From NCBI GenBank assembly GCA_963969365.1, contig OZ017756.1, forward strand, positions 682,001-746,000: a stretch of DNA of 64,000 bases, given 5' to 3'. Under the pieces are notes generated by a model that saw nothing but the letters and a program-made list of their open reading frames with translations, was not told where the DNA came from and searched no databases. This document shows positions 1 through 64,000 of this stretch, one piece after another. Numbering within the stretch: the first letter of the stretch is position 1; the number at the start of each line of letters is the position of its first letter. Origin of the DNA: Asterochloris sp. CNOR1 (Eukaryota > Chlorophyta > Trebouxiophyceae > Trebouxiales > Trebouxiaceae). Position numbers and translations under genes: made by a program.

Positions 1-3000
1 AGGCGCTCACACTCTGCCACCCTGGTATGAGCAGCTGCTACTTCCCTGGCTGCCTCTGCAGTACACCACAAGCTGATGCTTAGTGAGGCAACAGGCTCAG
101 CTGACAGTCTGTACCAGCAGCCAAGGCGTCAACAACTGGGCTTATGCCAAGCAAAGCAACCAACAACTCAAAATTTCAAGATAATGCAGCGAGGTGGGAC
201 TCCACGTGTCAGTGCCTGCTGGGCGGCAAGCAAGCTGTGGACCAAAAGCAAAGCTGCTGTCCCCTGGACCTGTGCTGCTTTATACAAAGGTGTTGCAGCG
301 CACTGTGTATGCCCTGTCATGCGCATAAGCTGCACTGACCTGTCAGCTGCGCCTGCAGGCGTGCCTTCTCGACCTCCTGCACCTCCATGTCTTCCCGCAG
401 CTGCTGCAGGCTGGACTGCTGCAACAGCAGCTGGCGCTGCAGGCTCCCAGACCGCTCCTCAAATGCCTGCAGGCCCAGTCCTCAACATCTCAGGGAGCCA
501 TTCTCAGCAGTTTCAAATGCAGGGGTCATGCCTACAGTGCAGCTGGGCACTGAAATCCTCAGCCAGTCCTGTGGCAGTCTGCTGTGGCAGATGCATCCAT
601 GCTGTGTGCAGGTGGGCAGCAGGCTCAGCGGGGACATGCAATTCTAACCTTCCAGCCTTGGGGTGAAGCCTCCAGCCAATAGGCAGACATGCAGGATGGA
701 CCGCCAAAGGAACCGCAACATGCAAGCTGCCAGGCAGACAAGACAACTATTAAGGTGGCATCTCTATTGCCCACATCATCAGCAGCCAGGCTGCAGGCTT
801 TACCAGTCCTCCAGACTGGTGGCAGGTACTCTGGTCTGTCAGGAAACAACAGCAGTTCTCTACAACTCACCTCTGCAGCTGAAATGGCTGCAGCAGAACC
901 TGCGCCGCCTGCAGCAGCTCTGGCACTGGCGCTCTGCCTCAAGGCTGCCAGCTCGGACTGCAGCTGCCGCGTCTGCACCTCTGCTGCCTCAGCCCGCTCC
1001 ACAAGGGACGCCACTACATGATGCTGACTCTCAGTGGTCAGGTCTGCAGATGTACAAGAGTAGAATTGTTGGGCACCGCTGAGTGCTTGTGCCCCTGACT
1101 GCCACGCCAGCTGATCTCTCGGATGCTGTTCACTGTTTGAAGCAGCTTGTGGCAACTTCTGCCCTTGGCATCACTCACCCCTCAGCACTGGCATAATGAA
1201 AGCACCCACCTGGCAGAGGCACCTGAGCCCCAAGCCCCTGGCCCAGCAGCAAATATGAGAGCATCTGTGCAAGGCGCAGCATCAGTAAGGACTAGCACAG
1301 ACCAGACTCCCGAGCGCTCAAATTGGCAGGGGCCCAACAACAAAAGGTGCCTAAGGCAGCCCTGGCAGTGTACACGGATATGCCTGACCAGCAATAGCAT
1401 CCCCCACCCTGTTGCTGAGATCAAGGCCCCCTAGGCGCTTACCTGGCAGGGGCGCCCGCACACGCACCCCCCCCGGCCCCACCCCTGCGCTGACAGTGCG
1501 CCTCACATCCTCCATCAGCCGCGCCTCGTGCTCAGTTGCCTCATAGCCGCCCAGCTGCTGGCGCAAAGCACTGTGGTCGCGCTGCAGATCCGCCACACGT
1601 TGCTCCGCAAAGCCGAGGTCGGACTTCAGCCTTGCCTCCGAGCGGCGCAGAAAGGTGACCTCCCCACCCAAGCGGGCAATTTCCTACAGGGGGCATTAAA
1701 ACATGATATCATTGTGTGCTGACACGCAGCCCCACAGTGTCGTGACATTTCTGCCCAGGCGAGTCATTTCGAGAAGCAAATACGATCGGGGGCCTGGCAC
1801 AAAGCCGCCAGCTGACATGCATTGTCATGTAAGGGCACAACAGGCTTGTATGGGCACACCTGCGTTTGGGCAGGCTCTGTCACATCCCTGCAGCTCATGC
1901 TCACTCTTTTGCAGTTCATGTGCTGCGCGAAGCTGGCAATCGTGCAGCCTTCGGTGTTCGCAGTCACACGCAGCAAGACCCACCTCGTGTAGGTCGCTGC
2001 GGTTGCTCAGCTTTTTGACCACCTCCTCGAGAGCTGTGATCCTGGCAGACCCCTCCTCCCGCGCGCGGCGGACCTGCTGCTCATACTGCGCCCGCTCGCC
2101 GTCGGCTGCACTGCGCGCGTCCTGGAGCTGCTTCAGGGCCTCCCGCCTTGCTGCGTCTGCCTCCAGCAGCTTGGCCTGCAGGGCATGGTCGTGGGCAGAA
2201 GGAGCTACGAGGCAGAGACGAAGGCACCCGTGAGAACGACCAGCAGGCTGGCCTGCAGGGCAGGTTTCACTTCCAGCTGTAGGGGTTTTGTAGGTGGCAG
2301 CAAGTGCAGCATGCACCTGGCACCTTCACGCCAGATTGCACCAACTTCCAGCGGGCTTGGCCGGAGCCTGATTGCTTGTGCTACCCATCAGGTAATGGGA
2401 AAGCAAGGTCAACACATGTTTGTCCTCCAGCTTCAGACAGGCGGCCCAGATGGGACCAGGGTCTGCAGACTCATCGCTCCAGCAAAGCTGCCCAACTCTG
2501 TTGAGAATGCTGGCCAGACGTCCCAGCAGTGCAATCAGCACTCAGGAGCACAGTGCACACTTATGCCTGGCTTGCTTGGGCTTGCGTTTGCTGACCTGCA
2601 TGACTGCCAAAGCGATCTCGACCTCCTCCACAGCCTGGCGCTGGTTGCGCTCACTCACTCCCACAGCCGACCTGGCAGCCTCCTTGGTCCGTGGGGACTC
2701 TGCATGCACATACATGCAGATTAACATGCAGATTAACATGCAGATCAACAGATCTGCACTGCTCATCTCGCTGCAGGTGCTGACTAAGCTTGCATGCGGC
2801 AAGCTCACTGCAAGCTGTGCTGCTGACAATACATAGCCGACCAGGTGGCAGCCAAGCTGCTCTAATTGATGTATGTCTATGTTTCCTCTGAGCCCGTATG
2901 CAGATTGTTGAGCCTCTTAAGGCAGCTAAGGGAACTCTGCTCCGGTTTCTGGCTGCAAACAGCTGCCCAGCAGCAGCTCACCACATACCTGCAAGGGCTG

Positions 3001-6000
3001 CTGCAGACAGCTCTGGGTCCACCTTGGCACCCACAGCCTGCAGAGCGGCCACCAGCTGGCGCTGGCGTTGCTCTAGAGCATCGATGTCTGCCTGATGCCG
3101 CTCGTGCACCCGTGTGAGCTCTGCCCGGGCGGAATCAGCATCTGCGCGGGCACATTGCTCTGCGAGCGTCACCTCGCTGATGCGGGCATTGAGGCGCATG
3201 GCCAGAGCCCTGCACAGCAGAAAATAGTCAAGGGAACAGCCACACAGTGTGGCCAGCACTCACGAGCAGCAGAGTCAGGGCTGGGAACAGCTACACAGTG
3301 TGTGCAGCACTCAAACATCGGCAGCGTCAGGGCTAAAAGCCAACCACTGTAACCAGCACCCTGCCATATCAACAGCAGTGTCAGGACTGATGCTGCACAG
3401 GCCATACTCAGGCTTGCGCACATGCATCGGCCCGGACCTTGCACACCAGCAGCAGGGTGAGGGGTGCTGCAGAGGATGCTAGACCCATTTACACCACAGC
3501 AGGGTCAGGGTGCACCAGGAGGTGACTGTTTGCAGCGACGTGAATGTCGCCTGGTGATCAGAAAGCCTTTGAGCCCCCGCTATGCGCAACACCGGGTTCT
3601 CGGCAGGGTCTCCCTGAGGACTTTATGGGCCTGTGTCATGCAGCACAGCAAGCCGGGGGCAAGTACAAGCTGCTTGCCGTGTGCTGCGACCTGCGGCCCA
3701 GGCCAGTGCAGGCAGGCTCAAAAAGAATGAATTACAGGCAGCTGGCGCAGCTTGACAGTGCTTTGTCTTCACCTGGCAGCTTCTGCATCCTGACGCCCTG
3801 CAGCCTTATCGTCATTCAGCTCTGCCAGGCAGCGCTGAGTGCTTTCCAGCTGAGCTTCACTGCGCAGGGCTGTGTGCTGCAGGGGACGGGACAGGCTGTT
3901 TCAACAGTGGCTGGCAGGCACAGATGTGGTTTTGATTCAGACTAAGTGCGGGCATGCACACCCCGGGCTGCAATCATTACCAGTGTCTGTGGGGGAGATC
4001 GACCCCCTTAAGAGACGGGGAATGGACAGGGCTGCCCTGTGCATGTCCGCACTGTACCAGCCAGCGCTGCTCGTCACCACTCTGTACTCAGTGCAAACAA
4101 GAGCCCACCTGCGCAACCCTATGCACTGCCTCCAGCCGTGAAAGCCGCTCCTCGCCTGTCAGCACCTGAGCGTCCTTTTCAGCTAACCGCCGGCGCAGTG
4201 CATCAATCTCAGCCCTGAGGGCGTCCCCATCCTGCAGGTGCTTGCAGGCCCATCAGAAAGTGAAGTGTTGTATTCAGCCGGCGATAGGCGCAGCACATGC
4301 ACCAGTGCGTCCTCGCTGTACAGATGCATGCAGTCAGATCAGCCATGCGCATCCTTTCGATGGGCGCAGCTCAGCTCAGTAGCGCCTGCGCCTGCGGCGA
4401 AGCAACCCCTTGCCCTGCTGCCCTGTGCATGCATGCCCCAGCTAAACCATGCGGGTCAGGCATGTGCTGCAAGTCTTGACGCTCTGAAGGGATCCATCTC
4501 CCACAGCCCCTGCACTTGAAACCACCTGCAGGGGCCCTGTTTCTCCCGTTCTGGGTTCGCCTGGTCTGCCAGCCCTCAGCATGGCGACCTCTGCCTCCAA
4601 GCGCCCCAGCTGGCGGTCCCGCTCTGACAGCAGGCTGCGTAGGTGCTGGATGGTGGCCTCAAAAGCGCCAGCGCCTGCAAGTGTGGGTCTGCAGTGGGGC
4701 ATGGGCATATGTGCCAGCGACTTGAGAGGTGAGAGCGAGGGGCATCAGAACAGGGCGTTGCGTACTGCGGCCTGCCTCCTCCTTACATAATGTTGATGTT
4801 GCTCACAGACCGAAGATTGCTCCACATGAGGTGCAGCAAAGCATGTCAGGTGATGAGAGCTGCAGTTGAGTGCTGCAATGTAGTAGACGCACTTGAGGAT
4901 GCGCCACGCATGGTTTTAGGGCTCAGCACGCTAGCGCACTGCCGCCTGGCATCAGCCAAGGCGCGCTCCAGGCCCTCATTGGCTGCCTGCAGGGCAAAGA
5001 GCAAGTGGACAGGGTGGACATCACATAGCTGGGGCGCCACAAGTCTGGCAGCACTCAGGCAGGAAGACTGGAAGCTTGACAGCAAAATGCAGGCTTTGAC
5101 CTTGTTATACACCAGGCAGGCTCAGTTTAAGCCAGCCAAGTGGAAGGACATTCTCGTGTCAGGCCTATACTGACATGCAGCTCCCGCTTCCAGATCTCCA
5201 GATGCACCGAATGCTCTTGCTCACCTTCTGCACCCTGCGCTGCCATAGTATCGGATTTTCAAAGGCTCCATTGAGCTGCCCCTTCGAAGAAAGTTGTAGC
5301 ACATGAGCTCCTGCACCCTGTGCTGCAGTGCTGTGGGGCTCTCTGGGCCCTCGTTGGGAGGACCTGGGCCCAGCCAGCATTTGGCATCATGTCCACAGCC
5401 ATGTCACAGGACTCGACGTGTGGCCTATTGTCTGTGGCAGGGCGCCTCGGCAGCTAGCCAGGTCATATGCATCCAGCCAGCACCCTGCCTGGCAGGCGTA
5501 ACCCTCCTCACCTCATCTCCTGTACCCTGCCTTGAAGTGCCAGGAGGCCTCAGGGTGCCCTAGAGTGTGCCCAGCTCAGTATCCAGAACCATGTTCATGC
5601 CCATCCTTGTCCCCTGCCAGAGATCCTGTTGCACCTAAGTCATGTCATATGCACCAAGCCAGCACCCTGTCTGTCTGGCTGACCTGCACCTCCTTACCTC
5701 CAGCTCCCGTACCCTCCGCTGCAGCGCTGCGGGGCTCTCAGGATACTGTTGAGGTGGCCCTAGGCCCAGCCCAGCGTCCAGTGAGACATCCACGGCCGAG
5801 TCACATGAGTCGTCCCTGTCTGGCAGGGCGCCCCCCAGCCGCACCACCTGCTGCTGCAGCTGTGCAATGCTGCCCTGGCTGGCCTTGTGGGAATGCTCCA
5901 GCTCCTGCAGCTGCTGGGCCTTGTGCCCCACATTGCTCTGCAGGCTCTGCAGGCAGCGGGAGGCCAAATGCCAGCCAGCTACACTAGCACTGGGGCATGC

Positions 6001-9000
6001 TGGCCCTTAAGCTGTCCAGGGAAATGCTCCGGCAGTTGCTGCGCCCCATGACGCAATTCAGCTCAGCACCGTCAGACAGAGTAGACAACTCATGGTGAGG
6101 TCAGCTTGTGCTGTGGCTCATGCATGACATCACTCTGCAGGCCTTCAGCAGGTGTTGTCCCAGCCAATTGTAGTTCAGAAAGCAGCTAACGATTCAGCAG
6201 GCTCCTGCAATGTGGGGGTGACCTGCCCTTGTTCTGCTCATGCAGGCCAGTCAAATGCCCTCAAGGCAGCACACCTCAATCATGATATTGGCCTTCTCCA
6301 GGGTGGCTGACAACTGCTGCACCTCTTCCTGGGCAGTGCGCAGGGCATCTTTATGAACCTCCAGCTCGGCACGCAGCTGCGCAGCCATTCTGCCAGGTTG
6401 GGGGCTGGCCGCCCCTCTGGGCTTGGCCGGCAGCTGCGACGCTAGCTGGTCCTGCACAGCACAGAGCAGCTTGCGACACAGCAACTGCTCTGCATGCAGC
6501 TGTGCTGCCAGTCTAATGCTGTGAACCTGGCAGCTGGTCCTGCACATTGCACAATTTTCTGTGGAGCAATGCCACTACATGCAGCTCCGCTGCAATCTTT
6601 GCCTGGCTAATGGCTGGCACTCCCTTGGCTTGGATGGTAGCAGCAATGCTAGCAGATCCTGCAGCAGCCCGACAAGTGGCAAGGCATAGCTTATTGCGTC
6701 TTTGTGTCTACCACCAAGCTTGCAAGACTGGCTCCACAGACACGTCAGCCACCAGCATGCTGATAGACTTGACTTGTTTAGCTGCTTGCACCTCACGAGC
6801 AGCACTTTTGCACAACACCACACACATGAGCCGTCAGTCGTGCCAAGCGCTCTGCAATGATCATCACCCTTGATCAGAAAAGAGCAGAGGCAATAGAATA
6901 CCACCTTGAGGACACCGTTATCCACCTGCAGGCCAGCCTGCACGGCAGCTGCGTCTGCATGCTGTGCCCTGCAACAGCCATGACAGCAGAGGCAACAGAG
7001 CATTTACCTTGAGCACGTCAATGTCTGCATGCAGGCTGGCCTGAATGGCAGCTGCCTCCGTGTCCCTGGTCTCCAGCTTTCGGCGCAGCGCTGCCCTAGC
7101 CTCAAGCACCTCGCTCAAGCGCGACTCTGCGGTCTCCAGGCGCTTCTGAGAGTCTTGGAAGCTGCTCTGTAGAGCGGCATTCTCGGACTGCAGCTCTGTC
7201 AGGCGGGCTTCACAGGAATTAATAAGATCATCCTGCAAGGAGGTTGGGTCATGTAACTGCTCCTGCTTCAAGGGTTGGTGCAGGTGAGGGCGCCTGTACC
7301 CCCTGGCTGTCCAGTAATCACAGCCCCCAGCGACAGTGCGCTGCCTGACCAGGATGCCTGAAGCCATTGCCCCGTTTGAGATGTGCAATCCAGCCACAAC
7401 TTGGGCCAACCCCACTGCTGAGAACTCACCTGCTTGACCAAGAAACAGCCCTTGGCCAATCCATTGCTTTCATGCTGGGAGGACCCTGCTTGACTCCCGA
7501 TGTGCCCACCTTACTGTTGAGCAGCTCCAGCACCTTGCGGTTGCGTGCCTCCTGCAGGGTGCGCTCCCGCGCAACAGCAGCATTCACAACTGACTCCACC
7601 CGGGGGGAGGCTGACCCCTCCAGCTCGTTTCTTAGTTGCTGCAACACTGCCAGCTCCTCCGTGGCCCCCTGCAGCTCTGTCGCCAACTCCTGCACCCGTC
7701 CCCGTAGCTGGGCATTGGCGCCCTGCAGGTCAAAATTGTCACGTGATAACCAGGTTTTGAAGCTTGAAGGGGCTGCCTTCCTGCCGCTCTGATGCACCTG
7801 GCAAAGCGTTGTGCTGGGCATGTCCTCCTTCACCATGATGTCCTGTGAGACTGGCCATATGCACATTTACTAACAGAGGGCTCACCTCCAGGGTGGCCGT
7901 CTGGACTTGCAGCTGCTCAGCAAATGCTCTGACAGATATGTCTGCAGATGCCAGCTTGGCAGGCGCGTCCATGCGGGAGGCCCTCTGCTCCAGAGCCAGC
8001 TTGCTTTTGAACATGCTCAGCTCTCCCTGAAGGAGGCGGATCTGCTCATCCTTGTGCCTGCAGACCACCATTGCATGGGTCACCAAAGGTGATGCTCAGC
8101 CATGCGCTGGAGCAGTCTCAGGTGCCCCCAAGAGACAGGCATTGCACTGCCTGTTGGATAGCTTGCTTGCGCAGCGTGCACAGTGAAGGCAATACATGCC
8201 TGAGCCGCATGTATGTTGTGGTGGGCCAGGCTCAGTTGGCTTGCCTGACGAGCTCCGCCTGGTCAGTGCTGTCATCTTCAGCTAGCTGTGTAGACTTCCC
8301 CCCCACAGCTGCGATGGGTTCAGGGTCTGGCACCCCTGACGCTGTGCGCCTGCCAAAGCTTGGCGTTGGTAGAGTCTCAAGACGCTGCAGGCCTCTGCAC
8401 AGTGGAGACTGCCTCGGTGATCAATGTGTGCATGTGACTGGGGATGGCACCCATCAGCGCTGTTCACTCTCCTGTTCAGCTGACAGCTGCAGCAGCAGCC
8501 AGCAGGGGGACACATGCCCCCTGAAGACAGAGCCACATCCTCCGGGGAGGCAGCATCGCACCTTGGGGACAGGCTGGGCTGTGGCTCTGAGACCACACTG
8601 GGCTGCGCAGCAGGGACTGCCTGCTCCCCATAGTACAGGTGCTGCAGGCTGGGGTCTTCCAGCGGCGCTGCATGGCCGTCTGTGCCATGTCCATGCTGAC
8701 TCCCCACATCTGGCAGCCTGCCTGCCGCACCACTCTGGGCCCCAGCAGCAGCAGCAGCAGCAGGATGGTGACCTCGCGGCGACTGCCTGCCCTGCTGGGG
8801 CCTCTCAGCCTGAGGTGGCAGCTGAGCCAGCGCAGCAGCTGCTGCGTCTCTGCCTGCAGCAGCCAGCATGGTCGCTCCCGGAGGGGAGCGGCTGCGCAGC
8901 CGTGGCATCGATGCGCGAGCGATGGGCTCAGGCCGGCGACTGCTGGACTGCGGCGTGTCCAAGTCCATGTTGAGCTCCTCGGGGGCCAGGTAGAATGTGG

Positions 9001-9582
9001 AGTAGAACTTCTGCTCGAAGTAGGCAGCCTGCACAGGTGGGAGAGGATCTCAGGTGATGGCACAACAGAGAGCCAGTCTGGGACCATTAGAACAGAAGGC
9101 TGTGTGCTGCGACAGTTGCAGATCGCTGGTGCCTACAAGGAGACCCCTGCAGTGCTTGCCTTGATGTGAAAGATGTCGCGCTGCCCCTGCTCCACTGCCT
9201 TCTGCTTGTTGGCAAAGCGCAGCAGTCGCAGGCGCACATCCACGGTAACACTCTGCCCTGGCTTGACAGTGATGCTGCTGGGGCTGAGGCTGTACCGCTC
9301 AGGGCTGCCTGCCCGCAGCTGCGCCTCCACAGTGGCTTGCAGGTGGTTGCTCACTGTCAGCGTCTGGCAGTATGTCTGGTAGCCAGGGAGAACATGCCAC
9401 GACTCAGTGGGAGCAGGGGACAAGCTCCACATGCAGGCATGGTTGCAGTGTGCTACAGCTCCTTGATCATTGCTGCATTGTGCAGCCAGCTGCATCCTCG
9501 CCTGATTCAGGCGGACACTCGAGAAGAACAGCTCCTGGGGCCCCAGAGTGAGGCATGCTGGCTGCTCCCGACTGCCTTCCAT
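1..9582 (-). CDS. Coiled-coil protein with N-terminal MSP/ASH-like domain (3' end outside window)
   Basis: The start is the ATG at 9582 (MEGSREQ...). Exons 1-3 (about 9582-9502, 9375-9160, 9028-8470) encode a beta-sandwich-like stretch: LTLGPQELFFSSVRLNQ, then LTVSNHLQATVEAQLR, then SSITVKPGQSVTVDVRLR. This is the pattern of MSP/ASH (PapD-like) domains. An Ala/Pro/Ser-rich linker follows. At least 15 more exons, near 8390, 8057, 7740, 7236, 6450, 5957, 4993, 4677, 4240, 3873, 3211, 2700, 2188, 1680, 1030 and 490, encode almost pure heptad coiled coil such as LLSERDRQLGRLEAEVAMLR and RVHERHQADIDALEQRQ. No catalytic motif is visible. By inference from the ASH-plus-coil build it is a structural centrosome, basal-body or cilium protein; I cannot name an orthologue. 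Some introns appear to use GC donors, and several contain decayed exon copies. Small exon ends are approximate. Confidence 0.8.
2708..2751. repeat. Short tandem repeat, 13-bp unit
   Basis: Three to four copies of a unit like ACATGCAGATTA lie beside the exon starting near 2700 of the coiled-coil gene. They probably sit in the intron, next to the 3' splice site. No function is evident. Confidence 0.7.
3232..3390. repeat. Intronic tandem repeat, about 51-bp period
   Basis: Two good copies begin with GGGAACAGC at 3232 and 3283; each continues through CACACAGTGT, AGCACTCA and GTCAGGGCT. A third copy, from about 3340, is degenerate. The array lies in an intron of the coiled-coil gene directly upstream in its sense direction of nothing coding that I can support. 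Confidence 0.65.
5180..5760 (-). repeat. Three diverged tandem copies of a coiled-coil exon end and its splice site
   Basis: The functional exon end near 5700 reads ...AALQRRVRELE followed by GTAAGG. Similar blocks recur near 5510 (GTACAGGAGATGAG then GTGAGG) and near 5300 (GTGCAGGAGCTC). The third block retains recognisable coding similarity (ESPTALQHRVQEL against ESPAALQRRVRELE) but its frame is shifted relative to the matching upstream part. I read the two downstream copies as decayed intronic duplicates. Confidence 0.6.
6905..7060 (-). repeat. Tandem copy of the 3' end of a coiled-coil exon
   Basis: The exon ending at 7008 encodes AAAIQASLHADIDVLK and is followed by GTAAATG. About 103 bp further along the gene, a second block ending at 6905 encodes AAAVQAGLQVDNGVLK and is followed by GTGGTATT. 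Its only good acceptor (TGCAG near 6955) is out of phase with the preceding exon end, so the copy is probably a relic or a rarely used alternative exon. Confidence 0.7.
8058..8244 (-). other. GC-AG intron
   Basis: The exon encoding STDQAELVR ends GTCAG and is followed by GCAAGCC, not GT. The next exon starts after CTGCAG at 8057 with HKDEQIRLLQGEL. Joining at GC keeps phase (AG plus G gives Arg). Reading through hits a stop within four codons, and the nearby GT gives a frame with a stop. Confidence 0.75.
9029..9159 (-). other. Probable GC-AG intron
   Basis: The exon ends ...DIFHIK (AAG) and is followed by GCAAGC, a strong GC-donor consensus. The next exon begins after GTGCAG at 9028 with AAYFEQKFYSTFYL and continues the beta-sandwich in phase. 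A GT a few codons further on is a weaker alternative. Confidence 0.6.
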
Positions 9583-11495
9583 CGAGGTCACGCTCCTCGA
9601 TCAAAAGCCATGGCGGAGCCGATCAGGATTGTTGCATGCCGGCTGCCGGCCATCATGACATTGTGATGGGCAGACCGGTCAACACAAAGATTTGCAGCTG
9701 GTCAACAACTAGATGCACCAGCAGGCCCTCCAACACCCTGCTCTGCGCTTCATATGATGCTATGGCAGCCACAGCTCGCAGTGTCTAACAATCAGCTGGC
9801 AGACCCATACTTGAGGCCCCTGCCCCGTCAAAATCCGTCAGATTGGTTTCAGCCAAGGCCTGGCTCAAGCATACTTACCTGCTCGGGGCATCTGGGGGAT
9901 CACCAAGCCACAGTGCCTAGTCGTAGCGGCTGGCCTTGCACTGAGCCAGCTGCTCGGCTACTGCTGTACCAAGTGTGCAGCAGACGGGATCATTTCTGGT
10001 AGGCTGGGACTCTGCTACGGCAGACCCGGCACACTCATACTCATTACCATCAACCTCATAAATCCATCACACGAACATCACCTCAAATTTCACGAGTTGG
10101 AAGCACTGCAGTGGAGGGGAGGGTCAGCAGCAGGTGGGGACTGTTGCGGCCCATATACACCTCCTGTGGAGGGTGGTGGAGCCAATGAAAGGCGGGCGGA
10201 GCATCTGTGACTGCAATGGGTGCTTCCCTCCGGGCAGTGCACTAGACCTGGCATGGGAGGCCTAGACCTCCATCGCAAACAAATTTGGGCAGTTAGATTA
10301 TCAATTCTGTCCAAGTGCGGTGCAGCAGCCAGCAAGGTCTGCGTAAGGCGCCGCAAGTCAAGCTCGTACCCCTGTGGCTGGCTGCAAGGCCATCAGTGAT
10401 GGGTTTCTGCAGGACACTCTCATGGGACATTCACCCTTGCCTGACTCTGCCTGTTGGGCACCCTGGGACCTGCAGGGCGGTCACAGACAGGGCAAGAGCA
10501 ACACTTCCTCACCATCTCCTTGCCTCTGCCCCTGCTGCCATACTAAATGTGTAGTGAGTGAGTCGGGTGAAGATTGGATGGCCGCAAAGACTGAGAAAGA
10601 TTTGGTTGAGGCAGCTGAGTGTGGTCAGGACACTGCAAAAGGCGAACATTGGTGATCCTCTGTTCAGCGGCTGAGTTGCTGCCTCTCTGCATGTCTGCAA
10701 GCAACCTACAGGCTGCTGAGTGCAGCGCTCATGGCCGAGTGCAGCAGCATGCCTGTCAGAGGTAGCCTAGGCTTCTTCGAATGCATCGCCTTCAACAGCA
10801 GTGCTCCTGCCTTTGCATTCGTACAGCTTCCTCATCTGCCAGCATGTCTGATCGAGTGGTTTGCATAGCAGTTTGTCTGCATGCACAGGGCGCCTCATTC
10901 CATCAGCAATGAAAACTTCACTCCCTTATTGCTTGCAATGTGGACCTGTTTCAGTGAAGTGAGCATCTTCACTCAGCATTTCAGAAGTGTTACGCTTCAA
11001 CCTGTTTCCCTTTTGACACACCTCGAAGCTGTTAGAGCGCACCTGATTGGCGATGAATGCTGGACATTCATGACACTGGCAGCGCTCCTAGCTGCTGACC
11101 ACCCAGCAGTGTCTCCAGGGACAGCGAGGCAAAAATCATCAGTTGCCTGTGGTTGTGGCTGCAGCGCTGCTAGACACCGCTTGCAACTGTCAAGTGAAGA
11201 TGACACCTCACATGGCACCTGGCTGAAAGGCTGCTGCTCCCCTGAGCAGCCCAGTTACTTTGCATGGGCCATGGCTACTCTTGAGCCTGCAAGTGTGTCA
11301 GCAAGGTCACTGGACCGGTGTCCTCTGCCTTAACCTGGAGCACTGCTGCTGTTGTTGCTGATGGTCATGTAGCCGACCTGGACGCTTCTGCCAGCAGCTT
11401 AGCAAGATGCGCAGGCAAGATGCATGCTGTGCGCATGCTTACTGTTTGTTATGTTGTGCGTGGGGTGGTTGAATTTGCAGAGCTGAGATAGAAAA
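9583..11495. other. Intergenic stretch, no supported gene
   Basis: This lies between the coiled-coil gene start and the 3' end of the U2 gene. Open frames exist on both strands, but none shows a recognisable domain, splice-consistent extension or codon pattern like the neighbours. It should hold the promoter of the coiled-coil gene; no TATA box stands out. Confidence 0.5.
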
Positions 11496-11686
11496 GGGTG
11501 CACGTGCTGGGGTGGAGTGTGAGCCCCAGCCCACGCATGTGCTGCCGCCTGGCAAGCCAGGTGATGGCGAGCACCCCCCAAAGAAATTAAGATGATCGTT
11601 AAAGTCTCATTGAGACTTGTTGAAGCGATCAAACTTCATAGAACAGATACTACACTTGATCTTAGCCAAAAGGCCGAGAAAGGTAT
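11496..11686 (-). ncRNA. U2: U2 spliceosomal snRNA
   Basis: Read on the minus strand, the 5' end (11686) is AUACCUUUCUCGGCCUUUUG, the near-invariant U2 start. It is followed by GGCUAAGAUCAAGUGUAGUA, which includes the GUGUAGUA branch-point recognition sequence. Stem IIa (UGAAG...CUUCA) and stem IIb (GUCUC-AAU-GAGAC) follow, then a Sm site AUUUCUUUGG, stem III (GUGCU...CCUGGC-UU-GCCAGG...AGCAC) and stem IV (GCUGGGG...CCCCAGC) with loop CUCACACUCCA. The 3' end GUGCACCC matches that of metazoan U2. The length of 191 nt fits the family (human 188). It base-pairs with intron branch sites in the spliceosome, consistent with the intron-rich genes around it. Confidence 0.96.
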
Positions 11687-11710
11687 GAGGGTGAGATGGG
11701 AGGGGGCGAA

Positions 11711-11742
11711 CCTATGACAACAAAAGTTTACTGTGGGAGACC
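11711..11742 (-). promoter_or_regulatory. Putative snRNA promoter elements (USE-like and TATA-position)
   Basis: On the minus strand GTCTCCCACAGTAA lies about 45-56 nt upstream of the U2 5' end. It resembles the plant upstream sequence element (RTCCCACATCG). TTGTCATAGG lies at about -25 to -34, where a TATA-like box would sit. The assignment rests on position and partial match only. Confidence 0.4.
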
Positions 11743-12563
11743 TCAAGTATGGGCTGCTGAGCCTTGCTGTTGCTGAAGATCTGCTGACAGCCTGCATTCA
11801 GCTGGCAGACTCCAGCCACTCAAGTGCTCAGGCCCAGTGCCGCAATCCCTGAGCTGAGGCTGATGTCTCTGGAGACTGGAGACTTACAGGCTACTTACCT
11901 TGGGCAACTAGCAGATCTTGCTCAGCTTGTGGCTGAAGAAGGTGAGCAGCCTTCGAGCCTGTATGCGGACCCGCCTGTATTGTGCAGCCTGCAGCACTGC
12001 AACTTACAGCTGGCACTGGCTGCTGGCCAGAAGGCACGGCATGTGTGGCAATGAAGCATAGAAGCCTGCCGCAGCATGTCTTGACACCCTGGGTCACATC
12101 TGTTGCTTTGCACATCGACTGCCAGGCAAGTCCCTCCTAAGTCATCACTGACATTTCAGATAAGCTTCTGAGCAGCACTGGTGGCATTACATGACCTTTC
12201 CCCTGCTGCATATATGCATGCTGGAACGATTAGCAGGCATGAGCATCTGGGCCTCATCACACGTGGGAGGCCAACAGGCTAGAGCATCTGCCCCTACAAC
12301 TAGAAAGGTGTTGGTGAATGGGGCTTCAAGCTCATTTGAGCTGCCTAACTAATTTCTGAGCCACAAGCATGCATGGCGGCCAGATAGCTGTATGCATCCA
12401 CTTGGATGGCTCTCTCATCGGTGCGGCAGGTACAAATCTGACCCACACCTGGGCAAGGTCGCATTTTCATGGATCAAATTGTTTGGCTTTCTGCTGCAGC
12501 TGATCACGGAGAACACTTCTCTGAGGAGGAGTGGCTTTGAGTATTGCAGCTCTGGCAAGCTCG
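11743..12563. other. Intergenic, between U2 promoter and beta-helix gene 3' end
   Basis: No gene is supported. A strong donor-like string (CAAGGTAAGTAG on the minus strand, about 11889-11900) was seen, but no exon chain or domain goes with it. Confidence 0.4.
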
Positions 12564-15500
12564 TCATCGCCTCCCCGCCGATGCAGTGCTGGTGGCGGCA
12601 GCACCTGTTGCAGTGCCCTGCACAATGGCGCTTGGAGGTTCTGCGAGGGCAGTCGTAAGATCACTGACGCTGGGGTGGAACGTGAACTGCTGGGGGCTGA
12701 CTGCTGGGCTGCTGGTCTGGTACAGGGTAGACCCAGAGGGAGCACTGTTGCCAGCTGTCACAGTGCGCGTAATGTTGCCTTGGCCACTCCGCCAGATGGC
12801 TCCTCCCTGGCTGGCTGCATTGTTGGCCACAAGAATCTGGTCCAGGCTCAGGCTGCCTCCAGACTGGAACACGGCGCCGCCCTACAGGAACATGTGCTAC
12901 AGACATCAGCAGGCACAGCTTGCACCATCCCATGTCTGTGGGGCTGAGGAGAGATATGTGCCCCTGAGCTGCAGCCAGCAAGCATGTGGCAGGGACTGAC
13001 AGCAGCAGGAACAGCACTGGGTTCATCCATAGCACTTGCGAGCAGCTGACCTGCTCGTGTCAGGCGTCGGCGCTGAGCATGCCAGGTGGCAGCCAGACAT
13101 CTGATGGTGTGCAAACAGCCTGCTGCTGAAAGCCCCCAGATCACACAACAGCAGGCAGTCTGCCAGGCCCCACCTCACAGCCAAACCCTTCAACGGTCAC
13201 ACACCTGGCTGGCATTGTTGGAGATGAAATTGGTCTGGTTGATGGTTCCAGACTGGGGGTTGAGAAGTGCGAGGGCGCCACCAAGGTAGGCGCTGCTAGA
13301 GTTGAAGGTGCTGCTGAAGATGCTGATGAAGGTGTTGTTTTGGAACAGGGCTCCCCCTTGCTGCAGACCAGGGGGAGGCACTTGAGATGCAGTGCACTGA
13401 CTGCAGGCCCAAGACTCCTGGACAAGCCTTTCTCTTGCTGCACACCACCAGGACGCACAGCATGGCAACTGCCTCGTTGGTCTTGCCCCAGGGGTTCACC
13501 AAAGAACCCCTGTGGCATGCTAGCTAGGGCCACGAGCACATAACCCTGATGAAGCACAACCGGCACTGAGATTTCTGCCTGCAGCAGACGTCCCCCCGGT
13601 GGACGGCACAGCACTTCACCAAGCCGCATCTGGACATCGCTCTGCGGGCTGTGCCAGGTGACTCACCTGGAAGGCGAACCCGCTCACAAAGCTGCACCCC
13701 GTCACAAAGGTTTGGGAGTTAGTGGAGTAGACAGTGCCACCATACACGGCCGAGTTGAAGACGAAATTGGTGCGCTGTAATGTGAGCGCTGAGCCGGCGT
13801 CTGCATAGATGGCGCCGCCTACACGAAAAGGAGCTAGAATGGGTTCTGGTCTTGCAGCGAGGCACAAGGGGGCGCAACCAGGCACGGCCACAGCTGCAGC
13901 TGCACGGCTGTCAAGGTGTGCAGGCATGCATGCTGCCAACCCCCATCTTTGTTTGCTGCTGCTGGTAATCTGCTGCTGGTGCTCACCTGCGACAGCGCTG
14001 TTGTTGCTGAAGGTTGAGTCGTGCAGGTATGCCGCAGCTGAGCGGCCAATGTAGAGCTGGCCCTGGGTGGCATTCCCTGAGGAATTGAGGAAACTGGCGC
14101 TGAAGGTGTTGATGGTAGCTCCAATGACTGCGACGCTGGAAGTGTTGGCGGCCTGGACGCAGGTGAAACATTTTGCTGAAATAGTGACTGTGAAGGTAGC
14201 AATGCGTCCAGGAATTCGATGACAGGGCCCTCAGCCTGCATGCAGGAGGCACCAGCAGCGCAAAAGCAAGGCTGGCAGCAGGGCGGATTCAGTGGCGCCA
14301 AGGAATGCTACACTGGAGGTGGTGATGACTGGCAAGTAGGTACCAGGGCGCACATGTGCTGCTGCCAGTGGCTGCGGTTCACAGGCATCCCTGCTGCGCT
14401 GACCAAGGTGATGCGTGCCTGCCGACATGAGCAAGCTGATAATGGTAAGCAGCTGCCGGCAGCAGTCATGTTAACTTGAGGGCTGGGACCAACCCAGATA
14501 CAGCTGAATCAGCGATGAGCCACCCCACAGCACCCCAAGGCTGCCGAGCCATCAGCCTGCTGGGGAGCTAGGGCAAGTGTGCCCCATGGGGCAAGTTTGC
14601 CCCAGTCAAGAAAAGCCCAGATGCTGCAAGCCCCAAAGCTGTGACCGGTCGCTGTTGTCACAAGGTGTCCTCCACGCCCTCATGCCTGAGAGGGCAGCTC
14701 CCACCTGGTTGTGGCAGGACAAGTCGGAGTAGCTGCTGGCAGAAAGGCTGGCAACATGCCACCTCACAGCACTTGTCTTGTCACAGCCAGCACACTGCCC
14801 CACCTGGTTCCCCTCGAACAAGCTGTTGTACAAGATGAGGGCAGAGGCAGCCTCTGCTTGCAGCACGCCAACATTAGCCGCAGAGCAGCCCACAAAGTTG
14901 CTGTTAGCGATTGCAGCTGTAGCGTTACGGATGAGCAAGTGAGTAGAGGCGTTGGTCTGGAGGCTGATCAGCGTGTTGTTGATACCCAGGTTCTGGTCGG
15001 CAATTACAAGTGTGGCAGGGCTGTTGCTGACAGGTTGGAAGTTGACGCCTGCAGCAAAACACTGTGCAGGTGGGCTGGGGTTACATCAGCTGCATGATGC
15101 GCAGGGCAGGACCCGCCCACTGCCTCAGCGTCCAGCATTTGAAGGTGCAGGCTGTTGGAGTGCAGTGCTCAGAAGGTTGAGGTGCAGTGCTGCTAGACAC
15201 TGCAGAGGCTGCCACAAAGGCAGTGATGGCTCAGGGCCATGCATTCACCCTGGCTACAGGCAGGCTGAGCAGATGGCCGGCGGAGCTCTGCAGCTGCCTG
15301 CCTGTCAGCCACACCTTTGAAGTTGGCGGCAAAGGACTGCAGCGCTGGCAACCCCTGGATGGCCACAGGCAGTCCTTCTCCCTCACAGGTGAGGTTTGCA
15401 AAAGCTATGCCGTTGACTGGGGGTGGAAGTTGGCGGCCGTTCAGTATTGATTGAGCAAGCTTGTCTGCAGGGGCAGCAAGACCACTCATCACACAGGGGT

Positions 15501-15954
15501 GTAGTAACACGTCAGTTGAGGGTCAGTTGCAACACAGCAATACACAAGATGCTTGGCGCAGGGGACAGAGGGCTGACAGGCAGCCGGATGTGCTTGTAAT
15601 GATTGGGCCTGGTCTGGGCAGCCCACAGACTCACTTGTGGCAACAGCCTGCGGGCCCAGGAGGATTATGAAGCAAGTGGTTTGCTCAACGGGGGGGTCTG
15701 CAAGAGGCAGGGACTTCACGAGTCTGGTGTCAAGTAAGAAGAATGACTTCACTTGCAGTGTTTGTGTGTGGACTCTGCAGCCACCAACAGATCACAGACC
15801 TGGCTCACACACAATTTGCAGCATCAGTCGCGGTCAAGCTGCAGCACTCGCTGCAGCACTCACTCTGCAGCTCCGCAGACCGGACACTCTGAGCCTGCAC
15901 CAGGTTTGAGCTGAGCAGCCATCCCAGCAACAGCAAGATCATGGGCAGTATCAT
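12564..15954 (-). CDS. Secreted right-handed beta-helix (polymorphic membrane protein-like) protein
   Basis: The ATG at 15954 opens a clear signal peptide (MILPMILLLLGWLLSSNLVQAQ). Exons follow near 15475-15318 (LNGRQLPPPVNGIAFANLTC), 15070-14804, 14157-13987, 13820-13665, 13360-13205 and 12880-12564, ending in TGA. Each middle exon carries parallel beta-helix repeats with GGA(I/L/V)-aromatic turns and S-x-F-x-x-N-x-A ladders: GGAIYADAGSALTLQRTNF, GGALFQNNTFISIFSSTF, FLNSSGNATQGQLYIGRSA. The pattern is that of extracellular pectate-lyase-fold or Chlamydia Pmp-like proteins common in green algae. No lyase catalytic residues can be assigned. It is likely a secreted or wall adhesion protein (inference). 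Some first exons may be missing from this model between 15817 and 15475. Confidence 0.75.
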
Positions 15955-16408
15955 GGCTTTTTGAAGATAGCACTGCCAGGGGAGGCCCAGCCAAGAAGAG
16001 ATTGACTGCAGGCACGGAGCTAAGCTCATGACATGATGGAATGCAACATCAACTCCTGGAAGAGGGACCTGCAAGGCAGGCTGCATTGCACTATTGGGGC
16101 AGCCAATAATCTGCACAGCTCCCCAAAGGCTGCTTGCGCAAGCAGTGCAGGGTCACCTAGGTGGTGGGGTCCTCCGCAGGCAGCAGATTGTGCAGAAAAG
16201 CGACCTGCCAGCTGCCAGCTGTTTGTCACAGCTCAAGAGGGATCTCAGGGTCTGGTGCCCGGATCTGCATATCTGCACTGGCTCTGCTTGGGCACCCGCT
16301 CAAATCATCAGATCTGCCTGCGGGACTGACCTGCAAAGCATTCAGAGTTCTGTAACCCGCTGCTGAATTATATTTGATTCTTTCATACGGAGACGGCCAG
16401 CAACTAGC
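15955..16408. promoter_or_regulatory. Shared divergent promoter region (454 bp)
   Basis: The beta-helix gene and the C2-VASt gene start head to head here, so both promoters and 5' UTRs must lie in this interval. No consensus element is obvious. Confidence 0.5.
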
Positions 16409-19400
16409 ATGCCTTTCAGACGTAGAGTCCGCAACTTGCTGCACTCCAAACATGGCAACACCAATCCTGAAGCTGCCACTCCCCCGAACCAGAGCTCCAC
16501 TGCTTCTCCACCCGGCAGCGATGATGATGGCAGCAGTGTGCACAGCTTGGAGTACACAGAAGTGAGACTTGCACATGCCATGAGCCTGCAGTAGCAGGCA
16601 GATGCATGCATATGAAGCAGGCGCACACAGCATGCAGCAAGCCTAGGCCCAGCCAAGTCCCTCCAAACAGACCTCAAAATTTGCCGCCTCTGTGCAGTCC
16701 ACAGCCGGAGACAGTCTGGCCGATAGCTTTGATGGGGAGCAGCCCCTGTCTGGAGATGGTCCCCTGCAGGGATTGTTGGCAGATGGAGACACCTCGGCAC
16801 GCTATGTCAAAGTGGTGGTGTATGAGGCTCATGGCCTGAAGATTGCAGATGTTGGGGGCTTTTCAGACCCGTGAGTGCTGTCTGAGCAGTGCACAGCGCT
16901 GCTTGGTGTGAGGGGAGCAGTTCATGCCCGATGCCAGTGAGGCCCCTGCAGGCGAGGTGGATGCACTCGCACAATTTGTGTGAGCCTCCAGGCCTGCTCC
17001 TGCAGGTACGTGGAGATGAGGCTGGGGAGCAGTGAGCAGCGCCAGACAAGAGTCATTCTGAAGACGCTGTCTCCCCAGTGGGATGAGGAATACTGCCTCA
17101 GGATGGCTGTCTCAGAGGACCTCAGCCAGCACCAGCTCATGCTGACTGTGTGGGACCACGATGTCCGCAAGGTGACAGTTGCCGTATAGCTGCCTGCTGG
17201 GAGTTATGCCAGCCTGGAGCTGTCCTGGGCGGCAACATGGCAGACTTACAGCTTGCTCAATGACATGGCGCAACAGCAGAAACGGTCTCACAGGCAGCTC
17301 TGGCATGTATAGCCAGGCCCAGCATCAATTGGCAAGTGTGTTGGGGTGTGGCTGCAAGACGTTCCATGACGGTGGCGCCAGGGCAGTGGCTGGGCAGCTG
17401 CTTGGCCCTGAAGCTGCAGGTCACATGTGCAGGAGGTGCAGAAGATTAAACAATGCTTTCTGCATTGCCATGCCAGCGTGCCGTAACAAGGAGCTGTAAG
17501 GACGCAGTGCCACAGTGTCTGGTTTCCCACCCTAAATTGCCAGTGGCTGCTGCTGCAGCCACTTTGGCCTGCCATCTTGCAGTAGCAGACATCAAATGCA
17601 TCATGTTCAGTGCAAGTCCGCCCACTGCTCACTGCATACTGGCTGCAACTTGACAGTCAAGTGCAGCCACCAACTCTTGCACTCCAATCCATGTTGACAG
17701 GAAATCCCCTGCTGACTGTGCAGGGGCATGACTTCCTGGGCAAGGTGTCTGTTGACCTGGCAGCCCTGCTGAATGAGCGCCCAGATGCGAAGGCCACAGA
17801 TTCCATGTGGCTGCCCCTGCTGAACAGGAAAGGTGCTAAGGGCAAAGGGGAGCTCAGGATTGGGCTGGAGTTCCTGTCGGCAGCTCAGGCGCAGCAGGTG
17901 GGGTTGCACCTGGTCTCACAGGTGCCCAGCAGTGATCGCGGCTCACATCTGCTTCAGGGTGCCGGGACACCTGCCCCACAGCATCAGCCCTGGGGTGCCC
18001 ACAGGGTGCAATTGAGCTTGGCTGCTGCTTTACTGGCAGCCGTACATTGCTTGCCGTGTGTTCTTGCTGAGCGGGCCTGCACAGGCAAATTGGCCTGCAC
18101 AGGCATATGTAGTCGGCGGTTTCTGAGTTCAAGGTGTTATGTCAGTGACTGCCCTGCAGGCAGCAGCTTGGGGTAGCAGCAGCAAGGTTTTCCAGGCTCT
18201 CTTAGCAGTGTCACCTGCATGTTTATCATCTGGCCTTGGCTTCCATCCAGGCGCGCTCACACTGAAACCTGTGGGCCCTGCTTGGTGCAGTTCCAGATCA
18301 CTCGTGGCCAGGGAGCAGACGCCAGCCATGCTGAGAAGCTGAAGGAGTATAGCCTCACGCTCAAGGTGCATGGCGTCAGGGATGTCATAGGCCACCTGAA
18401 TAGCGGGCTGCAGAGCGGAATCATGGTGGAGACAAGGTGGGTTGCTGGGTACATGGCTAGGGGTGGTGCTTCTGCTGGGGGATGACAAAAGCGGCCCACA
18501 GAGCAATGTCTCAGTGAAGATTGAGGTGGGCTGCCAGAGGCGTAACTGGTCTTTGGCTGGTGGTGGTGCCTCTGCTGTGGTTGACCACAGTGGCCTACAC
18601 AGCAGCAGCCTGCAGAGCAGTGTCACAAGGTAAGGTGGGCTCCTGACTGCCAATTTGATGAAAGGACACGTGGCTTGCACAATACAGTGTGGAGCAACGG
18701 CTCTCCACATGGAAAGATGATAGCGCCGACGGCTGCTGGCATGATTGCAGAGTCTATCTGTGAGAGTGATGCATTGGGCAGGTTGGGCGTCAGACCTTTC
18801 ACCGTTGTGTCACTGCAAAATATCCTCCTGGCAGGCTAACCTGCCCTGGTGTTGGCTGCTCACCCTGCATTTCCCTTCTGCACGTCTGAAGATGAAGACA
18901 TGTACACTGCAGCAGACCTGAAGCCCCTTTGCCTGCAGCCTGTGAGGTTCTGTCACTGCCTGCAGGCTGGGCAGCTTTGAAGCCACAACACCCATTGTCA
19001 AGAACAAGAGGTGAGAGGTCACTAGTGGGCCAGGCTGTTCAGTCTGCTGTCTCAAGGCTCAATCACCCCTTTGGAAGTCTTGCAGCATCGCCGCACTGTC
19101 TGTCGGAAGGCCTGCAGCAACAGAAAGGGCCTTGATACACTTCTGTGCCAAGTTGCTGGCCGCACAGGCCACCTTGCAGTAACAGCAGCCTGTCGTCTAC
19201 CGTATTTGCTTGGCCTGGGCCATCTTGTCTGCACCCCTCAAACTTCCACGATGTGAACTTGCTGTGCTCTGTTCAAGAGTCACCATTCTGAGTGTGACCT
19301 GCCTGGCTGTGGTGCAGTGAGGACGGTAGCGAGCTCGAGCTTGTCTTTGACAAGGAGCTGGCAATTATCATGCAGGAGGCTCTCAGCATCCCATCTACGG

Positions 19401-22400
19401 GGGCTGTCAAGTCTGCAGCCCACCATTTCCTTGAGGTGGGTCCATATGGTCATTAGGCAGGTGAGGTGTATGGTTTTAGGGAGACGGTGTTACCTTTGTT
19501 TGCCACACATGGCGGGTGCCAGCCCTCTGCTGTACAGTCAGCAGCTGAGAACCCCTTGCTGCGAAAGACGTCATTAGAGAAAGCTGTATGTACAATGAGT
19601 GGCAAGTGCACCATGCAGGAATGCACGCATGCTCATCAGCCCAACATCTTGGATCAACCTCATCCTCACACTCCTGCTGCCAAGTGTGGAATCAAGCTGC
19701 CCATACATGCCTGCAGGTGTCCCACCAATCCCTGCGGCAGCAGGGCAGTTTCCAGGAGGTCCGCTTCGTGCTCAAGCGCATCAAGAATCACTCCAAGGTG
19801 AGAGTCACAGGCTTTCAGGACTCACTTGCGCTCCCACTGCTGTCCCTCATGCCTGGTGAAGCTTGTGCCCTGCTCTTCACCAATGGGAAGATCCGTTGCT
19901 GTACCAGCATGCTGAAAATAATGCTTTACTGTCAATGGAGCCACAGCGTCTGGAACTGCTCTCTGCCGCAAGGGGGCGGCCAGACCCTGAGCAGGCCGCG
20001 TGTGCACCGGTGCAGGGGCAGATTGCATTCCGCCTGCAGCAAGTCATGTACTCTTGTGTTGACTGCACAGAGGCAGCAGGCAGGAGGCTGTCTGGCTTTG
20101 ATTGGCTGCAGCTGTGTGCAGCTGCAGGTCCGCCGGCCTCACCCTCTGACAATGTCAAACTTGAAACACCAGGCAGGACAGGCATGAGGTGTCTCAGCAG
20201 TGTAACACTCTGAGCTGCAACAGGCAGAATAGGGAACCTGAATCATCTGTGGCTCCTGTGCAGAGACGGGGTGGGAGGAAGGCTATCCACGTCATCGGGG
20301 TCACACATATCCCCCTGAGCCGCATTCCAGTGGACCCTGCAGCAGAGAAGACTGATGAGCCAGTAGAGGAGGCCCCTGCACAGGTGTGCGCTGCTCTGTG
20401 CATGTTGGGGTGGCTGGGACCTGAATGCCAATAACAATCATACTGGCTCATGCATGCCAGCAGGTACTACAGCAGAGCACACTGCACAGGCCCTCTCAGG
20501 GTCAGGTGCAGGCACTGCGGAATGGCTAGCTTGTTGGTGTAGGTCCTTTGGTGGTGTCCCATTGGGCTCTGAAGGCCACAGCATGCCTGTAAAGGCATGT
20601 GCGGGCAGCTGTACTCCCCTCTTTCCTGTCCTGGCCAATTTGTCTTGACAGAATTGCCCACCTGGCACATGGAAGGCTTTCCCACGTATTTATGGCTGCA
20701 GTTCAACTGTTGATTGCTAACATCACCCCTGGGAAGGAGCAAAGCTTTCATACAAGCATAACTGCCCCCATGCAGGCACATGAGGCCACAGAGGAGCACC
20801 CAAGCGTACTGCGTCAGATATCCAGCACTGCACTCAAGGCAGCCTCCCAGCTGGTGCAAGCCGGGAAGGCTGCCATCGGGCAGGAGGGTGCTGATGGCGG
20901 GGCTGCACCTGCTGCAGCGGAGGAGCCTCAGATTGAGGTCACCAAGGTGGGGAGGGGCTTGACGCTTGGCATTGCACTGATTGGTGCTTCTGGTCCTGCA
21001 GCATAGGAGCCTTGGGAGGGTTGGGTTCACCAGGGCGGGGAAGAGCTTGCGGCTGTCGGCGCTGTTCTACATGGGTGATGTGTGTTCTGTAAGATGGTGT
21101 TGCTTGGTTGCTTGGTTGATGTGGATTCGCCTGCAGCACAGGAGCCTCTGCCTTGTGAAGTGTACAGGTGGGGTTGGGTGTCAGACCAGCATGGTGATGC
21201 ACGTCCAGTGGGGTGACAGTGGCTGGGTTGTGTGGCAGAGGAACCTCACAGAGAGGCAGCAAGATAGGCAGGCCTCATGCCCAGTTGTTGCAGGAGAGTG
21301 GGTGAACTGCTCCAACGGCAGACCATCTTGCCTGAATATTGCAGATAATGCTGTAGCCTGAAGAGCCATGTTCAGGAATATTTTAGACAAAAGGATAACC
21401 CAGGTCAGCTTCGCTGACCTTGCATCATCATAAAGCATACCTCAGGTGCTGCCCTGCTTCTCACTCGGGCCGACTCTCAGAATTTGTGAGCCTGAAGCTC
21501 ACAGCTGTGGCCCTGACTTGTGGTGTGACATGTTCTGTCTTGTGAAGGAGCATGAGATGGAGGAGCTGGCAGCAAGGAGCCAGCAATTCTGGCTGCCCCT
21601 GGAGCGCGCTGGGGGCCAGCAGCTTGGGCAGCTGCTGGTGTCTCTGCTGTTCACCAAGGTGCGGGGTGTCTCTGCTGTTCACCAAGGTGCACGAGCTTTG
21701 CCGGGAGCAACCGCTTTGCCTTGAGGCGCAATCCCTGCTTCCAGCCCCCCTGCAGGTCTGGCAGAGGAGCATGCTGGCGCGCTGCTCCCTCTACTAGCAG
21801 CTGCTCAGTTGATGACAGTCCCAGGTGCATATCAGCATCAGCTACCATGCAGACCGGGAGGGGGGCCAACCTTACAGCTTGTAAGTGCAAAATGCCTAAT
21901 CTGCATAGCGTGCCTTGTTGTGCTGTTCAGGTGGCAGCAGTTGAGGTGTTGAATGGAGCTGAGAACCTCCCTGCCTCACCTGCACCCCCTGGATTGTGCA
22001 GGTAGCAGCAGGAGATGCAGTGGCAGTAGACGATGACGATGATGATGCCACTGAGGGGCCTGAGCCTGCAGCCCTGCAGCTGCCGGACCCTCTGGAGGTC
22101 TCGCTCATGGACGAAACACTGCCCACGGGCGTTAAGGTGGGCTGGTCTTATTGTCAGCGGCTGAACTGTTCCCGCAGGGCAGCACCTACTGTAGGGGGCT
22201 GAGGTTTCCGAGTATCATTCTGGAGAGAGTGGCCGCCTTTGTCCAGAGTGTATTGCAGAACTGACACGTGTGAGGCAATTGTGGCCCCACAGGCATCAGC
22301 CAGTCTGTCATGCTGTCAGCCCTGGCGGGCGCCTGGACACCTGAGTGCATTCCCTTGCGCAGCTTTTGTTGGTGGTGCAAGCAGGGGGGTGGCACCACAA

Positions 22401-25085
22401 ATTCCTAGATGAGGCAGCTGTGTACAGCACAGCTGATCTGCAGGTTGTGCTTGCTGCATTCAGGCCTGCAGATGTCCGCCAGCCCCCCAAGAGCCAGTGC
22501 TGCTGCAACACAGTCCAGGGCTGCCTTCAGAAGTGCATGTGCACTTCGGCCATGCTCCCTCCGTTGCCATGCCGTGCAAACATGCTCTCAAAATAGCCAT
22601 GCCTGCACCTGCAGGGCCTCTGGAAGCTACTGTGGCGCGGTGACAGCCCTTTTGTAGAGAAGTTTTATGCAGCCAGGAAGTTCACGGAGATCAGTATTGG
22701 GCAATGGGCAGTGGTCTCAGGCAAACGGCAGAGACAAGTGTCCTACATTGTAAGTTGCTGCGCAGGCTGTGCCTTCAGGGCTCCATGTGCATTGTGCGGC
22801 AGTCTCTTGGGAGTGGCAACCTGCGTGGCCTTCCTGCACATGTCCGTCACAGCTGTTTCAGCATGGCTGTGTGCGTCAGCTGCAGTGGCATCAGCCGTCA
22901 GCCACCCAGCTGGAGTGCATCAGCCATGCACTCTGCTGTGCGGCTTCTGCAGTCTTCAAAGAGATCATGCCATCTGTTGTGCAGCCTGCCTCTGAATTTC
23001 ATAGACGCTGCCCTCATGCAGTGCCCATCACTGAGGGGTCTGCAAAGTGCACCTGAGCAGTGCAAGTGTTTGTGAAAAGCCTTGTGCCATCTGCTGGGTG
23101 CAGACTCCTCTGAAGAAGCAAGCCATGGCGCCCCCGGAGGCCAAGTGCATTGAGGACCAGATGGTGCAGGTCAAGGAGGTAAAGCTGCTGCTGTCAGGAA
23201 CTGTATGGTCGCTATATGCCATTGCAGGCAGCAATGCCTTGCTTGCCATAGTCGTAAGGTCAAATTTTTAGGGCAGCTGCTGCTCAAGCGATGAGGTTCT
23301 GCAATATGCAATTGCCCTTCCCCTAGTTGGGGCCGCTCCTCCAGTGAGCTGGAGGGCATGAACAGGCTGTCTCTGGGTTTGCATGATGTCATGATGTCTG
23401 CACCACTCTCTTGCCAGCAGCACTCTGCTGTTGCCTGTGCATGGCACTGGCTTTGCAATCGCCAGATTCTGAAGGTGACTGATGTCAAGTCTGTCATTGC
23501 TGTTCAGGATGGTGGCTGGGTGGTCAATGTAGAGGCCAACACTCCTGGGGTGAGTCCAGGATGCCCCCATTTACGGGAGTGGCTGCTGTGCTGTTGCATC
23601 ATGGCTGTGCCACCTCTAGAGCAGCTGCCATGCTCACGCAGCCATCCCTACAAACTGCCGCCATGCTCATGCAGTGTAGCAACCAGCGAGCTGGCTGCTG
23701 ACCCTTCATTCGGCTGCGACATCTGCTTAGCGCCTTGCTGCACTGCTGACTGGGAAACACTGGCCACTGCAGGTGCCCTACGGCGGTGCCTTCTACCAGA
23801 AGCTGCAATTCGCTTGCCAGTATGAGGGGCGCCAGCGGTGCCATCTGCGCATCACGGGGCAGTGCGAGTTCCGCAAGAGCGTGATGGTCAAGGGACTCAT
23901 TGCCAAGGCCTCGGTTGAGGTGAGTGTCTCAATGTGGGCTGATGCAGGCAACACCAATCGTCTGGTTGTGTGCCGATGGCTCCGAGTCTGCCAGAGGTCA
24001 GCATTATTATCTGCATAGCCATGCAGAATCAGCAAGGCAGTGGCAGCTGCCTGGCTATCAGCACGTCCAGCAAGGCCCCGAACAAAGTGGGACTACTTTG
24101 AAAATCGTTCCCTGGCATCAGGCACCTGTCAGTGCCTGGCTTTGTGGAGATAGATGCATACTCCGCGAGAGGCGAGCTCACAAGGCAATGCGTGCACAGC
24201 AAGGCCTCGGTAGAGGTGAAGGCCTAGCAATCTGCGTCTGGAAGCATGCCCAGTAGCAAGTGATGAGGCTGCCTGGCTTGGTGCTCACATGTGCAGCTTC
24301 ACAGCTCGGCATACTTCCTTCAGTTGTGATGCATGTTGCCCCACCAAAACAGCTGCCACCTGCTCCCGTGAGGGGCCTCGTCTTCCCGAGCCCAAGCCAC
24401 CAGCCTGCCTATTGTACGCTGAGATGCGCCAGCAACTGTCTGTGCGCAAGACACGTGCTATGTACGCAGACACCCTGCATGGCTGCAAGGTCTGTCGTCC
24501 AACCAAATTTGTCAATCCAGTACCTTGCTTGTTGACCCGTGTCCTGCATGCCTGCAGGGCATGCGTGAGACCTACGGTATGTATGCTGACACCCTGCGTG
24601 GCCAGCTGGGGTCCACTGCCCCGCCCACCAGCGCAGCTATGAGCACCGTTGTGCAGCATGCAGAGGCTTCAGGCAGCCGCCAGCAGACAGTTGTGGTGAG
24701 CAGCAATTGCTTGCCAGACTGCCAGTGCAAAGCGTACCTTTGGCTGCTGACTGTGGTGCATGGGCATTGATTGACATATGGACGTGTGCTGTATGATGCC
24801 TGGGTTGCACAGGCTTTGGCAGCTCTAGCTGATGACAACAGGGCACGGGCTTGTCTGACAGACCTGTCACCTGCTGGCTGTGTGTTGTGTATGTGTCACA
24901 GCTCTGCCTTTGTGGCTGCTTGTTGAAGTACAACGACACTCTACATGTGTGCTGTGCAGATCATGCTCACGACTGTGATTGTGCTGCTGTTAATCCTCAT
25001 GCTGGCTGTCTGGAATGTTTCGAGAAGTATTTCACGCCTGCACATCTCTCTCAGCCATATTGGACAGCCTCCCCGTCTTGGGTAA
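16409..25085 (+). CDS. C2 and VASt domain protein with C-terminal membrane anchor
   Basis: The start is ATG 16409 (MPFRRRVRNLLHSK). Exons 16698-16870, 17006-17171 and 17724-17897 encode a C2 domain: VKVVVYEAHGLKIAD, GFSDPYVEMRLGS, TLSPQWDEEYCLRM, LTVWDHD and GHDFLGKVSVDLAALL, with the Ca2+-binding Asp positions present. Later exons (18291-18436, 18966-19010, 19318-19435 and on) may hold one or two diverged C2-like regions. An acidic linker (DDDDDDATEG) at about 22050 precedes a VASt domain: GDSPFVEKFYAARKFTEISI (from 22615), MAPPEAKCIEDQMVQVK (23104), VPYGGAFYQKLQFACQYEG (23773) and RETYGMYADTLRGQL (24558). The last exon (24957-25085) encodes a transmembrane helix (LTTVIVLLLILMLAVW). VASt domains bind sterol-type lipids; plant relatives are the C2-GRAM-VASt proteins. 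No GRAM domain is visible. Role inferred: Ca2+-responsive lipid binding at membrane contacts. Exons between 19.8 and 22 kb are uncertain. Confidence 0.82.
21637..21690 (+). repeat. 28-bp exact tandem duplication across a 5' splice site
   Basis: The 26-nt block running from GGTGTCTCTG to CACCAAGGTGC occurs at 21637 and again at 21665. Both copies end AAG then GTGC, so the exon ending ...LLVSLLFTK has two identical donors 28 bp apart. Use of the second would add 28 nt and shift the frame. Confidence 0.85.
24440..24607 (+). repeat. Upstream degenerate copy of a VASt exon
   Basis: The exon from 24558 begins with MRETYGMYADTLRG. About 115 bp earlier (about 24445-24485) the intron encodes VRKTRAMYADTLHG in one frame. 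The preceding intron also has a fragment like the end of the previous exon (AAGGCCTCGGTAGAGGTGAA near 24202). Confidence 0.7.
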
Positions 25086-25362
25086 ACTCTCAGCCAAATC
25101 TCACGACCATTACCACAGACACTGCACAATGCAACAAAGGAACCCTGCAATCCAGCTTAGAACGTGACCATTGGATATATGACCCTCCGCCTCATGAATG
25201 TGCCATGCACTGCACAGCTGGTTGTGCAGACCTCATGAAGCCATACTCCCTGGCTCGCATCATGAGTTAGTTGAAGCTGAAACATTTGATGATCTTGAGT
25301 TTCTGTACAGCCTTGCTTTGGGTGAGAAAGCAATCAAGGAGGGCCGAGGTGGGAATTGATCA

Positions 25363-28300
25363 TTATGGACTGGAGTGCAGGAGCGGCTCTTGCTGCTCCA
25401 TGTCTGAAGGCTTTGAGCTTGAAAGCCAACGGCTGTGGGCCCAGTGGACTGCCTGCTGCAGGAGTGAGACTGCCACTCCTACTGTCAGGCCAAAGTCGAT
25501 GCCAACAAATAAGCTTCCTATGAAGCAGGACAGCCAAACCACTGCGCTCCAGTCAGTCCAGCTGCTGGCCTGCAGCGGATGAGAAAGCTGTGAAAAGTAG
25601 CAGATGAGGTATCAGGCCAGGGGGCTTTCAGTCATAAACGCCCTTTGTGCTGCGACTTGTCAGAGGCTTTTCATGCATGAAGGGCCACATGACCAAGGCA
25701 GGACATAGAAAGAGGCATCATGCTGGTTCTGTGCGGTGATCTCCTGAAAGCAGACAGTCAGGGCGGGCCATGGGCCAGCATAGGGATGAGCTTTGACAAA
25801 AGCTTTCTTGTTGCAAACACAGACAGGCTGCCTCACCTGCAGGCAGCGCCGGAAGCTGGGGAAGTCCAGCAGTCCAGACACACCAGCAATCACAATGGCA
25901 GCCAGTGCGTTGAGGGGCATCAGCTCGAATGCTCGGGTTAGAAAGAGGAGCGAGATGATGACCACCCCACTGGTGAACAGCGTTGCCAGTCCTGCAGTGG
26001 GCAGTGGGCAGTGAGCTATTTAGCAGCAGTCAGGGTCTATGCTGCACTGTCACAGTGACTCGTAGCTGTCACTGTGACCGTGGTCGCAGCAGTGCACATG
26101 CAATGGCACACAACATGAGTCAGTGCAGGGTGCTTGTGGTGGCACTTTCCAGAACAACCCCTACCAATGAGCAACTCTACATCCTCACATCAGCCCCATG
26201 GGTGCATGTGAAAGCAGGCACCCAAGCAAGCATTGACGAGGTTGTGCAGACGCAGCTCGGCTTGGCATCCCTCTGAAAAAGGTTGTATCTCAAATGACTG
26301 CAGCCAGACCTCTTCTGCACCTCAGAGCGCAGGCTTGGAATCAGCCTTCTGTACTGGGGCTGATGTGATCGAAGCACATCAGCAGTTCTGGGGAAGGAGG
26401 CGCATGAGCAGCAGAATGCAACTCAGAGCAGGTGAGCACGTGCTCATGTGCGTGTGCCAATCTGTCTCAGAATTACTGGTCACCCTTGCTGCTGGCCTTG
26501 CGCCATGCCTGCGCATTGGCCCTTGGCCAGGAAGCACTGCATCTGTGGCAATAAGGGCATGCCAGCCTGCAGCAGCATGTCTCTGCAACCTCACCTGAGG
26601 CTGCTCCTGCATCCTTGTTGACAGCTGAGCGTGCAAAGGACCCCGTGGCTGGGCAGCCCATGAAGGCTGCAGAGGCCAGGTTAGCCAGCCCAAGGCCCAG
26701 GATCTCGCGGCTGGGCTTGATGTCTGTCTTCTCCTCTGCCAGAGCTGTGGCAATGGCAATGGCCTCCAGCAGCCCCACCATCAGGCACAGGAAGGCAGTC
26801 TTCAGCAGCGTAAAGACGTGGCCTGCACACAGCATGGAGTTGTCCTTTCAAAAGTGCTCAGCAACATGGCAACATAGCCTGCTACACTGCTCGTACGGGT
26901 CCAGTCCTGGTGAGTCCGCACTGCATGAGATCTCCTCACCTAGCAGGTCAGACAGCAGGGCAAATGAACAGCCATCAGGGAGGTGCTGTGGCCCGGTGGC
27001 TGAGAGATTGAGGTCAATTTGATGCCATGGCAGTGCACAACACGGGTTCACCGGCCCCAGCTGTCCCGCACAAAGATGCCTTTCCCCCTCACCTAGCGGG
27101 AGGGGCCACCACCACCGCATCACAAACCCTGGCCGCCCCTGGCAGATGTGACCCGATCTGGCAGAATCACATGCGGAGCAGGGGTTGTTGGAACAGCCCA
27201 GCTGCCATGATGGGCCGCTACCAGTGCATGCTGAGGCCAGGAGCCCATGCCTGCTGTGGCCCTCGTGGCCGGCAGACATGCAGAGCGCGGTGTTGGTGGA
27301 GACCCCTGACAACACCCACCTGCTGGGATGGGCCACCACCACTGAAGAGTGAAACCCGGCAGCCCGTGCCTGATGTGGCCCACTGTGTCGATCTGGGGCA
27401 GGCCCAGCAGCCAGACGGCTGCCATGCTGAACCCCGCTGTGAGGATGGGACCCAGGGCAGCCACCCAGCCGCGCTTGCTGTGTTTGCTGACGGCTCTCAC
27501 TGAGAACAGCAGGGCCAGCCAGGAGGCTCCCATGACGCACTCCTGCCACCTGACCTGCTTGATGTGCTGCCCCATGCTCAGGAGCATGTCCTGGAGGCGG
27601 CTGCTCTTGGTGGCACGGATGCCGAGGATGTACTTCACCTGCACCAGCGTGTGGAGGAGGACGTGGCAGCACAGATTGGCCGTGTGTCTCCTGCAGCAGT
27701 GTGTGGGAGCGCTCCAGCCGCCAGCACTGCTTGATGCTGGCGTGAGCAGGCAATTTGAATTTGGGCAGCTTCAGCTGTCCCTCCTGTGCAGACCAGGAAG
27801 GGATGCAGACGGCAGCTCGCCAATGCAGCTCCGGGCACAGCTGGCACTGCTCCCGGCGAAGCAACTGCTCCAGACCATAGGCAGGGCAAGTTGGGCTGAT
27901 CAAAGTGTGTCCATGCTTGACGCGCACCTGACTTGTGGCAATAACGATGGAGCCTGCTGTCAGAAAGCTGCAGGCAAGCAGAGGTGCGCTTCACATGTTC
28001 TGTTGCACTGGGACTGCCTGGCACTGATCATTGACATAAAGCAGAAAGCTCATGGGGGAGTTGACAGTGAAAGCTGCAGCAGTGCCTGGCCGAAGCCCAC
28101 ACCTTGCAGAGGCGCCAATTGCCGCCTGAGCTGCAGCAACTGCCTGACCGTAGAGTCCACTCCTTGTGCAGCTGACAAGCAAGTGCCCACCTGCTGATGA
28201 TGGGAGGGGTCAGCAGCTTTGTCACGCTCCCCAAGCGGCAGACTGCGCCAAGCATGAACAGTATCCCAGTCAGCAGCGACACCTGCATTGAAGGGGTGGC

Positions 28301-29992
28301 AATTAGCCCCAGTGATAAGCACAGTCTCAGTGCCCCCCTCTGCTGGGTCGATATTGGACAGGGCTCTGCTGGGTAACAGCTTTGAGATGGGGCAACAGTC
28401 TCATGCATGGGCAACAGCCTCATGCAAGGAGCACGTTGTACACAAGTCTGCCTCTTTGCATGCAGCATCGGCTGCTGGGCTGGGGTCTTGCGCCAGCGTG
28501 TAGACAGATGAGCTTGGTCAGGTACACGGCTGCACAGGCAGTGCCAGGCAGCTGGACAGCGGCAGGACCAGCCTCAACCCGGCACTCCTGCGTGCAGTAA
28601 TGCTGTGCTGGGCCACAGTCTCATGCAGTCCTGTGTGCGCCGAGCAGCTTGAGACGACAGCGCTGTTATGCACATGGATTTGCTTTGAGTCAGCTTGAGG
28701 GTGCCCATGCTCCAGTGCCAGCTGCCTGAGCGACGGCCCTGTTCAGAGCCTTATTAGGCATCGAGAGGCACACAAAGACATTCAGACAAGGCGATTCCAC
28801 ACGCCCAAGCGCCAATCACCTGGATGGCAGCCCTGTTATAGGCCTGTTGTGCTCCTGGATTTGCTGGACGGTTCGGGTTGAAGTTCTCCTCTGACCCAGG
28901 AATCAGAGGCACCAGCCCATCGCTCAGCAGTAGACAGAGGAGTGCAACTGGGCCCACTTGCTGCAGGCAGTGGGCAGTCAGCCAGCTGTTCAAAGCAGCA
29001 GTGGCGGTTGGCAGGCCCACTTGCTGGATGGGGCACACAGGGGCAGGCAGCAGAACAAAATGTCATCTGCCGCAGCAGGCCAGCTTGCTGGGGTACTGTT
29101 CAATCACAATCAGCAAGCTAGTTGCTGGCGGAGCGGTGCTGGGACATAGTAGCCCCCCCGTCTGCTGCAGGTGGGGCACAGCTGCAGCACGCAAGTGGCA
29201 GCTGCCTGGGGCCCTCTCTGCACTGCAAGCTTGCTCAATACTTGCATGTTGGCAATGCGCGGCAGGCAGAAGGTGTGCATGAGCTGCTGGACCTCCTGCA
29301 GATCCTGCCCTGCGGCAACAGGTTTTGTCTGTTGCCATGCACAGACCAACTGCAAAAGCTGCTCGGGACCTGCCGTGCTTGCCAAGGATGCGGATCTGCA
29401 ACCCACCAGGTACTTTGAGCTTCCCACCAGCGTGTATCCGCAGATGGCTGCAGCACAGGAGTATAGACCAAATGCTGCAGGTAGGCCAGCCATGGCAGCA
29501 AAGCCTGCAGGGAATGATGGCATTAACAGCTGATTGTGTCTGCAAACCTCAAGGAGATTGTAGACAAAAGCTATAAACATTGGACTTACACACGGTCTGC
29601 GGGATGGCCATGCAGCCTGTGCAGACGCCTGCCAAAGCGTCGCGCTGCAGTCAGGCCACTAAGTGACACCATGCCATGCGAGGATAGCACCTGGGCATAA
29701 TCTGGTGCATAGCAATCATCTGCTCACCCAGAGCATTTGCCTGACGTCATACCGCTTTGGCCAGTGCCCTGGCCGCACAAGTTCCTGGAGATGCCTGCAG
29801 AAATGGCAGATAAGATGAGCTTCCCTGCAGGCACACGCCGGCACCTGCCAAATGTGCAGAGTGCTTCCTTGGAAAAGCTCACCACTTTTGCTTGGTCTCA
29901 ACAATTCGAGTCTGAGGGAGAGGGGCTTCTGCCTCAGTGGCAGGTGCGACTCCTTGCAGCTGCTGACAAGGGTCTATCTCTTGGCTGACCAT
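25363..29992 (-). CDS. SulP/SLC26-family anion (sulfate) transporter lacking STAS domain
   Basis: Exon 1 (29992-29883) starts MVSQEIDPCQQLQG. Exon 2 (29794-29728) gives HWPKRYDVRQMLW. Exon 3 (29644-29590) gives RDALAGVCTGCMAIPQTV, joined in phase to FAAMAGLPAAFGLYS, the SulP N-terminal signature. It continues with SSKYLQVGPVALLCLLLSD, RAAIQVSLLTGILFMLG, FLTAGSIVIATSQ, VKYILGIRATKSSRLQ (27640-27320), LKTAFLCLMVGLLEAIAIAT with GLGLANLASAAFMGCPATGS and FARSAVNKDAGA (26830-26595), LATLFTSGVV and ELMPLNALAAIVIAGVSG (25995-25845). The last exon gives DWSAVVWLSCFIGSLFVGI and ends LLHSSP-TAA at 25363. About ten or more membrane helices are expected. Family members move sulfate or other anions across membranes. 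The cytosolic STAS domain usual after the last helix is absent, and only 277 bp separate the stop from the convergent neighbour. Confidence 0.88.
27093..27393 (-). repeat. Partial exon duplication in the SulP gene
   Basis: The exon ending at 27320 finishes GLPGFTLQWWWPIPA with one G before its donor. About 230 bp downstream, a copy (27160-27093) encodes GRPGFVMRWWWPLPL, also ending in G before GTGAGG. Both therefore splice in the same phase to the next exon (HVFTLLKTAFL). The copy lacks a matching phase at its acceptor, so it may be a relic or need an unseen splice choice. Confidence 0.7.
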
Positions 29993-30342
29993 ACTGACCG
30001 CTGCTGCCTAGTGTAGCTGCAGCCAGGCTGCACTGCAGTCAAAGGCAGCACAAACTCAACTGCCATCGTCCCGCCAAATGCATCATTTCCAGAACCCATC
30101 ATCGTCAATCCCAGCTTTGGAAGCAGCTTCTCACTGCTGCTCCTGAGACAAACATATGAAAGTGTCACCCCGGGGAGTCCCTGAGAAAAAATCACCTCCA
30201 TTTTCAAAGATCTGCTTTGATAGATAGTCTATGAGGTCCTTTGCTCTGCATTGAGCAGCAAGAGGAAATCTATGGAAGTTCCAGACCACTGTCACTGGGG
30301 GACAGGAGAGGTGGGGGGGGGGGGGGGGGGGGGGGGGTGCTG
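29993..30342. other. Short intergenic: SulP promoter side and ankyrin 3' UTR
   Basis: This lies between the SulP start and the ankyrin-gene stop, both on the minus strand. It contains the poly-G tract at 30313. No other gene is seen. Confidence 0.5.
30313..30337. repeat. Poly-G homopolymer, 25 bases
   Basis: An uninterrupted run of 25 G on the plus strand lies 5 bp past the ankyrin-gene stop. In that transcript it would be a C25 tract at the start of the 3' UTR. Length in the assembly may be inexact. Confidence 0.95.
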
Positions 30343-31605
30343 TCAATGGAATGGGTGATCAATCCCACCCAGAACTGCAATTTTGCACAGCAGTGGCCTG
30401 TCCAATCTGTTCAAGGCCCACCACAGTGGAGCATGGGCATGGTCTGGGTGCTTTTGGGCGGCTGCGCCAGCGTACACAGATACTTGGTACCACGCTCGTC
30501 TGGTCTCTAAAGCATATTGCAGCTCTGGAAGAGGACAGCCAGTGTCAGCAGCATAGATCTGGCAGGCGACAGGAGGCCAGCGAGATTGTGCTTGGCGGGA
30601 CACACGGAGGCGGCGCCTGTCATCAGCGCTGATGCAGCCTGGCCATGATGCTCCATGTTTAATGGCGCAGTGCATGACATCAAGATGACCGCTCACAAAC
30701 GCTGCAACCAGAGCCTGTGGGGGAATAGGACCTCTTGCTCCACACAGAATCTGGAAGAAGTCCAGATGCTTGGTGGCAATGCAGTATGTTTTGTCTGAGA
30801 TTTGCATGCCGCTGGCCACCAGCCATCTGACCGTCTCAGTCTGTCCTGCCAGCATGGCTTCCTCCAGGACATGACGCTGCTTGACGATGACATTTTGGGC
30901 CTCTAAGTAATGCAGCACATTCAAGTTGCCTTGCCCCGCTGCATGAGTAGCAGCATGCCCAAAGCTCCAGCCGCGCTCACCAGTCTCTGCCAAGCAGAGG
31001 ATGTGGCCTGCAGCACATGCTCAGCCACTGAATCATCAGGTGTGCTGTTTCGGGCATGGACAATCGTGGCGGGGGATTTGCAGGCAGAGAGCTCGCACCG
31101 ATAAAGGCTGCTTCTTTGGGGTTAGCACAGCACCTTTGCCCCTCATGGTGAACCAGCCCTGCATGAGCAGTACCAGTGCTGAAGGCGGCCTACTTGTATT
31201 TCAACTGTCACAGGCATGCCAGCTCAATCCTCTTGCATCTCACCAGGCGGGAGCCACCAGTAATTCCCCTCAGCTGTCCTGTTGCTGTCAGGCCTCACAG
31301 CCCTGCCCCCATCACCAAGCAACTGACAGAAGCTATCATCAGCTTTGGCCAGCTGCAGGTAGAGGTCTGTCTCGGATGTGTCAGGACCATAACGTGCCAC
31401 TAAACGCCAGGTGCAGAGCTGGAACACCTTGATCTCCATCATGTGAATGCACACCCTGAACATGGCAGGTGAAGCTGTAAGGTACGCAGACAAGATGTTG
31501 CATCAGCAGAGAAAAGACTCATCTTTCTCACCTGGTGATTTGGCTATCCGCAGTATCCAGGGGCCATACCAGAACGGAAGTGGTACCCGCAACCGGCAGC
31601 ATCAT
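30343..31605 (-). CDS. Small ankyrin-repeat-like protein
   Basis: The three exons are 31605-31532, 31455-31244 and 31007-30343, totalling 951 nt, exactly 317 codons with TGA. The ATG at 31605 has an in-frame stop upstream. Exon 1 encodes MMLPVAGTTSVLVWPLD and exon 2 FQLCTWRLVARYGPDTSET. Exon 3 holds ankyrin-like helices: GHAATHAAGQGNLNVLHYLE, AMLAGQTETVRWLVASGMQI and AAFVSGHLDVMHCAIKHGAS. These are the diverged, L-x-W/H-L type repeats seen in algal and amoebal ankyrin proteins. The role is presumably protein binding; no partner is suggested. It is divergently paired with the gene at 31754. Confidence 0.75.
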
Positions 31606-31753
31606 GAGGCCAGCTGCTGAAGCTGCTCAAAGTCATCTGAGACAGGCAAAGGCGGGCAGTAGGTGACACCCAGCAGAACACTTCTACACGGACATCTGAA
31701 GTTGGCTCATTCAGACGGCCAGAGCATCTGGTGCTGCAGCCAACATCAGCAGG
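31606..31753. promoter_or_regulatory. Very short divergent promoter (148 bp)
   Basis: Only 148 bp separate the start codons of the ankyrin-like gene (-) and the Gln-rich gene (+), so both transcripts must start within or overlapping this interval. Confidence 0.55.
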
Positions 31754-34700
31754 ATGCAGGGCAGCTTTAGTACCCCCTACCCCATAGTCTTCAATGACGG
31801 CAAGCAGGTAGGCCCACAGACAGCTGAATAAGCACCAACTGCTGCACCTTGAAAAAGGGGAGTGTACCAGGCTGGACCCGCATCACTTCCCAATCCTCAA
31901 CATGCAACTTTCTGGCATGTGCAAACATAGTGATTGCTTTTGCATGCTTGCCTGCCTTCCCATCCTAGGTGCTGCAAGGCAACAGCAAAGCACCTGCTCG
32001 CTTCTGCCGGAGCACCACAAGGGCCGCTGGGCGTCAACGGCACCAAACAAGCGTACACTGCAAGAACTAAACCATTGTTGATGTCCTGGCTGCCGGCAGT
32101 TGTACCACGGGGGGATGCTGGGCATGGGGAGAGCCACCGACAACATGTCCTCGATGTCTGCTCTGCCTGCAGAACGGCCACCACCGCAGAATCCTACTGG
32201 TGCCCGCCATGCATCCACTGCCTACTGGGCCTCAGACCCTGCTTCAACTGCCTCCAGGGATACCACAAGGGCATGCTGGGCGTGAACAGTGCCACCAATT
32301 TCCAGCAGTTCCAGCAGCTTGTGTCGGGCAAGATCCCTGGGCTGGACCCGCAGCAGTTCAACATTGTGATCGTTTGTAGCCGGGCAGGGGCTCCAGAGGC
32401 GCGCCAGCACATCCCCATCCATGAGAACACGGTGAGCCCAAGCTTGCCCTGCTTGTTTCATGCTGAAGGGGCTCACCATGCTGGCAGCCAAGAGCAGGGT
32501 GCCATAAGAGCAAGGTGGGCTCTCTTGCTGGTTTGGAATGCCACCTTCTGCAGATGGACAGGGACCCCCGGGCAGAACAGCACATCTCTTGTGCATCAAA
32601 AAATGAGGGGTGCTGCCTAGTGTCTCTCCTCTGGTGCACTTGAGAAGGCCGCTGTTGCTGTGCATGACCGGCATGTGGAGCTGCATCACCTGGGGCTGGA
32701 GACTGTGTCATGTGAAGCGCTTGGGGAGCCAACACTAACAGAGCAGCACCTGTTCCAGCCCAGCTCCAGAATATTGCTCAGCAGGAGGCATCTGCCCTGA
32801 CCACCTGTCAGCCCAACTCCAGTACAAAAGTTGGACTCACTTGCGGCTCCTGTTCTCACTTGCCCTGCAGAACTTCTGCGTCATCCTGAATCAGCACAAC
32901 CCCAGCCGGGACAAGGCGGTGCACTTCCTGGTCACCCTCAAGCGCCCCGACCAGAGGAATCTGGAGCTGCAGCGCAGGGTGAGAATCATCAAAGCCGAAG
33001 CCCTGCAGGATGACAAGCTGGCATGCAGTAATCGCAGGAGGCCTCATCTGCTTGGGGGCCTTCAGTGCTTCACTGTTAGAGGGGTCGGAGAGCTACCCGT
33101 CAGCTTTGCACCAAAGCTGAACCAGCCCATCCAGAGGCCCCTGTGGGTTGCTGCCGTCAGCTCTTGCTTTGCTGTTCTGAGAGTAGAGGCACCTGCCTTC
33201 AGTGTCCACCACAGCGACACGCACCCACATAGGCCAGGCCCTGCTGTTCTAGCCTCCACTGTCAGCCTCTCTACTGGGGTGCGGGCCTGCAAGGAGACAG
33301 AAAGTGCAGCGCTGAGCAGGGGCAGTGACAAGTAAGACAGTGGCAATGCTGAGCAGGGCACAGTGCTGACGAGCCTCACCTCCTGCCTGCAGGTTCAGGA
33401 GCTGCAGGGTGTGTTGCAGGCACAGACGCTGCTGCGGGGGAGCATCGAGGGGCAGGGTTCACATCAGGTGAGCCTGGCTGCTGCTGAAGTTATAGCTGCT
33501 GCCTGTGACACCCCTTGGCAAGCTTTCAGCTCCATCTGCTGTGAGGGTCTGTCCCCTGGGCCGGGTAGGCACTGGTTCCAAAGCATCAATTGTTGCCTGA
33601 CCCAGTCTGGTGCCATCAGCTGAGCATGCACCTCCTACAGTGCCTTGGTGCCTCTTTCATGCACCGTTGCTGCGCAACCATTCGTGCACCCAACTCTTGA
33701 CTGCCCCCTGCAGCAATACCTGCAGCAGCCGCAGACGCTGGGGTCCGCCTACCCTCAAGCATCAGCTGGGCTGGGGCCGACGCAACCGCCGCAGCAGCCT
33801 ATGATACCCCCAGGTTAGGGACAGTGCCTGCTGCGGTCTGCTGTGTGTGGCGTCCCAATGCTGGCCGCTGGTGCCATACAAGTGCTGGGTGCTGATGAGG
33901 TGAATGGCCCCCATGGCAGACAGCAAGGGTCATGCTGCCTGTTGTGCTTGGCAGCACCCTCAGCACTGTGTTGCTGCTGGTGCCTGGATATGAGCTTGCC
34001 ATCTGCATCTTCTGCATGAAGACGGGCTCTTGCCTGCAGGTCAGCAGGCTGCAAATGAGATGGCGGCCGTGAGTCTGCTGCAGGCGCAGGCGCTGCACCA
34101 GCTGCAGCAGCAGCAGCAGTGCAACAGCCCCCCTCCTCTGCACGGTGCCGCTTCCAGACGGGTGCGGCCTGTCGCAAAGTGGCACACCACCTCACACTGT
34201 GGTTGGGCCCCACTGACGGCAGCCATGACATAGTGCTGACATGGGCAAGCACACGCTGCCTCGGCCAGCAGCATCCTGCATGCAGAGGTTCACACTGGTC
34301 TTCTGGGCAGTCGTGCTGCCTCCACCCCATCAGGTGCTACTTCGTCAGCTCAGGTGCAGTGCACTGTCACTGGCTTGCATGTATCAATCCTCTCTTGCCG
34401 GGTGCAGACAAACGGCATGCGGCACAGCTGGAACACCCTGCCGGTCCCGGCCAGCCTCTATGGCAACCTTGCGGGCAGCCCACGCATGCCCTCCCACGCC
34501 CAGACAGGCTCCGGATATGCAGCCATGGTGGCCGCAGGGTTGGGGCACGGCTATGCCAGCCCTGTGTCAGCTGTGGGCAGCCCTGCTGGCCCTGGCAGCC
34601 CCCTGGCAGCCCGGCTTGGACACAGCACGGCAGAGGGATATCCCCTAGATTTCAGCCCGCGCCGTGACAGCCCAGGCAGCAGCCAGATGGACCCTGGGCT

Positions 34701-36521
34701 GGAGGGATGGCCAGCAGCTCCCTGGGGTGCAGGGTTTGCGCACAACTCTGGCCTGCAGCAGGCAGCGGCAGGGCAGGAGGGGTTGCCAGCGGCTCTCTGG
34801 ACTGCGGGGTTTGGCCTCAACCCTCTGGCACCCAGCCAGCAGCAGCCGGCGCGACCGCCCTTCCCTGGCACACCACAGGAGGCATACGTGGCGCCACACT
34901 TTGGGCCGTCAGGGCTGGGGCCCTTTGACACAGGCCGCCCTGCCGGTGCCTGGAGCCCAGCCTCCCCCCACCGACCTGGCCTGCAGCAGCAGCAGCGGCA
35001 GCAGCAGGTGTTCACCGAGGGGCTGTGCACGCCCCACGGCAGCAGTGGGGTGGCGCCTCACAGGAGCTTCACTTTTGCGGACAGGGATGCCAGTGGCGGG
35101 GTGGTGCTCCAGGGCAGCCATAGTATTGCAGGAGATGGTGGCAGTCCAACAGCAGCAACAGCACAGGTGGCAGGGACTCAGGCGGCATCGCCCACTCATG
35201 TGGCTGCGCAGTGGGCACAGGGTGAGTGCAGGCGCCTGTCTGCTGGGCAAACTGAAGGCATTCGTGCTTAAAGGCCATACATTACTGCTGTACAGTACAA
35301 TCACTGCTGCACAGCCAGCCTGCTGCATCCTGTGCACACAGACCGTGTCTGTCACCAGTCATGTGCTGCACGGCGCTGCAGGGGGCATTGCAGCCATTCA
35401 CCCCAAGCTGGAACAGAAGGCAACCATGGTGTGGCCTCCAAGCTCCAGCGATACGTTTGTTGATGCTGGTGAGAGCCCACTGCTGAGTGCTGCACCAGCA
35501 GTGGCGTCCTTGTGCATGCCACACAGCCTGTCTCCAGCCTGATAAAAGCCAGACTGTACCAGCCACTCCACTGCCTGCAGGCAAGCATGCCGCCGCTGCC
35601 TTCATGCATACTAGCTGCTCTGCCTTCAGCCTGGCACCCACTTCAGTTCCTGCCCCACAGGCCTGCAGGATGGCAGCCACCAAGCAGTGGGGTGCAAGCA
35701 GGAAGCAGACTCAGGCGCACTGCGCCGCCTGAAACGGCTGAACATTTTAGGTGTGGCAGCACCACACACAGGTTTCCTAGAACTCAGTCCTCCTTGCCTG
35801 ACATGTGTCAGCAACTGAGTCCTTCGAGCCTTGCCAGCGATGCGTTCCTGCATTTTTACTAGCGCTGCAAAGGGGTGGTCTCACGCAGGGTCTCAGTGCC
35901 AAGAACCCCGAGGTGCATCCTACCAATGAAGAGGCTGTTCATCATGGCCAGCAGTGCACAGATCATGATCCAGTGTCAGCTGCTGCAGCCTTGTTGACCC
36001 TGCCTGTGCAGGGGACTGTTCAGGAGACCCTGGGTTCTGCAGCCCCCAAGACAGTGTGGTGCACAAGGCGTTTGTCCACAAAGCCTGCCCCTTTGGCCCC
36101 ATTCTGCGCAGCCCAACAGGTGTGACACAGTGGCAAAGGTGCCATTTGCTCTGCACGGCATGGGTGTGCTTCACACAGACCGCCGTCGGGCCCCATCCTT
36201 CAATCAGATTCCTCACCAAAAAACCTGCCTGGGTGCCGTGCATCTTTTCTGCCATGTGTGCTTTGATCAGGACTTGCCCTCATGCTCCCTGCATTGTGTA
36301 ACTGTGGTATTCGCCAAGTCTGCACCTCATGTCGGCTGGCTGCAGGCTTGGAAGCGGTCCAAGCACAGGCCGACAGCATCTTTGCCTCGGAGGCTGGCTC
36401 TGGAGCAGCAAGCCAGGCCCTCTCCTACCAGCAGCAGATGCCCATTGCATCAGCAGCACCAGGCAGGCACCCAGTCCCGCCAGGCTTCCCCCTGCCGCAA
36501 CACAGCCACGACCACATTTGA
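31754..36521 (+). CDS. Gln-rich protein with DUF7138-like N-terminal domain
   Basis: The start is ATG 31754 (MQGSFSTPYPIVFNDGKQ, exon to 31807). Exon 32258-32431 gives GMLGVNSATNFQQFQQLVSG, GLDPQQFNIVIV and RQHIPIHENT. Exon 32871-32978 gives NFCVILNQHNPSRDKAVHFL and VTLKRPDQRNLELQRR. The order F-P-V-V-F-D-G, T-F-x-x-F-Q-x-x-L-S, I-P-I-x-x-x-x-N-F and F-L-V-x-L-K-R recalls the plant-specific DUF7138 domain (from memory, inference). Later exons (33393-33468, 33714-33813, from 34040, 34407-35221, from 35344) are rich in Gln, Ala, Gly and Pro, including poly-Gln near 34990. The last exon, from about 36346, ends HSHDHI-TGA. Exons between 35.5 and 36.3 kb are unsure. The tail looks disordered, as in transcriptional regulators, but no DNA-binding motif is seen. 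Confidence 0.65.
31995..32310 (+). repeat. Three tandem copies of an exon head
   Basis: The true exon start at 32258 reads TACCACAAGGGCATGCTGGG (YHKGMLG). Two earlier blocks, near 32007 (CACCACAAGGGCCGCTGGG) and 32101 (TACCACGGGGGGATGCTGGG), repeat it, each preceded by an AG acceptor-like site. The copies are diverged and contain no matching exon end. Confidence 0.65.
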
Positions 36522-36977
36522 AGACTGTCAGGGCTTCCCCCAGCCCTAGGAGGGCCCATTTTGCTATGGCTCCCCTGCTCCCGTCATAAGTACAGCTTCC
36601 CATCACCCCAGCATTGACACTGCGCAAGTGTCATCTATTGCCTCTTGCAAGTCTGGAGCGGCAGCTGCAAATCCTGCGGCCCAGTCTGAACCCCGCAAGG
36701 GGAAGCAGCACAACCCCGGACCCAGCCTGAACCCCTCTCCAGTACCCACCCCAATTGCAGGCATGTCCTGAGTCTGGCACTGATTCCCAAAGCATAGCTG
36801 CTGTTGCTTTCCTTGATTTGCGCCTTTGTGTTGCAATTGCTGCTGACAAAATCATGCAGTGTGAGTGTTTTTCCCCCTGTCAGCTTGAAAACGCCTGTTT
36901 GGAAGATTCATCCAGCAGTACCAAATTAACTGAAATGGGGAAGCGAAGGGGGGTCACACCATGGCGGCAACAAAAAG
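36522..36977. other. Intergenic between convergent genes
   Basis: This 456-bp stretch holds the 3' ends of the Gln-rich gene (+) and the SET gene (-). Nothing further is recognisable. Confidence 0.5.
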
Positions 36978-39900
36978 TCACTGCAAACGCACTGCAGAAT
37001 CACGCTGCTGCTGAGGCGCCTGCTGCACCACTTCGGCACCGCCTGGCAGCTCTGCCACCTTATTGAGAGCACCTGCAGTGGTGAACATGGGATGTCAAAG
37101 GAACAGTCACACTGGCAAGCAAGTGCATCATATTCTGTATTTGGCTGCAGTTTACAACATGCATTCGCACCTGTCAAAATTGATTTTTCGAGTTTCAATA
37201 GCCTGGCAGCCACCTTCTCCCGGGGGCCAGCTGCAGGGTCTGCAATGACTGCTTCATCCTGTTCGCTGCTTGTGCGGTACCTACGAGCCGGGGGCAGGTC
37301 TCCTCAGCAGAGGCCAGCACTTGCACTGCGGCCGTATGGCATGTTGTAGGCCAGTAAAGGCTGGCAGCAGGCCAGGCGTCATGCGCAGTGCAACATTGGG
37401 GCACAACATTGGCCTCCTGGCTGAGATACAGACAACGCTCAGGCCCCATGCTAAGTGTAAAAAACACCACACCCACCCTGAGAGGACCACATGCGGCTGC
37501 GCGTGCTATCATGGGCAGGAACATGCCCAGTGGCACTGCAGTCAAGCTAGGGTGTCCCTGCACCGGTTTGTGTTAGTCTGAGCCCTGTGGAGGCGGCATT
37601 GCAGGCAGCAGCCTGGTAGGTACATTGCAGCTGGTATCGTGGCCCTGACCCCGATGTCCCCCTCCAAGCACCTCTCTGACCCCTGAAAGGACACGGGCGT
37701 GCACCTGTTGAGGCGCCGCTGTAGGCAGGAAGCCAGGTTGGCCAGCAGCGCCCGCTCCTGCTCCGCCGGCAGCGGCTGCTGCAGCGCGTGCAGGCTGGGG
37801 TGCCGCAGCGCCTCCTCGTCCTGGCAGTGGGCCAGGCGCAGAAAGGGCATCAGGGTGTCTGGCAAGTCCTGCAGTCAGGAAGAGGCCCTCAAGCTGAGTG
37901 GGCCGCTGCCTGGCACAAAGTGCACGATGTGGTGTGTCTGGCAGCCACAGGAAGGGCATCAGTAGGTCTGGCAGGCCATGCAGAGAAAGAGGGTATTGAG
38001 TTGGGTGGGGCTCGCAAAACAGCGTTATGTTGTCCGGCAAGACCTGCAGGGAACGCGCTCCTGGACAATGATGAGCAAATGGCCTGGCTGTGGGCCAGCC
38101 TGCAGTCCGAGAAGCAAAAACAGCAGAGTGATTGGCAGGCTTTGCAAATGTGGGCTGACATAATCTGAGCCACTCAATGGAAGGCATCAAAGTGATTGCT
38201 TTGACCCTGGAGAGGCAGTCAGAGCATTGAGGGCGCCAGGTGATGCAGAAAAGAGAGCAGCACAGTGTCGCTTGCTGGCTGTGACACAGGGCATGCTGCC
38301 ACTAGCTTCTGTGCTGCTGTCTTGCGCTGCTGTATCAGCACGAGCTGGGGCGGCCTGAAGGAGTGAGCGCTGGCAGGGAGCAGCGGTGGAAGCCTTGGCC
38401 AGCTTGTACTGACCATCGTACAACTCCCCAAACTGCATCACACACTTAGATCACCTGGTGCCGCAGGAGCCAGAAGCTCTGCTGGGACGACAGGCTGAGC
38501 TGCTGGAGGGCGTTGCGCTTCTGAGGGTACCTGCAGCATCACACACACACTGGCACAGTCAGCAGAGGGAAGCGTGCCGTGCCAGGCCTTTTTGTCTGCT
38601 GTACGGCTGCTGAATGCCCAAAGGAGGCGAAGTCACCATCCATGCAGGTGGGGCTGCAGTGTGAGGCCATCCTGTCAGGTGCTGCTGGTGAGTATGAACC
38701 TCCAGGGACTGAAGATCCATGCAGGCGGGCTGCAACTCGAGGAAAGTGCAGCTTTTGGGTGCTGCAGAGTGCTGAGGGCACTGGCCAGGACTGGAGGCAG
38801 GCAGCAGTGATGCTCTGTGGAAAGGCAAGGGGAGGACCAGGGACTCACAGTCTGTCAGAGGAGGGGATGGTGGCTGTCAATTGCAGCCGGTCATGGGGGT
38901 TGCTCTCGTCCACAATGCCGTAGTTGAGAAGCAGGCGTTGGTTGGGCTGGGGGCCGCACCAGGCATATACTGGCTCCCCTGCAGTAGGCAGACTTGTGCT
39001 GCAGTGCTACAGTCAAGGCCGGTCCCCTTGTAAGCCAGTCACAGCAACCCCTCAGCACAAGAGATCATATGCCAGGCAACTAGCTGAGACTGACACATGT
39101 GCAAACGTGCTGTAACACCCAAGCTCCTCAGTGGCAGGCAGCCCAAACAGATGCCAAAAGGGTGGGGCTGCGGCTGTGCACTGTCTGTTCCAAATGCATC
39201 AGACTGCACACAGTGGCTAGCACACAGCGCAGGAGCAGTTGCGCAGCTGGATGTGACTTGCAATTGAAGATGTTGAGCATGCAGGTATGGGAAACCAACG
39301 GCCGAACTATACTCTCACACAAGCACCAAGGCACTGCAGCCAGGCCAGACCAGTGTCACATGTCAGGATGCAACACACAGGGTTCAGATGCAGGAGGGGT
39401 CACAAGAATGGACCCACCTTTGCAGTAGGCCCTGTCAGCCACCAGCCGAACCTCCCGCGCCTCACTGTCGTACCGCAGCATGGCCTGTCGGCAGGCAGGC
39501 AGCGGTGATGTCAGCAGCAGGCAAGCCTGCCTCAGAAGCGCATGAAGGCACAACAGCCTTCTCCATGAAATGGAGGTCTTGCAGCCAGTTGCTGTGTAGG
39601 ACAGGCTGCAGTATCAGCAGTACCTGCTGCCCGGGCTTGAGAGCGTCATCAGAGGCTCTCAGGCCAGCTGACAAGCAAGCTTCTGCATCTGGAGCTAGCA
39701 GACTGTGCCACTCATTGATGAGCAGCACGCATATCAGCGCACCTTGACTGTGCTGGAGTATGAGAGCAGCGGGGGGCCCATTGGCACAAGGGCAAAGCGC
39801 TTGGACATAGGCACGCCCTGCGTGCAACCACCTGACATGTGAGACACTGGGAACTGCGCCAAGATGGGCGCCACATGAGCCAGACAGCACGTGCAAAGCT

Positions 39901-42549
39901 GCAACTTGACAAGTGCCCAAGCACAGCATGAAGGCGCAGCGGCCTGCAATTGCATGCAGGCTGCACTGCATGAAAGATAATACAGGCATCCAGGCTCCAC
40001 AGACCTCCAGAGAAGCAAATGCAACATGGCCACCGAGCCTGTCTCCAGGCAGGCTGTGGTGCCAGATGACAGCTGTGCTGTGGATGCCAGAGGAGAGCTC
40101 TCTGGAAGCTGCTGTGCCTGCTCATTGCCCCTTCACTGATGACCTGTTTCAAGCTTGACACTGCACCTGTAGGTGGACCACTGACGCCTGCGTTGCCGCA
40201 AAGGCCTGGGTGAATAAGTCGAGGCTGAAGGCCTCGGTGGGCATGTCAAAGGGGTATTTGCTGAACAGAGAGCCTGCACACATGGGGGACACTGCTCGTT
40301 GTGGCGCCCAGACCTCAGCCTGCAGACATGCAGCAGACAGGAACACGATATGTTGCTGCATGTTGGGCCTGCTGTGGACACCTCTGGCAGGCTAGACAGC
40401 AGCAGCTGTCATGCACATTGTCGGGAAAGAGCAAGGAGCAGCAGTCGTCTGAAGAACGCGGCAGCATAAGCACCAGTCGCATGCAGGCTGCTCTCAAGGA
40501 TCAGCACCAGCAGGCCAGGGCCCGTAAGCTCTATCCCCAGCAGGCAGCCAGGCCAGCGCTCACAAGGGCGTCTTGGCTGCCATGTACCACAAAGTGTCCA
40601 GCTCTGCATACTTGGCCTGACTGCCTTTCAGGGCCCACAGAAGTGCATGCACAGTATCAGCACTGACTCCAGCCTCCCAGCATAGCAGGACCCACCCGAG
40701 GCCAGCAGACAAGCTGCCGTTCCAGATATCAGCATCCCATCAAGCTGAATGCATGCGGGCACTCCCCCGCCAGGCACCCCATGGTGCCCAGCTCTGCAAA
40801 CTCACGTTTGCTTTGATGTTTCGCAACAACAAGCAGGCACACACAGTCACAGCGCACGCATGGGCTTGTCACACAGAGGTGGACAGGCTCACCTGCCATG
40901 TACCAGACAGTGTCCAGCTCTGCATACTCGCGCTCAATCCCCTTGAGGCGCTCCTTGACCATGCCCACCACGGGGCTGCCCTCCAGCAGGCTGTCCACCT
41001 GCCCCGCGTCCCACAGGAGGGGTGACTTGGCACCCTGCTGACCGCGACCCCGCTGCCTGCGGCAATGGCAAGGAGACTTGCGTCAGGGATACTACACAGA
41101 GATGGCTATGAGGCATGCGTCAGGGATACCACATAGCAGCCCTTTGCCCACCGCAGCCTGCAGCAAGGGGCATAGCAATGATATGTGAGGCACAATCAGA
41201 TAATTCCTACAGCAACGATGGCTCGGCGCCCTGCGAGCCGCAAGCTTGCTGCCTGCACACAAGGGCTACAGCAGGACCCAGCTCACTTTCACAGATGATG
41301 TCTGGCAACCCGCCTGCCTAACAGCGCCGCCTGCAGGAGCTGTTTTTGCCTCCAATGAATGGTATTTTGCTGCCAATCTCCACACATGAATGAGGGGAAC
41401 AAGGGTCTTGCCACTTGCAGCACTACCATCACATAGCTCTGCATGCCTCCCGGCTGGCCAAGGTGTGCAACATGTGGTTGCGTGGGCGTGATGGCCCCAT
41501 GCAGCTGCACCTGTCCAGCTCGCGAATGTAGTGGTACCAGCAACTGTCCTTTCCCCTCTTCTTCTCATATGCCAAGTAGAGAGTCAGGCAGGCTAGCTCC
41601 GTCAGCTTGCCAGTGGCTAGGAGCTCTGCCACAGCCTGTGCACCACATGAGCACTTTCAGACGGCGATGCTATGGTTGCAGTATGGGCAAGGCAGCACTG
41701 CATGGTGACCAGTCAGGTACAAGCAGTGTGCAGCAAGACACGAGCCAAATGCTGGTCAGTCACCCTGGAAGCATGCCAAAAGACAGGTGCAACATCGTAT
41801 GTTTCAAAGGCAGAGAGCTTACCTCATCCTCAAAGACTCCTTCCAGAGTTATGATGAGGTGTTCTGGCATCCTGAGCAGCATTTCTCCTGCAGGCACGAC
41901 AAAACAGTCGCCTTCCACGCCTGCTGACATGAGGTGCTTGATGAGAGGTTCAGCCCCCAGACCAGCGCGGGTGCCTGCGCCACCCACCTTCCTGCACATC
42001 CTGGGCTGCCACTGTCAAATCGATCTGCTGCCCTGCCCGCTCCGTGCTCTGCACTGTGACCTTCTGCTCAGGCATGCCGGCGCTCTGCAGCAGTGGTCCA
42101 TGTGCACTTGGTGGAAGACCAGCAAACAACATCAATACCAGAGACTCAAAGTCTGAGAAGGGTGTTCAAGCGCACACAGCGCTGGTAGCTAGGCAGCAGA
42201 CCTCGAGCCATCTGATGAGGTTGTTGGCGCGCACTGCTGTGTCTGGCGCTGCCTGGGAGGAGGCGAGCACCGCCCTGCAGCACTGCCAGCAGCGCTGTGG
42301 CCTGCCAAGAGCATTTCTGCTTTGCCTGCAGCTGCCAGTCAGCCAGTCCACATTCTGCAGACCAGGAATTAGGGAGTTCTGAGCCCTGAAGAACAGTGAC
42401 TGCACATTGATGTAGGCTTCTAAGATCATGCTATAAATAATAGTGGCTTCCATGTCAGCAATGCGCAGACTGGTGCTTTCTCTGACCTTTTTCTGAGGTG
42501 CAGCTATTTTTGGAGTCTTGGAGATCATGGCACCTGCTCCAGCTGCCAT
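36978..42549 (-). CDS. SET-domain protein lysine methyltransferase, Rubisco LSMT family (At1g24610-like)
   Basis: The start is ATG 42549 (MAAGAGAMISKTPKIAAP); the stop is TGA at 36978. The SET region spans AANNLIRWLE-type N-terminus, DLTVAAQDVQE joined to GDCFVVPAGEMLLRMPEHL (about 41990-41825), ELACLTLYLAYEKKRG and SCWYHYIRELD (41640-41523), LEGSPVVGMVKERLKGIERE (41056-40893), SLFSKYPFDMPTEAFSLDLF (40275-40169), RFALVPMGPPLLSYSSTVK, AMLRYDSEAREVRLVADRAY and AWCGPQPNQRLLLNYGIVDE (from 38985). The Rubisco-substrate-binding-type domain follows: PDTLMPFLRLAHCQDEEALR (37868) and PREKVAARLLKLEKSIL (from 37250). The WCGPQPN-LLNYG motif and the C-terminal helix match the plant At1g24610 group, which transfers methyl groups from SAM to lysine on unknown proteins, possibly in the plastid. 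No obvious transit peptide is visible. It shares a divergent promoter with the DHHC gene. Confidence 0.85.
37830..38066 (-). repeat. Tandem copies of a SET-gene exon head
   Basis: The exon starts at 37868 with DLPDTLMPFLRL. Blocks upstream in the gene, near 37978 (GLPDLLMPFLWL) and 38043 (VLPDNITLFCEP), repeat it. The 38043 copy retains a CTGCAG acceptor; the middle one has CATG in its place. The copies lie in the intron and appear decayed. Confidence 0.7.
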
Positions 42550-42987
42550 GACAACGATCTGCTCTCAAGCCAGGGTCAGGGCAGAGGCTGAGCCCATCTG
42601 ACTTCAACTGACTTTGCCAATGAGAACATGCATGAGCCGCACCGGCTGAGGCAGGCCTGGTTTCAGGCTCCTGTCCTGCTCACCTAATGCTGTAGAAGAT
42701 TGTTCACGTTTGACAAGGACTCACCCGCTTGCGGAACAGCAACCTATGAGCTTCAGCTCCTTCACTCAGCAGAAGCCCTTCGAGCCATCTAGACCTGTGA
42801 AGGTGTGACATGGGGCCTGACACTCTTGGAGTGTCAGCAGGCCTCTGCAGCATCATCTGCTGCCATGATTTGGCCGGCGTATGCACCATTGTGGGTGTTA
42901 GCCTTTCACTGACAAACACATTTCAAGGCTACACTCAGCGCTGGAGCCTGAACAGACCTTCGGAAGCCACACTTGCCACGTGCTGTC
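42550..42987. promoter_or_regulatory. Divergent promoter region, SET / DHHC genes
   Basis: Start codons face away from each other across 438 bp. No clear core element was found. Confidence 0.45.
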
Positions 42988-45578
42988 ATGGCAGCGGTCA
43001 GCTCTTGTGTGTTTCTGCAGGCTGTTCGTGTCAATAACACTGACGTGGATGATGCTATTGAAGCTCAGGCAGCCAATCTCAACGCCAGCAGGGCCCCGGC
43101 GGGTGCGGCGAAGTGGGACGAGGGCAAGTGGAAGGCAGGCATAGGAGCGCCCATTGGCCTGGCCTGCTACATTCTGCTGCTGGGTGCCGCAGGCTTTGGC
43201 TGTGGGTGAGAGCTGTCATCAGCTGCCATCAGCTTCTCAGGCCCAGGCGCCTCTGCTGCAGAATGTTCGGCAAGCATGAGCATACCCTCTGCAAGTCACC
43301 ACCATCTGCTGCCCACACATTGTATGCTGCTCAAGCTCTGACTACTCGCTTACCTCAGCAGCAGGCAGTTGTTGGCTGGCTGCAGGATTCGGACACTGCC
43401 ATGGTGGCTACAGCTGGTAGCAGCTGTGCTGCTGTGTGCCACTCTCGCGCTGCAGGCGCTGCTGATAGTTGTGGACCCAGGCGTCATACCTCCCAACACC
43501 GTAAAAGGTGGGCAGCCTCCCAATGGCTTGGTCTCAGCCTGATCTTGAGCTCTGCCCAGCCAGCAGTGGTTCGATGTCTTACCTGCACAGCGTGTAGCAG
43601 AGTTCTTCTGCTGCATCCCACTGCGGCACACACATGCCTGTGAGGAAGGTCACTCAGACTGAGGCGCCTGACAGTTGCTGCAGATCCCATTGTGGCAGAG
43701 CTTGAGGCTGACGATGTCAGCAAGGAGCAGCTGGACCGCATGGGCTATGAGAAGGTGCAGCTGCCATTGCAATGCAGGCCACTCAGCATGGCAGACCATT
43801 CAAACCCAGTCTGCAGGGTCAGTGGGCACAGGGCATGTCTCAAAGTCTTCCAGGCCTCTCAGCGGCGCAGGTTGTGTGGCCAACTAATGACAAGCACACC
43901 CTGTGGCCTGCATCCCGCGCTGCAGACAGCTTTCCCTGCTGGCAGACTTCACACAGCACTGTTGTCTGGTGGTGTGGCAAGGGCACGCATCTTGCACTTC
44001 CCTGTCCAGCACTCACAACCTGCACCAGACCGGCAGCAGCCGCTTGTGATCTGTCACCGCCTTGTCTCGCTGCTTGTTGCAGGACTATAGAAAACAGCTC
44101 CTGCGGAAGCGTGCTGATGGCAGCTATGAGCGTTATTGCAGCACCTGCTATATTTGGCGCCCACCCAGGGCGCACCACTGCAGTGTCTGTGGCTACTGCA
44201 TGGTGAGGCGCACAGCCTGAGGCACAACCTCCAGCTTTGTTTTGTTTGTCCTCGCTGCTGCATGCATCTTTGTGCAATGGTGTCCCAGTGTCTCAGGGCC
44301 CTGTGTTGGATGGTGTGTGCCTGGTTTGCTGCTGTGCGCTGGCATTCATCCCTGCGGCCGCTGTGGCTCCTGGCATGACAAGCTTGCCTGTGATGTCTAC
44401 TGCTGTTTACTAATGTCGAGCCTGAGGGTAAGGCGTCTTGCTATGTGCGGGCCCTCAGACACTGCTTCCTGCTGTGCAGAGCCGTTTTGACCACCACTGC
44501 GAGGTCGTGGGCACCTGCATCGCCGTCAACAACCACAGATTCTTCGTAGCTTTCCTCATCTGTGGGCAGCTTGCTTGCCTCTGTGTGGCAGCAGGTGAGG
44601 CTCACTGCTCACACTGCGTCGTGGAAACAAGTGGCTCAGCCTAGACTGTTTGTCGTCTTACGGTTGTGGCTCTTCTCTACCCTGCCATGCAGGAGCCTCC
44701 TGGAGACTCAATAGGATGGGCTTCCCACTGTGAGTTACGAGCTTTGATACTCAGCTGCATGTGCCATGCCAGCACAGCCCTGCTTCGCCAGGGGCAGACT
44801 GAACCATGTGTGCTGGTGCCACGTCCAGTGCTGCACTGCCTGACAAGCGGCAACCGCACCTGCCTGAGCCTGCGCTCTGAGGAAGCTGCAGGAAGCGCAG
44901 CTGGCTACAAGTAGAAACATACTTCCTGCTTTTGATCGACATCACCGTCGCATACACAGCCTTGATGCTGTTGTTTGGCTGTGGGCACCTCTGGGGTCTG
45001 ATTTGTGGTGAGCCAAGACCCACGTGGAAGTTTGCCTTTCTGCATGTAGGCATCATGCTGAGACTTGGATCCTGCTCATCGTGGACATCATCTTTGCCAG
45101 CAACACCCTGATGCTCGCACTCTTTGGCAATTGCCATTTTGGGTGGATCTGCATTGGTAAGGGTGACGCTGGCCAATGTTTGCCCAACACAGCAGCCCAC
45201 AGTCGTGCCTTCCCTGGCTTGCCCAACGGGTGACTGCATTGCCAGACCCTTTCCCTCCCTGTCTTGCAGATGTCACCACAAAAGACATGTTGACAGGTGA
45301 GGGTGTGGCAATTAATCTCTGGCGTGAGCTTGGTACTGCTTACCTATGCCTCTAGGAAGCCAACGAACTGTCTGCCTGCAGGATCTACCTTAGTGGAGGC
45401 ACCACCCTGCTGCAGTCGGCGGCGCTCACCGTTTGTGCTGCTGCAAAATTTGGGGATTGTGTGGTGCGCTCCACTCAGGTGGAAGTGGTCAGCAGGCAAG
45501 CCGGAGGCAATGCAACAGCCCCTGACTCCCATACACCAGCACAGTGATAACTACAGCATTGCAGAGGAGAATTGCTGA
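42988..45578 (+). CDS. DHHC-type protein S-acyltransferase (palmitoyltransferase)
   Basis: Exons: 42988-43205, 43386-43507, 43684-43754, 44083-44202, 44480-44594, 44693-44729, one of 44901-45007 or 45050-45156, 45270-45296, and 45382-45578; all join in phase. TM1 is [20 protein letters not shown]2 is [20 protein letters not shown], followed by the family's DPGVIP motif. The zinc-binding Cys-rich domain is [20 protein letters not shown], and the catalytic DHHC sits in [22 protein letters not shown]3 is [21 protein letters not shown]4 comes from either of the two alternative exons, followed by DVTTKDML (the TTxE-like motif) and [16 protein letters not shown]. The enzyme attaches palmitate to cysteines of membrane proteins, probably in Golgi, ER or plasma membrane. 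EVVGTC replaces the commoner PWVGNC after DHHC. The start assumes the ATG at 42988; an upstream exon is possible. Confidence 0.9.
44901..45007 (+). other. DHHC gene exon 7a (alternative TM4 exon)
   Basis: 107 nt, flanked by GCAG and GTGAGC. It enters after two codon bases (CT) and exits with one (G). It encodes [15 protein letters not shown] and [17 protein letters not shown], a hydrophobic helix. Confidence 0.85.
45050..45156 (+). other. DHHC gene exon 7b (alternative TM4 exon)
   Basis: 107 nt, flanked by GTAG and GTAAGG, with the same entry and exit phase as exon 7a. It encodes [15 protein letters not shown] and [18 protein letters not shown]. It is clearly related to 7a and begins only 42 nt after it. 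Confidence 0.85.
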
Positions 45579-45890
45579 ACTTCAGGTTGACCTGCTTCAG
45601 TTTTGCATGCTTTAACATGACCCCAGATTCAGATTTGTGCTTTTGCTCGCCCTTACCTTGCTGTAGCTCAGTATCAAGGTGATGCATTCAGAGTGCTTCT
45701 GTTCCTCAGCCAACATGTCAGCAGAGCATCCACAAAGGGGCTGCACCCTTGACTGCAATGCCTCCTCGGCTCCCAGAGAAGGGTCTTGACTGGCAGAACT
45801 CACTAGCACCATGTCTCTGGCCTAGGGACAAAGAGGCTGCTGTCAGTTCCATCAGCTGGAGGCCGTGTGCGCTCAGAGGGCCCCACTCTT
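45579..45890. other. Intergenic between convergent DHHC and FAD oxidoreductase genes
   Basis: 312 bp holding both 3' UTRs. Nothing further is seen. Confidence 0.45.
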
Positions 45891-48314
45891 TCACCCTGTC
45901 GGCAATGCCTGCCTCTGGCTGAGGTGAGTTCGCTGCTCCTGGGCCAGCCTGTTGATACCATGCTGCTCTGCTAGACTGGGCTGGATGAAACGCTCTGGTG
46001 AAAAGGGATCCAAGTCTAGGCATGTGCACCTGCCAGTGGCAATGAGCTCTGCCAGGGCCTTTCCAGTTGCAGGGCCCTGAGCGATGCCCCAGCAAGAGTG
46101 TCCTGCGCACAGGAAGTTACACGGTCAAAGACATGTCACAGGAACACTGCTGTAGAGCCTGGATGTGTCATGAAGCTTGGCTACAGCAGCTGTCAGGAAG
46201 TAGCAGGGACGGGGCAGCACCTGTTGCAATGAAGGCACCCTCTGTGCCTGGCAGTGCTCCAAGCACGGGGGTGCCGTCAGGGGAGAGGGGCCTCAAGCAC
46301 GCCTGTTGCTCCAGCAATGTTGCCTGAGCCAGGGCAGAGCCAACTGTCCATTGCACCTCCTGCAATGAGGCACATGACTCAGCGCCTACACCCTGGATGA
46401 AGGTTTTAAGAACGGCAACAATTGTTTCAAGAATTGATCAGTCTCAGTGCATGCAAGACAATGTGTGCACATTGCAGAGCCCCTTGCCTTGAGATTGTCC
46501 GCTGCAGAGGGCAGCATGCTGACATGTTTTGCATGGTCAGGCACAGAGACCATGGCATTGCCGCCGCCTAGCCACAAAGTGCCGTCAGGTCTGGGGTAAG
46601 CCTCACTCTCAAAGCTGACACCTGCAGAGATAGCTGAAATGCTGGGCAAGGGCATTTGCTGGCTGTTTTATCAAGAAGGCAGCTGCTAGCAGTGTAGACT
46701 ACCACAACAGGCCAAAGCATGGCAAGTGTCTTTTTTCCCCGAAGGCCTCATCATAAAACCCAGCAGGGGCAGGCCTTCCCCTGTCTAGGAAGCGCCCTCT
46801 GCTCTTGAGCTTGCTGATGTACACAGCATGAAGCAATTTGAGACCACAGGGTGAGGCTGACCTGCCTTTGAGCGCCAGGAGATGTACAGCGCCTCAGCGG
46901 GCAACGGCACAGGGGCCTGAAGCACCAGGCTGTGCCCAATCTGGCTGTGCACCTCTGGCACAGCTGGCAGCCACTCAGCAGCGTGCAGGGTCCATGGGCC
47001 CAAGGCCAGCACAACTGCATCAGCTTCCACCACTCTGCCATCCACCTGTACTCCTGTGACCCTCTGCTCGTAAGCACCATTGGCTTGCATGGCAACGCTG
47101 TCAGATGGAGTGGCCTCTGCGCTCCCTGCTGCTGCCTGCTGAGTCTGGCTGTCCCATGCTGCCAGGCCTGGGCGGTCTAGGCTTACAGCTTCTGCCCTCT
47201 GTGTGCAGATGCCTTGGGCCTGGCCAATGATAAGCTCAGCGCCATATCTCTGCGCTGCCTCGAGCAGAGCATGTGTGAGTTTGCCAGGATGGACTTGGGC
47301 TGTGCTGTCCTCGTTGCTCAGTGACTGCAGGTGGCCTGTTGTCAGTGCAGATGCGTTGGTATTGAGCATTGTTGGTGCGAAGGGGCTAACACAATGAGGC
47401 CTTGAAGCATATGTGGGTGCAATGCAATGACACGCTTGCATGACAACAGCAGGCGACAGCCAGCTTGCACAGCTGCACCATCATGCAGACAGGTGCCACT
47501 GGAGAGGCTGAGCAGCACAGGGTGCCAGGCAGACACGAGCAACACTGTGGCCAGGTACAGCAGATGGCTTGACCTGAGGGCACAAGAGCAAGGCAACCAG
47601 CTAGGGCTTCTATTCGGGCAGGACAATGACCCAAAGACAAGGAACAAACAGCGTCAGACTTGACCTGAGCACCTGTGCCCCTGCCACATTGCCATCCAGC
47701 CAAGCTGGGGCCCTGCCTCTGCCCCGCAGATTGCCCGCAGAGGATGCTTTCAGGCCAGTGCTGCGCATCGGACGATACCCGATTGCCTCTGCACCAAACT
47801 CATCCGCCAGCTGCCGGTGCAGGTCAAAGCTGGCCTGCATGAGCTCCTCTGAGGGCCCGCCATCACACCAGTCCCTGGCCAGGAATCCACCAGCCTTGCC
47901 TGCAGTAACGGGCAGCAGGTCAGCAGAAGTTCCAATTAGGCATGCATTGGCAGATGGGCCCACACCTGATGCCGCCCCTGCCACCTTGTGCTGCTCCACC
48001 AGAGTGGTCTTGATGCCATGCATCTTGGCAAGGAAGAAGGCTGTGCATGTGCCAATTATGCCTGCCCCGCATATGACAACATGCTGTGGTCTCTGATGTA
48101 CTGACATCCTCTTTGCTTCTGCAGTAGGCATGCTGGCTCTGCAGACTGGGCCAACGGCCTTGACAAGCATGCTCAGCTGAGGATCAGACACAGCACAGGA
48201 ATATCTGTTTGCATCCAGAATCCTTGTCGAAAGACAGGTTGTTGTCAGAACATATATGAAACGCCGTGCGATACATGCCTGTGTCCCATGAGGATGTTTC
48301 TCATCATCAGCCAT
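45891..48314 (-). CDS. FAD-dependent oxidoreductase, DAO family (TDA3 / plant At5g48440-like)
   Basis: The first exon begins at ATG 48314, with later in-frame ATGs at 48131 and 48107. The Rossmann FAD-binding motif is HVVICGAGIIGTCTAFFLAK, followed by TTLVEQHKVAGAASG, then GKAGGFLARDWCDG. A second exon (about 47330-46870) gives STAQVHPGKLTHALLEAAQR and DAVVLALGPWTLHAAEWLP. Further exons give FESEAYPRPDGTLWLGGG (to 46488), PLSPDGTPVLGALPG and GHSCWGIAQGPATGKALAEL, ending in TGA at 45891. The layout is that of DAO-type oxidases (Pfam DAO), which oxidise amines or amino acids with FAD. The exact substrate is unknown. The about 60-residue extension before the FAD motif could be an organelle targeting peptide. 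One intron appears to start with GC. Confidence 0.87.
46486..46487 (-). other. Probable GC splice donor in FAD oxidoreductase gene
   Basis: The exon ends ADNLK (AAG) and is followed by GCAAGG. The next exon (EVQWTVGSALAQATLLEQQ) follows TTGCAG in phase 0. A GT donor a few codons earlier would also keep phase, so this is less certain than the TPP2 case. Confidence 0.5.
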
Positions 48315-48503
48315 GACTTGTGAATTCTGTCTTCCGGGCAGCGGAGCAAATTCGCTGCAGAGAGATCACTAGGTATGAGCAAGGCGAGTGACGTGCTGAG
48401 TTCACATCAGCATTGAGCTGCATGCCCTCATGGAAGGTGACACTATGCAGAGACCAGGCCTGGCCAGCGCCTTCCTGATTTGCAGATCAATCTGGGGTCA
48501 GCA
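48315..48503. promoter_or_regulatory. Divergent promoter region (about 190 bp)
   Basis: Lies between the FAD oxidoreductase start and the probable start of the next gene. The boundary on the right is uncertain. Confidence 0.35.
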
Positions 48504-51500
48504 ATGCCACATGGCAGCGCTGCTGGAGGCAGAGGTCCTGCTGTACAGCCTGGATCCTCCGAGGCCCCGCATCAGGCTGTGTCACCTTTCAGCGGCCAGA
48601 AACCCCAGCTGGCATTGCCCAGGTGACTCCTGCAGGCACGCATGGTGTCAGAAGCTGTGCAGCTGACTCAATCCCTTGTTCTGCCCAGCCTTGGCATTGC
48701 CAACATACACGGTCCCCCCCTCCTGATGCAGTCCTGTCCTGCTAGCAAAGGGCGCCTACCCTGTGGAATCTGTGTCTCCAGCGGCCTTCCTGCCCACCAA
48801 CCTCAGGTCAGCCACCCTTCTCTGTCTCGCAGATGCCTTGACCTGTCTGGAGCATTAAAACCTGTCCCAGCACGCCACATGCAGGCATGCTGGCATCTGC
48901 ACGTCTGCTTCAGTGTTTGCCTTTGCGTGCACTCTCATCCTGGGCAGCACGAGACACTGCTTCGCCTGCTCAGGCCCATCACCAGAGCATCCTGTCGCAG
49001 GCAGGCACTCTTGCTGTATTGGCTGCAGGCGGCACAGCACCCTGCACGACCTGTGCTCGCAGAAGTCCAGCGCGCAGTTCCTCGTCGCAGATGCCCACAG
49101 GTCTGTCCACACTCCATGCCAACATTCTCTCTGGAACAGCTGCTGTTGATCGGCAGATGGCGCACTGCTTCCAGGCCATCATAGGTGTCTGCCCGGTACA
49201 GCAGCAGGAGACACAGGTTGATGATGAATGCGACCGCACTCTGTGAAGCGTCACGCCAGGTCACGCTGAGGCCGCTTCGGCTTGCAAGCGGCGGCCATTG
49301 AGGCTGGTAACCTGCCTTCCGCAGGGCAGACTCCATCACAGCGATGCTGCAGTGCATCCCGCCGCGCTTCAGCCACCAGAAGTCCCTGGGGCGGGGAGGC
49401 GTCCCAGGGCAGGATGCGGCACGAAGCGCAGTGTCGGAGCCTGTCACGCCCAGCCGCCAGGCGCCTGGAGGGGGTGGTGGCAGCCGTCTGAGGAGCGCTA
49501 CCCAGGCGGGGGCCGAGCCTCTGCAGGTGAGGCCACGGCACATGGCTGCACTGCACCAAGCCTCTGCAGGTGAGGCCACTGCACATGGCTGCACTGCACC
49601 GACCCTGTCCAGTCCAATAGGCAGGCGCCTGGCGGGGTGCTGGCCTCCTGAGGTGTGCTGTGCGGGCAGTTTGCATACGGAGAGAGCTGCTGGGTGCTGC
49701 ACATGGCTGGTCTGCACTCAGCCTGTCACAACCAGCAGGCAGGGCTGGGTGGCATAAGCTCGAGGAGTGCTGCCCTAGAGTTGCACTGGAGCGCTGCTGC
49801 AGGTAGGGGCTCTGCCTGTGGCTGCTCTGCACTCAGCCTGTGACGCCCAGCAGACCTGTGCCTGATGGGGGTGCTGACTGCATGAGAGGTGCTGTCCAGG
49901 TGGTTGCCTGGACACAGATTATGAGAATCAAGGTGCTGCGTGGGGCGGCTGCCTCCCCCCTCCTTGGGGGGCCTGCATCGCCTACTTGCTGGAGGGGCCT
50001 TGTCTGGTGCAGCTGTGGCTGTGGACTGCTGTGCCTGCACTCATCCCACACTCCCCACCCTGCCTGCCTCACAGCTTAATGTGTAACCCTTCCCAGCCAG
50101 CGTGGCCGCTGACATGGAGCTGCTGCTGACTGCTGACCATTCACCCGTGCAAGGCAGCCTGGTGTGTGACAGTGAGCTGCTTTGCCTGCAGGAGCAGGGC
50201 CCCCGCAGCGATGTGCTGGTGATGCATGGCAAGAACCCCACAGCAGCCCCTGAGGATGCAGCCTCGCCAGCAGCTCAGCGGGGGCTGCAGGTAGCTGTGT
50301 CTGCAGACGGCGCTGTATCGGCGCCGGTGGGGCAGGTGACTTGCCCATCTCTCTGTTGCCAATGCCCCAGGTTGCTGCCTGCTATTCTCATAATCTCTCG
50401 GACAGGCATGCCTGGACATCCAGGCTCAAGGGCATGAATGCGCCCGCATGCATGCAGCCAGCAGCTCACGTGATCATGTCACATTGCAATGCATACTGCC
50501 ACACAGGGCATGCACCCACAGCTGGCAGTGTGCTGCTCATCAGTTCCCATAGCCCTGGCAGCATGTGCCTCCAGGGAGCTGTGCATGCATGCTCTCCCAG
50601 CATGCGAGCCCAGCGCTCACGCTCCCTCCTGTGCCTGCAGGGGCCGGGGCCTCGCCATCGCAGAGGCCCGCGGCTCACTGGGACGCTGGACAGGAAGATG
50701 AACAGCCTGGAGGGGCACCTGCGGCAGCTGCCAGTCGCTGGGCAGCGCAGGCGCCCCACCCACGACTCAGCGGTGGCCGCCTCCGCTCCGGAGCTGGGCG
50801 CTGCTGCCCTGAAGGCAGACAAGTCGGCAGGTGAGGAGCTACACAGCCTGGTAGCTCATCACAGCGTCTGCCAGTCACTGCTTGCCTGTGGCTACTGTGC
50901 AGCAGAGAAAACCGTCGGGCTTCCCTTTACTGCTCTCATGTCAACCCTGAGCTGGAAGAAGGCAGCACTTGAAGCAGTGCCTGGCCTTGAGTTCCATGCG
51001 CTGCCTGCGGACACCAGCCCTGCTGCCTCAAAGACACACTTGAAGCCGGTGACTGCTTTACGCTCAGCAGGACGACATGCGCCACTTGCTGAACATAGAG
51101 GGGCGCCAACACACAATGTAGAGGGGTGCGGCTCAGTTCACATCCAGCAGGATGGGTGCTGACCCAGCAGAGCACCAGTTTAGTCAGTCAGGGCTGACCT
51201 CCAGCAGACAGGCTGCAAGCCAGCAGAGCCAGTGGCTGAGACAGTCCCAGACCCCAAGCATGGCCTGCAAAAGTCTACAGCCCCTGCCGGTGCAGATTGG
51301 AAGGCCGGCCTGGACAGCTTTCGCTTTGCAGCTGCACCAGCTGGGGGCAACGCCACAGCACACCTGGGCCCGGGTGAGTGCGAATGCATTCTCCGGCATG
51401 CTCCACCAACCTACGGGTGCTCTGTCCCAGTAAGAGGGGTGTCCTGCTGAAGCACTCCATTCCTGCACACCTGCACATCTGAACCTCTGACGGAAGCTGC

Positions 51501-53061
51501 CACTGGCTTGGCTTCTGCAGCTCCTGCCAAGTACTCACGGGGGAGCAAATTTTGTACAGCGCCCTATCTGCTGGTTGGGCAAGGAGATAACGTTCCCTTG
51601 CTTGCACATCCAGCCGCCTGCCAATGCCATGCAATGCCATCCTCAGGCGCCGCTGCCTCTGATAGCTTGCAGAGAGCCCTCTCTGAGACACCATAGCATG
51701 CACCGTTTCTGGCTGCTGCGCTGCCCCAGGCATGCTGTGTTGTTTATTACCTTTCACTGGCTCATTTGGCTATCGTTTGAATCGTCATCTCTACTCATGC
51801 AGGTCTCAGGGCGGCAGACCCAGCAGGCGGCCCTGGAATGCTGCCAGAGGGCCCTGCCCAGTCCAGTGACAGCCAGAGAGGCTCGGGCAGGCTGCCTGCC
51901 CTACAGCCTTCGCAGGAGCCTCAGTTCTCGCCGCGAGGGGCCGGTGGCAAGCGCACAGCACGCCGCGCGCAGCACCTTCGTGTCTCTGGGGAGCAGCTGG
52001 AGGGTTTGGCGCAGAACCTGCAGTCCCTCGAGCAGCAGCTGGATTCCCTGCCGCAGCCTGGTGCGCTGTACTGTGTCACTGCGCTCCTCAGTGATCACAC
52101 AGGAAAGCTGCAGACCAGAGCTGGCCGCAGCCAGGGTATGCTTGGTCAGACCCACTTGGGCCATGCAGGCTTGCTATTGCACAGCTGAGCGTCTGAGACA
52201 TCATACTCATCTCCCTGTCGCGGCAGGGCATTGCCACTACCTTTGGTGCTGCATACTGCTCTGCCGGGGTGGTCCTCCTTGACTGGCCTCACATAGTGTC
52301 GCCATACACCTGTCTGTGCTGCAGTTCCCAGATCTCGGCCCTCCACGGCCGGCTCAGACCGGCAGCAGCAGCCCGCGGTGCTGCGGCCAGCAGCTCATGA
52401 TGCAGATGCAAGCGCTGCCAGCTGCCCCTTCCAGCAAGCCCCGGGCCAGCAGCAGCAGCAGATGCTAGGCCCCTTCCCAGTGCGGGCTCTGGGACGGCGT
52501 CCGGTGCGCAACTCAGCACCTGCGGGGCCCCTGACAGCAGCCATGCAGGAGGGTCTTGCCCACGGAGCAGGGGCCAGCCTGCGGCACAGTGCAGGGTTGT
52601 CCAGCCAGTCACACCCAGTGGCTGGGGCAGCAGGCCTATCCCCAGAGTTCACGCTTTGCAGCGCTGCCAGCTGGGGGGCCCAGCAGGCTGTGCAGGCCTT
52701 GCAGCAGCAGGGGCAGCAGGGGCAGCAGGTGCAGGGGCAGCAGCCAGGAGCTGAGATCAAACATGGCGCTGATGCAGCACGTCCAGCGTTTGCAGCAGGC
52801 AGGCCTGCGCGGCCTCCATCTGCACTGACTGGAAAGCCTCAGTTCGCAGCGCTTAAGGCGCGACTGAATCTGCGGCGGCCAGTTGTCAGCCCACCGCCTG
52901 ATGCCAGGGACAGACCTTCTGCTGAGGAAGCGGGACATGTGGGGAGTGATGGGGAGCAGCCTCCCCTGGCAGCAGGCTTAGGGCGCGACAGCAAGCTGCA
53001 TGCCCTCAAGCAGAGGCGCAGCTCAGCTGGCAGAGTGAGGCCCACCCCTGTTTCAGACTAA
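48504..53061 (+). CDS. Hypothetical low-complexity protein with Cys-rich segment
   Basis: Not recognised. Supported exons: about 48504-48621 (MPHGSAAGGRGPAVQPG), from 48676 (LGIANIHGPPLLMQSCPASK), a Cys/His-rich block 48950-49100 (HCFACSG...HSCCIGCRRHSTL in one frame, zinc-finger-like spacing), 49324-49569 (SITAMLQCIPPRFSHQK), 50097-50291 (VAADMELLLTADHSP), 50641-50831 (LDRKMNSLEGHLRQLP), about 51188-51374 (WKAGLDSFRFAAAP), 51804-52136 (EQLEGLAQNLQSLEQQLDSL, a short coiled coil) and 52325-53061. The last exon is rich in Gln, Ala and Pro (LQQQGQQGQQVQGQQ) and ends GRVRPTPVSD-TAA. Exons from 49.3 kb onward join in phase; the first 600 bp and the Cys-rich frame do not all agree, so the N-terminus is tentative. 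It is likely a largely disordered nuclear or scaffold protein (inference). Confidence 0.55.
49430..49915 (+). repeat. Degenerate minisatellite, about 115-130 bp period, four copies
   Basis: GCCTGT(C/G)AC-GCCCAGC or close variants recur near 49445, 49720 and 49836, with a weaker copy near 49600. Each is followed by CCTG-rich sequence, a GAGG(A/T)GTGCT-type box and CTGCACT. The first copy is coding; the rest are in the following intron. Confidence 0.6.
49516..49601 (+). repeat. 43-bp tandem duplication spanning an AG/GT splice junction
   Basis: Two nearly identical units (two visible mismatches) begin AGCCTCTGCAGGTGAGGCC at 49516 and 49559. Each contains both an acceptor-like CTCTGCAG and a donor-like GTGAGG. 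Splicing at the second donor (49570) gives the phase needed by the next exon at 50097; the first donor (49527) does not. Confidence 0.85.
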
Positions 53062-53436
53062 GAGGGGACCCCAGCACAGATAGGCCGCAAGCTGGCAGGA
53101 CTGTCATGTACTCTATTGTCTCATGAGGAGTACAGAGCCATATGAACAGTACAAAATATGGACCTTCGTTCAGAAATTGCTGCACAACATTGTCTCTCAT
53201 GTGGCCCAGGTGCTTTCCATGCTTCAGGCCCTACAGAGTCCAATTGAAGGGAGTCCACCTGCCAGTGCAACACATCACAATTGGCTTCTCAAGCTGCATG
53301 TGCAACTAGCACAGTCTGACAGTCATGAGAGCAAATCATGCAAGACATTGCTGTTTGGACAGGACCGCCCTTCAACATGGCTACTGAGCTTCAAAGACAT
53401 TTATTTTGCTTGCTCCACAATGCGTGGGGGACCTGA
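53062..53436. other. Intergenic between convergent genes
   Basis: 375 bp between the hypothetical gene (+) and p23 (-). No feature recognised. Confidence 0.45.
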
Positions 53437-55959
53437 TCAGGTCTTTGCCTCAAGCTCTGGCATGTCATCGTCATCTGAGTCATCTGCAGGCAGCCAGATA
53501 AAAAATCTTCAGCAGCGATGGCCCTAACCAGTTGGAAGTAAAGGTCCGCAACACATCAACAGGCAGGCTTCTAATTGGCTTGGCTTGAGCTAGCTCCCCA
53601 AGGAGGAAGGCAGGCAGGGCAGGGGCTTGGCACAACACTCAGAGAAAGGCAAGAACAGCGATCAGCACCGTCTTCAAGCAGAGAAGTCTCGAAATGCTGT
53701 CTGGAAGGTCCAAGGGAGCCAGCAATACTGTCTTATCTCTATACATAGCCAGCAGGTCTTCGTTCGTGCAGAAGCAGCGATGCACTCACCAGCACCGCCT
53801 CTCAGGTTTGGATCGCCATTGCACCACACCATCGAGCAAGACAGAGCACAAAGGTTGTCTTCCAGGCAAAGGCACCACAGTGCACCCCAGTCTCATACAG
53901 ATGTAGCCCCGCAACAGTTGCATCAAGGCAGCCGTGCACTCACCAGCACCCTCTCCCTCATCCCCAAGGTCCTCAAAGTTCATGCCGCCGGGCATGCCGC
54001 CAGCCCCGCCAAAGTTGGGCATACCGCCTGCGCCCCCTCCAAAGTTGGGCATGCCAGGCATGCCGCCTGCTGCAAACCAAAGCTGGTTCAATGAGGAGAG
54101 GCGGGGCAGAGCTTGCAGTGAGGAGCACTGCAGCTGCAGAAGGAGCAGCTGATGAAACCTGCACTGATGCACAGCTGAGTTTCAGCTCACCACCGCCAAA
54201 GTTGGGCATTCCTGACATCCCCCCTGCGCCTGCAGCATTTTGCCTGACTTGGCAATGGACTCTGCTCCAGCAATGCAGGTGGCTACACCCCTTTGCGTTC
54301 CCTCGCTGGACAGCACAGGGAGAGCTGCACTGACGCAATGCATGCAGCAGCACACAGAGCTGCACCGATGCAATGCAGGTGGCAGAGCAGCCCCCTGCTG
54401 GGCAGCACAGTGATTGCAGCACGGAAGCCCAGGAGTATGCAGCTCACCACCACCAAAGTCAGGCATCCCCGGCATCCCCCCTTTCCCTGCAGCGTGGGGC
54501 TACACTTGCACTTGACTGGACCCATTGATGCAACTGCTTGCAAGAAATGGCACCCTCCCTTGTTCAGCCACTCGCTGCTCGTTGCATGCCAGGACCTGGC
54601 ATCTGCTGCTGACCTAAGGCCTCATGCTGCAATGTCAAGCTCACACGATGCCAGTAGCACAGCCGAAAGACAACATGCTATGCTGCCAGCTCATTGGTGT
54701 TTATATTATTCCACATGCCCATGCCCCGCCAGATGAGTGAGCGAGCAAAGCATCAGCACTCAGTATTGTCACTCACCACCGCCAAACTGTTGCAGGTTCT
54801 GCATATCTGACATGTCAAAGTTGTCTGGCTTCTCATCCTCCTGCAGGCAGGTAGGGCACTCAGGAGCTGGCATGCTAAACAAATAGATGAACAGGATTGA
54901 CATCTGCAGCATGCCGAGCAGTAGGCAGGAAAGGCTTGCTGCAAAGCAGCTCATCCTGTTCACGCAGGTTGCAGCCCGCTCGTAAGATTAGTGCAACGAC
55001 TTCAGCATGCACTACAGAGCAGGGCAGGCAGCCCATGCTGGCTGGGGTGACGTGCCACAACGCCGAGTTCTGGTCGCATGCAGGAGCAGCCTGGCCCAGC
55101 TGAAAATGCATCCATGTCTCTGTGGTGTCAGCAGCACATCAGAGTCCCACTGGTCATCAGCAGGCAGCAGCAGGGACGCACCTCGTCCTCATCAACCCAC
55201 TTGCTCCAGTCCACCTGCAGCAGATTGCCATTGAGCAGGAGTCAAGGGACCAGCAGCAGCAAAGACGTACAGCCCCCTCATGAAGGCGCAGTTCAGCTCC
55301 CGACGACAGCAGATGCAGTCAACAGGTCAGCGCACAGCAAGCACGGGTCCCATGAAACCATCAGCAGCAATGACAGCAAGACCAGGCTTCTCATGACAGA
55401 TGCACGTCTGGCAAGGTGTTCATTGCAGAGGCAGTCATGAAACTGGCCCCACCTTGATGTTCCGAGGGAGCTTGCCCGACTCCTTCAGCAGCCGCGGCCA
55501 GTGCTCATCTGCAGCGATGGTAAGCAGGCATCAAGATGCAGAGACGGTTCTGTACGTCAATGCCATACCTCAAAAGGCCCCATGTGAGAGCACATGAGAG
55601 AGGCCTTTGCTAGAAAGCAGTTGGACATGTGCATGAAGCCTCTGCCCCTGCGTATACTGACCTGATTTCTCTTGCTTCTGGACGACCAGCACGATGCCTC
55701 TGCCAGTCACTCTGACTTTGCTTTCCTCCACATTGATGGGGCCATACAGGTCCAGCTTCAATGCATAGTTGTGTGCATCGCTGCCAGTGGCATGGCTCTG
55801 CCCCTTGCCTTTGAAGCTTAGGTGCCCATGCTTGCCCTCTGCATCATTGCTCAGCCTGATCTCAGGCTTGGAGTCAGCCGTGTCCTGCAGGTCTATGGTC
55901 AGGTACACTCGATCTGAACGCTGAGCCCACATCACATTGGGCAGGAGGGTCTTGGACAT
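53437..55959 (-). CDS. p23-like Hsp90 co-chaperone (CS domain)
   Basis: Eight exons: 55959-55662, about 55511-55452, 55219-55184, 54842-54778, 54486-54448, 54229-54191, 54069-53944, and the last, ending at 53437. The CS domain runs from MSKTLLPNVMWAQRSDRVYL through INVEESKVRVTGRGIVLVVQ. Then come the p23 signature segments EHWPRLLKESGKLP and VDWSKWVDEDE. The tail has NFDMSDMQNLQQFGGG, then repeated G-G-M-P-G-M-P-N-F-G-G, then NFEDLGDEGEGA and the acidic end DSDDDDMPELEAKT-TGA. It binds ATP-bound Hsp90 in cytosol or nucleus and slows its ATPase, as known for the family. The WPRLLK and VDWSKWVDEDE motifs match plant p23 proteins closely. It lies downstream of TPP2 on the same strand. Confidence 0.95.
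53944..54486 (-). repeat. Serially duplicated Gly-Met exons in p23
   Basis: Exons 54486-54448 and 54229-54191 are each exactly 39 nt, with the same phase at both ends, and encode GKGGMPGMPDFGG and GAGGMSGMPNFGG. The next exon (54069-53944) begins with the same 13-residue unit. Either 39-nt exon could be skipped without a frame change. Confidence 0.8.
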
Positions 55960-56330
55960 GGTGGCAATCTCGGTGATCTGTGTGATGCTGCTGAGTTGAA
56001 GGCCACCCTAAAATCGGCTATGCCCCCTGATGGATCGATGAAGATCTGTTTGCTGCACAAGAAGAAAGGTGCGCTTTAGCACAGAAACGGTGTCAGCGAA
56101 CAAGAGGCTCATACTGGACGCGAAGTTCAGAGCAGTGTTCTGCCAAAGGTTTTCTTGAGTCTGTCATGTGTCTCTTTTACCTGAATAATGCCTGTTGCTG
56201 AAAGGTTGCCAAAGTTGGGGTTGTGTGCTTGCAGCAGACAGCCACCAAGATCAAGACTGGTCTGCATGTCCTGCTTGTGAGCAAGCTCAGGATGCGTGAT
56301 GGGGGGCCTTCTAGCTACGCAGCTGCCAGA
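55960..56330. other. Intergenic: p23 promoter and TPP2 3' end
   Basis: 371 bp between two minus-strand genes in tandem. No specific element identified. Confidence 0.45.
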
Positions 56331-59300
56331 TCAGAATAGAGGGTACGCTGCTGGGAATCGATCATGGAGCCTGGAGAGTTCATATGCCTGCCAGTGGCTC
56401 CACCCCAGCTTGCCGGCCAGATCAGCCCTGAGCTGCAGCACCCCTCTGGGTGCCGGCTTGTCCTCGCCTTCAGCCTGCTTGGCCAGTATCCTGCAGCATG
56501 GCAGAGGGTACTTGCGCAAATCCGTCAGGCCTAATGAGATGAAGGGCTAGCTTGTTCTTGCGCGCAGCCTTTCTGGCCAGCATGCTGCAGCACCAGCATT
56601 TTGCTCCTCTCAGCAAAGGGAATGCGCACAGTGCAGCCTGGCAGGTCCTGCCGGTCCCAGAAGACCAGCTCTGCAGCGTTACGGTGGCACGCTCGTGAGG
56701 TCACAGTTGGTACCAGGCTGCACCTTATGGCGCTGTCCCCTGCTGTGCAGCCACATTGCACAGGGATGCCTCAACTGCACCTGTCACCCAAACATCCCTA
56801 AACCATCTGGAGGACTGCAAGTGGCCAGAATGCCGGCCAACTGGACGCAACTGGAAACCATGCGACCACGTGTGAGTGGAGTGATGTGGCACAGCAGCTC
56901 ACAAGCAGTCCAGCTGAGCAGTCCAGCCACCATGCAGATTAGTTAAGGCACCCAAGCCCATTCCAGAGCGCCTCCGGAGGCACTGGTCGCCTGAGCTCAG
57001 AGGATGAGGAACCGCAGCACTCTGCCTGCTGCATTTGCTGCATGCTCAACGGTGCTGCTAGCATGACAAGCCCAGCCGGCATGGCCTTGACCACAAAACA
57101 GAGGATGCTGCTCACTTGATGGCAGAGCCATCGCTGCCGCGGCGCCGCTTTCATCGCACGTGCAGCGAGCTCAACAGTTGCTGGCGGCATGAAGGGCAGG
57201 CCAGCCAGCACTACCCCACATGACAGGGGACAGGACACAGCTCACTTTAGGGCAGAGGCAAAACGGCCATGGCGCTCCTCTCGCCGCGCATGCAGCACGG
57301 CCAGCTCCCCGTCTGCTGTGTCGCTGTACTGCCTCAGGTGCTGGAAGGCGGCCTCAAAGGGTCCCTCCTCCTTTTGAGCAGCAGCAGAGACCTGCATGGG
57401 CATCATTCGATCAGGCTTAGGGCCTCCGCCGACATAACAAGGTGTGGAAAGCTCTTGCATGGGATTGTGCTGCGTGCTTGCAGGTGTGCTGCTCAGGCTA
57501 GCCACTGCAAAGGCAGACACCTTTCCGCTCAGCCTCGCCTCCTCTCGCCCTGACCCATCTCAGCTTCAGCTGCCTGAGCAAAGCCTGCATCTTTGCCTGA
57601 CAGGGCCTTGAGCCCAGCTGCAAAAGCACACATGTGCGATTCCTCGGAGAGCCCGTCGCCTCCTCTTCCAGCACATATAGCATCTCTGCTACCACTCATG
57701 CCTTATCTCCTCCCTCCCTGATCCTCTCTCAGCTTAGCACGCATAGCTGTTCCTGCTACCGCCTCACTTGCTGCTTCTATGACACCTCCTTCAGCCTCAG
57801 CTGCCCCAGCAGTACCAGTGCCTGCCCCACTTTGATCAGGGACTTATTGCAGCAGCGCTTCACACACATCATTGCTGGCGCTGCAAGCTGGGTCATGTAG
57901 CATTGCTGCTGCTGTATCACCTCCTGCTCCTGTGGCACCTCATCAGCTTCAGCCGCTCCAGCAGCACCAGCCTCTGCCCCGCCCTGGCCTGGGCTGGTCT
58001 GCAGCAGCGCCTCACACTTCCAGCGCAGCGCCTCAATTAGTGCAGCCTTGGCCTCGTCCTGCTGCTTGGCGTCCTTGGCAGCTGCCGGGCCCTCGGCAGG
58101 AGTTTTGCGGGCCAGGTGCTTGGCCAGCTTACCTTCATCCACTGCTGCCACAACAGCGTCGGCTGCCTGAGCCACCTCCTTCAGCCAGAGGGGAGCATCG
58201 TTGGACAATATAGTGGCCGTTTGCATGGAGAATGGTGCTACAACAGCATCAGTGGCCTGACATGCTGTCACAGCAGTGCCTGCTCGCTGGACCACCTCCT
58301 GCAGCCAGGGGGCATGCTGAGTCTCTGGAAAGGCCTCCACCCTGGGCTACCACAAAGGCCTCTGCTGTCTGAGCACCAACTTCATTCGGTAGAGATACAA
58401 TCCAGAGTATCGTTGGGTGCTGCAAGCTGCAGATCTCCTCACTTGTCACCTCTGCTTCCTGGGACATGTGCTGCAGCCAACGTCACAAAGCTGGCCCACA
58501 TGTAAAGGCAATAACAAGTATTGTGAGAGACTTGGCGACCAAGGGGCATAGCAGGTGATCAAAAAGGGCATCTAATGCATGTGGCAGTTCAGCTGGGAGA
58601 TGGCAAAGTTGCGATGGTAAATTTGATCGCTTGGCCAGTGTATGACCTGTGAGGAAGGAGAGCACAGGAGCCAGCAGAGTAGGGCCGAGGTGCCGGGCGT
58701 GTCAACTTGCCTTCCAAAATTCTGCACCCTCCTCCAGGGTGCGTTGCTTGTCCTTGACCTTGCCCAGCCGCTGCACGCGCTCCTGGAGAAGTGGCAGGTG
58801 GCGTGGCCAGGCCTCCAGCAACCGCTCCCGCAGCTCTGTGTAATACTCTGCCTCCTTGTCACTGTCAAGTCCCTGCAGCTGCAACTCACAGGCCTTAGCT
58901 TCCTCCTGAGCAGTGTGCAGCAGATCATGTGCATTCAAGCCTTGCACCACCGTCACAAAGCTCCCTGGTTCAATCTAAGCATATGCTCCGCAAGAGAGGC
59001 AAGGCCAGCAGGCTAGCCAGGCCTCAATGATGGTGGACCAGCAGCTCTGTGTAGACTCTGCATACTTTGTGTTGTCAAGAAGGGGCTGGACAAGGCAGCT
59101 TGCATCATGCCATCCAGATTAGTAGCAGAGCTGCCAAGGGTGCGTTGGTGTCAGCAGAAGGTAGCTTGCCCCGCTATGTAGCAGGGCGGAATCAGGCACA
59201 TGCTGAGAATAGCAGAGGGTGTCGCTAAGGCTACTGCCTGGCACTGGCAAGCTGACAGGGGGGAATTTTCCGACCTGTAGGAACTTGACTTCAGCATCAC

Positions 59301-62300
59301 GAACGGCCTCACGGAGCTTCTCCTCCTGTGAAGGCTGGCCAGCATCCTCATCAGTCGCCTTCACGTCATCGCTCTTTGCCTTGGGAGCAACACTGCAACA
59401 CAAGGTGGACACTGACCAGGCTGAGCACCAGGCCCTGTGGGCTGGCACCTGATTTTTCAAAGGTGCATGAGACAGCACGCTGCTGCTGTGGCTGTCGCAC
59501 AAGCTTTTGGCATGCAGTGCGGCTGATGGCAGGTGAAGAAAGCAAGGGAGCCGGCAAGGCGCAAGCCCCGACCTGTATGTCAGAGGAAAGCTGCCCGGCG
59601 CATGCTGCTTGCTGCCCTGCTGTAGGCCCAGCTGGAGGGTGCCAGCGAGACTGCGGCCGGCAGTGGCATCCTTGGGCAGCTTGTCGGTGGGCACAGGGCC
59701 GACAAAGAGCGCCAGAGACTCCCCTGCAGACAGGCAGTGAACAATGTCAGTCTCAAGGGAGGGGCAGACATCTCTGATCTGCTGGCGCTGGCCCTCTCTG
59801 ACAGTGCATCCGGTATTTGAGGCACAGAAAACAGTGCCGACAACCCCCCTGACAAGGGTCACAGGCTTGAGCCAGTTGTGCAGGTACTGGCCATCAGGTT
59901 GCAGCACATTGTGGGCATTGAACCCACACTGTGCCAGGGCCTAACCCTGCTAAATTGCTGCCAACATCTGTAAGCAGCGCAGTCTGCACGACCCACCAGC
60001 AGCCAGCGCATGTACTTACCAACGTTTCACTAGCGCGGTACCCTGAGAGGTTGGTACCATGCTGTGGTGTGCTGTGCAAGCAAAGCACGCGAGAACGACA
60101 CAGCCTGCAGCAGGGCTCACCAGCAGGTAGAACAAGCTCACCCTTCAAGGCCCCATTGCCTCATGCTGATGGCCTGCTTGCATGCACAGCGTCACGTCTT
60201 GCATGCTGTTATGGGAACTGCAGGCTGCAGCGTTCACCTGAGGCCAGCACGCGCTCATCCTTCAGGGGCTTCGTCTGCCTCACACTGTCTGAATTTGTGA
60301 GGTGTACTGGTACATCAATGCTCTGTGCCAAGCTGCGCTCCAGAACTATCGGCAGCGCCTTCATCTTGCCCAGGAGGGCAGCGTCATCGTGTCTTAGCAT
60401 CAGTCTGATCACATAGTCCCCCTGCAGCATTACATTGCGGGGTGGGCCACTGTAGTTCATGGTCCCTGGTGTCAAGAGGGAAATGGCGCAAAGCGTGAAC
60501 CTACTGCACGGATCAGGCAGGGGAGAGGCTGAGCTGCAGCCTGCGAGTCTCACCTTCTTCAGCTCCTTGGCGTCTGGGTAGATGTCTCCCAGCGCAAGCA
60601 AGCGCTTGTTGGAGTCGTGCAGCATGAAGAACTGCGCCTCAAACACGCCGTCATACACGTATCTGCAGGCAGCGACATGGGGGAGGTCAGGACTGCAGAC
60701 GGGCACCTGCGGCAGACAGCCATGCTGTTGCCACTGCAGGTGTGCAGGGACACACCTTGCCCGGCATCCCAACGCCTTGAGCAGGCTTGACTCACCAGCA
60801 TGGGAGAGCTGATGACCAAATGGCGCAGACCCACCTGTTCAGCATGGGCACAGTGGGCTTGTACTTTCCAGCCTCCTCAGCCGTGAATTTGTAGGTCAGC
60901 ACCAGGCTGTGGATGGTGCGCTGCTCAGGAAGCTGGTCCCGAGCCCCTGCCAGTGGTGTGAGCGTCGACTCTGTCGGGCGCAGGGGGATGCGCAGGTGGG
61001 TCAGCTCGGCCTTTGGCTTCACCTTCTCCGTGCGCAGTGCAGCTCTGCAGACGCAGTACTACTCAGATTGGACATCAGTCCTCATGTCAGTGCTGGCAAT
61101 GGCTTCATCTGCTCCTGGTGCAAGGCAGCCCTGCAGAAGGGACTGCATATCATGGAGCCAGCCCCCCGATTTTCAATGCAGAGGAGTGCTGCAGAGGAAT
61201 GCGTTGTCAGCTCCTTGTTTGCAGAGAGATTCAGGATCATGCCAAGCACTTTCAGGTTGTGCCCACTGCCTGCTCACAGAGAATCAGACTGTCCTGCACA
61301 ATCGGCCTTCTGTGTGCACTGCAGGGCAGCGTGCCCTTCTGTGACCAGAAGCCAGCAGCTTTCCAGCTGTCAAGGTGTCTTCATGATTGGGCTGAACGGT
61401 GGCGAGGTGCATCTCGCCTGGCCATGCTCTGGGAGCTCCCTTCAATTGCAGGGCTGAACCAGCTGGTGGCCTACACGCCAGTCAACATCAGACAGATGAA
61501 TGTCGCACCTGGCAATGACCTTGCAGTTCCCTGCAGCGCCGTCAATGGCCAAGCTGGCCATGTTGGTGAGCTGCACTCCGTGGAAGGCCACCTCGACAGT
61601 GAGCTCCCCGGGGCCGAGGCTGCTCCAGAACTGACTCAGAGTGACCTCCAGGCAGGCTGCTGCCACCACCTTAAAGCGGTGAGTCTGCTGGGCGTGTCCA
61701 GACAGGGAGGCGTAGGTGCGCCACTCCGTGTCGCTGTAACGCGTGTGCGGCTGCAGCTGGGTGGCTCGCAGCATGAAGTTCCTGCACAGGGGCCATGACG
61801 GTGTACGGTGCAGTGAAGGCTGGGGGTTGCATCCCTGCAGCTGCATTGCGCACTGCATGAAGGTCCTGCACAGGGGGCATCGCTGGTGTGCGGTGCAGCG
61901 AAGGCATGTGGGTGGCTGACTGCAGCTGGGTGGCACACAGCCAAGACTTCTGCACAGGTGGCACTTCAAGCGTGTAGTAAAGTGAAGTGCAGGGTGGAGG
62001 TTGGACGGTTGCTGCTGGATGGCGTGCAACTCGACTTTCTCAGGAAAAGCCTGCAGGGAGCCGAGCACCCCAGCCTCCTGGCCGTGTCATGTGCCCTGTC
62101 CTGCAGCTCATCTCTCCCCTGCTGAAAAGGTGACCTGCCCCCAATGCAGGCTCGCAGAGAGGCGCCCTGCAGCTCATGTAAGCGATCTGGCAGGTCACAT
62201 GGGCACAACAAGCGCTGTAGGTGCACAGCATCACAAGCTGGCTTCGCACGCACCTGGGCGTGTCATGTGCCCCTGCCTTGATGCTCATCTCAGCCCAGGA

Positions 62301-64000
62301 GGCTCCCTCTGGGACATCAATGAAGCGCCGCAGCTCGGTGCCGGCCTGGAAGTGCAGCGTGCCCAGGCGTGCCACCCAGTCCTCCTGCCGTGGGGGCTGG
62401 TAGTCTGTGCTGGCTGGGCCGTTGCCTGCAGGCAGGCAGGGTTGAGACCGCGGCAGGCACTTGCACATAGCAAGCACCTGGCATACAGCCGGCTTGGCTA
62501 TGGTCAGCGTGAAGCTGTGCCAGAGACAGCGGCAGGCACTTGCCCCTAGCAAGCACCTGGCATGCAGCTGGCTTGGCTATGGCCACTGCAGGCAGTTCCA
62601 AGGGTTTGGTTGTTTGCCGATTGAGGGTACGTGAGTTGGGTTTAGGGCGTTGTGATGCTACGCACACCGTGAAGCTGTGCTAATAAAAGCTTGCTGATGC
62701 ATGTGGGAAAACGGGCACATGCATGCCTCAACAGGACAGTTGTTGGCTCCTCAGGCAGGCTGTGCCTACTCTGTCAAGACATCTCCACAGGCACCTCAAG
62801 CAAGAGCCGTGCAGGGCAGCATGTGGCTGACCATGACAGCAAGCTGAGTCCCACCTGGAGGCCCCCCTGCAAGGTCAGCAATGGGGTGTGACTCCAGCTG
62901 CTGGTTAGCCCCTTGAGCAGCTTGAGGCTGTGCATCCGTCACACTAGTGCTCTCTGCTGGGCTGCCGCTGGATGGTCCCAGCTTGTGCACAGGCGCAGGC
63001 TTGATCACCGTAACGGGCACCCTGCAGGGGGGATCAGAGGCTGGCAAGTTCTGAATGCATGCAGCCTTTCATGCGTTGCTGCACACCTGCAGTCGCTTGG
63101 CTAGCATCTCAGGTGCATCCCCCTGTAAGGAGACAGAAAAGCAACCTGGCCCACTGCACCATCCAAAGTTGAGGTTTCCATCTTGAACATGAGATTGACA
63201 AAGTGATGCCAGGCCTCAGCAGCAGGCCCACAGCATACAGCTCGCAGGCGCTGCAAGGTTGCAGAGGCTCCTACCGTCCAAGCACAGATGCAATTGCTTC
63301 ACAACAACAGCCCCCTCGTCAAGCTTGCCTGAAGAGCGGTCCCCGCCAGGCTGCAGTGCTGTCCCAGCCCAGCACCTCGGTGTAGCTCATACCCTCCGGC
63401 AGCTGCGTAGGGTCCACCCGCACCTCAAAGCCCCGCCCATTGTGGGGCAGGAACAAGGTGGCTGGGTGCTGCACCCAGCTGGCTGCGCAGCTGAGCTTGA
63501 TCCTGTCCTCTACTGCTAGCTTCTCGCTGCGCACATCAGCATCCTGCAGGTCCACAAGGCTGATTGGTATGACTGTTGCAACAAGTACAGTATCAAGTCT
63601 GCAGCTCCCTGCCACTGCCAGCTTCTCACTGCGCACATCAGGATATGTTTGCACCAGAGGTAATGTGAGGCAAGCAACACCTCGCAGGTGACCATGTCTG
63701 TCATCATATGCTGCCAGGGTCTCACTTTGCATGTGAGCATGCCCTGCTTGCTTCATCTTGAGCCGCTGGATACAGTAAGTGGAGCATGCCCCACTCCGCC
63801 TACAGCCATTGAGGGCCAGCCTCACAGGCAGCAAAGACAGCCTGCCCTGCCGCATTCCTTGAGCCGCTCAGCAGATTTGCTGGTCACTGTCTCACCTCGT
63901 GCAGCTGAGGGGACACCTCACAAATGAAGGTGCGTGGCTGAGCACTTTCAACCGTGTCCCTGAGCAGGATGCCCCTATTCGTGGCTGTGCTGTCACTCCT
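56331..64000 (-). CDS. TPP2: Tripeptidyl-peptidase II, C-terminal two thirds (5' end outside window)
   Basis: The stop TGA is at 56331 after GKLGWSHWQAYELSRLHDRF, the TPPII C-terminus. From the right edge inward: TNRGILLRDTVESAQPRTF (64000-63894), PHNGRGFEVRVDPTQLPEGM with GWDSTAAWRGPLFR (to 63329), VPVTVIKPAP (63021-62855), RRFIDVPEGASWAEMSIKAG (62433-62254), NFMLRATQLQPHTRYSDTEW and SQFWSSLGPGELTVEVAFHG (61781-61536), EQRTIHSLVLTYKFTAEEAG (about 61045-60836), FEAQFFMLHDSNKRLLALGD, LQGDYVIRLMLRHDDAALL, SLALFVGPVPTDKLPKDA, EEKLREAVRDAEVKFLQ, KEAEYYTELRERLLEAWPRH, and VAAVDEGKLAKHLARKTP. TPPII is a giant cytosolic serine protease that trims peptides leaving the proteasome. The subtilisin catalytic domain lies beyond 64000. 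Three or more internal duplications and one GC-AG intron occur here. Confidence 0.93.
57740..58000 (-). repeat. Partial copy of a TPP2 Ala-rich exon segment
   Basis: The plus-strand string at about 57926-58000 (CACCTCATCAGCTTCAGC, CTCCAGCAGCACCAG, CCTCTGCCCC) is echoed at about 57780-57830 (CACCTCCTTCAGCCTCAGC, CCCAGCAGTACCAG, GCCTGCCCC). The second block probably lies in the following intron. Confidence 0.55.
58160..58345 (-). repeat. In-frame tandem duplication in TPP2 (about 114-bp period)
   Basis: QHAPWLQEVVQRAGTAVTA (near 58320) and NDAPLWLKEVAQAADAVVAA (near 58205) are repeats in one open frame. Only the second aligns to the conserved TPPII helix preceding VDEGKLAKHLARKTP, so the first is either an N-terminal exon extension or intronic. 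Confidence 0.6.
61749..61965 (-). repeat. Triplicated 3' splice site and exon head, 84-bp period, in TPP2
   Basis: CTGTGCAG acceptors precede 61949, 61865 and 61781, exactly 84 bp apart. Each is followed by a related coding start (CATQLQ / TFMQCAMQLQ / NFMLRATQLQ similarity at DNA level). The frame of the true exon stays open through both upstream copies, so all three acceptors are usable in frame. Confidence 0.85.
62451..62585. repeat. Intronic tandem repeat, 79-bp period
   Basis: CGGCAGGCACTTGC...AGCAAGCACCTGGCAT occurs at 62451 and 62530 within the TPP2 intron upstream of the exon at 62433. Both copies continue with GGCTTGGCTATGG. Confidence 0.8.
63022..63328 (-). other. GC-AG intron in TPP2
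   Basis: The exon ends RGPLF plus AG and is followed by GCAAGC. The next exon starts after CTGCAG with GGTGCCCGTTACG. Joining gives WRGPLFRVPVTVIKP, the conserved TPPII block, so the junction is fixed by homology and the donor is GC. Confidence 0.88.

What the first reader, a model, noticed from the sequence alone, without database searches (positions are those of the whole stretch)
44901..45156. Mutually exclusive exons encoding two versions of one membrane helix in a DHHC palmitoyltransferase
Exons 7a and 7b are each exactly 107 nt, with identical entry and exit phases, and encode related helices ([11 protein letters not shown]... and [11 protein letters not shown]...). 107 is not a multiple of 3, so including both breaks the frame. 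Their 42-nt spacing also looks too short for an intron. Either alone joins cleanly to the TM3 exon and to DVTTKDML. This is the classic signature of steric mutually exclusive splicing, rarely reported in green algae, and it would swap TM4 beside the active site.
Basis: partly seen in the sequence, partly recalled or inferred. Interest (0 to 1): 0.85.

Follow-up and report, generated by a model that had tools for sequence, protein, structure and literature searches.

The report
Two alternative exons for one helix
A gene of a photosynthetic alga for an enzyme that attaches fatty acids to proteins carries two back-to-back versions of the exon for its fourth membrane helix, spaced so that only one can sensibly be used per message, so the cell could make two versions of the enzyme from one gene.

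Summary
The exon pair is real. The gene encodes a four-helix DHHC palmitoyltransferase, and two adjacent homologous exons each encode TM4 plus the stretch leading to a TTxE-like motif. Either exon alone keeps the frame to the same stop. Both together hit a stop in 7b; neither shifts the C-terminus.

One detail of the finding is probably wrong. The 7a acceptor at 44901 scores below all 332 acceptors predicted in this genome sample, while CTGCAG|G at 44892 scores in the normal range. Exon 7a is most likely 116 nt, not 107; length modulo 3 is unchanged.

Both exons look selected as protein. Their similarity is reached by 0 of 20,000 shuffles. Synonymous sites differ at 66-71%, nonsynonymous at 31-37%. 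Both keep a His nine residues before TT, as several relatives do.

The 42-nt spacer is shorter than all 214 stricter predicted introns (median 277) and puts every A within 41 nt of the 7a donor.

Steric mutually exclusive splicing is the best explanation (about 0.8). No transcript or relative could be examined. Volvox cyn23 is a verified green-alga precedent, so this is a new member of a known kind.

The parts
42746..42802 (+). exon 1 with ATG (MSFSSFTQQKPFEPSRPVK); inferred
   Evidence: called by the ab initio model with these boundaries; joins in phase 0 to the next exon
43021..43205 (+). exon with TM1
   Evidence: read by hand and called by the model with the same boundaries; hydrophobic segment at residues 64-82
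43386..43507 (+). exon with TM2 and the DPG motif
   Evidence: DPG named as a family motif in PMC9006032 (passage)
43684..43754 (+). linker exon
44083..44202 (+). exon with the cysteine-rich domain
   Evidence: read by hand; PF01529 match starts in it at residue 161; skipped by the ab initio model
44480..44594 (+). exon with the DHHC active-site motif and TM3
   Evidence: PF01529 E 1.7e-22 (isoform A) and 8.9e-24 (isoform B)
44693..44729 (+). exon for the TM3-TM4 loop; common 5' partner of both alternative exons
   Evidence: acceptor 67th and donor 16th percentile; the model starts an exon here but reads on to a stop at 44733
44892..45007 (+). alternative TM4 exon 7a, preferred form of 116 nt; a 107-nt form starting at 44901 is possible but its acceptor is very poor
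   Evidence: acceptor 5.55 at 44892 against -0.61 at 44901; donor 5.63
45008..45049 (+). 42-nt spacer between the alternative exons; every A lies at most 41 nt from the 7a donor
   Evidence: intron lengths
45050..45156 (+). alternative TM4 exon 7b, 107 nt
   Evidence: acceptor 6.11, donor 3.55; homologous to 7a
45270..45296 (+). exon 8, DVTTKDMLT, the TTxE-like motif; common 3' partner
45382..45578 (+). last exon, cytosolic C-terminus and stop; inferred
   Evidence: CTGCAG acceptor at the 81st percentile; reading frame

Best explanation
An ancestral TM4 exon of a DHHC palmitoyltransferase was duplicated in tandem, and the two copies diverged under selection to encode two versions of the same helix. 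Shown from sequence: homology, matching phase, frame outcomes, spacer length and constraint. Inferred: the spliceosome cannot join 7a to 7b because the 42-nt spacer leaves no room between the 7a donor and any branch point for 7b, so each transcript joins the TM3-side exon to either 7a or 7b and then to exon 8. A transcript that includes both meets a stop in 7b, 72 nt upstream of the last junction, and would probably be degraded. The result is two enzymes of the same topology that differ in the TM3-TM4 loop and on part of TM4, while the active site, the TTxE-like motif and the C-terminus are shared. The most likely purpose is to tune substrate, partner, membrane or acyl-CoA preference; this last step is conjecture.
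For: Frame and splice logic. Homology: 0 of 20,000 shuffles reach the observed score. pS 0.71 against pN 0.31, bootstrap fraction with pN >= pS 0.0026 of 5,000; under the alternative alignment pS 0.66 against pN 0.37, fraction 0.0175 of 2,000. If one exon had been neutral for half of the divergence, staying open with this much identity has P 0.0000 or 0.0043, by alignment. Splice sites of both exons lie in the range of predicted sites, provided 7a starts at 44892. Spacer: 0 of 214 stricter introns are 42 nt or less; every A in the spacer is at most 41 nt from the 7a donor, below the roughly 50-nt 5'ss-branch-site distance described for human splicing (PMC6692369, passages). PF01529 matches both isoforms through TM4 to profile position 129 or 130 of 133, and both show TM4 in a hydropathy scan. 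His nine residues before the first T of TT in both exons, as in DHHC20 and ZDHHC9, ERF2 and paralogs L009, L011 and L015.
Against: No transcript data, so use of either exon is not shown. No relative with the pair: viral contigs gave no pattern match and none of 15 pattern matches in genome contigs encoded a relative, but those collections are viral and prokaryotic. The ab initio model did not call 7a, 7b or the last two exons. Codon content is weak: 7a (107 nt) scores -2.1, which 16% of 966 open noncoding windows reach; 7b scores 2.3, which 1.1% reach; the certain CRD exon scores -5.5, so the measure is poor. Five of all 332 predicted introns are 42 nt or less; all five fail the stricter thresholds, some narrowly. 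Introns of about 50 nt may exist here and the steric limit of this organism is unknown. The family His is not universal: paralog L008 has Gln there and L014 has no TT pair at that place. No RNA-structure signal (z 0.08). Exon death within roughly the last fifth to third of the divergence cannot be excluded. The intron set comes from a model seeded with this gene's own other splice sites.
Confidence: 0.8

Rival explanations
1. One exon is a recently dead copy: the gene uses the other constitutively and the relic has not had time to decay.
For: No transcripts were seen. In the neutral simulations a copy dead for 10% or 20% of the divergence would still be open and this similar with P 0.55 and 0.05 or 0.68 and 0.46. 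7a has a poorer codon score.
Against: Both copies keep splice sites in the normal range, an open frame, in-frame indels only, the His at the family distance before TT, and reduced nonsynonymous change. Death for half or more of the divergence has P at most 0.0043.
Confidence: 0.1
2. The two exons are alternative but not strictly exclusive: cassette use, with double-inclusion or double-skip messages made on purpose to lower expression or make a truncated protein.
For: Double inclusion gives a stop 72 nt before the last junction, a typical decay trigger in plants and animals (recalled); the double skip stays open into the last exon with a 299-residue product. In human MXE work, exon-joining reads were found for 18 clusters in a set of 20 genes with incompatible frames (PMC5740500, passage).
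Against: The 42-nt spacer is below every stricter intron of the genome sample (0 of 214), so 7a-to-7b joining should be rare; the double skip loses TM4 and the TTxE-like motif.
Confidence: 0.08
3. Chance: a second open stretch with splice-like ends that merely resembles a hydrophobic helix.
For: Hydrophobic helices resemble each other by composition; 19 place bins in 276,624 bases reach z >= 6 in a scan of neighbouring exon-like pairs, and three listed rows outrank 7a/7b.
Against: 0 of 20,000 composition-preserving shuffles reach the similarity; 65 of 101 aligned bases are identical; the three rows above it lie at two places that look like low-complexity repeats.
Confidence: 0.02

Closest known systems
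Volvox carteri cyn23 mutually exclusive exons 4 and 5 (PMC4378016, section 10 read)
   Same: Green-alga gene with two neighbouring mutually exclusive exons of like length (both 106 nt there, not divisible by 3) whose products are variants of one stretch.
   Different: A cyclophilin-related protein, not a membrane enzyme; verified by RT-PCR, whereas the pair here has no transcript evidence; the products differ at 13 residues, against 15 of 32 or 19 of 33 aligned residues here.
OGDH exons 4a/4b of vertebrates (PMC7969005, passages)
   Same: Exons from an ancient duplication, kept exclusive because branch points lie 25-41 nt downstream of the upstream exon's 5' splice site in human.
   Different: There the limit comes from distant branch points within the intervening intron; here the whole spacer is 42 nt, so any branch point inside it is too near.
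Human MXE clusters with potential steric interference (PMC5740500, passages)
   Same: Sequence similarity, same reading frame and similar length define candidates; 57 clusters (9%) have a donor-to-branch-point distance under 50.
   Different: Validated with RNA-seq; human genes.
Other DHHC genes of the same genome (L008, L009, L011, L015)
   Same: DHHC-family loci with a hydrophobic stretch followed by a TTxE-like motif.
   Different: In these four the TTxE-like motif and all or much of TM4 lie in one open stretch. A second TM4 exon near them was not looked for with a sensitive method: the search did not even find their single TM4.

Membership tests
DHHC palmitoyltransferase (PF01529) | match to the DHHC domain above the curated cut-off | tested here: met
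   80.3 and 84.5 bits against 28.7
DHHC palmitoyltransferase (PF01529) | DHHC motif, DPG near TM2, TTxE after TM4, four TM helices | tested here: met
   DHHC and DPG present, four hydrophobic regions; the last motif reads TTKD, a conservative departure from TTxE
DHHC palmitoyltransferase (PF01529) | acyltransferase activity | not testable with these tools
   needs an enzyme assay
tandem homologous mutually exclusive exons | neighbouring exons with sequence similarity, the same reading frame and similar length | tested here: met
   116 (or 107) and 107 nt; criteria as in PMC5740500 (passages)
tandem homologous mutually exclusive exons | joint inclusion or joint skipping breaks the frame | tested here: met
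tandem homologous mutually exclusive exons | transcripts containing one or the other exon, not both | not testable with these tools
   no RNA data held
sterically enforced mutually exclusive splicing | 5' splice site of the upstream exon too near the branch point of the downstream exon (about 50 nt in human) | tested here: inconclusive
   every A of the 42-nt spacer is at most 41 nt from the donor, which meets the human limit; but the branch point was not mapped and the limit of this organism is unknown
RNA-structure (docking/selector) mutually exclusive splicing | stable or competing intronic structures | tested here: not met
   fold of 44730-45269 has z 0.08; one inverted pair of 15 nt at 80%; no relatives to test covariation

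The most novel reading that the evidence does not exclude
A sterically enforced splice switch in an alga exchanges one face of TM4 of a palmitoyltransferase while holding the cavity-side face, the catalytic motif and the C-terminus constant, giving a two-state enzyme that differs in membrane environment, partner or substrate choice.
Probability: 0.3. Interest if true: 0.68.

Novelty: new member of a known kind. Interest (0 to 1): 0.5.

Why it matters
Homologous mutually exclusive exons are mostly described in animals (recalled). A clear case in an alga would stand beside Volvox cyn23, and it is the only one in a palmitoyltransferase that my two searches on that point turned up (four papers listed in all). 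Because the acyl pocket of DHHC enzymes is built from all four helices (PMC9006032, passage), a natural TM4 swap would be a ready-made experiment on how TM4 shapes specificity or location. The very short spacer is also a simple test of the minimum intron geometry of an algal spliceosome.

Tried and rejected
Acceptor at 44901 for 7a: rejected in favour of 44892 on matrix score.

Branch-point motif: CTNAY shows a mild excess 20-29 nt before the 3' splice site in 200 introns, but no 5-mer stood out as a clear branch signal, so no branch point is assigned. A CTGAT near the end of exon 7a is only a possibility.

The third is used; I chose it after seeing the other two. Of its 332 introns 8 are under 60 nt (22, 26, 32, 33, 38, 49, 51, 55); 3 of the 214 stricter ones are, and the 51-nt one is a misprediction, since the ORF reads through it and carries a CS domain.

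RNA-structure mechanism: no signal. Searches for relatives in viral and prokaryote collections found none. A first scan for other tandem exon pairs gave mostly coiled-coil and low-complexity pairs (26 rows printed of 3,366 raw hits); a stricter scan ranks 7a/7b fourth by z (16 rows listed, 19 place bins with z >= 6). Helical periodicity of conserved positions is suggestive only (permutation p 0.037 at 100 degrees; the largest of the angles tried was 90). A search of seven paralog loci for 7a/7b-like helices gave no hit and is too insensitive to count as absence.

Papers: PMC12488188, listed for DHHC and mutually exclusive, uses the phrase in another sense in the passages seen. PMC5322580 only names the class.

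Full report
WHERE IT IS. The window is bases 682001-746000 of contig C11 in a 56.4-Mb, 21-contig genome. The genome holds many chlorophyll-binding-protein domains (31 exon-level matches listed), so it is a photosynthetic eukaryote.

THE GENE. On the + strand between 42746 and 45578 lies a DHHC palmitoyltransferase gene. Its proposed exons are 42746-42802, 43021-43205, 43386-43507, 43684-43754, 44083-44202, 44480-44594, 44693-44729, then 7a or 7b, 45270-45296 and 45382-45578. Both spliced isoforms match PF01529 (80.3 and 84.5 bits, cut-off 28.7), with the match running through TM4 to profile position 129 or 130 of 133. The solved structures matched by sequence (8 distinct sequences) include ZDHHC9, DHHC20, ERF2 and ZDHHC5. 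A hydropathy scan shows four membrane regions, the fourth encoded by 7a or 7b. The genome holds several other DHHC genes (23 exon-level matches). The 7a and 7b peptides each list only themselves, but the search is insensitive, since 7a did not list 7b.

THE OBSERVATION. The stretches 44901-45007 and 45050-45156 are each 107 nt and separated by 42 nt. Either alone gives an open frame to the same stop; both or neither shifts the frame. With both, the stop lies in 7b, 72 nt before the last exon junction. With neither, a 299-residue product with a different C-terminus ends in the last exon. Retention of the 42-nt spacer also ends in 7b.

A CORRECTION. I trained an ab initio splice model on 276,624 bases of this genome: the window, twenty 10-kb pieces and four DHHC loci. 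It was seeded with this gene's sites other than those of 7a and 7b; the splice matrices were then re-estimated with this whole gene left out. In 332 introns the acceptor is strongly CTGCAG (T at -5 in 313, G at -4 in 315, C at -3 in 314). Exon 7a is therefore most likely 44892-45007 (116 nt), adding KRS before WLQVET. Phase is unchanged. The other sites are ordinary: 7a donor 51st percentile, 7b acceptor 21st, 7b donor 18th. The model itself called exons 1 to 4, the DHHC exon and the start of the TM3-side exon at the boundaries read by hand, but it skipped the CRD exon and ended the gene at 44733. It therefore gives no independent call of 7a, 7b or the last two exons.

HOMOLOGY AND CONSTRAINT. 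The peptides [35 protein letters not shown] and [35 protein letters not shown], each with its shared split-codon ends, have a local score of 68; 0 of 20,000 shuffles reach it (maximum 57). At the DNA level 65 of 101 aligned bases are identical. In the gapped codon alignment (32 codons, 17 identical residues) pS is 0.71 and pN 0.31, and a fraction 0.0026 of 5,000 bootstraps has pN >= pS. In an alignment ungapped at the right end (33 codons, 14 identical) pS is 0.66, pN 0.37 and the fraction 0.0175 of 2,000. Simulated neutral decay of one copy for half of the divergence leaves it open with the observed identity with P 0.0000 or 0.0043; for 30%, 0.0003 or 0.17; for 20%, 0.05 or 0.46. So a long-dead copy is excluded and a recently dead one is not. 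Codon content does not help: 7a -2.1 (16% of 966 open noncoding windows reach this), 7b 2.3 (1.1%), and the certain CRD exon -5.5.

FAMILY FEATURES KEPT BY BOTH. Both exons place a His nine residues before the first Thr of the TT pair. The same spacing is seen in DHHC20 and ZDHHC9, ERF2 and paralogs L009, L011 and L015. Of seven paralog loci looked at, L008 has Gln there, L014 has no TT pair at that place, and in L012 and L016 no TTxE-like match was found. In L008, L009, L011 and L015 the TTxE-like motif and all or much of TM4 lie in one open stretch, so the separate TM4 exon of this gene differs from those.

SPACER. Other introns of this gene are 85-328 nt, by the coordinates above. In the genome sample 0 of 214 stricter introns are 42 nt or less, and 3 are under 60, of which the 51-nt one is a misprediction inside a CS-domain gene. 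In the full set of 332, five are 42 nt or less; each fails at least one stricter threshold, some narrowly. Adenines in the spacer lie at positions 4 to 41. Human splicing needs about 50 nt between 5' splice site and branch site (PMC6692369, passages). A steric block is therefore likely, with the caution that the limit in this organism is unknown. RNA folding of 44730-45269 is no better than shuffles (z 0.08).

WHAT IS SWITCHED. In the aligned helix core, identical residues (ET, LL, DI, A) recur about every four positions; the helical moment at 100 degrees has permutation p 0.037. By the alignment to DHHC20, numbered from its catalytic Cys156, Leu213 falls on profile position 194, a Leu that both versions keep. 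Leu213 is one of four residues closing the tip of the acyl cavity (PMC9006032, passages). The changed residues (Y/W, F/I, L/I, I/V, T/I, V/F, Y/S, T/N) lie mainly at the other positions. This suggests, weakly, that the swap changes a lipid- or partner-facing side, or the loop, more than the cavity tip. It was not tested with structures.

HOW UNUSUAL IN THE GENOME SAMPLE. Among 33,471 neighbouring exon-like pairs of equal phase, 19 place bins reach z >= 6; 7a/7b has z 9.6, fourth in the list. The three rows above it come from two places that look low-complexity, and several others look like repeated domains; only the ankyrin ones were checked.

AGAINST THE LITERATURE. Volvox cyn23 is an RT-PCR-verified mutually exclusive pair of 106-nt exons in a green alga (PMC4378016, section 10). 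A Haematococcus long-read transcriptome reports none (PMC6330051, passage). OGDH 4a/4b is a steric case by branch-point position (PMC7969005, passages). Human MXE work uses the same candidate criteria and finds 57 clusters with potential steric interference (PMC5740500, passages). Two searches for such exons in DHHC enzymes listed two papers each. None concerns such exons by title and start of abstract; passages of one were seen. This is not proof of absence.

VERDICT. A genuine, constrained tandem pair of TM4 exons, most likely spliced mutually exclusively by a steric block. The boundary of 7a is corrected, the function is inferred, and transcripts are needed.

Noticed in passing
window 44886-44901: Two in-frame candidate acceptors for exon 7a 9 nt apart (44892 good, 44901 very weak); use of both would add or drop three residues in the TM3-TM4 loop.
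   Followed up: partly
genome sample (window, L009, L012, L015, L016, L018-L037): Predicted acceptors follow an extended CTGCAG|G consensus (T at -5 in 313, G at -4 in 315 and C at -3 in 314 of 332), which looks tighter than the usual YAG; the model was seeded with such sites, so part of this may be bias. GC donors are 22 of 332.
   Followed up: partly
window 55570-55959, - strand: Open frame with a CS domain (PF04969), p23-like by recalled sequence; a predicted 51-nt intron inside it is a false call.
   Followed up: yes
window 46785-47441, - strand: Part of a FAD-dependent oxidoreductase (PF01266), the convergent downstream neighbour of the DHHC gene.
   Followed up: partly
L037 2220-3141 and L008: Ankyrin repeats lie upstream of another DHHC domain on C3, suggesting an ankyrin-DHHC enzyme.
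   Followed up: partly
L028 7554-7795 (- strand), L036 1319-1542 (+ strand): Neighbouring similar exon-like segments of 80-92 nt in sequence that looks low-complexity, gaps 70 and 52 nt; likely repeats, but not examined as possible tandem exons.
   Followed up: no
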